Shown here: positions 1 through 64,000 of the stretch, piece after piece
Layout of the letters: every line of letters begins with the position of its first letter
How positions within the stretch are numbered: position 1 is the stretch's first letter
Assembly (NCBI RefSeq): GCF_021117405.1
Contig: NZ_CP088251.1
Coordinates: forward strand, 3,271,001 to 3,335,000
Reading direction: 5' to 3'
DNA from: Frateuria edaphi
GTDB taxonomy: Bacteria; Pseudomonadota; Gammaproteobacteria; Xanthomonadales; Rhodanobacteraceae
Length of the DNA: 64,000 bases
Made by a program: the position numbers and the translations under genes
Notes under the pieces: model-generated
Databases searched by the model: none
What the model was told of the DNA's origin: nothing
The model's input: the letters and a program-made list of their open reading frames with translations, nothing else

Positions 1-41
1 TGCTTGCCGGGCCGCCGAGACGGATCCGGGGAATACCTGTG

Positions 42-219
42 CTAGCCGATCTTCACCATGCTCAGGATCGAGAGCAGGAACAGCACCACCGCGATCGTTC
101 CGGTGATCCAGAGGGTGCGCCGTACGCCCTTTCGGCGTGCCAGTTCCCCGTCTTCCGTCTGCCCGCTCATCATCCTGGGCCCTTCGGGCGCACCGACCGG
201 GGTCGGCGCAACCGCTGCC

Positions 220-227
<8 letters not shown>
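42..227 (-). CDS. small membrane protein downstream of ctaD
   Basis: Codes for 61 residues: a polar N-terminal half of about 38 residues followed by one hydrophobic helix (about residues 39-58, TLWITGTIAVVLFLLSILSMV). The ATG at 227 overlaps the ctaD stop codon by 8 bases (220-227), so translation is probably coupled to ctaD. Small single-helix proteins at this place between subunit I and the Cox11-type assembly gene are common in proteobacterial oxidase operons and are often annotated as oxidase assembly proteins. That role is inferred from position only. The next operon gene would begin beyond base 1; I see no start codon for it within bases 1-41. Confidence 0.7.
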
Positions 228-1836
<1,609 letters not shown>

Positions 1837-1887
1837 GGCCTTGCACCTCTACCTAATGCGAATGCTTGAAAGCGGAAAAGCGGGCGA

Positions 1888-2850
1888 TCAGCCCTGCTTG
1901 CCCGGCGTCTTGGCTGCCGGGGCGGCCGTGGTCGATGCGGATGCCGGGGCGGCGGCGGTCGATGCCGGCGCCGGTGCAGCCGGCGTCGCGGGCGTGGCCG
2001 CCGGTGCCTTGCCGGCGGCTTCCTGCTGCGCCAGCCACTGGGCGAACTCGGCCTTGGAGACCGCCTTCACCACGATCGGCATGAAGCCGTGGTCCTGGCC
2101 GCAGAGCTCCGCGCACTGGCCGCGGTAGGTGCCCGGCACCTTGATGTTGGTCCAGGCGGCGTTGACGATGCCCGGGATGGCGTCGATCTTCCAGCCCAGC
2201 GCCGGCACCCACCAGGAGTGGATCACGTCGCCGGCGGTGATCACGAAGCGCACCTTGGTGTCGACCGGCAGCACCAGCGGCTTGTCGACGTTGAGCAGGT
2301 AGGTGTTCTCGTCACCGACCTTGACCGACTTCGGATCCAGGCCCGAATCCAGCTGGCGGGTCTCGTTGCTCTGCTCGTCGAGCTTGGACATGAAGCCGAC
2401 GCCGTCGATCGCCTTGCCTTGGTAGTCGACGTAGTCGTAGCGCCACTTCCACTGGTAGCCGGTGACCTTGACGGTCATCTGCGAGCCGGTGGTGTCGGCA
2501 AAGGAGACCAGGCCGCCGGTGGACATCCAGGCCAGCACGATCAGGATGATCACCGGAATGGTGGTCCACACCACTTCGAGCATGGTGTTGTGCGACCACT
2601 TCTCGGCCACCGCGCCGCGCGATTTGCGGAAGCGGAACATGGCGACGAACATCGCGCCGAACACCAGCACGCCGATCACCGTGCACACGCCGAGCGCGAC
2701 GTTGTTGAGGAAGTAGGCCTCGGGCGACCACTCGCTGACGCCGCGCGTCATGTTGAGCTGGCCCGGCTGGGGGTTGGCCCATACCGCGCTGCTGAACAGC
2801 GCACAGGCCGCTGCCGCCCATGCCTTGATCCTGATGCCGCCAGATGTCAT
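1888..2850 (-). CDS. ctaC: cytochrome c oxidase subunit II
   Basis: Periplasmic electron entry subunit of the aa3 oxidase, 320 residues. An N-terminal signal-like segment (about 10-25) and two membrane helices precede a cupredoxin domain. The CuA site is visible as Cys246, Cys250, His254 and Met257 in CAELCGQDHGFM. From about residue 279 to the end there is a low-complexity Ala/Pro/Thr/Ser tail of about 40 residues in place of the cytochrome c domain that some subunit II proteins carry. The ATG at 2850 was chosen because AAAGGTG lies 7 to 8 bases upstream and a signal segment starts there; the frame stays open farther upstream without plausible coding. It sits 20 bases after the DUF2244 gene. 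Confidence 0.95.
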   Translation of the reverse strand: MTSGGIRIKAWAAAACALFSSAVWANPQPGQLNMTRGVSEWSPEAYFLNNVALGVCTVIGVLVFGAMFVAMFRFRKSRGAVAEKWSHNTMLEVVWTTIPVIILIVLAWMSTGGLVSFADTTGSQMTVKVTGYQWKWRYDYVDYQGKAIDGVGFMSKLDEQSNETRQLDSGLDPKSVKVGDENTYLLNVDKPLVLPVDTKVRFVITAGDVIHSWWVPALGWKIDAIPGIVNAAWTNIKVPGTYRGQCAELCGQDHGFMPIVVKAVSKAEFAQWLAQQEAAGKAPAATPATPAAPAPASTAAAPASASTTAAPAAKTPGKQG

Positions 2851-2870
2851 GTCTTGCACCTTTGTTGACC

Positions 2871-3356
2871 CTACCCGCGCTGCCGGCCTTGCATGTCCGC
2901 CAGCAGCACCTTGAGTTTTCTCGACAACTCGACGCGTTCCTCTTCGGCGAGGAACGAGCCGATCTCCAGCTCGCGTCCATGCGACCCCAGCAGCAGACGC
3001 CCGTGCCCGTTGCCGGGCGCCAGCCGCACGCGCACCCAGTAGGACTGGAAGCACGCGCGGCGCCGCCCGGGCAGCGACCGCACCTCCAGCGACTTTTCGT
3101 CGAGGCGGATGCGTTCGCTGCGGTCGCCCGCGCGCCAGGCCTGCCTCAATGCAAAGGCCATCGCGCAGGACTCGATCAGGGCAAACAGCGGAGCAAACAC
3201 ATTCCCCTGCCACGCGCCCAGTCCGGCCGTCGTCAGCGCCAGGGCCGCCAGCACCATGATCAAGCGACGCAGCCCGCGTCGGCTGAGTGCGCGATTGGGC
3301 CGAAGCCACATCGTCACGCACGGCAGGCCGGCGCCAGCGGGTCGAAGCACGATCAT
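2871..3356 (-). CDS. DUF2244 membrane protein
   Basis: 161 residues resembling the DUF2244 family of small membrane proteins found beside oxidase genes. Residues about 31-70 form two hydrophobic stretches, followed by a soluble beta-rich part (VRVRLAPGNGHGRLLLGSHG) and an acidic/basic C-terminal helix. The frame is open to 3443, but a promoter with its -10 box at 3385-3390 lies within that extension, so the ATG at 3356 is the better start; no strong ribosome site is seen. It is the first gene of the operon with ctaC and ctaD. Function is unknown; a role in oxidase biogenesis is inference from position. Confidence 0.75.
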   Translation of the reverse strand: MIVLRPAGAGLPCVTMWLRPNRALSRRGLRRLIMVLAALALTTAGLGAWQGNVFAPLFALIESCAMAFALRQAWRAGDRSERIRLDEKSLEVRSLPGRRRACFQSYWVRVRLAPGNGHGRLLLGSHGRELEIGSFLAEEERVELSRKLKVLLADMQGRQRG

Positions 3357-3384
3357 GGGAATCCGGCGTGCCTGGAACTGCGGA

Positions 3385-3414
3385 ATGATAGGCCGCTGAA
3401 TGACTGCGAGGCAA
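3385..3414 (-). promoter_or_regulatory. sigma70-type promoter of the DUF2244-ctaC-ctaD operon
   Basis: On the minus strand TTGCCT (3409-3414) and TATCAT (3385-3390) are separated by 18 bases, a good match in sequence and spacing to a housekeeping promoter. Transcription would begin near 3378, giving a leader of about 20 bases to the ATG at 3356. Confidence 0.55.
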
Positions 3415-3630
3415 GAATGTCGCACCCGGCTGACCTGGATCACGCGACGAGAGACAGGCAGCTAGAGGGGAAAACGGTCATCCGGGGCGCGCATGTGCGC
3501 GGCTGCACGCTCGCTAGCGACGTGCATCCCGTTTGCGCGCCACGGCATGGGATCCGCCCAGCGTCTTGCCATAGACGGCCGCGTCCGTCGATGCGCCCGC
3601 GCACGGATGCGTGCGCCTGGGTGCCGGGCG

Positions 3631-3636
3631 TACAAT
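3631..3636 (+). promoter_or_regulatory. -10 box upstream of putA
   Basis: TACAAT stands 49 bases before the GTG at 3686. No matching -35 hexamer is seen at 16 to 18 bases. The box lies inside the longer open frame beginning at 3611, which argues for the shorter start. Confidence 0.4.
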
Positions 3637-3685
3637 TGCCGGCTTCGCCGCCGCCCCGGGCGGCCACCTGCCGCAGATCCCCCAC

Positions 3686-6600
3686 GTGACGCAATCTATC
3701 CTGAGCCCCGAAATCCCCGCGGTCGCCGAGCCTGCGCGCGCCCGCATCACCGCCGCCTGGCTGCGCGACGAGACCGAAGCGGTGCTCGATCTGCTCGACC
3801 AGGCCGACCTACCTCCGGAGGAACGCGAAGCGGTGGTCGACCGCGCCGCCGCCCTGGTCACGCGCGTGCGGGCGCGGGCGAAGGATCAGAGCATGGTCGA
3901 GGCGTTCATGCGCCAGTACGACCTGTCCAGCGAGGAAGGCGTGCTGCTGATGTGCGTGGCCGAAGCCCTGCTGCGCATCCCCGACCAGAGCACCGCCGAC
4001 AAGCTGATCCGCGACAAGCTGGGCGACGCCGATTGGCGCAAGCACCTGGGCCAGAGCGAATCGGCGCTGGTCAACGCCTCCACCTGGGGCCTGCTGCTGA
4101 CCGGCCGGCTGGTCAACCTGGCCCAGACTACCCGCGACGATTTCACCGGCTCGCTGCGCCGGCTGGTCGCGCGACTTGGCGAGCCGGCGATCCGCGCCGC
4201 GGTGCGCCAGGCCATGCGCCTGATGGGCCACCAGTTCGTGATGGGCCGCACCATCGACGAGGCGCTGGACCGCGCGAAGAAGAAGGAAAACGCGGCCTAC
4301 CGCTATTCGTTCGACATGCTGGGCGAAGCCGCGCTGACCGCCGCCGACGCCGAGCGCTACCAGCAGGCCTATCGCGACGCCATCGCCGCGATCGGCCGCC
4401 GCGGCCCGCACCCCAACCACACCGACGCACCGTCGATCTCGGTCAAGCTCTCGGCGCTCTACCCTCGCTACGAGTCCGGCCAGCGCGAGCGCGCGCGCAA
4501 GGCGCTGGTCGCGCGGCTGCTGGAGCTCTCGCAGCTGTCGATGAAGGCCGGTATCGCGCTCTCGGTCGACGCCGAGGAAGCCGACCGCCTGGAGCTCTCG
4601 CTGGACATCATCGGCGAGGTCTTCGCGCACCCGTCTTTGGAAGGCTGGAATGGCCTGGGCATCGTGGTGCAGGCCTACTCCAAGCGCACCCCGTTCGTGA
4701 TCGACTGGCTGGTCGAGATGGCGCTCGCGCACGGCCGGCGCTGGTACGTGCGCCTGGTCAAGGGCGCCTACTGGGATGCCGAGGTCAAGCGTGCGCAGGA
4801 AGGCGGCCTGGCCGGCTATCCGGTGTACACGCGCAAGCCGAACACCGACGTCTCCTACATCGCCTGCGCGCGGCGCCTGTTCAACGCCGGCCCGACGCTG
4901 ATCTACCCGCAGTTCGCCACGCACAACGCGCACACGATCGCCGCGGTACACCACCTGTCGCAGGGCCGGCCGTTCGAATACCAGCGCCTGCACGGCATGG
5001 GTGCGGACCTTTATGCCGAAGTGATCGGCGCGAACGGGCTCGCCGCGCCGTGCCGCGTCTACGCGCCGGTGGGCACGCACGAGGACCTGCTGCCGTACCT
5101 GGTGCGCCGTCTGCTCGAAAATGGCGCCAACACCAGCTTCGTCAACCGCGTGGTGGACGAGGACGTGCCGGCGCGCGAACTGGTCGCCGACCCGTGCCTG
5201 ACGGTCCGCTCGTTCGAGTCGATCCCGCACCCGCGCATCCCGCTGCCGGCCAACCTCTACGGTGAACTACGGAAGAATTCCATGGGCGTGAACTTTGCCA
5301 ACGACAATGAACTGAAGGCCCTGGCCGACGAGGCCAACGCCCACCAGGGTCCGTGGACCGCAGGTCCGCTGGTGCCCGGCGCCACCAGCCAGGGACCGGC
5401 CGTCGAGGTCACCGACCCGACCGACCGCCGCCGCAAGCTCGGCACCTACGTCGCCGCCGACGAGGCTACCGTGCGGCAGGCGCTGGCCAACGCGCACGCC
5501 GCGCAGGACCGCTGGAGCAACTTCCCGGTCGCCAACCGCGCGGCCATGCTCGAGTACGCCGCCGAGCAGCTCGAGGCGCGCCGCGGCGAGTTCATCGCCC
5601 TGTGCGTGCGCGAGGCGGGCAAGAGCCTGCCCGACGCGATCGCCGAGATCCGCGAGGCGGCCGACTTCCTGCGCTACTACGCGACCATGGCGCGCCGCCT
5701 GTTCGGCGAGCCGATCGCCCTGCCTGGCCCCACGGGCGAAACGAACCAGTTGTTCCTCGAAGGCCGCGGCGTGTTCGTCGGCATCAGCCCGTGGAATTTC
5801 CCGCTGGCGATCTTCATCGGCCAGGTCAGCGCCGCGCTGGCCGCCGGCAACACAGTGATCGCCAAGCCGGCCGAGCAGACCAGCCTGATCGGCTACGTCG
5901 CCACCCAGCTGCTGCACGATGCGGGCATCCCGAAGGACGTGCTGCAGTTCGTCCCCGGCGACGGCCCGACCGTCGGTGCCGCCCTGACCCGCGATCCGCG
6001 CGTGGCTGGCGTGGTGTTCACCGGCTCGACCGAAACCGCCTGGGCGATCAACCGCGCGCTGGCCGCGCGCAAGGCGCAGATCGCCATCCTGATCGCCGAA
6101 ACCGGCGGCCAGAACGCGATGATCGCCGACTCCTCCGCGCTGCCCGAGCAGATCGTCAAGGACGTGATGGCCTCGGCGTTCCAGTCCGCCGGCCAGCGTT
6201 GCTCGGCCGCGCGCGTGCTTTACGTGCAGGAGGACATCGCCGACAAGGTGATCACCATGCTCACCGGCGCGATGGCCGAGCTGAAGGTCGGCGACCCTGG
6301 CCTGCTCTCCACCGACGTCGGCCCGGTGATCGACGAGGACGCCAAGGCGATCCTGGTCGCCCACGCCGAACGCATGGACAAGGAAGCGAAGAAGATCGCC
6401 GAGGCGCCGATGGACCCGGCCGCGACCGCGCACGGCACCTTCTTCGCGCCGCGCGCCTACGAGATCCCGACGCTGTCGATCCTCGATCGCGAGATCTTCG
6501 GCCCGGTGCTGCACGTGCTGCGCTGGAAGGCCAGCGAACTGCCGCAGGTGATCGAGAAGATCAACGAGACCGGTTACGGCCTGACCCTGGGCGTGCACAG

Positions 6601-6841
6601 CCGCATCGACGCGACCATCGACTACATCGCCCGCCACACCCGCGTGGGCAACTGCTACGTCAACCGCAACCAGATCGGTGCGGTGGTCGGCGTGCAGCCC
6701 TTCGGCGGCGAAGGCCTGTCCGGCACCGGCCCCAAGGCCGGCGGCCCGCACTACCTGCTGCGCTTCGCCAGCGAACGCACGCTGACCATCAACACCACCG
6801 CCGCCGGCGGCAACGCTTCGTTGCTGACCATCGGCGAGTAA
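3686..6841 (+). CDS. putA: bifunctional proline dehydrogenase / P5C dehydrogenase
   Basis: Oxidises proline to glutamate in two steps: an FAD-dependent proline dehydrogenase barrel (about residues 150-480, with RLVKGAYWD and the FATHN segment) and an NAD-dependent aldehyde dehydrogenase (about 560-1030, with nucleophile Cys839 in GQRCSAARV). With 1,051 residues it is a short, two-domain PutA: there is no N-terminal ribbon-helix-helix domain, so it is unlikely to repress its own gene as the E. coli protein does. The GTG at 3686 is preferred because a -10 box at 3631 lies upstream; the frame is open from a GTG at 3611. It is followed by a 13-bp perfect inverted repeat. Confidence 0.95.
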   Translation: MTQSILSPEIPAVAEPARARITAAWLRDETEAVLDLLDQADLPPEEREAVVDRAAALVTRVRARAKDQSMVEAFMRQYDLSSEEGVLLMCVAEALLRIPDQSTADKLIRDKLGDADWRKHLGQSESALVNASTWGLLLTGRLVNLAQTTRDDFTGSLRRLVARLGEPAIRAAVRQAMRLMGHQFVMGRTIDEALDRAKKKENAAYRYSFDMLGEAALTAADAERYQQAYRDAIAAIGRRGPHPNHTDAPSISVKLSALYPRYESGQRERARKALVARLLELSQLSMKAGIALSVDAEEADRLELSLDIIGEVFAHPSLEGWNGLGIVVQAYSKRTPFVIDWLVEMALAHGRRWYVRLVKGAYWDAEVKRAQEGGLAGYPVYTRKPNTDVSYIACARRLFNAGPTLIYPQFATHNAHTIAAVHHLSQGRPFEYQRLHGMGADLYAEVIGANGLAAPCRVYAPVGTHEDLLPYLVRRLLENGANTSFVNRVVDEDVPARELVADPCLTVRSFESIPHPRIPLPANLYGELRKNSMGVNFANDNELKALADEANAHQGPWTAGPLVPGATSQGPAVEVTDPTDRRRKLGTYVAADEATVRQALANAHAAQDRWSNFPVANRAAMLEYAAEQLEARRGEFIALCVREAGKSLPDAIAEIREAADFLRYYATMARRLFGEPIALPGPTGETNQLFLEGRGVFVGISPWNFPLAIFIGQVSAALAAGNTVIAKPAEQTSLIGYVATQLLHDAGIPKDVLQFVPGDGPTVGAALTRDPRVAGVVFTGSTETAWAINRALAARKAQIAILIAETGGQNAMIADSSALPEQIVKDVMASAFQSAGQRCSAARVLYVQEDIADKVITMLTGAMAELKVGDPGLLSTDVGPVIDEDAKAILVAHAERMDKEAKKIAEAPMDPAATAHGTFFAPRAYEIPTLSILDREIFGPVLHVLRWKASELPQVIEKINETGYGLTLGVHSRIDATIDYIARHTRVGNCYVNRNQIGAVVGVQPFGGEGLSGTGPKAGGPHYLLRFASERTLTINTTAAGGNASLLTIGE

Positions 6842-6864
6842 GGGAAAGCGCAAAGGTGTAGATC

Positions 6865-6893
6865 GCTCCCTCTCCCCCGCGGGGAGAGGGAGC
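6865..6893. repeat. inverted repeat, CCCTCTCCCC family, after putA
   Basis: Perfect 13-bp arms (6865-6877 and 6881-6893) around a 3-base loop. No T-run follows, so it is not a standard intrinsic terminator, although the hairpin could still end or stabilise the putA message. Related copies lie near 14020, 24640, 56030, 59470, 62219 and 63000. Confidence 0.7.
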
Positions 6894-6962
6894 AGAACGC
6901 TCGCAACAGCGTTTACCGCAACGTCATGCAACCATGTGCCTAATCTCCATCGGGCGCACGCC

Positions 6963-8372
6963 ATGGCCGACACCCCCGAACTGACTGCCACCCTGCACCG
7001 ACTGCGTTCCGCGCAGGCGCGCGATCCCCTGCCTGCCTGGCAGGTGCGCGTCGATCGGCTGCAACGCCTGGCTCGCATGCTGCGCGAGCAGCGCGCGGCA
7101 TTCGCCACAGCGATCGATGCGGACTTCGGGCAGCGCCCGGTCGAGGAAACCGAGCTGCTGGAACTGTTTCCCTCGCTCTCGGCCATCCGCCATGCGCTGC
7201 GCCACGGCAAGCGCTGGATGCGTCCGCGCCGCGCACCGACGGCGCTGGCGTTCCTGCCCGGGCACAACCGCCTGCTGCCGCAGCCGCGTGGCGTGGTCGG
7301 CATCGTCGTGCCATGGAATTACCCGCTGTTCCTGGCGGTCGGACCGCTGGTGGACGCGCTCGTGGCGGGCAACCGCGCCATGATCAAGATGAGCGAGTTC
7401 ACGCCGCGCTTTTCCGCGCTGTTCGCCGAGCAGATCGCGGCGTATTTCGTCGACGACGAGGTCGTCGTGGTCACCGGCGACGCCACGGTGGCGCAGGCCT
7501 TCAGCGGACTGGCCTTCGACCATCTGCTGTTCACCGGCTCGACCGCCGTCGGCCATCACGTGATGCGGACCGCTTCGGCGCACCTGACGCCGGTGACGCT
7601 GGAGCTCGGTGGCAAGTCGCCGGCCATCATCGGGCCGGGGGCGGACATGGCGCAGGCGGTCGAGCGCATCCTGGTGGGCAAGCTGGTCAATGCTGGGCAG
7701 ACCTGCATCGCGCCGGATTACGTATTGTTGCCAGGCGCGCGGGTGGAAGAATTCGTCGCCACGGCGCGCACCACGATGGCGCGGCTGTACCCCGATCTGG
7801 CCAGCAACCGACAGTACACCAGCCTCATCTCCGATCGCCACTTCGAGCGCATGGCGGCGCTCCGCAACGAGGCGGCGGATGCCGGCGCGCGGATCGAATT
7901 GCTGGACGACGCACCGGCCGATCCCGCGCGCCGCCTGTTCCGGCCGCAACTGCTGCTCGACGTGCCCGACGACGCGAAGGTGATGCACGAGGAGATCTTC
8001 GGCCCATTGCTGCCGCTGGTCGCCTGCGACTCGGTCGCGCAGGCGGTCGACTACGTCAACGCCCGCCCGCACCCGCTGGCGCTGTACCTGTTCGAGCGCG
8101 ACCGCCCGACCATCGATGCGGTGCTCGCGCGCACCCAGGCCGGCGGCGTCACCGTCAACGACACGCTCTACCACATCGCCCAGCACGGGCTGCCGTTCGG
8201 GGGCGTCGGCGCGTCGGGCATGGGCGGCTACCACGGCAAGGCGGGCTTCGATACGTTCACGCACCTCAAGCCGGTGTTCGCGCAGTCGCGCTGGAACGGT
8301 GCGGGGCTGCTGCGACCGCCCTACGGTCCCCGCTTCCGGCGGCTGCTGGAGCTGCTGCTGCGGCACGGCTGA
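6963..8372 (+). CDS. aldehyde dehydrogenase, coniferyl aldehyde dehydrogenase-like
   Basis: NAD(P)-dependent aldehyde dehydrogenase of 469 residues without a membrane anchor. Visible signatures are VVPWNYPLFL, LELGGKSPAI with the general-base Glu, and NAGQTCIAPDYVL with the nucleophile Cys. The C-terminal part has the FGGVGASGMGGYHGK pattern typical of the coniferyl-aldehyde / fatty-aldehyde branch. The ATG at 6963 is preferred to the in-frame GTG at 6936 because a TAATCT box (6941-6946) lies between them. Substrate is uncertain: aromatic aldehydes (calB-like) or medium to long aliphatic aldehydes. It stands downstream of putA but is separated by a hairpin repeat, so it is probably its own unit. 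Confidence 0.88.
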   Translation: MADTPELTATLHRLRSAQARDPLPAWQVRVDRLQRLARMLREQRAAFATAIDADFGQRPVEETELLELFPSLSAIRHALRHGKRWMRPRRAPTALAFLPGHNRLLPQPRGVVGIVVPWNYPLFLAVGPLVDALVAGNRAMIKMSEFTPRFSALFAEQIAAYFVDDEVVVVTGDATVAQAFSGLAFDHLLFTGSTAVGHHVMRTASAHLTPVTLELGGKSPAIIGPGADMAQAVERILVGKLVNAGQTCIAPDYVLLPGARVEEFVATARTTMARLYPDLASNRQYTSLISDRHFERMAALRNEAADAGARIELLDDAPADPARRLFRPQLLLDVPDDAKVMHEEIFGPLLPLVACDSVAQAVDYVNARPHPLALYLFERDRPTIDAVLARTQAGGVTVNDTLYHIAQHGLPFGGVGASGMGGYHGKAGFDTFTHLKPVFAQSRWNGAGLLRPPYGPRFRRLLELLLRHG

Positions 8373-8516
8373 CGTTCTTCGCAGGAGCCGGTCTCAGCGA
8401 ACAGGATGACCGCACCTCGACGATCCGCGAACCGCAGGGCGACGGCGACTACATCGCCACCGATCGCGGCGACAAACCGCTTCGCAACGGCTGACCATCC
8501 GCCGAACACCGCGCAC

Positions 8517-8545
8517 AAAAAAACCTCCCCGCTCACGCGGGGAGG
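8517..8545 (-). terminator. intrinsic terminator of fadL
   Basis: On the minus strand a 9-bp GC-rich stem (8537-8545 with 8524-8532, 4-base loop) is followed by seven T residues (8523-8517). It lies 18 bases after the fadL stop codon. Confidence 0.9.
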
Positions 8546-8562
8546 TCTTGCACTTCAAACGA

Positions 8563-10002
8563 TCAGAACTTGTACTGCGCCGACAGGCTCAGCAGGTTGC
8601 CGTAGTCGTCGAAGTTGCCGGTCAACCGGTCGCCCGTGGGGCTCACCGAATCGATGTGCGCGTTGTTGACGAAAATGTGCGCGTACGAGGCATTGAGCTC
8701 GAAGTGCTCGCTGGCCTTGTAGCCGATGCCCACCGCGGCGAACTTGCGGGTGGAGTCGGGCACGCGGGCGTCGCGGGTGGCGGTGTAGGTCGGCGTGGTG
8801 TCGACCGAGATGCCGGCGCGCAGGGTCAGCTTGTCGTTGACGTAGTAGTCGCCGCCGATCGCCGCATACCAGGTATTGCGCCAATTGAAGGTCTCGACGC
8901 TGTCCGGCTGCGCCGGGTTGCCGTACTGCACGCGCAGTTCCTTGAACACGTCCCACTTGGTCCAGTTCAGGTCGACGCCCAGGCCAAACTTCTCACCCTG
9001 GTGCCAGTAGCTGAATCCGGCGCTGGCAGGCGTGGTGAAGTTCGCGGTGCCGGTGGTGTGGGTGAACGGCACACCGCCGGCGGCGGCCAGCAGCGGGGCG
9101 ACCTGCGGGCTGGACAGCAGGGCGGTCACGTTGGCCGGCACGGTGAAGTTGCCGGTGCCCTCGAGCTTGTGGTCGATCTTGGAACGGTAGTTGACGGCAA
9201 GCTTGTCGTTCGGGGTGAGCTTCCAGTACGCGCCCAGCTGCCAGCCGTAGCCCCAGTCGTCACCCTTGACGCGTGCCAGGCCGTCGGAGCCCGGCGGGAC
9301 CACGGTGCCGACCAGCTGCATGTAGGCCGGTACCTGCGCCGCCGGGATCAGGCCGCCGGCCGCACCCTGCTGTATCAGGCCCATCGCGACGCCGTTGAAG
9401 TTGATCGCCGAGGTCAGCTCGGCCGAGGTCTTCTGCGCGATGACGCTGGCACCCAGGGAGAACTGGTCGTTCACGTCGAACGAACCGGACAAGGTAGCGT
9501 CCAGCGACTCGAACCGCGACTTGATCGCGTTATAGCGACCCTTCCAGTTCTGGCCATATTCGGTTTGGAAGCCGAACGGCACCGACAGGCCAAAGCCCAG
9601 GTGCACGCGGTCGGACACCTTGCTCGCGATGAACAGCGCAGGGATCGGCAGCGTCGTGCCGGCGTCGCCGCCGTCACCGCCGCTGATTGGACGGCCGAGC
9701 GCGTCCGTCGCGGTGCCCTTGAAGCGGGCGCTGAAGTTGATCGCGGTGACGTCGGCCTGCAGGTAGGTGCCGTCCAGGTCGGTCATCGCGGCGGGGTTGT
9801 TGGCCACCACCGAGGCGTCGCCGCCGGCGGTCGCCGAGCCGGCATAGGCGCGGCCCATGCCCTTGGCACTGTTTTCCTTCAGCTGGAAGGCACTGGCATC
9901 GGCCGCCTGCGGCAGCGCCAGCGCACCGGCGACGGCAAGGCTCAGCGCGGCCAGCGCCAAAGGCCGGGCACGGCCCGGGATGGAACGAAAAGACATAGGC
10001 AT
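8563..10002 (-). CDS. fadL: FadL-family outer membrane transport protein
   Basis: Outer membrane beta-barrel of the FadL/TodX family, which takes up long-chain fatty acids or other hydrophobic compounds. The 479 residues begin with a signal peptide ending near LPQAADAS, after which the mature N-terminus starts AFQLKENSAKGMGRAYAG, the family's hatch region. The NNPAAM signature follows and the protein ends in a beta-strand with terminal Phe (LSAQYKF), as expected for assembly by the BAM complex. The ATG at 10002 is chosen because AGGAG lies 6 bases upstream; the ATG at 9996 would sit too far from it. It ends at a strong terminator and is monocistronic. The real ligand cannot be told from sequence. 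Confidence 0.92.
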   Translation of the reverse strand: MPMSFRSIPGRARPLALAALSLAVAGALALPQAADASAFQLKENSAKGMGRAYAGSATAGGDASVVANNPAAMTDLDGTYLQADVTAINFSARFKGTATDALGRPISGGDGGDAGTTLPIPALFIASKVSDRVHLGFGLSVPFGFQTEYGQNWKGRYNAIKSRFESLDATLSGSFDVNDQFSLGASVIAQKTSAELTSAINFNGVAMGLIQQGAAGGLIPAAQVPAYMQLVGTVVPPGSDGLARVKGDDWGYGWQLGAYWKLTPNDKLAVNYRSKIDHKLEGTGNFTVPANVTALLSSPQVAPLLAAAGGVPFTHTTGTANFTTPASAGFSYWHQGEKFGLGVDLNWTKWDVFKELRVQYGNPAQPDSVETFNWRNTWYAAIGGDYYVNDKLTLRAGISVDTTPTYTATRDARVPDSTRKFAAVGIGYKASEHFELNASYAHIFVNNAHIDSVSPTGDRLTGNFDDYGNLLSLSAQYKF

Positions 10003-10202
10003 CGCTTGCTCCTGCTTATCTTAAGACGCGGCTCGGGGTGGCAACGGAGACCGTCACGGCTGTTTTCATACGCGCGTTTGAGGCCCCCGCGCGACACTCT
10101 GCCCAGCCACCCCCGGGCTTGCAAGTGCGACCGCAGCATTGACGGTGCACGCTGCTACCCTTCGCGTCCCCCGCCCCACGCCATCGCCGTCGGAGTCGTC
10201 CC

Positions 10203-10490
10203 ATGCATTGTTTCGTCTACGCCAGCCAGCGCAAATCCGATACCTACGTGTGGCTCGCCGCGCGCGACGAGTTCGGCGTGGTTCCCGAGTCGCTGTCGAT
10301 GATGCTCGGCGACCTGCGCTTCGTGCTCGAAGTGCAGCTGGACGAGCAGCGCCGCCTGCCGAACGAAGACAGCGAGGTCGTGCTCGAACACCTGCGCACC
10401 CAGGGCTGGCACCTGCAGCTGCCGCCGCAGGAGACGCTCGCGGTCGCCAACCAGTTGCAGCGCAGTACGCCGGACGATCGCGACGAATGA
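10203..10490 (+). CDS. YcgL-domain protein
   Basis: 95 residues matching the small YcgL (DUF709) family of soluble cytoplasmic proteins. Recognisable parts are CFVYASQRKSDTYVW at the start, VPESLSMMLGDLRFVL in the middle and HLQLPPQETL near the end. The function of the family is not established. It is followed after 64 bases by the ankyrin gene, which has its own -10 box, so the two may be transcribed separately. Confidence 0.85.
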   Translation: MHCFVYASQRKSDTYVWLAARDEFGVVPESLSMMLGDLRFVLEVQLDEQRRLPNEDSEVVLEHLRTQGWHLQLPPQETLAVANQLQRSTPDDRDE

Positions 10491-10542
10491 TTTGTGGTGT
10501 CGGGGTTAACGTGCCGTTACCGTCTGCGGCGCCCACGCTTCC

Positions 10543-10548
10543 TATACT
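10543..10548 (+). promoter_or_regulatory. -10 box directly before the ankyrin gene
   Basis: TATACT ends 6 bases before the ATG at 10555. Transcription from this box would start at or next to the start codon, giving a leaderless message. No ribosome site is visible. Confidence 0.45.
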
Positions 10549-10554
10549 CGCGCC

Positions 10555-13500
10555 ATGAATGAGCCCCGATCGCGCCACCGCCCGCCGTCCCTGCTCAAGG
10601 GAACGGCCTGGTTCCTGCCTGGATGGATTGCCGTGGCGATCGCCGCGCTCGGGGCGCACCCGCTGGCGCTGATCCCGTTGCTGCTGGCCAATGCGCTGAC
10701 GATGGCGGCGGTGTGCCACGCGATCGGTTTCGATCCCGAGCCCCGCTTCGGCCGTACCGTGCTGCGCCGGGGCGCCGCGCACCTGGTGATGTTCACCGGC
10801 TACGTGGCGCTGGTGTTCCTGCTGATTGCCTGGCCGATGCTCGAATTGCGCCAGCAACCGACGCTGGGCGGCGCGCTGTTGCTGGCCGCCGCGCTCGTGG
10901 TCGCGCTGGTGTCGCTGTGGCGCGTGTGGCCGGCCTTCGGTTTGGTGTTCGTGTGGGACGACGCCTATCCGGCGCAGAGCGATGGCTCGTGGATCTTCAC
11001 TGCGACCGCGCGCAGCCTTGCGTTCGGCCGTCACCTGGCGCGCGAGGAACGTTTCTTCAGCCATTTCCTGCCGGCGGCGTTCGCGCTGCTGGTACTCGCC
11101 TATGGCGCCATCGCGCTGACCGGGCTGTATGGCGTGCTGCCGTCCGAACTGCGCACCGCGGCGCTGGTCGTCTACGGGCTGGCGGTGTTGCCGCTGGGTT
11201 GCCTGGTGATCGCCAACCGCACGCTGCGTGCGTTGCTGTGCGAGCGCACGCGCCCGCGTCGCCGCGCCGAAGACGCTCCGTTGCCGGCCGACTTCCTCGC
11301 GCCGCCAGCCCCGCGCCCGTCGACGCTCAGCGAGGAAGAGCGCACCGCCGGCGCGCCCGAACAGGGTCCCGCGCTGCTCGCGGCCGCGCGCGACGGCGAC
11401 ATCGAGCGCGCGCTCGCCCTGCTCGAGGCCGGCGCCGATCCCGACAGCGCGCCGGCGCCCGGCGAGCGCGACCAGCGTCCGGTGCTTACCCTGGCCGCCT
11501 TGCTGCCGGACACGCGCCTGCTGCGCGCACTCATCGCCAAGGGCGCCGACGTCAATCGCGCCAATGGCGGGCTCACCGCCCTGCTCGCGGCCACCCGCGA
11601 CAGCTGGCACGGTCGCGCCGAAGCGGTCATGACCCTGCTCGCCAACGGCGCCAGCCCGCTGGCCACCGACAGCGAGGGCAACACCGCGTTGCATGGTGCC
11701 GCGCTGAGCGAGGAACCGATCGTCGCGGCGATGTTGCTGGATGCCGCCGCGCCGGTGAACGCGCTCAACCGCGCCGGCGTCAGTCCGCTGGCCGCGGCCT
11801 GCCGCGCGGCCAACTGGCCGCTCGCCAAGTACCTGCTCGAGCACGGCGCCAAGCCCGCTCCCGCCGAAGGCGAGCCCGCGCTGGTCGCCGCCGCCGGCAT
11901 CGCCGACGACGATCCCACCGGCGTCAAGCTGCTGCTCAAGCATCGCGCGAACGTCAACGCCACCGACGCCCATGACCGCAGTGCGCTGATGGCCGCTGCG
12001 GCCGAAGGGCACCTGCAGATCGCCCGCGCCCTGCTCGCCGCCGGCGCCAACCCGAACCTGGCCGACCGACATGGCGCCACCGCGCTGATGGAAGCGGCGC
12101 GCTGCGGCGCCAGCGAGCTGGTGCAGGTGTTGGCCGACGCGCATGCGGACGCCCGCGCCAGTGACAGCCACGACCGCGACGCGCTCACCCTCGCCTGCCA
12201 ATCGCCGCACGCGCAGGCCGCGACCGTGCGCGCGCTGCTCGCGCTCGGCGCCGAGCCCCGGCGCGCGGGCAGCGATGGTCGCAGCGCGCTGGACCATGCC
12301 GCGGCCGCCGGTCGCTGGGACCTGGTCGCGCTGCTCGACCCGCAATCGCCGCTGCCCGCCAGCCTCGGCGGCGACGCGCCCGACGACGACGAAACGCCGG
12401 CGCGATTGCTCGAAGCCCTGCGCCAAGGCCAGTGGGCTGTCATCGCCACGTACGCCGAGCGCGCGCGACAGTGGCCGCAGGCCCAGCTCGCGCAGCTCTA
12501 CCTGGAGCTATCCGCGCCCGGCCTCGGCGCAGCGCGGCGCTGGCTGCTCGAACACGGGCTCGCGGCCGAAGCCTGTTTGCCCGCGGCGACGATCGACGCC
12601 GGGCACCCAGCGCACGCGCCTGGCCGGCGCCTGTTCGATGCACTGCTGGCCCAACTGCCGGCCTCCAGCGAAGCGGTGGACGACCTGCTCAAGGCCGGCG
12701 CCACGCCCGCCGGCGCCCATCTGCTAGCGCAGGCGCTGGGCGCCTTGGGCGACGGCGTCCTGGGCGCGGCACTGCCGCTCAAGCTGCTCGAGGGTGGCGC
12801 TGACGCCTTCGGCCCCGATGCACGCGAGCGCACGCCGCTGCACCTGGCGGCGATCCATCGGCACGGCGCACTACTCGAAGCCCTGCTGGCACGCGGCTGC
12901 TATCCCAACGCACGCGATGGTTCCGGCCGCACGCCGCTGTTCGCCGCGATCGAACATGGCGAGAGCGGACTGGCACTGGTGCGCGCGCTGATCGCCCACG
13001 GCGCCGATGCCGAAGCCACCGACGCCAACGGCGAAACGCCACTTGGCCTCGCGCTGGAACACGGCGCCATCCAGCACTGGCTGGACTGGGGCGACTGGAC
13101 GCGTCCGCGTCGCGCACTGACCGCCACGGACCTGCCCGCCGCCACCCGCACGGGCGCGCTGACCGCGGTCGAGCGCCTGCTCGAACTGGGCTTCGACGTG
13201 GATACCCGCGACGCGCAGGGCGCCACCGCGCTGCTGCATGCCTGTGGCGCCGGCCATCGCGAGATCGCCATCCGCCTGCTCGACGCTGGCGCGGATGCCA
13301 CGCTGGCGGCCGGCACCGGCGTCACGCCGCTCGCCGCGGCGGTGGGCGCGCGCCGCGATGCCCTGCTCGGAGTACTGCTGGAGCGCGGCGTGGAGGTGGA
13401 CCAGCGCCTGCCCGGCGAAACCACCGCGCTGATGGTCGCCGCTGCGCTGGGCTATCCGGAACTCGTCGAACACCTGCTCGCCGCCGGCGCCGACATCCAC

Positions 13501-13998
13501 GCGGCGGACATGCGCGGGCGCACCGCGCTGCACGCCGCCGCGCAGTTCGGCTTCGAACACAACGACAGTCTGCGCGCGCGGCGTCTGTTCGACGTGCTGT
13601 TCAAGCACGACGCCGACGTCAATCGCGCCGACAACGAGGGCAAGACGCCGCTGCTGCTGCTGCTCGGCGCGCAGTTCAAGCCGGGCTCCGCCTGCGATGC
13701 CACCCACCTGGCGGCCTTGCTGCCGGTGCTGCTCGACGCCGGCGCGCAGCTGGAACATGCCGACCAGCGCGGCGTCACCGCGCTGCACGCCTGTGCCATG
13801 CACGCACTGCTGCCGGCCGCGCGCGTACTGCTGGCGCGCGGCGCCGACCGTCAGGCCACCGACGCCTTCGGCCGCACCCCTGCCGACGTGGCCCGCCACC
13901 TGGGCCTGGTCGATATCGCCCACGAGCTGGCCGCGCGCAGCAACGCGGTGCCCAGCGTCCGGCAGATGTTGCGCCAGCCGGCGCAACCGGCGGAGTAA
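10555..13998 (+). CDS. membrane-anchored ankyrin-repeat protein
   Basis: 1,147 residues. The first 225 contain about five hydrophobic segments with an Arg-rich cytoplasmic end (RTRPRRRAED). From about residue 270 to the C-terminus there is a long array of ankyrin units of about 33 residues, recognised by repeated GADPN / GATALMEAA / GRTPLHLAA motifs and LLxxGAD turns. Several units are degenerate, and a poorly repeating stretch lies around 620-720. Ankyrin arrays bind proteins; this one is tied to the inner membrane, with the array probably in the cytoplasm. No enzymatic domain is seen. Partner and role are unknown. Confidence 0.88.
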   Translation: MNEPRSRHRPPSLLKGTAWFLPGWIAVAIAALGAHPLALIPLLLANALTMAAVCHAIGFDPEPRFGRTVLRRGAAHLVMFTGYVALVFLLIAWPMLELRQQPTLGGALLLAAALVVALVSLWRVWPAFGLVFVWDDAYPAQSDGSWIFTATARSLAFGRHLAREERFFSHFLPAAFALLVLAYGAIALTGLYGVLPSELRTAALVVYGLAVLPLGCLVIANRTLRALLCERTRPRRRAEDAPLPADFLAPPAPRPSTLSEEERTAGAPEQGPALLAAARDGDIERALALLEAGADPDSAPAPGERDQRPVLTLAALLPDTRLLRALIAKGADVNRANGGLTALLAATRDSWHGRAEAVMTLLANGASPLATDSEGNTALHGAALSEEPIVAAMLLDAAAPVNALNRAGVSPLAAACRAANWPLAKYLLEHGAKPAPAEGEPALVAAAGIADDDPTGVKLLLKHRANVNATDAHDRSALMAAAAEGHLQIARALLAAGANPNLADRHGATALMEAARCGASELVQVLADAHADARASDSHDRDALTLACQSPHAQAATVRALLALGAEPRRAGSDGRSALDHAAAAGRWDLVALLDPQSPLPASLGGDAPDDDETPARLLEALRQGQWAVIATYAERARQWPQAQLAQLYLELSAPGLGAARRWLLEHGLAAEACLPAATIDAGHPAHAPGRRLFDALLAQLPASSEAVDDLLKAGATPAGAHLLAQALGALGDGVLGAALPLKLLEGGADAFGPDARERTPLHLAAIHRHGALLEALLARGCYPNARDGSGRTPLFAAIEHGESGLALVRALIAHGADAEATDANGETPLGLALEHGAIQHWLDWGDWTRPRRALTATDLPAATRTGALTAVERLLELGFDVDTRDAQGATALLHACGAGHREIAIRLLDAGADATLAAGTGVTPLAAAVGARRDALLGVLLERGVEVDQRLPGETTALMVAAALGYPELVEHLLAAGADIHAADMRGRTALHAAAQFGFEHNDSLRARRLFDVLFKHDADVNRADNEGKTPLLLLLGAQFKPGSACDATHLAALLPVLLDAGAQLEHADQRGVTALHACAMHALLPAARVLLARGADRQATDAFGRTPADVARHLGLVDIAHELAARSNAVPSVRQMLRQPAQPAE

Positions 13999-14018
13999 TC
14001 ACGCTCGCGCGACCCAAG

Positions 14019-14060
14019 CCCCTCTCCCCGCCGGGGAAAAGGTTTGGGTGTGGGGCGGGA
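14019..14060. repeat. CCCTCTCCCC-family repeat copy
   Basis: CCCCTCTCCCCGCCGGGG followed by AAAAGGTTTGGGTGTGGGG. It lies between the convergent ankyrin and antiporter genes and has the typical core plus a G-rich tail. Confidence 0.6.
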
Positions 14061-14114
14061 CGCGCGGGAAATCCGCGTCGAAAACCGAGGCGCTCCATAC
14101 CTCAACGGCTGCTC

Positions 14115-15923
14115 TCACACGGATGGCGACGACGACTCCGGTCGTTCCCGCTCGGCGTCCGCCTCGAACAACTGCTCCAGGTCCGCCAGTGCCTCGCGCG
14201 TGGTCTGCACGATGCGCGCATCGTCGTCGTACACCAGATACTGCCGCTTGAGCAGCTCGGCATCCTGCTGGCGAAAACGTTCCACCCGCGCCGCAGCCAC
14301 GTCCCTGGACACGCCCAGCGCCTCCAGCGTCATCTGCGTCATCTGCAGGCTGGAACAGAGCGTCTCGCGCACCGGGTCGTCGATCCCCAGATCCATCAGC
14401 CGCCACACGTGCTGGCGGTTGCGCGCGCGCGCGATGACCCTCAGGTGCGGATACTGCCGGCGTACCAGCCGCGCCACGCGCAGGCTCGATTCGGGATCGT
14501 CGCTGGCCAGCACGAACACCTCGGCCTTGTCCGCCTGCGCCGCGCGCAGCAGTTCCGGCCGCGCCGGATCGCCGTAGAAGATGTCGTTCCAGCCACCGAA
14601 GCGCTGCACCAGGTCGATCTGCTCGACCGAATGGTCCAGCGCCACGAAGCGGATACCCTGGGCGCGCAGCACGCGCGCCACGATCTGGCCCATGCGCCCG
14701 TAGCCGGCGATGATCACCTTGGGTGTCTCGGTCTCGATGGTGTCGTACTCGCGCACCGCCTTCTTCGGTCGCGCGCCGAGCAACCGCCCGGTGAGCGCGA
14801 CCAGCAGCGGCGTCAGCGCCATCGACAGCGTGATCGCGAGCACCAGCCGGTTGTGCAGCGTGCCATCGAGGATGCGCTGCCCATCGGCGAGGTTGAGCAC
14901 CACGAAGGCAAACTCGCCGCCGCTGGCCAGCAACACCGCCAGGCGCAACGACTCGCCGCGGTCGAGCCCGCCGACCAGCCGCCCCAGCGGCCACAGCAGC
15001 ACGCCCTTGACCAGCAGAAGACCGACGACCAGCGCCAGCACGCGCAGCGGCTCGCTGAGCAGCAGCGACAGGTCCATCGACATGCCCACGCTGATGAAGA
15101 ACAGCCCCAGCAGCAGCCCCTTGAACGGCTCCAGGTGCGATTCCAGCTCGTGGCGGTATTCCGAATCGGCCAGCAGCACGCCAGCCAGGAATGCGCCCAG
15201 CGTGGAAGAGACGCCCACCCGTTCCATCAGCCACGCCGTGCCCATCACCACCAGCAGCGCGGTGGCGGTGGACACCTCCACCGCATCGGCCTTGGCGACG
15301 AAGCGGAACACCGGACGCAACAGGTAGCGTCCACCGACCACCACCGCCACGATCGCGCCCACCGTGCGCAACACGCCCGCCAGGTCCATGCCGTGCCCGC
15401 CCGAGGTCGCCAGCAGCGGCACCGCGGCGATCAGCGGGATTGCCGCCAGGTCCTGGAACAGCAGGATCGCGAACGCCTGGCGCCCGTAGGCCCAGCCGGC
15501 CTCCTTGCGCTCGGCCAGGATCTGCAGGCCGAACGCGGTGGACGACAGCGCCAGGCTGCCGCCCACGATCGCCGCCGCCCGGCCGCTCAGGCCGAACCAC
15601 GCGAAACCGATCGCACCGATCGCGATGCCGCACGCCAGCACCTGCATCAGGCCGGTGCCGAACACCGCACGGCGCATCACCCACAGGCGTTGCGGCGAAA
15701 GTTCCAGGCCGATCACGAACAGCATCAGCACCACCCCGAACTCGGAGATGGTCGCCACGCCGGCGGTGTCGGCGACCAGCCCCAGCAGTTGCGGGCCGAT
15801 CACCACGCCGGCCAGGAGGTAGCCCAGCACCGAGCCGAGGCGGAAGCGCTTGGTCAGCGGTACGGCGATCACCGTCGCGAGCAGGAACACCAGCGCGGTT
15901 TCGAGGTAATGATGGCTTTCCAT
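14115..15923 (-). CDS. KefB/KefC-type cation:proton antiporter (CPA2) with RCK domain
   Basis: 602 residues. The first about 385 form a membrane domain of roughly 12-13 helices of the monovalent cation:proton antiporter-2 family. Residues about 405-530 are a TrkA-N/RCK nucleotide-binding domain beginning KVIIAGYGRMGQIVARVL, with an acidic residue at the end of the second strand (FVALDHS). In KefB/KefC, glutathione adducts gate K+ efflux through this domain; whether that applies here is inference, and no KefF/KefG partner gene is adjacent. The ATG at 15923 begins the first helix; the frame is open about 160 bases farther upstream but overlaps the divergent promoter region. An acidic tail ends the protein. 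Confidence 0.88.
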   Translation of the reverse strand: MESHHYLETALVFLLATVIAVPLTKRFRLGSVLGYLLAGVVIGPQLLGLVADTAGVATISEFGVVLMLFVIGLELSPQRLWVMRRAVFGTGLMQVLACGIAIGAIGFAWFGLSGRAAAIVGGSLALSSTAFGLQILAERKEAGWAYGRQAFAILLFQDLAAIPLIAAVPLLATSGGHGMDLAGVLRTVGAIVAVVVGGRYLLRPVFRFVAKADAVEVSTATALLVVMGTAWLMERVGVSSTLGAFLAGVLLADSEYRHELESHLEPFKGLLLGLFFISVGMSMDLSLLLSEPLRVLALVVGLLLVKGVLLWPLGRLVGGLDRGESLRLAVLLASGGEFAFVVLNLADGQRILDGTLHNRLVLAITLSMALTPLLVALTGRLLGARPKKAVREYDTIETETPKVIIAGYGRMGQIVARVLRAQGIRFVALDHSVEQIDLVQRFGGWNDIFYGDPARPELLRAAQADKAEVFVLASDDPESSLRVARLVRRQYPHLRVIARARNRQHVWRLMDLGIDDPVRETLCSSLQMTQMTLEALGVSRDVAAARVERFRQQDAELLKRQYLVYDDDARIVQTTREALADLEQLFEADAERERPESSSPSV

Positions 15924-16020
15924 CCGCGCGACGCCTTGGTGGGGATGCCTCCGATTATTCCACGCCGCACCCGCCACGACTGCCGCGTCGCCGTGCACGC
16001 AACCGTGGGATGATCGCGCG

Positions 16021-16845
16021 ATGAAACCCGTCACGCTCGCCATGGCCGGCCTGTTGCTGCCGTGCCTGGCCATGGCTTCGTCCATCCCGGTGCAGGGCTA
16101 TACGGTCGTGCACGCCTTCCCGCACGATCCGACGGCCTACACCGAAGGGCTGTTCTACCTGGACGGCTATCTCTACGAGGCGACGGGGACCGTCGGCGCG
16201 TCCTCGGTGCGCAAGGTGGACCTCGCCAGCGGCAAGGTGCTCCAGCAGACGCCTACGCCGTGGCCGGACTACGGCGAGGGGATCGTGGCGTGGAAGGGCC
16301 GGCTGATCCAGCTGACCTGGCAGGATCACGAAGGCTTCCTGTTCGACCTGGCCACGCTGACGCCGCGCGCGAAGTTCGCCTATCCGGGCGAAGGCTGGAG
16401 CCTGACTACCGACGGCACCCGCCTGCTGATGAGCGACGGCACGCCGACCATCCGCATTCTCGATCCGGACTCGCTCCAGCAGGTCGGCCACATCGACGTC
16501 ACCGCCGACGGCCATCCGCTGGCGAACCTCAACGAGCTGGAATGGGTCAAAGGCGAGCTGTACGCCAACGTCTGGCTGACCGACCGCATCGCGCGCATCG
16601 ATCCGGCCAGCGGCCGGGTCATCGGCTGGATCGACCTGGCCGGCCTGGGGCCCGCGCCCGAAACGCTGGAAGACCCGGCGAACGACGTACTCAACGGCAT
16701 CGCCTACGACGCGGCGCACGACCGCCTGTTCGTCACCGGCAAGCGCTGGCCCCGGGTGTATGAAATCCGCCTGGTACCGGCGCATCGCGACACAGCGGCG
16801 GGCCCTGCCGCGGCGAAAGCGGGATCACCGCCGGCCAGCCGCTAG
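16021..16845 (+). CDS. glutaminyl-peptide cyclotransferase (plant/bacterial type)
   Basis: Exported enzyme that converts N-terminal glutamine to pyroglutamate. It has 274 residues with a signal peptide (about 1-20, ending AMASS), then a five-bladed propeller-like chain typical of the glutamine cyclotransferase family: FPHDPTAYTEGLFYLDGYLYEATG, LTWQDHEGFLFD, EGWSLTTDGTRLLMSDG, LNELEWVKGELYANVW and NDVLNGIAYD with the late FVTGKRWP. A GATGAT sequence ends 6 bases before the ATG and no ribosome site is visible, so the transcript may be leaderless. The last 20 residues are Ala/Pro-rich. It is divergent from the antiporter gene, 97 bases away. Confidence 0.93.
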   Translation: MKPVTLAMAGLLLPCLAMASSIPVQGYTVVHAFPHDPTAYTEGLFYLDGYLYEATGTVGASSVRKVDLASGKVLQQTPTPWPDYGEGIVAWKGRLIQLTWQDHEGFLFDLATLTPRAKFAYPGEGWSLTTDGTRLLMSDGTPTIRILDPDSLQQVGHIDVTADGHPLANLNELEWVKGELYANVWLTDRIARIDPASGRVIGWIDLAGLGPAPETLEDPANDVLNGIAYDAAHDRLFVTGKRWPRVYEIRLVPAHRDTAAGPAAAKAGSPPASR

Positions 16846-16970
16846 CGACGCTGTCACCCACGCAGCACGTCCATGTTCGACATGAACCTGGGCAGGTTGA
16901 AGACCATGGACGCGCAGCCGTCCTGGGCGATGCGGGCAGTCGTGTGCGTTCGGGTCACCTGCGGCAGGTT

Positions 16971-17050
16971 TCTCCTGCAGGAACGCTCCTGGGGCGCACC
17001 AGGTGCCCGGCCCACTTTGCGATTGCCCAGAGGCGCTCCTGCAGGCGTCC
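16971..17050. repeat. CTCCTGCAGG-type interspersed repeat
   Basis: An 80-base intergenic element between the convergent cyclotransferase and hemB genes. CTCCTGCAGG occurs at both ends, and GGGCGCACCAGGTGCCCGG forms an internal hairpin. A related element lies at 58380-58440. Confidence 0.55.
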
Positions 17051-17055
17051 GAAGC

Positions 17056-19330
<2,275 letters not shown>

Positions 19331-19383
19331 TCATCCCCTGAGCGATCCGCCGGTATCCTCCCCGGACATCGAGGAGGGTGGCG

Positions 19384-20616
19384 ATGACCCGATTGCGTGT
19401 TCCTTGTGTTGTGCTGTTTGCAGCATGGATGCTGCCGGCGATCGCGCTCGCCGGCTCGACGGCGACGGACGCCGTCACGGCAGCACCCGCATGGCACTGG
19501 CCGACCCGGCCGATCACCTCGCGCGCCCAACTCGATGCGTACCTGCATGACACGCCGACGGCCGCGTCACCGCTGAGCGTATTCACCCAGGTGGGGCTTC
19601 GGCGCTTCCTGGCCAGCCTGGCGTTTAACGACAAGCGCCTAGTCACATTCAGTACGGATGACCTGCGCTATGACCTGACCAGGGAACAGGCATGGGATGT
19701 GCTGCGCCTGTTCGGCAAGGAAAGTTATGCCATCGGACTGGGCGCGCGTACCCGGGAGCGTCCGGGTAAAACGCCCGAGCGACACGCCCTAGAAGGGGCC
19801 TACGACCGTCTCGCCAAGGCGCTGCAGGTCGATCCCGGCGGCACCTCGCTGGCCTCCATCTATGCAGAGGACTTTGCTCCCGCCCAGGCCCGTCTCGCAT
19901 CCCTGGACGACAGGGATCTGGAGCTGCTTTTCCGCGCCACCGGCATCCTCGCCTCCACTCATCCGCAGTCGACCGCCTATCTAGCCGCGCTGGAGCGGGA
20001 TTTCGCGCTGTTGGAACGGCGCGAACAGGTCGATCGGCCGTACGCAGAGACGTTGCACGGCGCATTGCTGATCGCCCATCGCCCGGACGAGGCGCGCGCA
20101 CTGGTCGCCAGTCACGCGGGACTGGACCTGCAACCACCGCCCACCATGCGCAGTGCCGCCAGGATACGCACCGGCCGGCCCAGCGTATGGATCGTAGGCG
20201 GCGCGCATGAACTTTGGCGCCTGCCGCTGATGCTGCACGACACGGTCCAGATCGTGATCTTCGGCTCGCCAAATTGTCGTTATTCCCAGAACGCGGCACG
20301 GGACATCGAGGCCGATCCGGCCTTGCGGCGGTTGTTCCGCGCACACGCGCAATGGGTGGCCCCGGCAAGAAACATCGTGGACTTCGGGACCATGCAGTCG
20401 TGGAACCGGGACCATCCGGCGCAGAAGCTCGCCATCCTGCAGGACGACGACGAGCTTCCCTACGTCGCGAGTATGCGCACGCCGGTGTTCTACATCCTGC
20501 GCCGCGGCCAGCTGGCAGCCACCCTGGAGGGATGGCCTGGGCCGGATCAGCGGGACGCCCTGCGCCGGCACCTGGTAGCGGTGGGTCTGCTGCCGCCTCC
20601 GCAGGAGGCCCGCTGA
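19384..20616 (+). CDS. exported protein with a thioredoxin-like C-terminal domain
   Basis: 410 residues; I do not recognise a named family for the whole protein. Residues 1-23 form a signal peptide (VLFAAWMLPAIALAGS). The middle is a helical region with no motif I know. About residues 280-400 look like a thioredoxin fold: DTVQIVIFGSPNCRYSQNAARDI followed 80 residues later by a cis-Pro-like MRTPVFYILRRG. The usual CxxC is CRYS, so the resolving cysteine is missing; it might bind or sense rather than oxidise thiols. The ATG at 19384 has GAGGAGG 8 bases upstream. The stop overlaps the next gene by one base (TGATG), so the HAD gene is translationally coupled. Confidence 0.75.
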   Translation: MTRLRVPCVVLFAAWMLPAIALAGSTATDAVTAAPAWHWPTRPITSRAQLDAYLHDTPTAASPLSVFTQVGLRRFLASLAFNDKRLVTFSTDDLRYDLTREQAWDVLRLFGKESYAIGLGARTRERPGKTPERHALEGAYDRLAKALQVDPGGTSLASIYAEDFAPAQARLASLDDRDLELLFRATGILASTHPQSTAYLAALERDFALLERREQVDRPYAETLHGALLIAHRPDEARALVASHAGLDLQPPPTMRSAARIRTGRPSVWIVGGAHELWRLPLMLHDTVQIVIFGSPNCRYSQNAARDIEADPALRRLFRAHAQWVAPARNIVDFGTMQSWNRDHPAQKLAILQDDDELPYVASMRTPVFYILRRGQLAATLEGWPGPDQRDALRRHLVAVGLLPPPQEAR

Positions 20617-21299
20617 TGCTTCGGGGCCGCGCCGCTTTCCTGTTCGACCTCGACGGCACGCTGGTCGATAGCGTCTACCAGCACGTGCTGGCGTGGAAGG
20701 AGGCGCTCGACCGCGAGGGCATCGAGCTGGCGGTGTGGCGCATCCACCGCAAGATCGGCATGAGCGGCGGGCTGTTCACGCGCATCCTGCTGCGCGAGAC
20801 CGGCATCGAGATCACCGAGGAGCGCGTGGCGCGGCTGCGCCGCTGGCACGCGGAAGCGTTCTCGCGGCGTGCCGAAGCCGGTGGTGTGCGCCCGCTTCCG
20901 GGCGCGCGCGAGCTGCTCGACTGGCTCACCGAGGCGGGCCTGCCCTGGGCCATTGCCACCAGCGGCCGCATGCAGACGGCGGCACACAACCTGGAGGCGC
21001 TCGGCGTCGACCCGGCCAAGGTGCCGGTGATCACCCGCGATGACGTGCGCCACGCCAAGCCCGACCCGGATCTGTTCCTGGCCGCGGCCGAACGGTTGGG
21101 CGTGGACATCCACCATGCGCTGGTCCTGGGCGACAGCATCTGGGACATGCTCGCCGCACAGCGTTGCCGTGCCCTCGGCGTGGGCCTGCTTTCGGGCGGC
21201 TACGGGCAGGAGGAGCTGGAGCGCGCCGGCGCGTTCCGCGTGTACGAGGACCCCGCCGACCTGCTGTACCACATCGACGAGGTCGCCGCGCGCGATTGA
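20616..21299 (+). CDS. HAD-superfamily phosphatase (phosphoglycolate phosphatase-like)
   Basis: 227 residues with all four HAD motifs: FDLDGTLVDS at the N-terminus, an ATSGR motif II, the Lys of HAKPDPDLF, and VLGDSIWDM. The cap is the helical type inserted after motif I (about residues 18-85), as in phosphoglycolate phosphatases and beta-phosphoglucomutases. The substrate is not predictable. The ATG overlaps the stop of the thioredoxin-like gene and GCAGGAGG lies about 8 bases upstream. A short hairpin (21392-21408) follows the gene. Confidence 0.88.
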   Translation: MLRGRAAFLFDLDGTLVDSVYQHVLAWKEALDREGIELAVWRIHRKIGMSGGLFTRILLRETGIEITEERVARLRRWHAEAFSRRAEAGGVRPLPGARELLDWLTEAGLPWAIATSGRMQTAAHNLEALGVDPAKVPVITRDDVRHAKPDPDLFLAAAERLGVDIHHALVLGDSIWDMLAAQRCRALGVGLLSGGYGQEELERAGAFRVYEDPADLLYHIDEVAARD

Positions 21300-21391
21300 C
21301 CCGCGCCTGCCGGCACCGCCGATCGAACGCCATCCCGCGGCGAGGGGTTTCAGCCGGCCGTTCTTCGCACCGTCGAAAGCAGTGGGTGGAA

Positions 21392-21408
21392 GCCCGCTCC
21401 ACGCGGGC
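21392..21408. repeat. hairpin between convergent HAD and helicase genes
   Basis: GCCCGC and GCGGGC arms around a 5-base loop, preceded by GTGGGTGGAAG, a degenerate copy of the GTGGGCTTCAGCCCAC family. No T-run follows on either strand. Confidence 0.4.
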
Positions 21409-21415
21409 CGTGCGC

Positions 21416-24400
21416 TCAGCCTGGCGCGAGCAGCGCGTCCAGGTCGTCCTGGTCGAAGCTGAGCTTCTCGCGGGCGCCACCGCCTTCGAGCACCGCCTCG
21501 GCGAGTTCGGCCTTGCGCGCCTTCAACTCCTCGATGCGTTCCTCGACGGTGTCGGCGGTGATCAGCCGGAACACGAACACCGGCTTGTCCTGGCCGATGC
21601 GGTGCGCGCGATCGGAGGCCTGCGCCTCGGCGGCGGGATTCCACCACGGGTCGTAGTGGATCACGGTGTCGGCGGCGGTGAGGTTCAGGCCCACGCCGCC
21701 GGCCTTGAGCGAAAGCAGGAACAGCGGCACGTCGCCGTCCTGGAAGCGCTGCACGGGTTCGGCGCGGTCGCGGGTTTCGCCGGTGAGCATGACGTAGCGG
21801 ATGCGCTTGCGATCCAGTTCCGCAGCGATCAGCTTGAGCATTTCGGTGAACTGCGAGAAGAGCAGCACCTTGCGGCCTTCGGCGAGCAGCGCCGGCAGCA
21901 TGTCCATCAGCAATTCGAACTTGGCCGACTCGCGCACGCCGCGCGCGGCCTCGAGCTTGACCAGCCGCGGATCGCAGCAGACCTGGCGCAGCTTGAGCAA
22001 CGCGTCGAGCACCACGATGCCCGAATGGGTGATGCCGCGCTGGGCGATCACTTCGCGCAGCTCCTCGGCGAGGGTGAGGCGCAGGCTCTCGTAGAGCTCG
22101 CGCTGGCGCCCGTCGAGTACCACGCGGCGGGTGATCTCGGTCTTGGGCGGCAGTTCGGACGCGACCTGCGCCTTGGTGCGCCGCAGGATGAAGGGCGCAA
22201 GCCGCCGGTTGAGGCGAGCCTGGCATTCGTCGTCGCGCTGCTTCTCGATCGGCACGCGGTAGTGGCGACGGAAGGCGCCTTCGTCGCCAAGCAGGCCGGG
22301 CACGGCCAGGTCGATCTGCGACCACAACTCGCCCAGGTGGTTTTCCAGCGGCGTGCCCGTCAGGCAGACGCACCGCGGCGCGCGCAGGCTGAGCACGGCG
22401 CGCCGCGCCTGCGTGCGCGGGTTCTTCACCTGCTGTGCCTCGTCCAGCACGATCAGCGCGAACGGCTGTTTGCGCAGGGTGACGACATCGCGCGGCAGCA
22501 GCGCATAGCTGGTGAGCACGATGTCCTGCGCGCCCAGTTGGGAGAAGTCGCCGCTGCGCTGTGGACCGTGTAGCGCGAGCACCGTGAGGTCGGGTGCGAA
22601 GCGCGCGATCTCCGATTGCCAGTTGGGGATGAGGCTGGTCGGTACCACCACCAGCGCCGGCTGGATCAGCGCACCGCGCTGCTTGAGCGCGAGCAGATGG
22701 GTGATCAACTGCAGCGTCTTTCCCAGGCCCATGTCGTCGGCGAGCACACCGCCGACGCCGGCCTCGGCCAGCGCGTTCAACCAGCGCAGGCCTTCGCGCT
22801 GGTACGGGCGCAGCTCGACCGTGAGGCCGTCGGGAATGGCGTCGCTGGCGCGCTCGGCGGCATCGCGCAGGCGCGCGGTGAAGCCGCGAAGTGCCTCGGG
22901 CGCGCGCAGTTCGCCGCCGCTGGGCAGCGCCTCGACCAGTTCCTCCAGGCGGCCAGCCTGCACGCGCGGCAGGTGCAGCTTCTTCTTCGGGCGCTCCAGG
23001 TACTCGGCCAGCGGCGCCAGCAGGCCGCGCAGTTCCTTCAGGCGTACCGGCACGCGGCGGCGCTCGTCGACCGGCGCGTACCACACGGCGTCTTCCGGCT
23101 CGTTCGGCGCGGGGCTCAGGTTCAACTGGTGCTCGGCCAGCGCCTGCGCCACCGCGGGCAGGAGGTTGTGCCGCTTGCCCTCGACCTCGATGCCGATCTC
23201 CAGGTCGAAGGCATGGTCGTCGGCGTCTTCGGTGGCGTTGCCGTACCAGCGCACCGGGCCTTCGAGCACTTCGAACGGGAAGCTCGGCGCGTAGTCGAGC
23301 TGGAAGCCTTCGGCCTCGAGCTTGGCGCGCAGCGCCAGCCAGCGTGCCGGCGTGTTCACCTCCAGCGCGCCGGCATAGCCCTTGCCGGGGAACAGCCAGG
23401 CGTCCTCGGGCAGGGTGTCGGCCAGGTCCCAGGGCAGGCCTTCGGTGTCCACGCCCGGAGTGAGCCCGACGCGCTCGAGCTGCTCCATCGCGGAGAGCTC
23501 CTCCGCGCGCCGGCGCGTGATCTCGACGAGGTGGCCGTTGCGCACGCGGCGGACCAGCGGCTCGCCGCCGCGGCCGGGCAGGCGCTCGCCGGCGTAGTCG
23601 AAGGCCAGCCGCGCATAGGCCAGCGGCGGCGTCCCGGCGGCCAGGCGGGCGTGGCGCGTGAGTGCGTGCAGGGTCAGCACCGGCTTGGGCGCAAGTTCCG
23701 CGCGGCGCAGTTCGTCGAATACCTGTGGTGCGGGCAGGCGCTGGCCGAGCGGGCTGTTCTTCAGCGCCTTGAGCAACGGCCGGCCGGCTTCGTGCCTGAG
23801 CGGCGGCAGGTCCAGCCAGTGGCTTTCGCGCTTGTCGGCCTCGAGCAGGCCCAGCGTGGCGCGTTCGGCGTCGAGATACCAAAGGCAATCGAGCCGCAGC
23901 AGGCGCTGGTTATGGCCGAGCGTGGGTAGCAGGCGCTGGCTGCCATCCTGTTCCAGGTGCCAGTGCCAGTTGAGCGGATGCGCCTTGCCGCGCGACAGGC
24001 GCAGGCCAGCCAGGCCACCGAGGAAACACGGCGCGGTATCGAGCATCTGCGCCAGCAGGGCGTCACCGATGTGACCGGCCAGGCGCACGTAGCTGCGGCC
24101 CTTGCGCACGTTCTGCGGCAGACCGAGCAAGGCAGCGGCCAGGTGTTGTTCGTGCGGTTGCAGCGGCGCCTGGGCGAGGTGGCGGCTGTCCAGCGGGACC
24201 GGGCGCACGTAGCGGCCCTGCTCGGCCACGCCCAGCGCCACCGGCGCGACGTCCAGGTGGGCCCAGGAAGCACCGTCCTCGGGCATGACCTCCAGGAAGA
24301 AGCCGAGCACCTGGGTTTCGGCGGGGAGCACCGCGGGCGGTTTGAACAGTCGACGCCAGGCCGGCGGCAAGCCCCCTCCGGTCATGTCCTCCGCCGGGGA

Positions 24401-24445
24401 GGCACGATCGGCAGGCTGCTTTTCGTCCGGTTGCTGCATGCGCAT
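21416..24445 (-). CDS. SNF2-family DEAD/DEAH-box helicase
   Basis: 1,009 residues. The C-terminal half is a complete Swi2/Snf2 ATPase: DDMGLGKTLQLITHLL (Walker A), VLDEAQQVKN (motif II), LTGTPLENHL (motif III), then SLKAGGVGLNLTAAD and HRIGQDKPVFVFRLI (motifs V and VI). The N-terminal half (about residues 1-500) is a less conserved domain usual in bacterial HepA/RapA-like or SWIM-helicase proteins, but I see no CxC...CxH zinc-finger motif, unlike many relatives. It probably remodels protein-nucleic acid complexes, in transcription or repair. Two ATGs (24445, 24439) are possible starts. It lies downstream of gpsA, separated by 227 bases of repeats. Confidence 0.9.
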   Translation of the reverse strand: MRMQQPDEKQPADRASPAEDMTGGGLPPAWRRLFKPPAVLPAETQVLGFFLEVMPEDGASWAHLDVAPVALGVAEQGRYVRPVPLDSRHLAQAPLQPHEQHLAAALLGLPQNVRKGRSYVRLAGHIGDALLAQMLDTAPCFLGGLAGLRLSRGKAHPLNWHWHLEQDGSQRLLPTLGHNQRLLRLDCLWYLDAERATLGLLEADKRESHWLDLPPLRHEAGRPLLKALKNSPLGQRLPAPQVFDELRRAELAPKPVLTLHALTRHARLAAGTPPLAYARLAFDYAGERLPGRGGEPLVRRVRNGHLVEITRRRAEELSAMEQLERVGLTPGVDTEGLPWDLADTLPEDAWLFPGKGYAGALEVNTPARWLALRAKLEAEGFQLDYAPSFPFEVLEGPVRWYGNATEDADDHAFDLEIGIEVEGKRHNLLPAVAQALAEHQLNLSPAPNEPEDAVWYAPVDERRRVPVRLKELRGLLAPLAEYLERPKKKLHLPRVQAGRLEELVEALPSGGELRAPEALRGFTARLRDAAERASDAIPDGLTVELRPYQREGLRWLNALAEAGVGGVLADDMGLGKTLQLITHLLALKQRGALIQPALVVVPTSLIPNWQSEIARFAPDLTVLALHGPQRSGDFSQLGAQDIVLTSYALLPRDVVTLRKQPFALIVLDEAQQVKNPRTQARRAVLSLRAPRCVCLTGTPLENHLGELWSQIDLAVPGLLGDEGAFRRHYRVPIEKQRDDECQARLNRRLAPFILRRTKAQVASELPPKTEITRRVVLDGRQRELYESLRLTLAEELREVIAQRGITHSGIVVLDALLKLRQVCCDPRLVKLEAARGVRESAKFELLMDMLPALLAEGRKVLLFSQFTEMLKLIAAELDRKRIRYVMLTGETRDRAEPVQRFQDGDVPLFLLSLKAGGVGLNLTAADTVIHYDPWWNPAAEAQASDRAHRIGQDKPVFVFRLITADTVEERIEELKARKAELAEAVLEGGGAREKLSFDQDDLDALLAPG

Positions 24446-24544
24446 GCGGTCCGCTTGCCGGCCAAAACAACGAGCTTAGCAAGGGGATGGGTGGTGTGCG
24501 CGTCGAGGACGCAAGTTCGTGCGGGGCCGCGCCACGGGGCATGA

Positions 24545-24562
24545 GGTGGGCTTCAGCCCACC
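24545..24562. repeat. GTGGGCTTCAGCCCAC-family inverted repeat
   Basis: GGTGGGC and GCCCACC arms with the loop TTCA. Other full or partial copies are at 28601-28616, 33340-33400 and twice at 54604-54662. Confidence 0.65.
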
Positions 24563-24632
24563 GCCCATTCACGCTGCATGGCCGGGTGTGGCCCGCCGTC
24601 GACCGGGAGCAACGTCGTGGGCCCCGGCCGTT

Positions 24633-24668
24633 CACCCCAACCATCTTCCCGGACGGGAGAGGGAGCCG
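24633..24668. repeat. CCCTCTCCCC-family repeat, inverted partial copy
   Basis: CACCCCAACC, then TTCCCGGACGGGAGAGGGAGC, immediately behind the gpsA stop codon. It has the same G/C-rich tail as the copies at 14020 and 56030. Confidence 0.5.
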
Positions 24669-24672
24669 TGGG

Positions 24673-25698
24673 TCAGGCGTTGCCGAACAAGCCTTGCGGG
24701 TATTCGGGCTTCTGCTCGCGCGACATCAGCATGCGGACGCCCTCGACCGGAGTGACCTCGCCGTGCAGCACGGCGCGCACGCCACTGGCGATGGGCAGGT
24801 CCAGGCCATGCTGTTCGGCCAGCCGGGACACCTCGTCGGCGGTCACCACGCTCTCGACCACCTGGCCGATCTGGCGCACGGCCTCGTCCAGCGCAATGCC
24901 CTGCCCCAAGGCCAGGCCGAGCCGCCGGTTGCGCGAGAGATCGCCGGTACAGGTCAGCACGAGGTCGCCCAGGCCGGACAGACCCATCAGGGTTTCCGGC
25001 CGCGCGCCGAGCGCCAGACCCAGACGCAGCATCTCGTTCATGCCACGGGTGATCAGGCCGGCGCGGGCGTTGAGGCCCAGTTGCATGCCGTCGGCCACGC
25101 CGGTGGCCACCGCCAACACGTTCTTCATCGCGCCGCCGAGCTCGGCGCCCAGCACGTCGTTGCCCGAATAGGCGCGGAAGTTCGGCGCATGCAGCAACGC
25201 GGCCAGCGACTTGGCGAAGGCCTCGTCTTCCGAGTGCACGGTGACGGCGCTGGGCAGCCCGGCGGCCACCTCGCGCGCGAACGACGGCCCGGTGACTACC
25301 GCGGCCGGCCGGCCCGGCAGCTTCTGCGCCACCAGCTCGTGCAGGAAGCGGCCGGTGCCCGGCTCGAAACCCTTGGTCGCCCAGGCGATCGCCGTGCCGG
25401 CGTCGAGCAGCGGCGCAAGCTCGTCCAGCATCGCGGCGAAGGCGTGGCTGGGCACCACGATCAGCACGATGTCGGCATCGCGCACGGCCGCGGCCAGCTG
25501 CGGCTCGTAGGCGAGCGCGGCCGGCAGCTCGAGGTCAGGCAGGTAACGCTGGTTGCGGCGGCTCTGCGCCATTGCCTCCAGCGCCGCGCGGTCGCGGCCC
25601 CAGAGGCGCGTGGTCACGCCGTTGCGCGCGGCCAGCGCGGCCAGCGCGGTGCCCCAGGAGCCGGCGCCGAGCACCGCGAGGATCGGTTGGTCCCGCAT
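24673..25698 (-). CDS. gpsA: glycerol-3-phosphate dehydrogenase [NAD(P)+]
   Basis: Reduces dihydroxyacetone phosphate to sn-glycerol 3-phosphate, the backbone for phospholipids. 341 residues. The Rossmann loop [12 protein letters not shown] opens the protein; [11 protein letters not shown] and [13 protein letters not shown] contain the catalytic lysines, and [23 protein letters not shown] is the signature of the C-terminal helical domain. It starts 12 bases after the secB stop codon and is in one operon with it, the order seen in many gammaproteobacteria. Its product feeds PlsB, encoded at 51985-54597. Confidence 0.97.
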
Positions 25699-25710
25699 GG
25701 GTTGTCGCCG

Positions 25711-26217
25711 TCAGCTGTTGAGCGTCGGGGCCTCGCCGCCGCCCGCCGCGCGGCGCTGCTGCTCCGCGAAGAGAGCGTCGAAGTTGATCGGCTGCAGCAG
25801 GAACGGGGGGAACCCGCCCTCCAGCACCAGCGAGGAAATCACCTGGCGCGCATAGGGGAACAGCAGGTTCGGGCAGTAGCTGCCGATGATGCCGTCGTGG
25901 TCCTGCTCGTTGAAGCCCGCGATGCCGAACACGCCGGCCTGGTGGACCTCGGCCAGATAGGCCGTCCGCTCGCCGATGGTGCAGGTGAGGGTCAGGCTGA
26001 GCACCACTTCGTACAGGCTGTTGCCCAGGTCGGTGGCGCGCTGGCCCAGGTTGAGCTGCACCTGCGGCTGGACCTGGTCGTTCTCGCCGATGTCCTGGAA
26101 GATCTGCGGCGCGTTGGGAGCCTCGAAGGACACGTCCTTGACGTAGATCTTCTGCAGCATCAACTGCGGCATGGCCTGGCCGGCGGCCTGGTCGTTGGCG
26201 GGCGTGACTTCTGCCAT
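25711..26217 (-). CDS. secB: protein-export chaperone SecB
   Basis: Cytoplasmic tetrameric chaperone that keeps precursors unfolded and hands them to SecA. 168 residues with the SecB core from [16 protein letters not shown] to [19 protein letters not shown] and [20 protein letters not shown]. The Ala/Gly-rich C-terminal tail is short and lacks the zinc-contacting basic patch. The ATG at 26217 is set by GAGGGA about 8 bases upstream and the usual N-terminal length. It is the first gene of the secB-gpsA unit and is divergent from rpmB across 298 bases. Confidence 0.96.
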
Positions 26218-26515
26218 CGGGAATCCCTCGAATTCGTGAGTGCGGGCGAGCAAAGAGGGCGATTGTTCCATACATCCGCACGCCCCGCCACGGTCAGGCG
26301 CCCCGGGCGACTTGCGCAGGATGCTGTTTTTCCGCGAGAATACGCGGCTCGACCGAGGCCGCCCCGATCTTTCGGGCTTCCGCGACGCGATGCGGGAACG
26401 CAAGCCGGCCACGCTCGATACGCAACACCCTCCAGCATCGCGTGGCGCCCCAAGCGCCGCTGAGCCGATGCCGCCCTGGCCAACGGGCGGTCAGATACCG
26501 ATTACGGAGGCCCTC

Positions 26516-26752
26516 ATGGCCCGTGTATGTCAAGTCACCGGAAAGGGTGTGCAGACCGGCAACAACGTCTCGCACGCCAACAACAAGACCCGTCGCCGCT
26601 GGTTGCCGAACCTGCACGAGCGCCGCTTCTGGGTCGCCAGCGAAAACCGTTGGGTGAAGCTGCGCGTTTCCAACGCCGCACTGCGCACCATCGACAAGAA
26701 TGGCATCGAGGCCGTGATCGCCCAGCTGCGTGCGCGCGGCGAGAAGGTCTGA
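26516..26752 (+). CDS. rpmB: 50S ribosomal protein L28
   Basis: 78 residues, the standard length. It begins [20 protein letters not shown] and continues with [16 protein letters not shown], both typical of L28. The ATG at 26516 is preceded by CGGAGG at 7 bases. It is followed by rpmG after 10 bases, the usual gene pair, and both end at a shared terminator. Confidence 0.98.
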
Positions 26753-26762
26753 GGATTGAACC

Positions 26763-26930
26763 ATGGCTAACAAGACCCAAGACAAGATCCGCCTGATCTC
26801 CTCGGCCGGCACCGGCCACTTCTACACCACGCAGAAGAACAAGAAGAACACGCCGGAGAAGTTCGAGTTCAAGAAGTACGATCCGGTCGTTCGCAAGCAC
26901 GTGATCTACAAGGAAGGCAAGATCAAGTGA
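26763..26930 (+). CDS. rpmG: 50S ribosomal protein L33
   Basis: 55 residues, the common length for L33. It contains [20 protein letters not shown] and ends [16 protein letters not shown]. The zinc-ribbon cysteines present in some L33 proteins are absent, so this is the zinc-independent form. It starts 10 bases after rpmB and ends just before an intrinsic terminator. Confidence 0.98.
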
Positions 26931-26940
26931 TCTTCGAAGA

Positions 26941-26969
26941 AAAACCCGCCCCACGGCGGGTTTTCTTTT
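26941..26969 (+). terminator. intrinsic terminator of rpmB-rpmG
   Basis: Stem AAAACCCGCC / GGCGGGTTTT with a 4-base loop, continued by CTTTTT. It starts 11 bases after the rpmG stop codon. Confidence 0.92.
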
Positions 26970-26995
26970 TGGGCGCGCGAAAGTTTCCGCTCGCT

Positions 26996-27001
26996 TATGA
27001 T
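26996..27001 (+). promoter_or_regulatory. -10 box directly before the DUF4166 gene
   Basis: TATGAT ends 7 bases before the ATG at 27009. An earlier in-frame ATG (26997) lies inside the box, which argues against using it as the start. Confidence 0.4.
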
Positions 27002-27008
27002 CCGCGCC

Positions 27009-27548
27009 ATGGCTGACGCCCTGTTCCCTGCGCTGCTCGGCGAACAATGGCACGCACTGGCGACGCCGGTGCGGCGCATGCATGGCGATGCGCCGCGCGT
27101 GCGCGCCATCGGCCAGGCCGACGTGGCCGGCGCGAGCCACCTGCCGGCGCGCCTCCTGCGACGGCTGTTGGGCCTGCCCGAACCGGGTCCGGCACAGCCT
27201 CTGGAACTGTCCATCGAGCGACACCCGGGCCATGAAACCTGGACGCGGCGCTTCGCCCACGGCGGGATGCGCTCCCGCCTCACCCGGGCTCCGCGGGGCG
27301 ATCGGCTGCATGAACGGCTCGGTCCGGTAACGCTGCATTTCGAACTGCGCCGTACAGGCGATGCGATCGACTGGCAACTTCGCGGTGGAAACCTGCTGGG
27401 CCTGCCGCTGCCACGCATGTGGTTCGGCTCGGTGCTTGCGCAAAGCGGCGCGCAGGAAGGGCGCTACAGCTTCCACATCGATACGCGATTGCCTTTGCTG
27501 GGCCGGCTGGTCGCCTATCGCGGCTGGCTGGAGCCGAGCGATGGCTGA
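27009..27548 (+). CDS. DUF4166 protein
   Basis: 179 residues resembling the DUF4166 family of soluble proteins with an alternating beta-sheet build. HPGHETWTRRFAHGGMRSRL, FELRRTGDAIDWQLRGGNLLGLPLP and GRYSFHIDTRLPLLGRLVAYRGWL are its main conserved-looking parts. The family has no established function and in other genomes is often placed next to DCC or SDR-type genes. Its stop overlaps the start of the following gene by 8 bases, so the two are co-translated. Confidence 0.75.
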   Translation: MADALFPALLGEQWHALATPVRRMHGDAPRVRAIGQADVAGASHLPARLLRRLLGLPEPGPAQPLELSIERHPGHETWTRRFAHGGMRSRLTRAPRGDRLHERLGPVTLHFELRRTGDAIDWQLRGGNLLGLPLPRMWFGSVLAQSGAQEGRYSFHIDTRLPLLGRLVAYRGWLEPSDG

Positions 27549-27948
27549 GCGGGAGGACGTCATCGTTTTCGACGGGGTCTGCGTGCTGTGCAGCCGCTGG
27601 GTCGATTTCGTGCTCCGGCATGACCACGCGGGCCGCTTCCGGCTGGCCGCCATGCAGGGCACGCATGGGCGCAGGTTGCTCCAGGCGCACGGCCTGTCGG
27701 CGGACGACCCGGCGTCGTTCCTGCTCGTGCACGACGGGCGCGGGCATACCGATACCGATGCCATCGCGCACATCCTGCGTGAATTCGGCGGTCGCTGGCG
27801 CGTGGCCGCGTCGCTGCTGCTGGCGATCCCGCGCTTGTGCCGCGACCCGGCGTACCGCTGGATCGCCCGCCACCGGTACCGGCTATTCGGGCGGCGCGCG
27901 AGTTGCCGGTTGCCCGAACCGGCGCAGTCCTGGCGTTTCCTCGACTAG
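27541..27948 (+). CDS. DCC-family thiol-disulfide oxidoreductase-like protein (DUF393)
   Basis: 135 residues. The N-terminal motif VIVFDGVCVLCSRWVDFVLRHD is the DxxCxxC signature of the DCC family, thought to adopt a thioredoxin-like fold. The C-terminal part (LLAIPRLCRDPAYRWIARHRYRLFG) matches the family end. The ATG at 27541 overlaps the DUF4166 gene. Redox activity is a family expectation, not demonstrated here. Confidence 0.85.
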   Translation: MAEREDVIVFDGVCVLCSRWVDFVLRHDHAGRFRLAAMQGTHGRRLLQAHGLSADDPASFLLVHDGRGHTDTDAIAHILREFGGRWRVAASLLLAIPRLCRDPAYRWIARHRYRLFGRRASCRLPEPAQSWRFLD

Positions 27949-28075
27949 AGCAGCTCGGCCAATCCCGGCTGTCCACCCGGCGCGCGCTCAGGCGTTTCCA
28001 CGCAGGCGCAAACCCCGCGCCGCGTTTGCGTTCCATCCCCCAGCCTGGTGCTGCATCGCCTACCGGAGATACGCC

Positions 28076-28588
28076 ATGTCCAAGCTCCCCTTCCGCCCCA
28101 CCTCAGGCCTGGTCCTCGCCTTCGTTGTCACCACGGCGGCGGCCGCCACCGGCACGGTTACCGTCCGTTACGACCATCCGGAAAACTTCACCGAAACAAA
28201 GGAAGTGCGCGCCTTCGCACCCATGCGCGCCGATTCGGCCTACCTGGACACCCTCAAGCGCTACATCGAAACCAAGGCGGCGACCGAGCTTGGGCAAGGC
28301 CAGACCCTCGACATCGTCGTGACCGACATCGATCGCGCCGGCTCCTATGCGCCCTCGGTGGGTTCGTTGCAGCCGGTGCGCGTGGTCAAGGACGTCTATC
28401 CGCCGCGCATCACGCTGCACTTCCGCCTGCTGGACAGCGAGGGGCAGGTGGTCCGCGAAGGCGACCGCACGCTCACCGACCTGGGCTTCATGTACGACAG
28501 CCCGGGCGGGTCTTCCAGTACCGATCCGCTGCGCTACGAAAAGCGCACGATCGATCGCTGGCTGGCGCGGGGACCGGCAAAGCTGTAA
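28076..28588 (+). CDS. DUF3016 exported protein
   Basis: 170 residues with a signal peptide (about 1-24, LVLAFVVTTAAAATG). The mature part fits the DUF3016 family: VTVRYDHPENFTE near the start and LDIVVTDIDRAGSY in the middle, ending in YEKRTIDRWL. Proteins of this kind are periplasmic and of unknown function. CGGAG lies about 6 bases before the ATG at 28076. It is followed by a bidirectional terminator shared with the convergent desaturase gene. Confidence 0.82.
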   Translation: MSKLPFRPTSGLVLAFVVTTAAAATGTVTVRYDHPENFTETKEVRAFAPMRADSAYLDTLKRYIETKAATELGQGQTLDIVVTDIDRAGSYAPSVGSLQPVRVVKDVYPPRITLHFRLLDSEGQVVREGDRTLTDLGFMYDSPGGSSSTDPLRYEKRTIDRWLARGPAKL

Positions 28589-28620
28589 CGCCGAAGTCAC
28601 AGGGCTGAAGCCCACCCGGC

Positions 28621-28655
28621 AAAAAAAAGCCCGCCATGGAGGCGGGCTTTTTTTC
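28621..28655. terminator. bidirectional intrinsic terminator
   Basis: Stem GCCCGCC (28629-28635) and GGCGGGC (28641-28647) with a 5-base loop, flanked by eight A residues on the left and a T-run on the right. It can end the DUF3016 transcript on the plus strand and the desaturase transcript on the minus strand. Confidence 0.92.
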
Positions 28656-28669
28656 ATGCATCAGGCCGT

Positions 28670-29863
28670 TCAGGCGTTGGCGACGCGGTAACCCTTCAGC
28701 CGTGCCGCGAACTCCTGCAGCGAACGGATGCCGCTCTGTTCGGCCTCGGCGATCCATTGCTGCAGGCCCTTGAGAGTCTGCTCGGCGCCACGCTGCTCCA
28801 TCAGGGCCGCCAGGCGGGTGCGGAAGTCGCACACGGTGCGCAGCGTGGGACGCTTGGCCAGCACGGCCTGCAGGCGCGCGCTGCCCTCGCTGTCCAGCCA
28901 GCGGCCGCCGTCGGCCAGCGCGTGGCGCATCCGGCGCGGCATTGCCTTGAGGTTGTCGCCGGCGTGGGCGGCTTCCTCGCGCAGGGTCGGCATGATCACG
29001 CCGCGGTAGTAGTCGGTCATCGCCTGGAAGCGATGGGTCAGCACCGCCTTGAGCGTCTCAGCATCCGGCAGGCTCACGTTCGGACGCACGTCCAGGGCCG
29101 GCGCCACGCGAAGCACCTTGGCCAGGCCCACGGCGCGCAGCCCGCAGATCGCCGCCCAGCCGATGTCGAACTCCCACTTGCGCAGGGCGAACTTGGCCGA
29201 GCTGGGGAACGCATGGTGGTTGTTGTGCAGCTCTTCGCCGCCGATCCAGAAGCCCCACGGAATCAGGTTGCGCGCGGTATCAGCACTCTCGAAGTTGCGG
29301 TAGCCGGCCCAGTGGCCGACGCCGTTGACGAAACCGGCCGCCCAGAACGGGATCCAGATCATCTGCACCGCCCACAGCGCCGCGCCGATCACGCCGAAGA
29401 GCGCGAGGCTGATGAGCAGCATCAAGGTCGGGCCCCAATACGGATGGGCGCCATAGAGCTTGTGCTCGACCCAGTCATCGGGCGTGCCGCGGCCGTACTG
29501 CTCCATGTCCTGCTTCGACTCGCAGGCATCGCGGTACAGCGAGACGCCGTCCCAGAACACCTTCTTGATGCCGTAGATCATCGGGCTGTGCGGATCTTCC
29601 TCGGTCTCCACCTTGGCGTGGTGCTTGCGGTGCACCGCCACCCACTCCTTGGTGACCATGCCGGTGGTCAGCCAGCCCCAGAAGCGGAAGAAATGCGCCA
29701 GCGCCGGGTGGAAATCCACGCCGCGATGGGTCTGGCTGCGATGCAGGTAGAGGGTCACCGTGAAGATGGTGAGCTGGGTCACCACCAGCATGTAGACCAG
29801 CATGGCAAGCCAACTGGCGTGGGTCACGCCGTTGGAAAGGAACGTCAGCACCGTGTCGAGCAT
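28670..29863 (-). CDS. membrane fatty acid desaturase
   Basis: 397 residues of the acyl-CoA/acyl-lipid desaturase superfamily, inserting a double bond into fatty acyl chains in the membrane. The three His boxes are visible: HRSQTH (about residue 41), HRKHH (about 78) and HNNHH (about 220), which bind the di-iron centre. Four hydrophobic segments surround them. After residue 260 there is a long soluble C-terminal part, rich in Arg and Ala, that many relatives share. The ATG at 29863 gives a proper first helix; the upstream extension to 30013 lies in the intergenic region. Probable role is membrane fluidity, e.g. delta-9 desaturation. Confidence 0.92.
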   Translation of the reverse strand: MLDTVLTFLSNGVTHASWLAMLVYMLVVTQLTIFTVTLYLHRSQTHRGVDFHPALAHFFRFWGWLTTGMVTKEWVAVHRKHHAKVETEEDPHSPMIYGIKKVFWDGVSLYRDACESKQDMEQYGRGTPDDWVEHKLYGAHPYWGPTLMLLISLALFGVIGAALWAVQMIWIPFWAAGFVNGVGHWAGYRNFESADTARNLIPWGFWIGGEELHNNHHAFPSSAKFALRKWEFDIGWAAICGLRAVGLAKVLRVAPALDVRPNVSLPDAETLKAVLTHRFQAMTDYYRGVIMPTLREEAAHAGDNLKAMPRRMRHALADGGRWLDSEGSARLQAVLAKRPTLRTVCDFRTRLAALMEQRGAEQTLKGLQQWIAEAEQSGIRSLQEFAARLKGYRVANA

Positions 29864-30000
29864 CAGGAAAACACCGGGGAAGTTGAAAGGCAGTCTATCG
29901 GAGGGGTTTCCGTACCCGCCAGCATGGCGCATTGCGCTTCGCGCATGCGTGAAGCGCCCCGCAGGTTGTGCAAACGTGGGGGCGCCGTGACAATCATGCA

Positions 30001-30735
30001 ATGACTCTGCCACAACCGCTGTTAATGCTTGAGAAAGCCAGCCGCCGCCGCGCCGGGCGGGCCGCGGTGCGGGACCTCGACCTCACGCTCGATCGCGGCC
30101 AGGTGCTGGGCCTGCTGGGCGTCAACGGCGCCGGCAAATCGACCACGCTGTCGATGATCGCCGGCGCGCTGGCGCCGGACGGTGGTCGCATCCTGCTCGA
30201 CGGCGCGGACCTGGCCGAGCACCCGGCATCCGCCCGCCGCCTGGTGGGCTGGCTGCCCGAACGTGCCCCGCTGTGGCAGGAACTGACGGTGGGGGAACAT
30301 CTGGACGCGCACGGTCGCCTGCGCGGACTCACGGGCGCGGCACTCAGGCAGGCGCGCGTGCGCATGATCCAACGGCTCGAACTGGCCCCGCTGGAACACC
30401 GTCTCGCGGGCGTGCTGTCGCAGGGCCAGCGCCAGCGACTGGGGCTCGCCTGCGCGTTGCTGCACCAGCCGGCGCTGCTGGTGCTGGACGAGCCCGGCAA
30501 TGCGCTCGATCCGGTGCAGGTCGCCGCGCTGCGCGCGCTGATCCGCGAGCAGGCCACGGCGGGCACGGCGGTGATCCTCTCCACCCACGTGCTGACCGAA
30601 GTCACCGCGGTGTGCGATCGCGTGGCGATCCTGCACGATGGCACGCTGCGTTACGAAGGTGCCCTGGACGCGCACGATCACGCCGCGCTGGAACAACGCT
30701 TCTTCGCCATCGCCACCGCGAAGGCGGCCGCATGA
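30001..30735 (+). CDS. ABC transporter ATP-binding protein, GldA-like
   Basis: 244 residues. Walker A is GVNGAGKSTT, the signature reads LSQGQRQRLGLA, Walker B is LLVLDEPGNALDP and the switch His is in STHVL. The protein resembles the ATPases of GldA-type exporters and general ABC-2 systems. It heads a tight four-gene operon: the next gene overlaps by 4 bases. CAATCATGCA just before the ATG may be part of a weak -10 box with a very short leader. Confidence 0.9.
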   Translation: MTLPQPLLMLEKASRRRAGRAAVRDLDLTLDRGQVLGLLGVNGAGKSTTLSMIAGALAPDGGRILLDGADLAEHPASARRLVGWLPERAPLWQELTVGEHLDAHGRLRGLTGAALRQARVRMIQRLELAPLEHRLAGVLSQGQRQRLGLACALLHQPALLVLDEPGNALDPVQVAALRALIREQATAGTAVILSTHVLTEVTAVCDRVAILHDGTLRYEGALDAHDHAALEQRFFAIATAKAAA

Positions 30736-31487
30736 GCGCGCTGGCGATGACGCGACTGGAGTTGCGCCGGCTGTTCGTGCGTCCGCTTGCCTGGGTGCTT
30801 GGCGCACTGACACTCGCCTGGCTGGCGTGGAACTTCACGCTGCTGCTGGGCAGCTTCCTGGCCGCGCAGATTCGCTTGGCCGCCTTGCCCGACGGCCCCG
30901 GCTACACCGACCTGGTGGCCGTGCCCTTGCTGGCCAAGCTGGCCGAGCTCGCTTTCCTGGTCGTGCCGCTGCTGTCGATGTCCGCACTGGCCGGCGAACG
31001 TCGCGAGGGGCGCCTGTCGCTGCTGCTGGGCATGGGCCTTGCCCCGTCGCGCATCGTACTCGGCAAGTACGCCGCGCTGCTGGTGTGGCTGCTGACCTGG
31101 CTGGCGCTGGTGCTGGCGATGCCCGCGGCGCTGGCCCACGCGACCGCGATCGACTGGGGCAAGCTCGCTGCCGCGGCGCTGGGCATGGCGCTGCTGCTGG
31201 CCTCGCTGGCCGCGCTGGGGCTGGCCTGTTCGGCGTTCGCCTCGCACCCGGCCATCGCCGCGGCCGCCGCGCTGGTGCTCACGTTGGGGCTGTGGGCGGT
31301 GAACATGGGGGCGCAGTTGGCCGGCGTGGATGACGGCACGATCAACTGGCTGGCAATGAGCTCGCACCTGCAGCCGCTGCTGCGCGGGCTGGTGACCAGC
31401 GTCGACGTGGCGTGGTTCGCGCTGCTGGCGACCGTCTGCCTGGCGCTGGCCATCCGTCGCGTCGCGACGGAACGGGAGCGCGGCTGA
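30732..31487 (+). CDS. ABC-2 type permease, GldF-like
   Basis: 251 residues with six hydrophobic segments; the region VVPLLSMSALAGERREGRLSLLLGMG is the usual ABC-2 permease signature between helices 2 and 3. The ATG overlaps the ATPase gene by 4 bases (ATGA), and the stop overlaps the next start by one base. It forms the membrane part of the transporter with the ATPase before it. Substrate unknown. Confidence 0.88.
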   Translation: MSALAMTRLELRRLFVRPLAWVLGALTLAWLAWNFTLLLGSFLAAQIRLAALPDGPGYTDLVAVPLLAKLAELAFLVVPLLSMSALAGERREGRLSLLLGMGLAPSRIVLGKYAALLVWLLTWLALVLAMPAALAHATAIDWGKLAAAALGMALLLASLAALGLACSAFASHPAIAAAAALVLTLGLWAVNMGAQLAGVDDGTINWLAMSSHLQPLLRGLVTSVDVAWFALLATVCLALAIRRVATERERG

Positions 31488-32842
31488 TGCGCACGCTATT
31501 CGGACGTCTGGACGGCTGGCTGTTCGCGCTGGCCCTGCTCGTCGGCGCGGGCGCCGTCGGTTACCTCACGACCCGGCATGTCTTTGTCGCCGACTGGACC
31601 GCGGGCGGACGCGCCAGCCTGTCGCCGGGGAGCCGCGCCGTGCTGGGCCAGCTCCATGGCCCGGTCGAGATCGTCAGCTATGCCAACCCGCAGGGAGACC
31701 TGCGCCCGACCATCGCCGGCTTCCTCGAACGATATCGCCGGGTCAAGCCCGACCTCACGCTGCGCTTCGTCGATCCGCAGCAGGATCCGGCGAAGATGCG
31801 CGAACTCGGCATCACTGTCGACGGCGCGATCATCGTGCACTACGGCAATCGCGAGCAGCGGCTGGACGAGCTGTCCGAGCGCAGCCTCACCAATGCGCTG
31901 GAGCGCCTGGCGCGCGGCGGCGAACGCATCGTCGCCTTCGTCACCGGCGATGGCGAGCGCCGCGCCGATGGGCAGGCCAACGCCGACCTCGGCACTTTCA
32001 TGGCGCAGCTGGAGAGCCGCGGCATGCGCGCGGTGCCGCTCAACTTCGCCCAGGTCACCGCGGTGCCCCAGCACACCGACCTGGTCGTGCTGGCCAGCCC
32101 TTCGCTGCCGCTGGAAGCCGGCGCCGTGCGCGCGCTGGTCGATTATCTGGCCAACGGCGGCAACCTGCTGTGGCTCACCGAGCCGGCCAACAGCGACCTG
32201 AACCTTGCGCCGCTAGCCGACGCGCTGGGCCTGCGCGTGCTGCCCGGCGTGCTGGTCGACGGCGGCGGCGCGGCGCTTGGCCTGAAGGATCCGCGCCTGA
32301 TCGCGCTGGGCGCCTATCCGCCGCACGCGATCACCCGCGGCTTCCTGCTGACCACGCTGTTTCCGCAGGTTGCCGCGCTGGCCCAGGTCAACCGCAACGA
32401 CTGGGCGGTGCAGGACTTCCTCGAATCGGGTCCGCAGAGCTGGACCGAGTTTCAGCCGATCGGGAACGACGGCAGCTCGACCATCCGCTTCGACGCCGCG
32501 GCAGGCGAGTTGAAGGGGCCGCTGGCCTTCGGCCTGGCGCTCTCGCGGCTGTCGCCCAGTCCCGACAAGAGCCAGCAGCGCGTGGTGGTGGTCGGCGATG
32601 GCGATTTCCTTTCCAACACCTTCCTGGGCAACGGCGGCAACCGCGCGCTGGGCGAGCGCGTGTTCGACTGGCTGCTCGGCGACGACGCACTGGTGAGCCT
32701 GCCGCCGCGCGGCGCGCCCGATCGCGTGCTGGAGATCACGCAGGCCGAACTCAACGCGCTGAGCCTGGGTTTCCTCATCGGGTTGCCGGTGTTGCTGCTG
32801 CTCGTCGGCGGCGTACTGACCTGGCGTCGGCGCCGGCGCTGA
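31487..32842 (+). CDS. GldG-like ABC-associated protein
   Basis: 451 residues: a membrane helix near the N-terminus (about 11-29), a large extracytoplasmic domain, and a C-terminal helix (about 423-445) followed by [44 protein letters not shown] and [29 protein letters not shown] fit the GldG / ABC-type uncharacterised transport component family. In Bacteroidetes GldG belongs to the gliding apparatus; in gammaproteobacteria this set has no proven role, and gliding must not be assumed. The start and stop overlap the neighbouring genes by one base each. Confidence 0.85.
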
Positions 32843-33327
32843 TGCGACGCAAGGCACGACAGCGCTGGATCATGCTGGGCATCGCGCTCGTATTGGTGGC
32901 GCTGGCTTCGATGCAATACCTGCACGACCAGCGCGAGGCGCCCGGCACGCTGCTGGAGCTGGAACCGGCCGCGATCACCTCGGTGACGCTGGCCCTGTCC
33001 GGCCAGCCGCCGGAGAGCTACCGCCGCCGCGATGGCCACTGGTGGCAAGCCGACGGCCAACGCGCCGACGATGGCCGCCTGCAGGAGCTCACCGAAATCG
33101 CGCAGGCGCCGGTAGTGGCCTGGCGGCCGGACGCGGATTTCGACGCCGCGAAAATCGGGTTGGCACCGCCGGTCGCGCGGCTCGCGCTGGATGGCCACGT
33201 ACTGGATTTCGGCACCACCGCCGTGACCGGGCCGCTGCGTTACGTGCGCGCAGGCCACCGGATCGCGCTGGTGCCATTGCGTTACACGCCGCGCCCGGCC
33301 ACGCAGGACGCCGAGCGTATCCACTGA
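32842..33327 (+). CDS. short DUF4340-like protein
   Basis: 161 residues with an N-terminal anchor helix (about 11-26) and an extracytoplasmic beta-rich domain. It matches the first part of DUF4340 proteins ([32 protein letters not shown] and [17 protein letters not shown]), which usually are clearly longer and follow gldG-like genes. Here the protein stops after one repeat-like unit, either a natural short form or a loss of the C-terminal part. It starts inside the stop codon of the GldG-like gene (TGATG). Confidence 0.75.
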
Positions 33328-33339
33328 CGCCTTCGCAGG

Positions 33340-33400
33340 GCGGGCTTCACCACAGCACCGCCTGGGCGAGGATGCCTGGCGGACGAAGCCCACCCAACGC
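33340..33400. repeat. GTGGGCTTCAGCCCAC-family half-site pair
   Basis: GCGGGCTTCACC on the left and ACGAAGCCCACCC on the right frame a GC-rich 35-base core between the DUF4340 gene and gnd. It is probably one imperfect element of the family. Confidence 0.45.
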
Positions 33401-33467
33401 CTATGCGGTGCTTGTGGCGCGCGCGGGTGAGCCCATATTGGACGGATCAAGTCCAGAGGAGCGCGCG

Positions 33468-34874
33468 ATGAGCCTGCAGGTGATGGGTGTGTTCGGCATG
33501 GGCGTGATGGGTCGCAGCCTGGCGCTGAACATCGAAAGCCGCGGCCATGCGGTTTCCGTCTACGACCATGATGGCGCCTTCACCGACCAGGTCATGGCCG
33601 CCCATCCCGACCGCCGCCTGGTGGCGTTCCACGAGTTGCCTGGTTTTGTCGCGTCGCTGGAACGCCCGCGCCGCATCCTGCTGATGATCAAGGCCGGTCC
33701 GCCCGTCGACGCCATGCTGGAGGCGCTCAAGCCGCTGCTGGAGGCCGGCGACATCGTGATCGACGGCGGTAACAGCTACTACCGCGACACCATCCGCCGC
33801 GAGCAGGCGATGCAGGCGGTCGGCTTGAACTTCATCGGCTGTGGCATCTCCGGCGGCGAGGAAGGTGCGCTGCACGGACCCTCGATCATGCCCGGCGGCC
33901 CGCGCGAGGCCTACGCGAAAGTCGAACCGATCCTCACCGAGATCGCCGCACGCGCGCCCGACGGCACGCCCTGCGTGGCGTGGATGGGCCCCAACGGCGC
34001 GGGGCACTACGTGAAGATGGTCCATAACGGCATCGAGTATGGCGACATGCAGCTGATCGCCGAGAGCTACGCGATGCTGCGCCAGGTGCTGGGGCTGTCC
34101 AACGCCGAACTGGCGCGGATCTATGCGGACTGGAACCGCGGCGAACTCGACAGCTATCTGATCGGCATCACCTCGCACATCTTCACCCACAAGGATCCGG
34201 ACACCGGCAACGACCTGGTCGACATGATCCTCGACCGCGCCGCCCAGAAAGGCACCGGCCAGTGGACCTGCCAGGACGCGCTGGAAATGCGCGTGCCGTT
34301 GCCGTTGATCACCGAGGCGGTGTTTGCCCGCGGCCTGTCGGCGCAGAAGCAAGAGCGCATCGCCGCCAGCCGCGTGCTGCATGGGCCCACGGCCGGCTTC
34401 GGCGGCGACCGCGTGGCGTTCGTCGAGTCGGTGCGTCGCGCGCTGTACCTGGGCAAGCTGGTTTCCTACGCGCAAGGCTTCGCCCAGCTGCGCGCCGCGT
34501 CCGCGGCGCACGACTGGGACCTGGACTACGCCACCACCGCGAGCATCTTCCGCGCCGGCTGCATCATCCGCGCCGGCTTCCTCGAGCGGATCATGGAGGC
34601 CTACACGCGCGACCCTGCGCTTTCCAACCTGATGCTCGATCCCTATTTCGCGGACGTGGCACGCGAGTACCAGCAAGCCCTACGCGAAGTGGTCGGCACC
34701 GCGGTGCGCCAGGGCGTGGCGGTCCCGTGCCTGGCGTCGGCGATCGCGTGGTTCGACGGCTACCGCAGCGAGCAACTGCCGGCAAACCTGCTGCAGGCGC
34801 AGCGGGACTATTTCGGCGCGCACACGTTCGAGCGCGTCGACCGCCCCGGCAGCTTCCACGTCGACTGGGAATGA
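33468..34874 (+). CDS. gnd: 6-phosphogluconate dehydrogenase, decarboxylating
   Basis: Oxidative decarboxylation of 6-phosphogluconate to ribulose 5-phosphate with NADP. 468 residues, the classical length. [20 protein letters not shown] is the coenzyme-binding loop, [22 protein letters not shown] and the Lys of [17 protein letters not shown] form the active site, and [14 protein letters not shown] is the family signature. GAGGA lies 7 bases before the ATG, and a CATATT box at 33434 could serve as -10. The gene is separate from the ABC operon upstream. Confidence 0.97.
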
Positions 34875-34910
34875 CCGCCCGCTCCATGCCGGACCCCACT
34901 GGTGGGCTCC

Positions 34911-34916
34911 TACAAT
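34911..34916 (+). promoter_or_regulatory. -10 box directly before mutM
   Basis: TACAAT ends 9 bases before the ATG at 34926. No ribosome site lies between them, so the message may have almost no leader. Confidence 0.45.
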
Positions 34917-34925
34917 GCCCTCGCC

Positions 34926-35753
34926 ATGCCTGAGCTTCCCGAAGTCGAAACCACCCGCCGCGGCATCGCCCCGCACGTCGAGGGCCGCCGCGTCACCGAC
35001 GTCGTGCTGCGCCGCCCCGACCTGCGCTGGCCGATCCCGCGCGAGGTGAGCGAGCTGCTGCCGGGACAGCGGATCGACGCGGTCGAACGGCGCGCCAAGT
35101 ACCTGCTGCTGCACACGCAGGCCGGCAGCGCGCTGATGCACCTGGGCATGAGCGGCGTGTTGCGCGTGCTGCCGCCGGATGCGCCGCTGGGTACGCACGA
35201 CCACGTCGACATCGTGCTCGCGGCCGAAGCGGGCCGCGCCGCGCGCGTGTTGCGCTTCACCGATCCGCGCCGCTTCGGCTGCCTGCTCTGGCAGCCACCC
35301 GGCGAAACCCACGAGCTGCTCGCCGCGCTCGGCCCCGAGCCGCTTACCGACGCCTTCGACGGCGACGTGCTCTGGCACCTCTCGCGCGGGCGCAGCGCGG
35401 CGGTCAAGCTGTTCCTGATGGACAACGCGGTGGTCGTGGGCGTGGGCAACATCTACGCGAGCGAGGCACTGTTCGCTGCCGGCATCGACCCGCGCCGCGC
35501 GGCCGGCAAGGTCTCGCGCGAGCGTTACGCGCGGCTCGCCGCGGAGGTCAAGCGCATCCTCGGCTGGGCGATCGAGCGCGGCGGCACCACGCTGCGTGAC
35601 TTCCTCAACCCGGACGGCGCGCCCGGCTATTTCTTCCGCGAGCTCAACGTTTACGGTCGCGCCGGCGAACCGTGCAAGGCATGCGGCACGCCGATCCGCC
35701 AGGCGGTGCTCGGACAGCGCTCGACCTTCTGGTGCCCACGCTGCCAGCGCTGA
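34926..35753 (+). CDS. mutM: formamidopyrimidine-DNA glycosylase
   Basis: Base-excision repair enzyme that removes 8-oxoguanine and formamidopyrimidines and cuts the abasic site. 275 residues. After Met removal the protein starts [13 protein letters not shown]: Pro1 is the nucleophile and Glu2 and Glu5 assist. The conserved Lys of RRAKYLLL lies in the N-terminal domain. Near the end, CKACGTPI and CPRCQ form the four-cysteine zinc finger. The start at 34926 is fixed by the obligatory PELPE end. An alternative upstream GTG at 34902 would block catalysis. Confidence 0.97.
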
Positions 35754-35762
35754 GCGCCGGGT

Positions 35763-36476
35763 TCATCGCCCCCCGTACAGCTGCTCGGCACGCTGGAAAA
35801 GCACCCAGCTGGTGGCGATCACCTTCTCGCCCCCACGCGGGCGATTGCCGCGATGGGTGTGCGTGAACGCGGCCGGCGCCAGCAGCAGCGCACCGGTGCG
35901 CGGAACGATCTTGCGCTTCTGGTAAAGGAATTCGGTCTCGCCATCGACGAAACCTTCGTTGAGGTAAAGCGTCCACAGCAGGTGGCGGTGCAGCGTCTCG
36001 GCGTGCGCGTCGCGCGGGTAGAGCTCGCAATGCCAGTAGGGGTAGCCGCCCCGATCGGCGGCGTAGCGCTGCAGGTTGATCGCGCCGGGGCGGAACACCG
36101 TCTCGACCAGTGGCGCCAGCATCGCGTCGTCCATCGCCCGCAGCCGTTCGGGCGTGAGCCGCTCGGATGTCCCGCCCTCGCCGGGTACCTGCAGCATCAG
36201 CGGTGCCACCAGCGCGTGCGGGTAGCGGCGCAGATACTTCAACAACCCGGTGAACACCGCCTGGTTGAGCGCCGCCTCGGCCTCCCGCCACGCGGGCAGG
36301 CCGCTGATGCCAAGGTCCTGGCTGTCCTTCAGCTCGGGCAACACGCCCGCGCCGACGCGGCCCGGTCGCAGTCCCTCGCTCATGGCCAGGCGCTCGACCA
36401 GCGCCGCGCAGGTGGCCGCCGGCAAGGCCTCCGGATAGAGCTCGATGAAGTCGTCTTCAGGCGAAGAGGCAGGCAT
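35763..36476 (-). CDS. 2OG-Fe(II) oxygenase superfamily protein
   Basis: 237 residues. The C-terminal half has the pattern of a double-stranded beta-helix oxygenase: YPYWHCELYP gives His-x-Glu as candidate iron ligands (Asp is more usual), followed by LNEGFVDGETEF and AFTHTHRGNRP with the distal His, and a basic residue for 2-oxoglutarate in the last 20 residues. The N-terminal third is helical and Ala-rich. Substrate unknown. The start is the ATG at 36476; a TTG at 36488 is also possible. It is convergent with mutM (9-base gap) and divergent from the subtilase gene. Confidence 0.78.
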   Translation of the reverse strand: MPASSPEDDFIELYPEALPAATCAALVERLAMSEGLRPGRVGAGVLPELKDSQDLGISGLPAWREAEAALNQAVFTGLLKYLRRYPHALVAPLMLQVPGEGGTSERLTPERLRAMDDAMLAPLVETVFRPGAINLQRYAADRGGYPYWHCELYPRDAHAETLHRHLLWTLYLNEGFVDGETEFLYQKRKIVPRTGALLLAPAAFTHTHRGNRPRGGEKVIATSWVLFQRAEQLYGGR

Positions 36477-36682
36477 GCGGGGCGTCAAGGTTCAGCTGCG
36501 GGAAAGCCATCCTCGCATGCGTCCTGCCACCGGCAAACGCTTGCCTGGTGCGGCCTGCCGAGCCTCCCGCAACACAGGCGACCATACGCCCAGGTGTGGA
36601 AGCAGACGACCGGGTGTTCACGCACGGCTGCAAATGCTGGCCTGGATCGCCCCATTCCGCGGGCGTCTCGGGGAGCTTACGC

Positions 36683-39178
36683 ATGCCATCGAAGTTCATG
36701 CCGTCGATCAGACACACCGCCTTCCGCCTCTGCGCCATCGCCGCGGGCCTCCTCGCGAGCGGCGTCGCGCTCGCGGACGCCCAGCTCGACCCGCAACTGC
36801 TGACCCAGATGGGGAGCGCGGCCAGCACCGATCCGCTGCAGGTGGTGGTCACCTACAAGCAATCGGGCCCGGTCACGGCCGACCAGCTGGCCGTGCTCGA
36901 GTCGCTCGGCATCACCCGCGGCCTGACCATGCACACGCTGCCGATCGCCGGTGCACTGGCGACGCCGGCGGAGATTCGCGCACTGGCCCAGCGCGACGAT
37001 GTGCTTTCGATCTGGGCCAACCGCCGCCTGACCTACCTGGACGCGGAGGCGAACGGACTTTCCGGTGCCGCGCGCACGGTGGCCAATCCCGCCGATTACC
37101 ACCGCGCCATTCCGTTCAGCGGCAAGGGCGTGACGGTGGAGATCAACGATTCGGGCATCGACGCGACGCACATGGACCTGCAGTACGGCACCCACGTGGT
37201 GCAGAACACGCAGGCCGTGACCAACCTGGCCGCGCTCGACACGATGCTGCCGATCACTTACCTCGAGGGCGTGCCGAACAGCGACTGGGGCTCGGGCCAC
37301 GGCACGCATTGCGCCGGCATCGTGGGCGGCAACGGCGCGCGATCCAACGGACTGTACGAGGGCGTGGCGCCCGGCGCCGACCTGGTCGGCTATGGCTCGG
37401 GCGCCGTGCTGCTGGTCCTCGATGCGGTCGGCGGCCTGGACTACGCGGCCACCCACCAGTTCGGCTTCCGCAACCCGATCCGCGTGGTCAGCAACTCGTG
37501 GGGCAGTTCCGGCAAGTTCGATCCGGCCGATCCGGTGAATGTCGCCTCATACGAGTTGTACAAGCGCGGCATCGTCAGCGTGTTCGCCGCCGGCAACGAT
37601 GGCCCTGGCGAGGATACCCACAACCCCTACGCGCAGGCGCCGTGGGTGATCTCGGTGGGCGCCAGCGAGAAGAATGGCGTGCTGACCGACTTTTCCTCGC
37701 GCGGCAAGCGCGGCGAGAGCGGCACGTTCGCCATGCCCGACGGCCGGCAGTGGACCTACGTCAACGAGCCGACCATCGTCGCGCCGGGCGTGGACATCAT
37801 CTCCACCCGCGACAGTACCGGCACGCTGCCGGCGCTGGCCGCGCAACAGGATGCCGAGGTCATTCCCGCGGCCTACCTGCCCTTCTACACGATCATGAGC
37901 GGCACCTCGATGGCTACGCCGCATGTGGCCGGCATCGTGGCGCTGATGCTGGAGGCCAACCCGGGCCTCACGCCGGCACAGGTGCGCGACATCCTGGAAC
38001 GGACCGCCACCAACATGACCGGGCGGCTGGGCTGGGAGGCCGGCGCGGGCCATGTCAACGCCTACACGGCGGTGGCCGAGGCGGCCGGCATACGCGCTGG
38101 CTTCGGCGGCACCGTGAACGCGCTGCACAGCTTCAACAGCAACGCGCTGGTCGTGCCGGGCGCCCCGCCGATTCCGTTCTCGGTCGATTTCGCGCCGGTG
38201 GGCCCGGTCGGCGAGCAAAGTTTCACGGTGGGGCCGGAAGTCGCCTTCGTCAGCGCCCGCGCCACCATCGGCACCAATACCCTGGCGCTGGTGCTGATCG
38301 ACCCCGACGGCGAGGAGTACGGCTCGGCGATCGCCTTGCCGGTGCTCGGCGACACCGTCACCACCGGCGCGCCGGCCAAGCCGGGCGTGTGGAGGGTGAC
38401 CGTGCGCGGCATCGGCTCGGTGTCCGGAACCGGCCTCGATCCGCTGAAGGTGACGAACGGATACGGTGCGCCCGGCACGGTCACTGGCGAGGTGAGCTTC
38501 CTCAACAGCGGCGGTTACACCGGCCTGGGCGACATTGCCGCCCATCCGGCGCGCGAGGCGATCGAGTTTGCCGTCGCCCACCGCCTGGTCGATGGCCTGG
38601 CCGATGGCCTCTACCATCCCGACGATCCGCTCAAGCGCCGTGACCTGGCCCGGTACCTGGTGATGGGCGCGAGCGTGCGCCAGTACCTGCCGTTCGACGG
38701 CCAGCCGAGCTTCACCGATCTGGACACCGGCGCCAGCGCCTATCCGTTCGCCGAATCGGCGATCGCCCCCGGCGGCGCATTGCGCGACACCGGGCAGCGC
38801 CAGGACGGCGTGATGAACCTGTGGGGCGGGCAGTTCCATCCGACCGACAGCGTGACGCGGCTGAGCCTCGCCTATTCGCTCGTGCAGAGCCTGGCACTGC
38901 AGGACGAGGCGCGCGCGTTCACCGGGCCGCTGACCGCGTTCTACGAAGGCCAGCGCATTCCTGTCGACGACGCCGGCACGATACCGGCCAACCTGCGCGG
39001 CTACGTGCAGCTGGCACTGGACCGGGGCGTCATCAACGCACGCTTCAAGGTGACCCAGGGTCCGTACGACCTCCAGCCAACGATGCACGCGTACTTCGAC
39101 CCGAACAAGGTCGTCACGCGCGCGGCCTACGCGGTGGCGGCCGGACGCTACATGACGCTGTACCAGAGCGGGCAGTAA
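36683..39178 (+). CDS. secreted subtilisin-type protease with three SLH-like repeats
   Basis: 831 residues. A signal peptide (about 1-32, ending GVALADA) is followed by an inhibitor-like propeptide (about 35-140) and an S8 catalytic domain with Asp156 (INDSGID), His209 (GHGTHC), the oxyanion Asn in AAGND, and Ser409 (SGTSMATPHVAG). About residues 480-600 form a beta-rich region. The end carries three units with the S-layer homology pattern: REAIEFAVAHRLVDGLADGL then HPDDPLKRRDLARYL; SFTDLDTG then FHPTDSVTRLSLAYSLV; and LRGYVQLALDRGVIN then FDPNKVVTRAAYAVAAGRY. The ATG at 36683 has GGGGAG 7 bases upstream. SLH repeats are rare in Gram-negative proteases; here they could bind the envelope or act as a fold module. 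Confidence 0.88.
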   Translation: MPSKFMPSIRHTAFRLCAIAAGLLASGVALADAQLDPQLLTQMGSAASTDPLQVVVTYKQSGPVTADQLAVLESLGITRGLTMHTLPIAGALATPAEIRALAQRDDVLSIWANRRLTYLDAEANGLSGAARTVANPADYHRAIPFSGKGVTVEINDSGIDATHMDLQYGTHVVQNTQAVTNLAALDTMLPITYLEGVPNSDWGSGHGTHCAGIVGGNGARSNGLYEGVAPGADLVGYGSGAVLLVLDAVGGLDYAATHQFGFRNPIRVVSNSWGSSGKFDPADPVNVASYELYKRGIVSVFAAGNDGPGEDTHNPYAQAPWVISVGASEKNGVLTDFSSRGKRGESGTFAMPDGRQWTYVNEPTIVAPGVDIISTRDSTGTLPALAAQQDAEVIPAAYLPFYTIMSGTSMATPHVAGIVALMLEANPGLTPAQVRDILERTATNMTGRLGWEAGAGHVNAYTAVAEAAGIRAGFGGTVNALHSFNSNALVVPGAPPIPFSVDFAPVGPVGEQSFTVGPEVAFVSARATIGTNTLALVLIDPDGEEYGSAIALPVLGDTVTTGAPAKPGVWRVTVRGIGSVSGTGLDPLKVTNGYGAPGTVTGEVSFLNSGGYTGLGDIAAHPAREAIEFAVAHRLVDGLADGLYHPDDPLKRRDLARYLVMGASVRQYLPFDGQPSFTDLDTGASAYPFAESAIAPGGALRDTGQRQDGVMNLWGGQFHPTDSVTRLSLAYSLVQSLALQDEARAFTGPLTAFYEGQRIPVDDAGTIPANLRGYVQLALDRGVINARFKVTQGPYDLQPTMHAYFDPNKVVTRAAYAVAAGRYMTLYQSGQ

Positions 39179-39187
39179 CTGGCTGAG

Positions 39188-39217
39188 GTGACCGGCGGCC
39201 AGCGCGTCGCCGGTCAC
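39188..39217. repeat. hairpin between convergent subtilase and unknown gene
   Basis: 10-bp perfect arms (39188-39197, 39208-39217) with a 10-base loop. No T-run follows on either strand, so it is a weak terminator candidate at most. Confidence 0.5.
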
Positions 39218-39269
39218 TCACCCAGCGCGTCGGCCCATCGGCGACTGGCGGTCACGAGCACAAACCCGC

Positions 39270-40034
39270 TCACACGGGCCAGTCGAACGCGACGTGGGTA
39301 TTGTTGAAACGCGGATCGTCCAGGCTGCCGCCGGGATGGGCCACCAGCTCGCCGGGCAGGCCTTCGACCTCCATCGGCTGGCCTTCGGCGAAGCGCGCGC
39401 CGAGTGCCTGCAATTCAACCAGCCGCTCGCACAGCACGCCTGCCTGGCCGGCGTGCGCATCGGGCACGCCGCGCAGGCACAGGTCAGGACGGCCGAACTT
39501 GCGCAGCCCTCGGGTGTGGATGACCGAGCGGCCGTGCTCCTCGTCGGCCTTGCGCAGGATCAGCACGTGGTTGCGCGGCGGTGCGCCGCCCGTGACCAGG
39601 TAGTGCCGGCGCCATGCCCCGGCGTCGAACAGGGTCAGGATCTGTGGATCGAGGATCGCGCTGCCGCCCACGTCCAGCAGGCCGGCGAGCACGCCCAGCG
39701 TGTCGCGCAGGTAGTCCAGGCTGTCGCGGTCGGAAAGCTCGCCTCGCACTACCAGCACGTCCGGCGCGGCGCGAGCCTGCTCGAAGGCGGCCGGCGCGTC
39801 GTCCTTCAATAGCTCCCCCAGCGCGCCCTTCAGCGGATAGCCCTCCCAGCCGCGCAGCGCGTTGTGGCCGAAGCGCTGCAGTGCCACGCCATCGGGCAGG
39901 CCCTGGCTCGCGTACCGCGCGGCCGGGATCGCCAGGTCCGCGGCGAAACGGCCGAAGACGTAGAAGTGCAGCACGATGGTCTCGTCGCTGGGCTGCCAGT
40001 ACGGGCGTGGCCAGGCTTCCGGGGGTGCGGTCAT
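39270..40034 (-). CDS. conserved-looking protein of unknown function
   Basis: 254 residues with no signal peptide or membrane segment; I do not recognise the family. It has a mixed alpha/beta pattern with ETIVLHFYVFGRFAADL near the start, a central DVLVVRGELSDRDSLDYLRDTLG segment and a Gly/Pro-rich C-terminal third. AAGGA lies 6 bases before the ATG at 40034. The next gene upstream, tdk, ends 37 bases away on the same strand, so the two may be co-transcribed. Confidence 0.65.
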   Translation of the reverse strand: MTAPPEAWPRPYWQPSDETIVLHFYVFGRFAADLAIPAARYASQGLPDGVALQRFGHNALRGWEGYPLKGALGELLKDDAPAAFEQARAAPDVLVVRGELSDRDSLDYLRDTLGVLAGLLDVGGSAILDPQILTLFDAGAWRRHYLVTGGAPPRNHVLILRKADEEHGRSVIHTRGLRKFGRPDLCLRGVPDAHAGQAGVLCERLVELQALGARFAEGQPMEVEGLPGELVAHPGGSLDDPRFNNTHVAFDWPV

Positions 40035-40071
40035 GGGTGTCCTTGGGGAAGAGAGCGCTGGCCCGGCGAAG

Positions 40072-40704
40072 TCAGGGCCGTTCGTCCAGCGGCAGCACGC
40101 TCTGCTGCAGTTCGATGCGGCCGCGACCCTCGGTGATGTGCTTGAACTCGGCGCGACTGACCGAGACATAGCGATCGTTGCCACCGATCTCAACCTGCGG
40201 GCCTTCGGTCACCGCGCGGCCCTGTTCGTCCACGCGCACCACCATGGTGGCCTTGCGGCCGGTGTGGCAGATCGTCTTGATCTCGTCCAGGTTGTCGGCC
40301 CAGGCCAGCAGGTAGCGGCTGCCCTCGAACAGCTCGCCGCGGAAATCGGTGCGCAGGCCGTAGGCCAGCACCGGGATGTTCAGCCGGTCGACCACGTCCG
40401 ACAGCTGCCACACCTGCGCCTTGGAGAGGAACTGCGCTTCGTCGACGAACACGCAGTGCAGCGCGCCCCGTTCGTCGATGTCCTTTTCGACCAGCGCGAA
40501 CAGGTCCTCGCCGGCGCTGAAGCGTCGCGCGTTGGCCTTCAGCCCGATACGCGAGGCGACCACGCCTTCGCCGTAGCGGTTGTCCAGCGCGGGCGTGAGG
40601 ATCAGCGTGCGCATGCCGCGCTCGTGATAGTTGTACGCGCTCTGCAGGAGCGTGGTGGTCTTGCCGGCATTCATTGCCGAGTAATAGAAATAGAACTTGG
40701 CCAT
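40072..40704 (-). CDS. tdk: thymidine kinase (type II)
   Basis: Phosphorylates thymidine to TMP in nucleoside salvage. 210 residues. [10 protein letters not shown] is the P-loop, VFVDEAQFL gives the catalytic Glu89, and [19 protein letters not shown] and YVSVSRAEF form the lasso region. In the E. coli-type enzyme four residues bind zinc (Cys145, Cys147, Cys182, His185). Here the matching positions are Cys146, Thr148, Ser183 and Glu186, so only one ligand remains and the structural zinc is probably absent. The rest of the sequence is well conserved, so the enzyme is probably active. Confidence 0.95.
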
Positions 40705-40753
40705 GATGTCGGCGACGCCGGACCGGTCAGCGGAAACGCGCCATTGTAGGCGA

Positions 40754-42052
40754 CTATTCGGCGCGCGCCTGGGCCAGGCGGTAGCGATGTCCAGCCCACC
40801 ACTTGCGCAGGTTGGCCAGCACGGATACGCCGTAGACGAGCTTGAATACGCGCAGCCTGAGCAGCACCGGCAGCGGATCGAACAGGTCGCCGGCCAGCAT
40901 CGAGATCACGCCCTGCTCCAGCTGCCAGGTGTTGCGCGGCGAGGCGAACATGCGCCGCATCACCGGTTCGTTGAAGCGGTAGATGAAGAAGGCGAAGCGC
41001 GCCATGCCCTTGCGCAGGCGCTTTTCCAGCGCGCGCTGCAGTGCCGCTTCGCGCTTCGGCTCACGCAGCGCCCCGTCGACCACCTCGACGGCACGTTCGG
41101 CCGCGTCCATCGCCAGAAACACACCGGAGGAAAACACCGGATCGAGGAAGGCGAAGGCGTCACCGACCAGCATCCAGCCCGGGCCGCTCATCGCCTTCGA
41201 ATCGTAGGAATAGTTCCCGGCGGCGCGCACCTCGTCGATCGGCTCGGCGCCCTCCAGCCGCTGCCAGAGCTGGGCGTTCTGCCTGAGCGTGTCGAGCAGG
41301 AACTCGCGCGCGTCGCCGCGACGGCGCTTCAGGTACTCCGGCCAGCACACCGCGCCCACGCTCATGCTGCCGTCGGGTAGCGGGATCATCCACATCCAGC
41401 CGTGCTCGAAGCGATAGATGCTGACGTTCCCGGCGTCCTCGCCGGGGCGGCGCGCCGCGTTGCTGAAGCGGGTGAACAGCGCGGCACTCTGGTGCTGGCG
41501 GTTCTTGCGCTTGAGCTTCTTCTTCGTCGACAGGAAGGCGTCGCGACCGCTGGCATCGAGCAGGTAGCGCGCCTCGATGGTGTAGCGCCCGCCCTCGTCG
41601 GTCTTCACTTCCAGGCGCGCCTGCCGCGGCCCGATCTGCTCGACCGCGACCACCTGCTGACCTTCGCGCGCATCGGCGCCGCACTCGCGCGCGTGGTCGT
41701 AGAGCATCTTGTCGAAGTCCTGCCGCCACACCTGGTAGCTGTGCGGCGGGCTCTTGCACAACGCGCGGCCGAAGGAGAAGACGTTGTAGCCGCGTTCGTT
41801 GTCCGTTTCGAAGTCCGCGCCGGCCTTGAACACGCCCATGGCGTGCACCTTGTCCAGCACACCCAGGCGCTCGAGGATCGGCAGGTTCATCGGCAGCAGC
41901 GACTCGCCGATGTGGAAGCGCGGGTGGCGCTCCTTCTCCAGCGCGATGACCTTGTACCCGCGCCGCGCCAGCAACGCCGCGGCGGTGCTGCCCGCCGGCC
42001 CGCCGCCGATGATTGCCACGTCGCACGACTCGATTGGTTTGTGCTGCTCCAT
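40754..42052 (-). CDS. FAD-dependent oxidoreductase, flavin-dependent-halogenase-like
   Basis: 432 residues. The dinucleotide loop is [24 protein letters not shown], the second FAD contact is [12 protein letters not shown]-like ([19 protein letters not shown]), and the family ends in a long helical tail. Two features match flavin-dependent halogenases: the WxWxIP motif (Trp219-Met-Trp221-Met-Ile-Pro) and Lys76 in VFKAGADF, at the place of the catalytic lysine. Distant non-halogenating relatives of this superfamily share parts of these, so substrate and reaction are open. No flavin reductase gene is adjacent. It is divergent from rep. Confidence 0.8.
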
Positions 42053-42163
42053 CCGCGCTCCCCCGGGCGACTTTGCGATAGCCGCCTGATTATGGCCGAT
42101 GCGTCCCGGCGCGCCAGAGGGGCTCTGCTACCATCGGCCTCCGCCCGCACCGCCGCCCGCTCC

Positions 42164-44143
42164 ATGCTCAATCCACAACAACTGGCCGCCGTCGAACACT
42201 GCGACAGCCCGCTGCTCGTGCTCGCCGGCGCCGGCTCCGGCAAGACCTCCGTGATTACCCAGAAGATCGCCCACCTGGTCCAGCGGCGGAAGCTCTCGGC
42301 CAGCCGGATCGCGGCGATCACCTTCACCAACAAGGCCGCGCGCGAGATGCGCGAGCGCGTGGGCAAGCTGGTCAGCAGCGAGGATGCCGCGGCGCTGACC
42401 GTGTGCACCTTCCACGCGCTGGGCCTGAAGTTCCTGCAGATCGAACACGCGCGCGCGGGCCTGCGTCGCGGCTTTTCGGTGCTCGATGCCGACGACAGCG
42501 AAGGCATCGTCAAGGAGCTGGCGCCCAAGGGCGTCAAACCGGATGTGCTGTTCGGCATTCGCAATCTGCTGAGCCGCGCCAAGAACGCGGGCCTCTCGCC
42601 GGAGGAAGCGTTGGCCGCCGCGCGCGCGCCTCGCGAACTGGAAGCGGCGACGATCTACCAGATGTACCAGCAGCGCCTGGCCGCCTTCAACGCGGTCGAC
42701 TTCGACGACCTGATCCGCCTGCCACTGCGCATTCTCGAATCCGATGCCGAATGCCGCGACGCCTGGCGCGAGCGCCTGCGCTACCTGCTGGTGGACGAAT
42801 ATCAGGACACCAACGACGCGCAGTACCGGCTGCTCAAGGCGATCGCCGGCGAGCGCGGCAGCATCACCTGCGTGGGCGACGACGACCAGTCGATCTACGC
42901 CTGGCGCGGCGCCAACCCGGAGAACATCGACCAGCTCGGCCGCGACTGGCCGAACCTGCGCGTGATCAAGCTGGAGCAGAACTACCGCTGCGGCAAGCGC
43001 ATCCTGCGCGCGGCCAACCAGCTGATCGCCAACAACCCGCACCTGCACGAGAAGAAGCTCTGGAGCGAGCACCCGGAAGGCGCGCCGATCCGCGTGCTCG
43101 AGTGCAAGGAGGCCGAGCACGAGGCGGAGAAGGTGGCCGCCATCGCCACCACGCTCGCCGAGAAGCACAAGGCGCGCTGGCACGACATCGCCATCCTGTA
43201 TCGGGGCAACTTCCAGGCGCGCCCGCTGGAGAAGGCGCTGCGCCTGGCGCGCATTCCCTATCACCTGACCGGCGCGCTGTCCTTCCTCGACCGTGCCGAG
43301 GTGAAGGACCTGCTCTGCTACCTGCGCCTGCTGACCAACCCCAGCGACGACGCGGCGTTCCTGCGGGTGGTCAACGTGCCCAAACGCGAAGTCGGCGCGA
43401 CCACGCTGGAGAAGCTCGGCCAGCTGGCGCAGTCGAAGCACTGCTCGCTGCTCGAGGCCACTCGCAGCGACGCGGTGCTGCGCCAGCTCACCCCGCGTCC
43501 GGCCGCGGCACTGGCCGGTTTTTCCGAGCTGCTCGACGAACTGCGCAGCGCCTCGCTGCACGAAAGCGCGGCCGACCTGGTCGAGCGCATCCTCAAGCGC
43601 ACCGGCTACGCCGCGCACATCGCCGCCAGCACGCCCGATGCGAGCTTGCGCGATCGCCGCATGGCCAACCTGCAGGAATTGGCCGACTGGTTCCGCGCCA
43701 TGGCCAAGGGCAACACCGCCGGTGACCTGGCCGCGCAGCTGGCCCTGCTCAGCCACGCCGATCGTGACGAACCCGGCAACGCGGTGCGCATGATGACGCT
43801 GCACGCGGCCAAGGGCCTTGAGTTCCGCTTCGTCTTCATCGTCGGTTGCGAGGACGGCACGCTGCCGCACGAGGGTGCCATCGACGAGGGGCGCATCGAC
43901 GAGGAGCGGCGCCTGATGTACGTGGGCATCACCCGAGCCAAGGAACTACTCACCCTGTCCTGGTCGTCCCGCACCAAACGCTACGGCGAGATCCACAACA
44001 ACCAGCCCAGCCGCTTCCTGCACGAACTGCCGCAGGCGGACCTGCACTGGCAGGGCAAGGATCCGGAAGCGGACAAGGAAATCGTGCGCGAGACCGCCGA
44101 GTCGCACATGGCGAAGATCGCCGCGATGCTGGCGGGCGGCTAG
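42164..44143 (+). CDS. rep: ATP-dependent DNA helicase Rep
   Basis: Superfamily 1A 3'-5' helicase assisting replication-fork progress and restart. 659 residues, close to Rep of E. coli and shorter than UvrD. Motifs seen: LNPQQLAAVE (Q), LAGAGSGKT (I), AITFTNKAAREM (Ia), VDEYQDTN (II), VGDDDQSIYAWRGA (III), LEQNYRC (IV), TLHAAKGLEF (V) and YVGITRAKELL (VI). The ATG at 42164 is the only one consistent with the start MLNPQQ; a TACCAT box is at 42129. Confidence 0.95.
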   Translation: MLNPQQLAAVEHCDSPLLVLAGAGSGKTSVITQKIAHLVQRRKLSASRIAAITFTNKAAREMRERVGKLVSSEDAAALTVCTFHALGLKFLQIEHARAGLRRGFSVLDADDSEGIVKELAPKGVKPDVLFGIRNLLSRAKNAGLSPEEALAAARAPRELEAATIYQMYQQRLAAFNAVDFDDLIRLPLRILESDAECRDAWRERLRYLLVDEYQDTNDAQYRLLKAIAGERGSITCVGDDDQSIYAWRGANPENIDQLGRDWPNLRVIKLEQNYRCGKRILRAANQLIANNPHLHEKKLWSEHPEGAPIRVLECKEAEHEAEKVAAIATTLAEKHKARWHDIAILYRGNFQARPLEKALRLARIPYHLTGALSFLDRAEVKDLLCYLRLLTNPSDDAAFLRVVNVPKREVGATTLEKLGQLAQSKHCSLLEATRSDAVLRQLTPRPAAALAGFSELLDELRSASLHESAADLVERILKRTGYAAHIAASTPDASLRDRRMANLQELADWFRAMAKGNTAGDLAAQLALLSHADRDEPGNAVRMMTLHAAKGLEFRFVFIVGCEDGTLPHEGAIDEGRIDEERRLMYVGITRAKELLTLSWSSRTKRYGEIHNNQPSRFLHELPQADLHWQGKDPEADKEIVRETAESHMAKIAAMLAGG

Positions 44144-44166
44144 CCGGCCGCCGCGCCCGCTTCGCC

Positions 44167-45741
44167 ATGGACTCGAACAGTCCCGCCGGGCAGGCCAGCG
44201 CCGCGTTCAACCGGCGCGACTGGGTGCGGGCCCGCGAGTTCGCGTGGCAGGCCCTGGCGCAGCAGCCGCAGGCGGGCATGCATTACGTCGCGGGGATCGC
44301 CTGCCTGGAACTTGGCCAGCGGCCGCAGGCCGTCGCACATTTGCGCCAGGCGGTCGCCATGGCACCGGAACGGGCGGACTTCGGCGCGCAGCTGGCCAGG
44401 GCGTTGTCGCTGGCACGGCTGGGACGCGAAGCCCTCGAGGCCGCCGACCGCACGCTCGCGCTCGCCACGGGCGATCCGCTGACGCTGGACACGCTGGGCG
44501 TGGTCTACACCCAGGCCGGCGCCTACGCGAAAGCGGCCGCCGTCTTCCGCCAGGCTGCCGAACGGCAGCCAGGGCGGGCGCATTTCCAGTTCAACCTGGC
44601 GACCGCGCTGGTCTACCTCGGCGACATCGACGGAGCCGAACAGGCGCTGGAAGCGTGCCTTGCACGGGAACCCGGACACTGGCGGGCGCATCTGACGCTG
44701 GCGCAGCTGCGCAAGCAGACACCCGCGGCCAACCACCTGTCCCGGCTGGAGGCATTGCGCCCGCGCGCAGACGCCGACCCGATCGGCCGCATGTCGATCA
44801 ACCTGGCGCTCGCCAAGGAGCACGAAGACCTGGGCCAGTTCGCCGAGGCGTTCGCCTGCCTGGTCCGCGGCAAGGCGGCGGGCCGGGCGCTCAAGCCCTA
44901 CACGATCGAACGCGACGCCGCCCTGTTCGATGCCCTGATGCAGGCCTTCCCGGCCCCCGACGCCGTGGCATCCACCGGTTGCTCCAGCGGGGAGCCGCTC
45001 TTCGTCATCGGCATGCCGCGCTCGGGCACGACGCTGGTCGAGCGCATCCTCTCGTGCCATCCGGACGTCCATTCGGCGGGCGAGCTGCCCAACTTCGGCA
45101 TGGTGCTCAAGCAGCTTTCGGGAAGCCGCACCCCGGTGCTGCTGGATCCGGAAACCGTCGCACGGGGCCGGCACGTCGACCCGTGCCAGCTCGGCGAAGC
45201 CTATCTGGCCAGTACGCGGCCGGGCACCTCGGGCAAGCCGCGCTTCGTCGACAAGCTGCCGCACAACTTCCTCTACGCCGGCTTCATCGCCCGCGCGCTG
45301 CCGAACGCCCGCATCGTCTGCCTGCGCCGCCATCCGCTGGACACCTGCCTGAGCAATTTCCGGCAATTGTTTTCCATGGCCTCGCCAAACTTCGACTACT
45401 CCTTCGACCTGCTCGACATCGGCCGCTACTACGTGCTGTTCGACCGGCTGATCGCGCACTGGGACCGGGTATTGCCCGGCCGGATCCTGCAGGTGGACTA
45501 CGAACGGCTGGTCGAGCGGCAGGAGCCGACCTCGCGCCGGCTGCTCGAGTTCTGCGGGCTGCCCTGGCACGAGGACTGCCTGCGCTTCGAACGCAACGCA
45601 CAGCCGGTCGCCACGGCAAGCGCCGTCCAGGTCCGCTCGCCGATCTACCGCGGTGCGCTGGGTCGCTGGCGGCACTACGAGGCCGAACTGGGCCCCTTGC
45701 GGGACCTGCTCGGGCGCGCCGGCATCGCCCTTGCGGACTGA
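44167..45741 (+). CDS. TPR-repeat sulfotransferase
   Basis: 524 residues. The first about 245 form a series of tetratricopeptide-like helix pairs (AGIACLELGQRPQAVAHLRQAV, FQFNLATALVYLGDIDGAEQAL). From about 280 a sulfotransferase domain follows: FVIGMPRSGTTLVERILSCHP is the 5'-phosphosulfate loop of PAPS binding, CLRRHPLDTCLSNF the 3'-phosphate part, and VDYERLVERQEPTSRRLLEFCGLPW the usual end. It would transfer sulfate from PAPS to an unknown protein or small molecule. It has no signal peptide, so is cytoplasmic. It lies 23 bases after rep and is convergent with a TonB-dependent receptor gene; pairs of this type occur elsewhere in related bacteria. Confidence 0.88.
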   Translation: MDSNSPAGQASAAFNRRDWVRAREFAWQALAQQPQAGMHYVAGIACLELGQRPQAVAHLRQAVAMAPERADFGAQLARALSLARLGREALEAADRTLALATGDPLTLDTLGVVYTQAGAYAKAAAVFRQAAERQPGRAHFQFNLATALVYLGDIDGAEQALEACLAREPGHWRAHLTLAQLRKQTPAANHLSRLEALRPRADADPIGRMSINLALAKEHEDLGQFAEAFACLVRGKAAGRALKPYTIERDAALFDALMQAFPAPDAVASTGCSSGEPLFVIGMPRSGTTLVERILSCHPDVHSAGELPNFGMVLKQLSGSRTPVLLDPETVARGRHVDPCQLGEAYLASTRPGTSGKPRFVDKLPHNFLYAGFIARALPNARIVCLRRHPLDTCLSNFRQLFSMASPNFDYSFDLLDIGRYYVLFDRLIAHWDRVLPGRILQVDYERLVERQEPTSRRLLEFCGLPWHEDCLRFERNAQPVATASAVQVRSPIYRGALGRWRHYEAELGPLRDLLGRAGIALAD

Positions 45742-45771
45742 CCGGCGCGCACGCTCCCCGGAACCCGCGCC

Positions 45772-48627
45772 TCAGAATTTGTAGTTCGCCTCCACGTACA
45801 TGGCGCGCCCGTACACGTTGTAGTTGCTCTCGTTGTATGGCGAGCTGGTGGTACCCGGATAGCTGCGGTCCAGCGGCGGCATCTTGTTGAACACGTTGTT
45901 GACCAGCACCGAAAGAGCCAGGTTCTCCACCGGGTTGTAGGTCACGCTGGCGTTGTACAGGATCCAGGGCCGCAACCGGCCGGTGCCCTCGGCGCTGTAG
46001 TTGTCGTTCTGCGTGGCCAGGTAATTGGGAGTGCTGCCGTAGCGGTTGAAGTACACCGTCGCGCTCCACTGCTCGTTCGGGGTCCAGGTGAGCGAGCCGT
46101 TGACCTTGGTCTTGAAGTCGGTGCTGTAGAACGGATGCCGCAGCAGCTCGCGCGACGGATCGGTCGGATAGGCCTGGTATTCGTGCTTGAGCACGTCGCT
46201 GTAGGAGACCTGCGCCGACAGGTCGCCGAAGCGGCCGATGCCGAACACGTAGCTGAAGTTCGCGGTGATCGCGTTGACCTGCTCGTTGGAGACATTGACC
46301 TTCGGCGTCGAGATCTCCTGGATCTGGCCGAGCAGGGCCGGATCGTTGGAAGGACCGCGCACGATCTTGCTGAAGGCGTTCTGGCAGCTGGCCGAGTTCA
46401 TGTCCAGCGTGCCGATATCGCACAGGTATTCGATCTGCGACAGGTTGTCCGCGCTTTCGGTGTTGACCTCGTTGTTGATGTCCCAGTGCAGGTAGTCCAC
46501 GCTCAGGGACATCCGGCTCATCGGTGCCCACACGAAGCCGTAGCTCCACACCTTGGCGGTGATCGGCTTGAGCGTCGTGCTGCCTGATTGCTGGCCGAAG
46601 AACTGCGTTCCGTCGTACGGCGCGGGGCAGTTGGCGATGTTCCCCGGGCCGTAGCCGAGCCGGTTGCAGTTGAGATAGTCGGGCACGAAATCGTAGTAGC
46701 CGCTCAAGCCCTGGTACTGGTCCGCCAGCGTCGGCACCTTGAACGCGGTGCCGTAGCGCCCACGCAGCAGCAACGACTGGAACGGCCGGTACTCGAGGCC
46801 GAGGTTGTACGTACCGTGATTGACGTTCTGGCCCTCGACCTTGTAGTTGTCGTAACGGCCTGACACGTCCAGCGTGAGCTGGCTCAACAGCGGCAGCCGG
46901 AACTCCGTGGTCGCCGCGTAGCGCGAACGGTGGCCCGCGCCCTGGACGTCCGTGGTACCCCAGACCTCGCCGTTGAGCAGCCGCGGGTCCGGCGTGTAGT
47001 TCCAGCCCTGGTTGCCGCCTTCGAGCACGATTGCGATGCCGGCGTCGCCGCCCGGCATCGAGAACAGCGAGGCGTTGGTCAACTGGCCGCGCAGCATGTT
47101 GTCCCAGGTCTTGGCGCGCGTGTCGGTATAGCCGGTGAGCGACGCGAACTCCGCCGGCGTCAGCGGGTTGTAGAACGCCGCGTAGTCGGGCTCGAAGATC
47201 GGGTAGAAGCCGAAGTACGGATCGACGCCCGGCAGCTGCGGACCCAGCACGCGGTCCTCGAAGAAAGCGTCCATCGGGCCGGCGAAGCGCTGGAAGTTGT
47301 GCGAGGTGAGCTTGTCGTCCGAATGGGTGAAGCCCAGGTCGTAATCCCAGTAGGAGTCGCCGAAAGTGCCCTTGGCGCCCAGGGTCAGCATGTAGGAATG
47401 CTCGTACTGGTGATCGAGGATCGACTTGTAGTCGCCGGTCTCCTCCGGCGCGAACGCCCGCTGCAGGTCGACCAGGCCGGAAATGCCGTCGCCGTTGTCC
47501 AGCCGCGGGTCGTAGTACGCGCCGTAGTCCACACCCGTGCCCCACCAGATGTAATTGGAGCCGGCGGTGTAGCGCTGTTCCTCGTAGGTGTAGAGCAGGT
47601 CGCCGTACAGCTGCAGATTGTCGTTTACGTCGAACGTGGCGTGGGTATACAGGTTGGCCGTCTTGTCGTCGTTGGTGACGGTCTTGTATCCGGGAGTGTA
47701 GAAGCTGCCGCAGTAGGTGCGGCCGTCGGTGCGGGTGCGCAGCCCCTCGGTGCCGCCGAACAGCGCCGTGGTCCCGGCGCAGTTGTTCGGATCGAGGAAG
47801 TGGTAGTCGCCGGTGAACTGGTTGTAGACCAGGAAGTCACGCGAGGCGGTGGCCGGGTCGGTGCCCTGCGTGAAGTACTGGCGGGTCAGTCCGCGATCGA
47901 AACCCCAGATCGGCTGGGTGCTTTCGAACTGCCCGCCGATGATCATGTTGAACTTGCCCGCGGTGAAGCCGTCGGCAAAGCTCACCCGGCGGTCCGCGCC
48001 GCCGCCGCCGGTGTGCCAGCCGTAGCGGACGTCGATGGTCGGCCGGTCGATATTCTTCTTCAGGACGATGTTGACCACGCCGGCGATGGCGTCTGAGCCG
48101 TACAGCGACGACTGGCCACCTGGCAGCACGTCGATGTGGTCGACCATGTCCATCGGTATGCCGCTCAAATTGTTGAACGCGTCGCTGCCGTTGTAGAGGG
48201 CGGGGAAGTTGCCCATCGGGCGGCCGTCGATCAGGTACTTCACGAAGCCCACGGGCAGTCCGAACAGGCTGAGCGTCTGCGCGCCCTGGGTGAACGAGGC
48301 GGAGGTCTGCGATCCCTGCACGCTGCCGGTGGAGAACGAGGCCTGCTGCAGCGCCTCGGCCACCGTGGTGAAACCGCGCACCTTGAGGTCCTGGGCCGTG
48401 ATGGTGGTGGTCGGAGTGGCCGTCTCGATCTCGGTCTGCGGGATCAGCGAGCCGGTGACCGTAATGGTCTGCAGCCGCTTCGCCTTGGTCTGGTCGCCCT
48501 GGTCCTGCGTCGCGGCGGTACCGGACGTGGTTTGGTCGTCCGGCGTAGTGGTGTCCTGCGCCCGGGCCTGGACCGCCACGACGCTCAATGCCGCCGCGAG
48601 GGCGACCACGATGGGTTTCTGGTACAT
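45772..48627 (-). CDS. TonB-dependent outer membrane receptor
   Basis: 951 residues. A signal peptide (MYQKPIVVALAAALSVVAVQARAQ) is followed by a Gln/Thr-rich linker containing a TonB-box-like stretch before residue 60 (QTITVTGSLIP). The plug domain (about 60-175) has DLKVRGFTTVAEALQQ and VDHIDVLPGGQSSLYGSDAIAGVVNIVLKK. The rest is a 22-strand-type barrel ending ANYKF. There is no N-terminal signalling domain and no adjacent sigma/anti-sigma pair, so it is not a surface-signalling receptor. The ATG at 48627 has GGGAG about 9 bases upstream. Ligand unknown; Xanthomonadales have many such receptors, often for plant carbohydrates or peptides. Confidence 0.94.
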   Translation of the reverse strand: MYQKPIVVALAAALSVVAVQARAQDTTTPDDQTTSGTAATQDQGDQTKAKRLQTITVTGSLIPQTEIETATPTTTITAQDLKVRGFTTVAEALQQASFSTGSVQGSQTSASFTQGAQTLSLFGLPVGFVKYLIDGRPMGNFPALYNGSDAFNNLSGIPMDMVDHIDVLPGGQSSLYGSDAIAGVVNIVLKKNIDRPTIDVRYGWHTGGGGADRRVSFADGFTAGKFNMIIGGQFESTQPIWGFDRGLTRQYFTQGTDPATASRDFLVYNQFTGDYHFLDPNNCAGTTALFGGTEGLRTRTDGRTYCGSFYTPGYKTVTNDDKTANLYTHATFDVNDNLQLYGDLLYTYEEQRYTAGSNYIWWGTGVDYGAYYDPRLDNGDGISGLVDLQRAFAPEETGDYKSILDHQYEHSYMLTLGAKGTFGDSYWDYDLGFTHSDDKLTSHNFQRFAGPMDAFFEDRVLGPQLPGVDPYFGFYPIFEPDYAAFYNPLTPAEFASLTGYTDTRAKTWDNMLRGQLTNASLFSMPGGDAGIAIVLEGGNQGWNYTPDPRLLNGEVWGTTDVQGAGHRSRYAATTEFRLPLLSQLTLDVSGRYDNYKVEGQNVNHGTYNLGLEYRPFQSLLLRGRYGTAFKVPTLADQYQGLSGYYDFVPDYLNCNRLGYGPGNIANCPAPYDGTQFFGQQSGSTTLKPITAKVWSYGFVWAPMSRMSLSVDYLHWDINNEVNTESADNLSQIEYLCDIGTLDMNSASCQNAFSKIVRGPSNDPALLGQIQEISTPKVNVSNEQVNAITANFSYVFGIGRFGDLSAQVSYSDVLKHEYQAYPTDPSRELLRHPFYSTDFKTKVNGSLTWTPNEQWSATVYFNRYGSTPNYLATQNDNYSAEGTGRLRPWILYNASVTYNPVENLALSVLVNNVFNKMPPLDRSYPGTTSSPYNESNYNVYGRAMYVEANYKF

Positions 48628-48769
48628 GGGCTGGATCTCCCGCGCTGGTTCTTACGCGCCTCTGGCGCGCTCCCGGCGGGACCATGCGATTGCTTACGTC
48701 AATTTAACGTCGACTGGACGGGCGACAAATCGCCAAGCACTCAAGCGCCTGCGCGATCAAGCTCAGACG

Positions 48770-49804
48770 TTACAGCAGCCCTTCGCCTTCCAGCTCGCTC
48801 TTGAGGTAGGCGTAGTAGATCGGCGCGGCGACCAGGCCGGCCAGGCCGAAGGCTGCCTCCATCGCGAGCATGGCGATCAACAGCTCCCACGCGCGCGAGC
48901 GGATCTGGGTACCGACGATGCGCGCGTTGAGGAAGTACTCCAGCTTGTGGATCAGGATCAGGAACACCAGCGCGGCGATGCCCACGCCGAGGGACACCGA
49001 CAGCCCGGCGATGGTCACGGCGGTGTTGGAGATCAGGTTGCCGATCACCGGCAGCAGGCCGACCACGAAGGTCACCGCCACCAGCGTCTTGGCCAGCGGC
49101 ACGTGGATGTCCATCAGCGGCAGCACGCCGATCAGGAAGATCGCGGTGAACATCGTGTTGATCAGCGAGACCTTGATCTGCGCGAACACGATGTTGTGGA
49201 ACGCGTCGGCAAGGCGGTTGCTGCGCTGGCCAAGCGCCGCCGCCAGCGGGCCGGGCTGGTGGGTGGAACCGGCGCTGTGGCTGAGCGCCACGATGGCGCC
49301 CAGCACCAGGCCGATGATGATGTGCGCGAAGCCGCGCGCGGTGTCCTTGCCGGCCAGTTGCAGGCTGGCCGCGTGCTTGCGGGTCAGGTCGCCCGCCATC
49401 ACGCGCAGCTCGTCCACGCTGTCCGGCAGCGATCCGACCAGTGCGGACGGGAGCTGTTCGCGCGCCTTCTCCACCAGCGGCATCAGCTGTTTGTCCCACA
49501 GGTCCTGCGGGTTGCCGATCTCGCTGTGGAAGAAGCTGATCGCGCCCAGCGCCAGCAGGATCAGCAGCCCCACCACTACCGCACCGATCAGTGCCACCAC
49601 CACCACCCGGGCACGGCGACCGGACAGGCGCCGCTCCAGCAGCGGGCTGATCGTCTGCACCAGCTCGTACACCAGCAGGCCCGCCAGCAGCGCCGAGAGC
49701 AGGTGCAGTCCGATCACCAGCAGCAATGCGATGCCGGCCAGCACGTAGCTCGCGATCCGGGTGGCGCGCGAGGGCTCGCGCTGCAGGGATGGGTTCGGGG
49801 CCAT
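48770..49804 (-). CDS. AI-2E family permease (PerM/UPF0118)
   Basis: 344 residues with about seven or eight membrane segments, of the AI-2E transporter family. Conserved parts are LLAGLLVYELVQTISPLLERRL near the N-terminus, the polar helix-linker domain (about 110-200), and LPVIGNLISNTAVTIAGLS with HKLEYFLNARIVGTQIRSRAWELL in the C-terminal half. Members range from autoinducer-2 exporters (TqsA) to Na+/H+ antiporters, so the substrate is open. The start at 49804 (ATG) was chosen because the upstream extension overlaps the divergent phosphatase gene. It is divergent from the acid phosphatase gene, 103 bases away. Confidence 0.88.
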   Translation of the reverse strand: MAPNPSLQREPSRATRIASYVLAGIALLLVIGLHLLSALLAGLLVYELVQTISPLLERRLSGRRARVVVVALIGAVVVGLLILLALGAISFFHSEIGNPQDLWDKQLMPLVEKAREQLPSALVGSLPDSVDELRVMAGDLTRKHAASLQLAGKDTARGFAHIIIGLVLGAIVALSHSAGSTHQPGPLAAALGQRSNRLADAFHNIVFAQIKVSLINTMFTAIFLIGVLPLMDIHVPLAKTLVAVTFVVGLLPVIGNLISNTAVTIAGLSVSLGVGIAALVFLILIHKLEYFLNARIVGTQIRSRAWELLIAMLAMEAAFGLAGLVAAPIYYAYLKSELEGEGLL

Positions 49805-49907
49805 GCGCCGGGCACTCGGGGAGGGAAGCCCAGTCTCGCAGCAGGCCGGCCCGCCTTCCAGCCTGGCGTACACTGGCGGGCCGTTCGCGCACAAAAGGAC
49901 CCACGCG

Positions 49908-50771
49908 ATGACCTCGCGCCTCCCGGCCCTGGCCTCCCTGCTCCTGCTCGCCGGCTGCACGGCGGCGCCGCCGCCCCGGCCGCCGATGGCCGCGGCCATG
50001 CCGGCGGACGACAACCTCAATGCCACGGCCTGGGTGCAGAACGCGGTCGAACACGACCTGATCTACCTGCAGACCTACCGCGACGCCCAGCAGCGCCTGG
50101 GCGCCGCACTGGCGGACGCACAATGGGACGCGCTCACGCCGGCCGACCGCCTCCAGTCCCCGAGCGGCCTGCCGCCGGCGGTGGTACTGGACGTGGACGA
50201 GACGGTACTGGACAACTCGCCCTACCAGGCGCGCCTGATCCGTGCGCACGCCCCGTTCGACCAGGCCAGCTGGGATGCGTGGTGCCGCGAGGCGCGCGCC
50301 CGCGCGCTGCCGGGCGTGGTGGCGTTCACGCGCCATGCCGCGGCGCAGGGAATCAAGGTGATCCTCATCTCCAACCGCGACCAGGCGCTGGGCGAGGCCA
50401 CGCTGGCCAACCTGCGCCGGGTCGGCGTGCCGGTGTCAGGGCCGGACGCTCTGCTCGGCCTGGGCACCAACGTGCCCGGCTGCACCCAGCACGGCTCGGA
50501 CAAGGGCTGCCGGCGCCAGTGGGTCAGCCGCCACTACCGCGTACTGATGCAGTTCGGCGACCAGCTGGGCGATTTCCTGGACATCCCCCAAAACACGCCC
50601 GCCGGCCGCGTGGCAGCGGTCAAGCCATACCTGGACTGGATCGGCCGGCGCTGGTTCGTGCTGCCCAATCCCAGCTATGGAAGCTGGGAACCGGCGCTGT
50701 TCGGCAATGACTGGAAGCTGGCCGTGCCGGAGCGGCGCCTGCGCAAGATCGAAAGCCTACGTGTCAAGTAA
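49908..50771 (+). CDS. acid phosphatase / 5'-nucleotidase, lipoprotein e(P4) family
   Basis: 287 residues. It has a lipoprotein signal peptide with lipobox LLAGC (Cys about 17). The HAD catalytic motif is VVLDVDETVLDN, followed by ILISNRDQ (motif II) and later acidic residues (FGDQLGDF). Class C acid phosphatases of this kind sit in the outer membrane and dephosphorylate nucleotides and other phosphomonoesters in the periplasm. AAAAGGA is 8 bases before the ATG at 49908, and TACACT at 49869 is a possible -10 box. Confidence 0.92.
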   Translation: MTSRLPALASLLLLAGCTAAPPPRPPMAAAMPADDNLNATAWVQNAVEHDLIYLQTYRDAQQRLGAALADAQWDALTPADRLQSPSGLPPAVVLDVDETVLDNSPYQARLIRAHAPFDQASWDAWCREARARALPGVVAFTRHAAAQGIKVILISNRDQALGEATLANLRRVGVPVSGPDALLGLGTNVPGCTQHGSDKGCRRQWVSRHYRVLMQFGDQLGDFLDIPQNTPAGRVAAVKPYLDWIGRRWFVLPNPSYGSWEPALFGNDWKLAVPERRLRKIESLRVK

Positions 50772-50802
50772 AATCATAAACTTACGTCACAAAACAAAAC
50801 CA

Positions 50803-50938
50803 TTGCCTCAAGAGTCGGGTGCGCGTAAGCTCTGTTCCGCCAACACCTGCTGACCTCCTAATCGCAGGCGAGGCCATTTCCCTTCCGGCCTGGCCGGATT
50901 TGCCCCGTGAGGCTCCAGGCCCGCGGGGTTTTTCTTTT
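50803..50938 (+). ncRNA. candidate leader RNA or sRNA with attenuator-like structure
   Basis: A weak promoter (TTGCCT 50803, 17 bases, TAAGCT 50826) would start a transcript near 50838. It contains TCCGGCC-T-GGCCGGA (50884-50898) and GGCCTGG (50887-50893), which can pair with CCAGGCC (50915-50921). The latter lies in the loop of a CCCCG/CGGGG hairpin (50903-50928) followed by TTTTTCTTTT. These pairings exclude one another, as in an attenuator. I recognise no known riboswitch. It could also simply be the acid phosphatase terminator. Confidence 0.3.
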
Positions 50939-51041
50939 CCGGCCCGAACAGACATCCGCTTGCCGCCAGCTCGACGGGTCGCGTACGCCGGTGGGGCCAT
51001 GCTTGCGCCACCCCACCCCCATGCTTCCCATGCCGAGGTCC

Positions 51042-51950
51042 ATGCGCCCTTCCCTGTTCCGTCGCCTCCTGCCCTGCCTTGCCCTGTGCGCACTCGCCGC
51101 CTGCCAGTCGAGTGAGCACACGGCCACCTACGTTGCCAGCCAGTCGCCCGAGGCGGCCGTGCAGCAATCGATCGCACTGGTGCGCGCCGGCGATTTCGCC
51201 GGCTTCTGGCAACACGCTCTCCCGCCACATGACTACGCCATGCTGCGCGAGGACTGGGGCCAGGCCCGGGCCGGCGAGGCGCCGCTGACCGATGCCGAAC
51301 GCGCGCGCATCGACACCGCCCTTGAGCAACTGGCCGCGCCCGATGCCGCGGCCACGCTCGACGGCCGTCTGCAGCCCTGGCTGGCCGACGCGCAGGCGCG
51401 GTACGGCGACCAGCTGCCGCTGCTGGTCGGCATCGGCCGCGCGCTGGCCGGCAAGGCGATCGAGGAAGACGCGCGCCTGTCCGACACCCAGAAGCGCCAG
51501 GCCGTGGCACTGGTCAATGCCCTCGGACCGTGGGCGCAGCAGGCACCCTGGTTCGACCCGGCCAGGGCACGCCAGGCGGTCGGCGTGGTGGTCGCCACCG
51601 CGCGCGAGCTGGACCTGCGCGATGCGCAGAGCCTGCGCGCGATGGATTTCGACCAGGCGATGCGCAGCTACGCCATCGGCTTCCACGGCCTCGAACGCAT
51701 GCTGGCACTGTACGGATTGCCGCTGGACGAGGCACTGGCCTCCGCGCGCGTAGTGCCGCTGGAATACCACCCGCCCTACGCGCGCGTGCGCATCGAGTAC
51801 CAGTTGGCGGGCACGCCGCTGTCGATGGAATCGATGCTGGTGCAGCAGAACGGCCGCTGGTACGACCAGGACCTGCTCGAAAGCGTGCGCCAGGCGCATC
51901 GGACGCTGGCCGCGCCGGCAGCCTCCGGCACGGTCGCGATGTCGCACTGA
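51042..51950 (+). CDS. lipoprotein of unknown function
   Basis: 302 residues if started at the ATG at 51042 (GAGG 3 bases upstream); ATGs at 51030 and 51021 are also possible. The signal peptide ends in lipobox LAAC, with the modified Cys near residue 22. The mature part is helical and Ala-rich, with AVQQSIALVRAGDFAGFWQHALPPHDYAMLRED near the start, and ends in a beta-rich IEYQLAGTPLSMESMLVQQNGRWYDQDLLES segment that resembles DUF-type lipoprotein ends with an SnoaL/DUF4864-like fold. No enzyme motif is visible. It is followed after 34 bases by plsB, which has its own -10 box. Confidence 0.75.
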   Translation: MRPSLFRRLLPCLALCALAACQSSEHTATYVASQSPEAAVQQSIALVRAGDFAGFWQHALPPHDYAMLREDWGQARAGEAPLTDAERARIDTALEQLAAPDAAATLDGRLQPWLADAQARYGDQLPLLVGIGRALAGKAIEEDARLSDTQKRQAVALVNALGPWAQQAPWFDPARARQAVGVVVATARELDLRDAQSLRAMDFDQAMRSYAIGFHGLERMLALYGLPLDEALASARVVPLEYHPPYARVRIEYQLAGTPLSMESMLVQQNGRWYDQDLLESVRQAHRTLAAPAASGTVAMSH

Positions 51951-51972
51951 GCGGCGTTTACGACCCACCGGC

Positions 51973-51978
51973 TACAAT
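51973..51978 (+). promoter_or_regulatory. -10 box directly before plsB
   Basis: TACAAT ends 6 bases before the ATG at 51985. Transcription would start at or beside the initiation codon, giving a leaderless message; no ribosome site is present. Confidence 0.5.
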
Positions 51979-51984
51979 CCGCCG

Positions 51985-54597
51985 ATGCAGAACATGACCG
52001 CGGATTCTCCCGCCCGCAGCCGCGCGCCCTGGTGGTTCAGCCTCGCCGGCCAGTTGCTCGAACCCTGGGTGCGCATCCGGCGCGACCCGGCCGAACCGGC
52101 CAGCCTGCTCAAGGCCGGCGCGCCGGTGTGCTACGTGATCGAGCGCGACGGCTTTTCCGACGCATTGATCCTGGAACGCGCCTGCCGCGAGGCCGGCCTG
52201 CCCGCACCGATGCAGCCGCTGGCCGGCACCCGCCGTCGCCGCTCGGTGTTCGCACTGACGCGGCGTGACGGCTGGCTGTTCGGCCGCAGCCGCCAGCGCG
52301 CGCCCTACGAGACGCTCGACCAGCTGGTCCGCTCGCTGGAAGAACACCCCGGCCGCGACATCCAGATCGTGCCGGTGTCGATCTACGTCGGCCGCGCGCC
52401 GAGCCGCGATACCGGCTGGTTCCGCGTGCTGTTCTCCGAGAACTGGGTGATGGTCGGCCGCTTCCGCCGCCTGCTCGCGCTGCTGCTCAACGGCCGCGAC
52501 ACGGTGGTGCACTTCTCCGCGCCGGTATCGCTGCGCCAGGTGCTGGACGACGCCGGCGAGGCCAGGCCGGAGCACTTCGCACGCAAGATCGCGCGCGTGC
52601 TGCGCACGCACTTCCATCGCATCCGCGCGGCGGTCATCGGACCGGACCTCTCGCACAAGCGCACCGTCGCCGACGCCGTGCTCAACGCCGAACCGGTGCG
52701 CGCCGCCATCACCGCCACCGCGGCCAAGGAACGCATCTCCTACGCCAAGGCGTGGCGCCGCGCGCACAAGCTGGTGATGGAGATCGCCGCCGACTATTCG
52801 CACCCGGTGGTGCGCTCGGTGTCGTTCCTGCTGTCGAATTTCTGGAACAAGCTGTACGACGGCATCGCGATGCACCACTTCGACAAGGCCCGCGCCGCCG
52901 CGCCGGGCTACGAGGTGGTCTACGTGCCCAGCCACCGCAGCCACGCCGACTACCTGCTGCTGTCCTACCAGCTGCACGTCTCCGGCGTGGTGGTGCCGCA
53001 CATCGCCGCCGGCGTGAATCTCAACCTGCCCGTGATCGGCCCGATCCTGCGTCGTGGCGGCGCGTTCTTCCTGCGCCGCAGCTTCAAGGGCAACGCGCTG
53101 TACTCGGTGATCTTCAACGAGTACATGGCGCAGCTGATCGACCGCGGCGTGCCGATGGAGTACTTCATCGAAGGCGGCCGCTCGCGCACCGGACGCCTGC
53201 TGGCGCCGCGCGCGGGCCTGCTGGCGATGACCGTGCGCGCGTTCCTGCGCGCGCCGCGACGGCCGGTGCTGTTCCAGCCGGTGTACATCGGCTACGAGAA
53301 GCTGATGGAAGGCAAGAGCTACATCGGCGAGCTGTCCGGCAAGCCGAAGGAGAAGGAATCCCTGCTCGGCCTGCTCAAGGGGCTGAAGGTGCTGCGCCAG
53401 CGCTACGGCCACGTGGCGCTCAACTTCGGCGAACCGATCGAATTGAATCCGCTGCTCGATGCGGCAAGCGGTGACTGGCGCACCGCCAGCGGCGATCCGG
53501 ACGCCAAGCCCGAGTGGCTCGGTCGCGTGGTCGATGGCCTGGCCGAACGCATCCAGGTCAACATCAACCGCGCCGCCGACGTCAATCCGATCAACCTGCT
53601 GGCGCTGGCCCTGCTGGCCACGCCCAAGCACGCGATGGCCGAGAACGACCTGCTCGCGCAGCTGGAGCTGACCCGCGCGCTGCTGGTGGAGTTGCCGTAC
53701 TCCGACCGCGTCACGGTCACCCCGATGGATCCGCCCTCGATCATCGCCTACGGCGAGCAGATGGGCTGGATCCGCCGCGTGCGCCATCCCCTGGGCGACG
53801 TGCTGAAGGCCGACGACGAGCCGGCGGTGCTGCTGTCCTACTTCCGCAACAACGTGCTGCACCTGACCGCGACCGCGGCGTGGGTCTCCTGCTGTTTCTT
53901 GAACAACCGCCGCATGACGCGCGCCTCGATCCTGCGCCTGGGCCGCATCATCTACCCGTTCATCCAGGGCGAGCTGTTCCTGCCCTGGGACTCGGACGGC
54001 TTCGTGGCGCAGATGCAGGGCACGATCGATTTCTTCGTGCGTCGCGGCCTGCTGGAGTCCTCCGCCGACGGCCGCGTGCTCGAGCGCGGACCGGGCCAGG
54101 ACGACGCGGCGTTCCAGTTGAAGACCATCGCGCGCAGCCTGATCCAGGCCTTCGAGCGCTACTACATCACGATCGCCGCGCTGGCCAAGAACGGGCCGCA
54201 CACCACCAGCGCCGCGGAACTGGAGAACGCCTGCGCCCTCACCGCGCAGCGGCTGTCGCTGCTCAACGAGCAATCGGCGCCGGAGTTCTTCGACAAGGCG
54301 TTGTTCCGCGGCTTCATCCAGAAGCTGCGCGAGCAGAAGGTGCTGTGGACCGACCAGGGCGGCAAGCTCGACTACGACCGCGCGCTGGAGGACATGGTCC
54401 GCGACGCGCGGGTGATCCTGGCGCGCGAGGTGCGCCACTCGATCCTCAAGATCACCGGCGTGGATGGCGACATGGACGCCGCGCCGCCCAAGCCGGTCAG
54501 TCACGTGCCAGAGGACAGCGGCAGCGAGGACCTGCACCGGCGCCACGTCGAGGCAGAACATCACCAGCACGAGCACGACTCGAACCGAGACGTCTGA
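51985..54597 (+). CDS. plsB: glycerol-3-phosphate 1-O-acyltransferase
   Basis: First acylation step of phospholipid synthesis, at the inner membrane. 870 residues, slightly longer than the E. coli enzyme. The four acyltransferase blocks are seen: SHRSHADYLLL (catalytic His and Asp), GGAFFLRRSFKGN, FIEGGRSRTGR and VLFQPVYIGYEKL. The large N-terminal domain and the C-terminal helical part are typical of PlsB and not of PlsY. The C-terminal 30 residues are His/Asp/Glu-rich. It uses the glycerol 3-phosphate made by GpsA, encoded at 24673-25698. Confidence 0.96.
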   Translation: MQNMTADSPARSRAPWWFSLAGQLLEPWVRIRRDPAEPASLLKAGAPVCYVIERDGFSDALILERACREAGLPAPMQPLAGTRRRRSVFALTRRDGWLFGRSRQRAPYETLDQLVRSLEEHPGRDIQIVPVSIYVGRAPSRDTGWFRVLFSENWVMVGRFRRLLALLLNGRDTVVHFSAPVSLRQVLDDAGEARPEHFARKIARVLRTHFHRIRAAVIGPDLSHKRTVADAVLNAEPVRAAITATAAKERISYAKAWRRAHKLVMEIAADYSHPVVRSVSFLLSNFWNKLYDGIAMHHFDKARAAAPGYEVVYVPSHRSHADYLLLSYQLHVSGVVVPHIAAGVNLNLPVIGPILRRGGAFFLRRSFKGNALYSVIFNEYMAQLIDRGVPMEYFIEGGRSRTGRLLAPRAGLLAMTVRAFLRAPRRPVLFQPVYIGYEKLMEGKSYIGELSGKPKEKESLLGLLKGLKVLRQRYGHVALNFGEPIELNPLLDAASGDWRTASGDPDAKPEWLGRVVDGLAERIQVNINRAADVNPINLLALALLATPKHAMAENDLLAQLELTRALLVELPYSDRVTVTPMDPPSIIAYGEQMGWIRRVRHPLGDVLKADDEPAVLLSYFRNNVLHLTATAAWVSCCFLNNRRMTRASILRLGRIIYPFIQGELFLPWDSDGFVAQMQGTIDFFVRRGLLESSADGRVLERGPGQDDAAFQLKTIARSLIQAFERYYITIAALAKNGPHTTSAAELENACALTAQRLSLLNEQSAPEFFDKALFRGFIQKLREQKVLWTDQGGKLDYDRALEDMVRDARVILAREVRHSILKITGVDGDMDAAPPKPVSHVPEDSGSEDLHRRHVEAEHHQHEHDSNRDV

Positions 54598-54603
54598 CTT
54601 CGC

Positions 54604-54662
54604 GGGGTGGCTTCAGCCCACATCGGGCGTGCGGCAAGCGCGCGGTGGGCCGAAGCCCACCC
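54604..54662. repeat. two GTGGGCTTCAGCCCAC-family elements
   Basis: GGGTGGCTTCAGCCCAC (54605-54621) and GGTGGGCCGAAGCCCACC (54644-54661), separated by 22 bases of GC-rich core. Each is an imperfect inverted repeat. They lie between plsB and the amidohydrolase gene. Confidence 0.65.
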
Positions 54663-54706
54663 TGCGGGCTCTGGCATGATGGGCCTCCCGTTGGAGGAGG
54701 CCGCCG

Positions 54707-56023
54707 ATGATCTGCCGTCCCGCGCTTGTCCTGGCCGTTGCACTGATTGCCACGCCCCTCTTCGCCGCCGAGCCGCCCGCGAAGGGCGGCTCGATCGCGC
54801 TGCATTGCACGCACCTGCTCGATCCGGCCGCCGGGAAGTTGCTGGGCGAGAGCACCGTTGTGATACGCAGCGGGCGCATCGATACCGTGCACGCCGGCGC
54901 GCCCGCGGCCGACGAAGGTAAGCCCGTCGAGCTGATCGGCCAGACCTGCCTGCCAGGCCTGATCGACGCGCACACGCACCTGACCTCCGAGACCAGCCCC
55001 ACCGGCTACACCGACCAGTTCCGCTGGAACACGGCCGATTACGCGATCCGCTCCACCGTGTACGCCCGGCGCACGCTGCTGGCCGGCTTCACCACCGTGC
55101 GCAACCTGGGCGACAACGCCAACGAATCGATCGCCCTGCGCAACGCGATCGACGCCGGCATCGTGCCGGGCCCGCGCATCTTTACCGCCGGCGTGGCGAT
55201 CGGTTCCACCGGTGGCCATGCCGATCCCACCGACGGCTACCGGCAGGACCTGGCCGGCAATCCCGGTCCGAAGGACGGCATCATCAACAGCGCCGCGGAT
55301 GCCTGGAAGGCCGTGCGCCAGCACTACAAGGACGGCGTCGATCTCATCAAGATCATGCCCTCCGGCGGCGTGCTGGACGAAAGCGCCAGCGCCGACAACC
55401 CGCAGATGACGCTGGACGAGATCAAGGCGGTGGTCGCCGCCGCGCACGATTACGGCTTCACCGTGGCCGCGCACGCGCACGGCGCCGAGGCGATCCGCCG
55501 TGCGGTGCTCGGCGGTGTGGATTCGATCGAGCACGGCACCTTCATGGACGACGCCGACATGAGGCTGATGAAGGAACACGGCACCTGGTACGTGCCTACC
55601 ATCATCGCCGGCAAGTACGTCGAGCAGATGGCATCGAAGCCCGGTTACTACCCGCCACAGGTGGCGCGCAAGGCAAAGGAAGTCGGCCCGATCATCCAGG
55701 CCACCGCAGGCCGTGCCTACAAGGCGGGCGTGAAGATTGCCTTCGGCACCGACGCTTCGGTGTATCCGCACGGGCAGAACGCGAGGGAGTTCGAATACAT
55801 GGTGCAGGCCGGCATGCCGCCGATGTATGTGATCCAGGCCGCTACCACGCATGCGGCCGAACTGCTGCACAAAGCCGATGCGCTGGGCCAGATCCAGCCC
55901 GGCCGCGCGGCCGACGTGGTCGCGGTGCCCGGCAACCCGCTCGAGGACATCACCGCCTTGCAGCGGGTGAGCTTCGTGATGAAGGACGGCACGATCTACA
56001 AGCAGGACGGCAAGCCGCTTTGA
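54707..56023 (+). CDS. exported metal-dependent amidohydrolase (Xaa-Pro dipeptidase / imidazolonepropionase-like)
   Basis: 438 residues. A signal peptide (about 1-20, VLAVALIATPLFAA) leads into a metallo-dependent hydrolase: DAHTHL gives the first metal His pair, the Lys of DLIKIMPSGG is the probable carboxylated bridge, HAHG and SIEHGTF supply further ligands, and FGTDASVYPHG the catalytic Asp. The set fits periplasmic prolidase-like members (Sgx-type) that cleave carboxy-terminal or dipeptide bonds. GGAGGAGG lies about 8 bases before the ATG at 54707. An M1 aminopeptidase gene follows in the same orientation, suggesting peptide use. Confidence 0.88.
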   Translation: MICRPALVLAVALIATPLFAAEPPAKGGSIALHCTHLLDPAAGKLLGESTVVIRSGRIDTVHAGAPAADEGKPVELIGQTCLPGLIDAHTHLTSETSPTGYTDQFRWNTADYAIRSTVYARRTLLAGFTTVRNLGDNANESIALRNAIDAGIVPGPRIFTAGVAIGSTGGHADPTDGYRQDLAGNPGPKDGIINSAADAWKAVRQHYKDGVDLIKIMPSGGVLDESASADNPQMTLDEIKAVVAAAHDYGFTVAAHAHGAEAIRRAVLGGVDSIEHGTFMDDADMRLMKEHGTWYVPTIIAGKYVEQMASKPGYYPPQVARKAKEVGPIIQATAGRAYKAGVKIAFGTDASVYPHGQNAREFEYMVQAGMPPMYVIQAATTHAAELLHKADALGQIQPGRAADVVAVPGNPLEDITALQRVSFVMKDGTIYKQDGKPL

Positions 56024-56518
56024 GCGTCGGCTCCCTCTCCGCTCCGGGGAGAGGGTTGGGCTGGGGGCCGGGGCTCGCGAGGAGGTCTCGCATACTTTTG
56101 TCTTCGCTCCAGTTGTGGCCTTCCAGCGACTTGGCTCGCCTGCGGCGGGCTTCCGATCGCCTGACGGCGCTCGGGTCACTTTTCTTTGCGGGCCCAAAGA
56201 AAAGTAACCAAAAGAAACGGCCTGCTCAGCCCGGGGTGAGATAAGAGCTAGGCGCCACCTCGCCTTGCCGGGTGGGTCTCTTGCTCATAGAGGAGCTGCC
56301 GCCGCTTTACCGACGGACGCTCGGGGGCCGAGGCAAGAGAGGGTTTGCGCCGGTTGTGTGCGAGCGGCGCGGTCGGGCCTGGCAGCCTTTTTTTTAATTC
56401 TCTTCCCAAGGAGATGCGAGACGAGCTCGCCTCACTTAGCTCCAGGCCCTTTCGTCACGGGCGCCCCCGCGCAACCGGATGGCATACTCGCCACTTCGGT
56501 CCCCGGAGAAAGTCCCGT
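56024..56518. other. 495-base non-coding block of mosaic repeats
   Basis: No gene is supported here. The left part is a CCCTCTCCCC-family element (56030-56072). The middle has a perfect 11-bp inverted repeat ACTTTTCTTTG/CAAAGAAAAGT (56178-56205, 6-base loop) followed by AACCAAAAGAAACGG. The right part contains a T8 run at about 56390 preceded by GC-rich sequence, which may be a terminator, and CATACT at 56483 as a possible -10 box for the aminopeptidase gene. Confidence 0.7.
56178..56205. repeat. ACTTTTCTTTG inverted repeat
   Basis: Perfect 11-bp arms with a 6-base GC loop. A very similar A/T-rich palindrome (CACTTTTCTTTGC...CAAAGAAAAGTAACC) is widespread in intergenic DNA of Xanthomonas-like and Burkholderia-like genomes, from memory rather than a search. 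Confidence 0.75.
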
Positions 56519-58375
56519 ATGCGTGTGATTCCCGCCCTCGCCCTCGGCGCGTTCGTGCTGCCGCTGTCCGCCCTCGCCGCCGATCCGCATTCCTATGCGC
56601 AGCCGGCCGAGGTCCGCGTGACTCATCTGGACCTCGACCTCGCGATCGACTTCCCGCACAAGGCGCTCGACGGCACCGCCACGCTGAGCCTGGACTGGAA
56701 GAATCCGAAGGCGCCCGTGCTGGTGCTCGACACGCGTGATCTGAAGATCGCCAAGGTCGAGGGCCTGGATGCCGCCGGCCGCGCCACCGCGCTGAAGTTC
56801 GCGCTGGCGCCGCGCGACAAGGAACTCGGCAGCAAGCTCACCATCCAGGCGCCGAAGCACCCGGCGAAAGTGCGCATCGTCTACGCGACCTCGCCGCAGG
56901 CGTCGGGCCTCCAGTGGCTCACCCCCGCACAGACGGCGGACAGGAAGCTGCCCTTCATGTTCTCGCAGTCCGAATCGATCCACGCCCGTTCGTGGGTGCC
57001 GCTGCAGGATTCGCCGGCGATCCGCTTCACCTACAAGGCGCACGTGAGCGCGCCGAAGGATGTGCGCGTGGTGATGAGCGCGCTCAATGATGCCAAGCAT
57101 CCGCTCGATGGCGATTTCCGCTTCGACCAGCCGCACCCGATCCCCTCTTACTTGCTGGCGATTGCCGCCGGCGACATCGCGGTGAAGGAAACCGGTCCGC
57201 GCTCGGCCGTCTACGCCGAACCCTCGGTGGTCGGCAAGGCGGCGCACGAGTTCGAAGACACCGAGAAGCTGATCGAGGCGACCGAGAAGCTCTACGGCCC
57301 CTACGCCTGGGGCCGCTACGACATCCTGGTGCTGCCGCCTTCCTTTCCTTACGGCGGCATGGAAAACCCCGACATGACCTTCGCGACGCCGACCGTACTG
57401 GTCGGCGACAAGAGCCTGGTCTCGCTGGTCTCGCATGAGCTGGCGCACTCCTGGTCGGGTAACCTGGTGACCGCCGCGAGCTGGCGCGACATCTGGCTCA
57501 ACGAAGGCTTCACCACCTACGTCCAGGGCCGCATCACCGAGGCCGTCTATGGCAAGGCGCTGGCCGACGAGGAAGCGCTGCTTTCGGCGCGCGCGCTGCA
57601 GAAGTCGATCGGCGAGATGCCCGAGAACTCGCAGAAGCTCGCACCCGACCCGCGCGGCGTGGGCGCGGATGACTCGCTCTCGGACGTCGCCTACGACAAG
57701 GGCTCCTGGTTCCTGCGCACGCTGGAGCAGCGCTTCGGCCGCGCGACCTTCGACGAATGGCTCAAGGCCTACTTCCACCGCCACGCCTTCACGTCCATCA
57801 CCACCGAGCAGATGCTGGCCGACATGAAGGCCAATCTGTTCGACACGCATCCGGGCAAGATGAGCTGGGACGAGGCCAGGGCCTGGATCTACCAGAGCGG
57901 CATCCCCAAGGACGCGCCGCTGCCGACCTCCGCCCGTTTCCAGATGATCGACAAGGAGCGCGCGGATTTCCTGGCCGGTACGCTGGACGCGGGCCAGCTC
58001 GACGCCAAGGGCTGGAACACGCAGGAATGGATGTATTTCCTCGACCGCCTGCCCGACGCGCCCCCGCTGACCAAGATGAAGCAGCTCGACGCCGCCTGGC
58101 ACCTCACCGGCACACCCAACGCCGAGATCGGCATGCGCTGGTACAGCCATGCCATTGCCGCGGGTGACAGGAACGTCTGGGAAGATGCGCGCGAACACAT
58201 GACCCGCATCGGCCGCATGTACCTCACCCTGCCGGTGTACAAGGCCTTCGCCGCCACGCCTGAAGGGCTGGCCTACGCCGAGGCGGCCTACGCCAAGGCG
58301 AAGGACGGCTATCACCCGATGACCCAGGGCGCGATCGAGTCGATCCTGCGCAAGGCCAGGCAGGCGAAGAAGTAG
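56519..58375 (+). CDS. M1-family metallo-aminopeptidase (leukotriene A4 hydrolase-like)
   Basis: 618 residues. A signal peptide (about 1-20) is followed by the beta-rich M1 N-terminal domain (about 25-210). The catalytic domain has PYGGMENP for the free amino terminus, SHELAHSWSGN with the zinc histidines and general-base Glu, and LNEGFTTY with the third zinc ligand. The C-terminal helical domain resembles that of LTA4 hydrolase. It removes N-terminal residues from peptides in the periplasm. AGAAAG lies 6 bases before the ATG at 56519. Confidence 0.93.
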   Translation: MRVIPALALGAFVLPLSALAADPHSYAQPAEVRVTHLDLDLAIDFPHKALDGTATLSLDWKNPKAPVLVLDTRDLKIAKVEGLDAAGRATALKFALAPRDKELGSKLTIQAPKHPAKVRIVYATSPQASGLQWLTPAQTADRKLPFMFSQSESIHARSWVPLQDSPAIRFTYKAHVSAPKDVRVVMSALNDAKHPLDGDFRFDQPHPIPSYLLAIAAGDIAVKETGPRSAVYAEPSVVGKAAHEFEDTEKLIEATEKLYGPYAWGRYDILVLPPSFPYGGMENPDMTFATPTVLVGDKSLVSLVSHELAHSWSGNLVTAASWRDIWLNEGFTTYVQGRITEAVYGKALADEEALLSARALQKSIGEMPENSQKLAPDPRGVGADDSLSDVAYDKGSWFLRTLEQRFGRATFDEWLKAYFHRHAFTSITTEQMLADMKANLFDTHPGKMSWDEARAWIYQSGIPKDAPLPTSARFQMIDKERADFLAGTLDAGQLDAKGWNTQEWMYFLDRLPDAPPLTKMKQLDAAWHLTGTPNAEIGMRWYSHAIAAGDRNVWEDAREHMTRIGRMYLTLPVYKAFAATPEGLAYAEAAYAKAKDGYHPMTQGAIESILRKARQAKK

Positions 58376-58379
58376 GCCG

Positions 58380-58440
58380 CTCCTGCAGGGGCCCGCTTGT
58401 GGGCGATGCTTCCAGGGCATCGCCACAAGCGAGTTCCTGC
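58380..58440. repeat. CTCCTGCAGG-type repeat with a long hairpin
   Basis: CTCCTGCAGGGG, then CGCTTGTGGGCGATGC (58394-58409) pairing with GCATCGCCACAAGCG (58417-58431) with one bulge and a short loop. It relates to the element at 16971-17050. Confidence 0.6.
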
Positions 58441-58475
58441 AACCCGGGCCCATACCGCACGAATCAGGACCTTCG

Positions 58476-59456
58476 ATGACCCCACCCGCCACCCGTCCGC
58501 TCTGGAAGCGCATGCTGTTCCGCCGCCTGAAGTTCTTCGGCGTGCTGGTGGCCCTGGTGGTGGCGCTGCTTGGCGGCAGCTACCTGTTCGCCCCGCAATG
58601 GCTGCTGGGCGCGCACGTGATGCGCCAGGCGATGGCCGCGCACGTGGAGAAAAACACGCTGCGCGCGGGCGACACCACCTGGAGCTACTACGAAGGCGGC
58701 CAGGGCCCGACGCTGGTACTGCTGCACGGCTTCGCCGCGGACAAGACCATCTGGCTGCCCCTGGCCGAACAGCTCACGCCGCATTTCCACGTGGTGATCC
58801 CGGACCTGCCCGGCTGGGGCGAATCCTCGCGCAACCCGGATGCCAGTTACGGCGTCGACGCCCAGGCGCGGCGCCTGCAGTCATTTCTCGCGGCGCTGCA
58901 CCTGCAGCGTTTCGTACTGGTCGGGCACTCGATGGGCGGCGCGATCGCAGGCGTCTATGCGGCCGAATACCCGCAGGGCGTGGCCGCGCTGGCGCTGGTC
59001 GATGCCTATGGCCTGAAAGCCACTCCGAACGATTTCGATCGCACCATCGCGGCCGGCAAGGATCCGTTCGCCTACGACGACCGCGCCGGCTTCGAACACG
59101 CGCTCAAGCTCGCCTTCCTGCAGCCGCCCGAGGTGCCCGGCCGCATCGAGGACGTCTTCGTCGCACGCAACCGGCAGGATCGCGCCTTCATCGAACGCAC
59201 GCTCGCCGAGCTACGCAAACCCGAAGACTACCTTTCGCTGCAACAGCGGCTGGGCCAGCTCACCATGCCGGTGCTGGGGCTGTGGTGCAGCAAGGATCGC
59301 ATGGTCGATCCGTCCGCGCTGGACAGCCTTCGCAACGGCCTGGTGCAAGCACCGGCGATCAGCTCCAGCGTTCTCAACGGCTGCAACCACATGCCGATGA
59401 TGGAAAAGCCCGAGGCCACCGCGCAGGTGCTGACCGGCTTCGTGCTGGGGCACTAG
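58476..59456 (+). CDS. membrane-anchored alpha/beta hydrolase
   Basis: 326 residues. One N-terminal helix (about 17-38) anchors or exports the protein. The fold motifs are LVLLHGFAADKTIW with the oxyanion segment, VGHSMGGAIAG with the nucleophile Ser, WCSKDRMVD with the acid and NHMPMMEKP with the catalytic His. It resembles lipase/esterase-like hydrolases; the substrate is unknown. It is in the same orientation as the peptidase gene, 100 bases downstream with a repeat between, so is probably separate. Confidence 0.88.
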   Translation: MTPPATRPLWKRMLFRRLKFFGVLVALVVALLGGSYLFAPQWLLGAHVMRQAMAAHVEKNTLRAGDTTWSYYEGGQGPTLVLLHGFAADKTIWLPLAEQLTPHFHVVIPDLPGWGESSRNPDASYGVDAQARRLQSFLAALHLQRFVLVGHSMGGAIAGVYAAEYPQGVAALALVDAYGLKATPNDFDRTIAAGKDPFAYDDRAGFEHALKLAFLQPPEVPGRIEDVFVARNRQDRAFIERTLAELRKPEDYLSLQQRLGQLTMPVLGLWCSKDRMVDPSALDSLRNGLVQAPAISSSVLNGCNHMPMMEKPEATAQVLTGFVLGH

Positions 59457-59512
59457 CCGCGGCGCGTCCCGCCCTTCCCCCGAGAGGGAGGGACATGCCG
59501 CGCCGGACCCGG

Positions 59513-60199
59513 TCAGCCAGGCAACCGCACACCGAGAAGAGCGAACCGCCGCAGCCCTTCGACGCTGGGCAGCAGCGCCCGCCCGTGCGACGCGTGGCGT
59601 AGCCAACCCGCCTCCAGCATGGCGCCGGTGAGCGCCACGCCCAACGGCCCGCCCACGTGCAGGCGCCGTTCGGTCCAGTCCAGGCAAGCACGGCCGCGCA
59701 GTCCCGGCAAGCGCGCCACGGCCTCCGGGTTGAGTCCCGCCTCGGCCAGCGCCGCGGCACCGGCAGGGGCCAGAGAGAGGCCTTCGCTGGTGGTCGTCAG
59801 ATGGCCGCGCCCGAGCAACTCGGCGCAGAGCGCCACCCCGAGCTGGCCGGCGAGATGGCGATAGCAGCTGCGCGCGCGCCGCAGCGCGGTATCCCCGCTC
59901 GGCGGCGCGATCGACTGGCGCGGCAGGGCCAGCGCTTCGAGCCAGCCGGCCACTTCGTCACCGGCGAGACGGTAATAGCGATGGCGTCCCTGTACCTGCA
60001 CGGCAAGCAGGCCGCCTTCGAGCAGGCGCTTGAGGTGCGCGCTGGCCGTCGGTGCGCCGACGCCCGCCGCTCGCGCCAGCTCGCCGGCCGGGCGGGCGGT
60101 GCCGTCGGCCAAGGCAAGAAGCATCGAGGCGCGCGCCGGTTCGGCGAGCAGGGCGCCGATTTCGGAAAGCTGGCGTGGGGTGGGCGGGATGGCGGGCAT
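59513..60199 (-). CDS. ArsR-type winged-helix transcriptional regulator
   Basis: 228 residues. The N-terminal part (about 8-85) is an ArsR-type winged helix: LLAEPARASMLLALADG, ELARAAGVGAPTASAHLKRLLEGGLL (recognition helix) and GRHRYYRLA (wing). The C-terminal 140 residues contain a conserved Cys-rich segment (RARSCYRHLAGQLGVALCAELL) and RACLDWTERRLHVGGPLG, typical of a larger ArsR-like group whose effector is not well defined. No arsenic or metal transport gene is adjacent. The regulated genes are unknown. Confidence 0.82.
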   Translation of the reverse strand: MPAIPPTPRQLSEIGALLAEPARASMLLALADGTARPAGELARAAGVGAPTASAHLKRLLEGGLLAVQVQGRHRYYRLAGDEVAGWLEALALPRQSIAPPSGDTALRRARSCYRHLAGQLGVALCAELLGRGHLTTTSEGLSLAPAGAAALAEAGLNPEAVARLPGLRGRACLDWTERRLHVGGPLGVALTGAMLEAGWLRHASHGRALLPSVEGLRRFALLGVRLPG

Positions 60200-60400
60200 G
60201 GGGCGAGTCTAGTACCGCTGTTGCCCGGGACCTTTCGATGCACGGCGAAGCGTGTAGCCCTCCGCAAGAGTGCCTATCCGTCCCTGACGCAGCTTCCCCG
60301 GGCAGGCCATGGGACAGAGCGCCACTTGCGGGTCCCTCCCGGCGGACACGAGGAATGCTGCCAACGGGTGGATGGGGCGAACTTGCCGGGATCTTTCCGT

Positions 60401-62956
60401 TCACGTCCCGCGCGGCTTCGCCCGATGCGTCGGGGTGGCGGACCAGGGATCGTCCGGCCAGGGGTGGCGCGGGTAGCGGCCTTTGAGTTCCTTCTTTACT
60501 TCCGGGTACGTGCGCTCCCAGAAGCCCTTGAGGTCTTGCGTGACCTGGATCGGCCGGCCGGCGGGCGAGAGCAGGTGCAGGGTTACCGGCACGCGCCCAC
60601 CGGCCACGCGCGGGGTATCGGCCAGGCCAAACAATTCCTGCAATTTCACCGCCAGCACCGGGGGCTCGCCGGGTGCGTATTCGAGCTTGCGCACCTGGCC
60701 GCTGGGGACCGTGAGGCTCTCCGGGGCGTGCTGGTCGAGCTGGCGGCGCTGCTCGTAGTCGAACAGTGCGGCCAGCGCCTGGGAGAGCTCGTCGGTGCCG
60801 AGCGCGTCGAGCTTGCGCTTGCCTTGCAGGTACGGCCCGAGCCAGTCCTCCAGCGAAGCCAGCAGCGTCGCGTCGGACACGTCGGGCAAGCCCAGCTCGG
60901 GCATCCAGCCGGCCAGCGCCTGCATGCGCGCGCGCAGGCGTCGGGCGGTCTCGCTCCAGGGCAGCGCATCGATGCCGCGACTGCGTACCGCCGCGAGCAG
61001 CGCAGGCAATGCGTCCTCCGGCCGTACCGGCACGCTGCGCCGTTCCAGCACGATGGCGCCGAAGCGCTGTTCCTCGAACGCCTCCACCGCACCCCGGCTG
61101 TCGTTCCAGCGCAACGTGCGCTCGCGCCGGAAGTGCTGCGGGAAATCCTCATCGAGGCGGCGCGGGTCGAACGGCGCCGCGGCGAGCACCAGGCTGTCGC
61201 GCGCCTCCAGACGCAGGTCGAGCACGACCAGCCAGGGTTCGCCGAGCAGCGCGCTGCCGTCGTGCAGGGTGGCGCCGCGGCCATTGGCCAGCGTGTAGCG
61301 GCGCGGATTGGCTTCGTCCTGGCGGGCGATGCGGTCGGGCCAGGCATGCAGCAGGAGGCCGCCGACGGCATGGCTGTCGGGTACGCCGCTGGCGGCCGTG
61401 CGGACGTCCAGACGTCTGCGCCAGCCCTTGGACGCCTGCTCGATGGCGGCCATGGCGCCGCTGTCGAAACCCCCGCGCGCACCGATTCCCTTCGATGGGC
61501 CGGGGGTGGCACCCCGGCGGTCGCGCCAGGCGTGCAGCGCGTCGATGCGCAGACGGAAGTCGTCGCTGCGCGCCTGGTCGCCGCGCAGCGGCGAACGTGC
61601 CTCGACCAGTGCCAGCAGGTCGGCGGCCAGCGGGTGCAGTTCCGCCGGCGCACGCAGGGCCATGGCAGCCAGTCGCGGGGTGGCGCCGAGTTCGAGCATG
61701 CGCCGGCCCAGCGGCGTGATGCGGCCATCCGCGCCGAGCGCGCCCAACGCGGCCAGCAGTTCGCGCGCCTGCGCGAGCGCGCCCGATGGCGGCGGATCCA
61801 GCCAGCGCAACGTGTCGTCGCTGCCGGCGCTGACACCCCAGGCGGCCAGTTCGAGCGCCAGGCCCGACAACTCGGCCTGGTCGATCTCCGGCGTGCGCGC
61901 CGCTTCCGGCCGCCGGCTCTGTGGCCACAGGCGATAGGCCGTGCCCTCGGCGACGCGACCGGCGCGACCGGCGCGCTGGTCGGCCGAGGCCTGCGAGATC
62001 GCGACCGTTTCCAGCCGGGAAAAACCGGAGTTGGGGTCGAAGCGCGGCTCGCGCGCCAGGCCGGCATCGATCACCGCGCGGATGCCGGGCAGCGTCACGC
62101 TCGATTCGGCCACGTTGGTGGCGAGGATCATCCGCCGCGTGCCCGGCTCGGCCGGCGCCAGCGCGGCCTGCTGTTCGGCCAGCGAGAGTTCCCCGTGCAG
62201 GGCTAGGATCTCGAGTTGCTCTCCTTTTGCGAGAGGAGAGGGAAGCGTGTTTTCGAGCAGCGCATGGGCGCGAGCGATCTCTCGGCGACCGGGCAGGAAC
62301 ACCAGCACGTCGCCTGGATTGTCTTCCAGCGCCTGGCGCGCGACGCGGGCCAAGTGGTGCTCGGGCGTCTCCTGCGCGCGCGCGGGCGGATGCTCGACGC
62401 GCACGGGAAAGCTGCGTCCCGGGCTGGACAGCCGCGGTGCGTCCAGCCAGCGCGCAATGCGCTCGCCGTCGAGCGTGGCGGACATCACCAGCAGCCGCAG
62501 GTCGGGGCGCAGGGTCGCCTGCACGTCCAGCGCCAGGGCGAGGCCGAGGTCACCGGCCAGGTGGCGTTCGTGGAACTCGTCGAACAGGATCGCGCCGATG
62601 CCGGACAACTCCGGGTCGTCCTGGATCAGCCGCGTGAGGATGCCTTCGGTGACCACCTCGATGCGGGTGGCGGCACTGACCCGGGATTCGAAGCGGATGT
62701 GGTAGCCGACGGTCCGGCCGACCTCCTCATCCCGCTGCGCCGCCATGAACTGCGCGGCGGCGCGCGCGGCGATCCGCCGTGGTTCGAGCATCACGATGCG
62801 CCGGCCTTGCAGCCACGGCGCCTCGAGCAGCGCCGGCGGTACCTGGGTGGTCTTGCCGGCGCCGGGCGGCGCTTCGAGGACCAGGCGCGGGTGGGCGTCG
62901 AGCGAGGCGCGCAGTTCCGGGATGAGCGGGGTGATGGGGAAGTCGGCTTGCGTCAT
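60401..62956 (-). CDS. hrpB: ATP-dependent helicase HrpB
   Basis: 851 residues of the DEAH-box family. Motifs: EAPPGAGKTTQVP (I), LFDEFHERHLA (II, DEFH), MSATLDGERI (III), LATNVAESSVTLPGI (V) and ADQRAGRAGRVAEG (VI), then the HA2 and HrpB-specific C-terminal domains. The role in bacteria is not settled; it is thought to act on RNA. At about residues 238-246 the sequence TLPSPLAKGEQ is encoded by a CCCTCTCC...GGAGAG repeat unit (62219-62240) of the intergenic family, inserted in frame in a loop before the ALHGELS segment. The ATG at 62956 was preferred to 63013. Confidence 0.9.
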   Translation of the reverse strand: MTQADFPITPLIPELRASLDAHPRLVLEAPPGAGKTTQVPPALLEAPWLQGRRIVMLEPRRIAARAAAQFMAAQRDEEVGRTVGYHIRFESRVSAATRIEVVTEGILTRLIQDDPELSGIGAILFDEFHERHLAGDLGLALALDVQATLRPDLRLLVMSATLDGERIARWLDAPRLSSPGRSFPVRVEHPPARAQETPEHHLARVARQALEDNPGDVLVFLPGRREIARAHALLENTLPSPLAKGEQLEILALHGELSLAEQQAALAPAEPGTRRMILATNVAESSVTLPGIRAVIDAGLAREPRFDPNSGFSRLETVAISQASADQRAGRAGRVAEGTAYRLWPQSRRPEAARTPEIDQAELSGLALELAAWGVSAGSDDTLRWLDPPPSGALAQARELLAALGALGADGRITPLGRRMLELGATPRLAAMALRAPAELHPLAADLLALVEARSPLRGDQARSDDFRLRIDALHAWRDRRGATPGPSKGIGARGGFDSGAMAAIEQASKGWRRRLDVRTAASGVPDSHAVGGLLLHAWPDRIARQDEANPRRYTLANGRGATLHDGSALLGEPWLVVLDLRLEARDSLVLAAAPFDPRRLDEDFPQHFRRERTLRWNDSRGAVEAFEEQRFGAIVLERRSVPVRPEDALPALLAAVRSRGIDALPWSETARRLRARMQALAGWMPELGLPDVSDATLLASLEDWLGPYLQGKRKLDALGTDELSQALAALFDYEQRRQLDQHAPESLTVPSGQVRKLEYAPGEPPVLAVKLQELFGLADTPRVAGGRVPVTLHLLSPAGRPIQVTQDLKGFWERTYPEVKKELKGRYPRHPWPDDPWSATPTHRAKPRGT
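62219..62240. repeat. interspersed repeat unit inside hrpB
   Basis: CTCTCCT (62219-62225) and AGGAGAG (62234-62240) around an 8-base loop, next to GGGAAG. It is the CCCTCTCCCC-family core, here read in frame as part of hrpB. Confidence 0.55.
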
Positions 62957-62994
62957 TCCCGCGAATGATAAGGCCTGGGCCTGGCAACCCCCGG

Positions 62995-63080
62995 GCACCT
63001 CCCCCCGTGACACGGGGGAAGGAACAGGTACGAAACCGCCTATCGAGCCCTCCCCCGTCTACGCAAGAGGGTGCCGGCGG
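62995..63080. repeat. degenerate CCCTCTCCCC-family copies
   Basis: CCTCCCCCCGTGACACGGGGGAAGG and CCCTCCCCCGTCTACGCAAGAGGG, two imperfect hairpins between hrpB and the secretin gene. Confidence 0.45.
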
Positions 63081-63106
63081 GCGGATGGGAGTCGCCCCGG
63101 CAGGAT

Positions 63107-64000
63107 TTACTTCCCACCCGCCATGCACTGCGCCACCCATTTGCGCGCCGTGTCCACGCCCTCGGTATCGCCCAGGTGCGTGCGCACGCTGGCGATGAGC
63201 TGCCAGTTGCGCGCGCACAGTTCACCGTGCTGCGAGCCATTGCGCCACGACTCCAGGGCCAGCCGTTGCGCGGCGTCGTAGTCGCTCTGCTTGAGCGCCG
63301 CTTCGGCCTGCTGGTGGAGCTGCTCGGGCGAGGCCGGCGGCGTCGGCAGCGGCACGTCGGTCGGCGAGGCGGCCGGCGGCGGCGGTTCCTTCGCGCGCTC
63401 GGCGCGCAGCGGAGCGAGCGACTCGAACTTGGCCTGGTACTCGTCGGTGATGCGCTTGGCGTCGTCGCTGGAACCGATCACCCGCGGCGTGATCAGCACG
63501 ATCAGCTCGGAGCGGTTGCGGTGGCGGTCGGTGCTGCCGAACAGGCGGCCGATCAGCGGGACCCGGTTCAGGCCCGGGATGCCGGTGTCGGTGTCGCCCT
63601 CGTCCTGGCGGATCAGGCCGCCCAGCAGCACGGTCTGCCCGCTCTGCACGCCCACCTGGGTGGCGATCTCGCGCTGCTGGATGGTGTAGTTGCCGTTGGA
63701 GTCCTTGGTGCCCGGCACGCTCACCTGCTGCTTGATGTTGAGGTAGACCAGGCCGCCGGGATTGATGCGCGGCTGCACGTCCATGATCACGCCGGTGCTG
63801 ATGTATTGCACCTGGCCGATGGTGGTCGGACTGTCGTTGGTCGTGGTGCCCAGGCCGGTGGTGAAGAAGGTCTGGTTGACCGGGATCTGGTCGCCTGCCT
63901 GGATGTGCGCGACCTGGTTGTTCATCACCACCAGCGACGGCGCCGAGAGCGTCTTGACGTTGCCGTTGGTCTCCTGCGCGTGCAGCGCGACCTGCAGGTT
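63107..64000 (-). CDS. gspD: type II secretion system secretin (GspD), C-terminal part
   Basis: The open frame continues to the window edge without a start, so this is the 3' end of a longer gene. The visible 297 residues begin with NLQVALHAQETNGNVKTLSAPS. The secretin core follows: VVMNNQVAHIQAGDQIPV, VIMDVQPRINPGGLVYLNIKQQVS, SGQTVLLGGLIRQDEGDTDTGIPGLNRVPLIGRLFG and SELIVLITPRVI. GspD forms the outer membrane channel for folded proteins. After the core (from about the 12th residue of ITDEYQAKFESLAPL) there is a Pro-rich linker and a tetratricopeptide-like C-terminal extension (LHQQAEAALKQSDYDAAQRLALESWRNG), not standard for GspD. No other gsp genes are in the window. Confidence 0.9.
   Translation of the reverse strand, partial: NLQVALHAQETNGNVKTLSAPSLVVMNNQVAHIQAGDQIPVNQTFFTTGLGTTTNDSPTTIGQVQYISTGVIMDVQPRINPGGLVYLNIKQQVSVPGTKDSNGNYTIQQREIATQVGVQSGQTVLLGGLIRQDEGDTDTGIPGLNRVPLIGRLFGSTDRHRNRSELIVLITPRVIGSSDDAKRITDEYQAKFESLAPLRAERAKEPPPPAASPTDVPLPTPPASPEQLHQQAEAALKQSDYDAAQRLALESWRNGSQHGELCARNWQLIASVRTHLGDTEGVDTARKWVAQCMAGGK

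Follow-up and report, generated by a model that had tools for sequence, protein, structure and literature searches.

P0001, the product of an open reading frame in a 64,000-nucleotide stretch of the Frateuria edaphi genome (hereafter the window), is an intact S8 subtilase that ends in a true S-layer homology (SLH) trimer. The fold and the catalytic residues are intact, the trimer is conserved together with the protease across phyla, and much of the site that binds pyruvylated sugars in canonical SLH proteins has been lost. We consider it reasonably probable that P0001 is a secreted protease linked to signalling, with a divergent SLH trimer that acts by something other than pyruvyl-sugar anchoring. 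Annotation often labels SLH domains as wall anchors at first glance, and for this well-conserved cross-phylum family (the S8-SLH family) the label probably misleads. The altered groove residues form a defined set, which makes the anchoring question testable, and in Lysobacterales and Kangiella an unstudied secreted protease and DUF6689, a domain of unknown function, are tied to one signalling locus.

The frame encodes 831 aa plus stop, and the protein runs from a signal peptide (assigned by eye) through a propeptide, the S8 domain and a beta sandwich to the SLH trimer (Table 1). An AlphaFold model of the full protein (800 residues) has a pLDDT of 84 and a pTM of 0.81, and its top structural matches are Tk-SP of Thermococcus kodakarensis (3AFG, E 4.2e-34) and other pro-subtilases. 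These share the propeptide, the S8 fold and the following beta domain with P0001, whereas Tk-SP, at 26–27% identity, is a 507-residue chain with no room for an SLH trimer. A scan found no promoters or terminators around the gene. The start codon is not certain: an in-frame GTG at 36548 (window 36548-36683) would give a protein of 876 aa, and the mechanically called ORFs of several relatives are 863–878 aa long.

Table 1. Features of the S8-SLH protease gene, in window coordinates.
Feature	Coordinates	Strand	Basis and remarks
S8-SLH protease gene	36683..39178	+	start ATG 36683 downstream of a GGGGAG-like ribosome site, by eye
Sec-type signal peptide, residues 1-31	36683..36775	+	predicted by eye from sequence
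Propeptide, about residues 32-130	36776..37072	+	full AlphaFold model resembles pro-subtilisins (3AFG, 3WHI); boundary by eye
Peptidase_S8 catalytic domain, residues 147-455; Asp156, His206, Asn305, Ser409	37121..38047	+	Pfam; invariant 87/87
Beta-sandwich (jelly-roll-like) domain, about residues 471-610	38093..38512	+	model strands; Tk-SP match over 606-611 columns; name inferred
SLH unit 1, residues 614-663; RLVDG loop, Arg652 at TRAE Arg position, invariant Asp637	38522..38671	+	Pfam, alignment, model
SLH unit 2, residues 672-740; inserted loop ahead of Arg726 helix	38696..38902	+	profile, alignment, model
Beta-hairpin linker, units 2 to 3, residues 745-765	38915..38977	+	model
SLH unit 3, residues 766-831; Arg813	38978..39175	+	alignment, model
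Family-specific hairpin inside unit 3, residues 787-805 (QGPxDLQP)	39041..39097	+	kept in A1 and A4; strands in model

P0001 has both the catalytic triad and the profile of peptidase family S8 (Pfam Peptidase_S8, E 2.5e-47); its matches to the NCBIfam S8 models are far under cut-off. All 87 family members aligned share Asp156, His206, His209, Asn305 and Ser409. A sequence-only reading of this DNA had given the triad as Asp156, His209 and Ser409, of which the Asp and the Ser stand, while we take the catalytic His to be His206, the first His of HGTH by subtilisin numbering.

The same reading had proposed three SLH units at the C-terminus, and this is borne out by both profile and structure. Pfam SLH (PF00395) matches residues 617-656 with 38.5 bits against a cut-off of 20.8, and the C-terminal part alone scores 43.9 bits. 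Only unit 1 is recognised in this way, as units 2 and 3 of P0001 give no single-domain Pfam SLH match, and the three boxes that had been quoted lie at residues 645-659, 718-734 and 805-821. All 87 C-termini, the window's included, match Pfam SLH at E values up to 1 (best 2.2e-22). Modelled together with 86 relatives, the C-terminal 232 residues (AlphaFold pLDDT 91.3, pTM 0.87) contain all three units and adopt the three-pronged spindle fold of an SLH trimer, with the Sap trimer 3PYW among the best PDB matches (Foldseek E 1.7e-8) and the SpaA-SLH crystal structure 7SV4 aligned at Z 18.6 and rmsd 2.7 across 162 of 170 residues; Sap is also found by a sequence profile of the region (E 1.1e-5). 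A chance origin of the boxes is ruled out by the Pfam match and the two structural matches. P0001 shares the three-pronged fold (Z 18.6 and 18.4) and an Arg at the TRAE position of every unit with the trimers of SpaA (Paenibacillus alvei) and Sap, at about 22% identity. Unlike them, its family has almost no Trp13, a clear Gly29 in unit 1 only and an invariant Asp at position 28 of that unit; unit 2 carries an extra loop, hairpins stand both inside units and between them, and a subtilase is attached.

In the description of Blackler et al. 2018 (PMC6081394), a pyruvylated sugar is bound by Trp13, Gly29 and Arg43 from neighbouring units, and the TRAE motif is needed for folding too. Across the 87 members, Arg is found at the Arg43 position of unit 1 in 86, of unit 2 in 79 (with Lys in 8 more) and of unit 3 in all. 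The Trp13 position of unit 1 is taken by Pro (72), Ala (12), Ser (2) or Asp (1), and neither candidate position in unit 3 (767 and 770) holds Trp, Phe or Tyr in any member. Near unit 2, Trp occurs at 686 in one member and at 687 in two, none of them a Bacillota row or the window protein, and 84 of the 87 are without it. Tyr687, which adjoins the Trp13 position of unit 2 and is present in 39 of 87 members but in 0 of 31 Bacillota rows, might serve as its stand-in. In unit 1, 68 members retain Gly29 (the remainder being mostly Ser), whereas no member has it in unit 3 (Ala 81, Val 6). In unit 2 an insertion allows two registers, with Gly in a single member each at 702 and 713; the adjacent position 712 has Gly in 35 of 87 members and in 0 of 31 Bacillota rows, and Asn in the window protein, in an alignment that is uncertain around the insertion. 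The groove-lining position 28 of unit 1 is Asp (Asp637) in 87 of 87.

For comparison, a control set of 123 SLH domains was taken from 41 frames, none with an S8 Ser motif, in 18 hand-picked stretches of seven Bacillota genomes. The controls have Trp in 59 and Phe or Tyr in 12 of 108 at position 13, Gly29 in 107 of 116, and Arg43 in 116 of 120; Asp occupies position 28 in three rows. These figures are tilted toward canonical residues by a control profile built from 16 strong canonical hits. By alignment, Trp13, Gly29 and Arg43 do not jointly line the grooves of the S8-SLH family, although the Arg is kept. In the window protein, two of the three grooves each appear to be without two of the three ligand residues, and the third lacks Trp and would place an acid near the expected pyruvate carboxylate if, as its position suggests, the Asp faces the ligand. 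Judged from these alignments, canonical pyruvyl-sugar anchoring of the family is unlikely. Given that all three Args are kept and that unit 1 so often keeps its Gly29, binding of an anionic ligand could persist in one groove (G1).

These residues bear directly on the classical explanation, in which the three Args of the trimer tie the protease to a polysaccharide of the producer's own wall or surface that is anionic through pyruvyl or similar groups. The true SLH trimer fold, Arg43 in all units and Gly29 in unit 1 speak for it, but units 1 and 3 have lost Trp13 and unit 2 almost so, Gly29 is missing from unit 3 and apparently from unit 2, the invariant Asp occupies position 28 of unit 1, and the Args are explicable without a ligand if, as described in PMC6081394, TRAE is needed for folding. 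The distribution of pyruvyl transferases points in both directions. At its cut-off, the CsaB model (TIGR03609) matches in none of 398 genomes of the order (best score 184.8 bits versus 213.1) compared with 4 of 14 control genomes, so that a host CsaB to make the ligand was not found among these 398. PF04230, which covers pyruvyl transferases in the wide sense, occurs in 99 of the 398 and is mildly enriched in genomes with the family (12/27 versus 87/371 others, p 0.02), which favours the classical anchor, as does the PF04230 protein of the window genome, and counts somewhat against a non-pyruvyl reading. That protein scores 45 bits on the CsaB model against 213, and 15 of the 27 family genomes have no PF04230 match, which again speaks against such an anchor. 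On balance we regard it as improbable. Among 29 other family-holding genomes, 23 have at most four SLH matches, 9 of them with PF04230, and six have more than four, five of them with PF04230; two of the 29 hold a family member yet give no SLH match, which is a limit of the profile.

P0001 is the only SLH match in its genome. Relatives of the same build in Xanthomonadales, which the sequence-only reading had put forward as a check, do exist: SLH matches were found in 30 of the 398 genomes of the order and the S8-SLH family in 27, the exceptions being G053, G120 and G400. The C-terminal module occurs in 3 of 258 genomes of the class, the window's own and two others, and the two other matches fall within open reading frames 911 and 845 aa long with S8 motifs (Asp, His and Ser in one, Asp and Ser in the other), on which ground domain shuffling was rejected. 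We also scanned the C-terminal alignment over one genome per named species (84,980 species). It confirmed 267 stretches, and the best 80 come from Lysobacterales, Kangiella, Arsukibacterium, Cohnella, numerous Bacillaceae and related groups, and metagenome-assembled genomes placed in Acidobacteriota and Chloroflexota. Within these best 80 of 267, to which the statement that the module stands behind an S8 domain applies, 76 loci hold 86 ORFs that span from residue 60 or earlier to residue 815 or later, and L092, L106, L126 and L160 are cut or broken copies. The family is collinear at ~825 aa. When 52 proteobacterial rows are compared with 31 from Bacillota, identity averages 60% in the S8 domain, 50% in the SLH trimer, 39% in the propeptide and 34% in the jelly roll.

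What had first looked like an oddity of a Gram-negative is instead a family of proteases that crosses phyla and has a signalling locus linked to it, and its module is also found in monoderm Bacillaceae. The earlier question of whether the protease is held at the peptidoglycan or the fold has a different role leans to another role or another ligand, given the missing ligand residues, the lack of CsaB at cut-off in the 398 genomes of the order and the presence of the module in those monoderms; unmodified peptidoglycan may be a ligand of the trimer. A plasmid origin was considered and rejected, as tblastn of the C-terminus against a plasmid collection gave no match. In the tree, the S8-SLH gene of a cyanobacterial record (L158, titled Tolypothrix campylonemoides VB511288) groups with Lysobacter tabacisoli and is likely contamination by a Lysobacter.

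Many members come from Lysobacter, which is predatory, and predatory Lysobacterales could aim the protease at other bacteria through the SLH trimer. We find this quite improbable, given that members also occur in Bacillaceae and other genera, which are not known as predators, and that most of the canonical polymer-binding residues are missing. A point on its side is that the SLH of endolysin LysBT1 is described as binding Gram-positive and Gram-negative surfaces (PMC12285257).

The strongest rival is an intramolecular role, in which the trimer lies against the jelly roll and the protease, serves as a stabiliser or regulator and has no outside ligand. The full-length pTM of the model suggests a fixed arrangement of the domains, the module stands behind this S8 domain in the loci examined, and an SLH domain raises the thermostability of LysBT1 according to PMC12285257. 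However, neighbouring paralogues without jelly roll and SLH keep their catalytic motifs, which argues that the catalytic domain can do without them, and the SLH trimer is better conserved than the jelly roll, whereas a mere scaffold might have drifted as the jelly roll did. We rate this role as rather unlikely. Thirteen neighbouring paralogues stop behind the catalytic domain and have intact motifs: eight rows from Bacillota, four from Lysobacterales, and L129 of Xanthomonas sp. NCPPB 1128. Three of 16 ‘short’ rows were left out, namely L159_5736, which is cut by a contig end, and two Kangiella rows that are distant S8-PPC proteins. With a midpoint root, the short forms make up three groups nested among the long forms, and with all 16 rows the tree needs five changes between short and long labels. 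This suggests that short and long neighbours form a pair of one free and one directed protease. L080 and L089 have three S8 genes in a row, two with SLH and one with a different C-terminus.

In Pseudomonadota the S8-SLH gene adjoins genes for DUF6689, an FHA-GAF protein, a Ser/Thr kinase-TPR protein (~1100 aa), a short histidine kinase and a NarL-type regulator. The locus was found by clustering of neighbouring ORFs and by searches with Kangiella and Peribacillus proteins; its domains were assigned with Pfam on Kangiella, and the short histidine kinase through NCBIfam in Rhodanobacter. Of 52 proteobacterial loci, 44 are at least 13 kb long, and these hold a DUF6689 homologue in 41, the kinase in 42, FHA in 41 and the regulator in 34, counts in which some loci are cut by short flanks and the kinase figure includes a weak distant match in L156. 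Bacillota loci of at least 13 kb have a ~620-aa histidine kinase and a regulator in 18 of 22. In a separate set from the order, DUF6689 was found in 20 of 27 loci; among the seven that lack it, three are contigs shorter than 9 kb. Counted by genome, DUF6689 is present in 24 of 27 family genomes versus 26 of 371 others (p 1.5e-21, only a guide as the genomes are related). In four of these 24 (G050, G096, G232 and G281, draft assemblies) DUF6689 is on a contig other than that of the protease, and the two may thus be separable. Two S8-SLH proteases frame a compact locus in L139:5851-20357, L066:3270-15188, L070 and L076. A defence system was rejected, with the PADLOC matches read as generic (P0001 to subtilase models, the kinase to kinase models); the regulator has two weak matches to CARF models, and FHA and DUF6689 have none. 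Our literature search gave no paper describing the S8-SLH family, its locus or DUF6689.

Regulation of the protease by the locus is inferred from this neighbourhood. The signal-linked protease that we favour would then work as follows: the NarL-type regulator would drive the divergent S8-SLH and DUF6689 genes, making the protease an output of the sensor system; the zymogen would be exported by Sec and its pro-domain removed; and the SLH trimer would position or stabilise the protease through a contact other than a pyruvylated wall polymer. The other side of this contact could be an envelope glycan that is not pyruvylated and is shared by monoderms and diderms, another protein (a partner or a substrate), or the body of the protease itself. 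More tentatively, we propose a new class of SLH trimer, shared by monoderms and diderms, that may have dropped pyruvyl-sugar binding, with its last groove locked by an invariant Asp-Arg pair, and that may direct a protease which is an output, or perhaps through cutting of a surface signal an input, of the kinase/FHA/DUF6689/NarL locus.

The combination of S8 and SLH is already known in a different architecture: NP_624131.1 of Thermoanaerobacter is described in PMC2605481 as a subtilase with SLH domains, arranged, unlike the S8-SLH family, as Subt-PA-DUF1034-(Big_2)2-(SLH)2. Like P0001, LysBT1 is an enzyme that ends in an SLH region, which in LysBT1 influences stability and the binding of surfaces, but it is an amidase, its SLH is predicted to trimerise between chains, and its binding motifs are reported as conserved (PMC12285257). 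An example of an SLH with a changed ligand is OmpM of Veillonella (PMC10628300), which is likewise a diderm SLH with a ligand other than a pyruvylated polymer; it differs from P0001 in having one SLH per chain, a porin stalk and polyaminated peptidoglycan as ligand.

The window copy stands without the locus. No match to the other locus proteins was found in the 64-kb window and no DUF6689 in the window genome, whose Ser/Thr kinases are only 31–36% identical to those of Rhodanobacter. The sister species G001 has no DUF6689 in its genome and no locus homologue in 19 kb. Since the row closest to the window copy in the tree, Rhodanobacter thiooxydans, keeps the locus, the simplest explanation is that the protease was retained while the locus around it was lost, and without the sensor locus the window copy must be controlled otherwise. 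The solitary gene is under purifying selection, with a dN/dS between the window copy and that of G001 (L061) of 0.12 overall, 0.08 for the S8 domain, 0.20 for the jelly roll and 0.15 for the SLH trimer.
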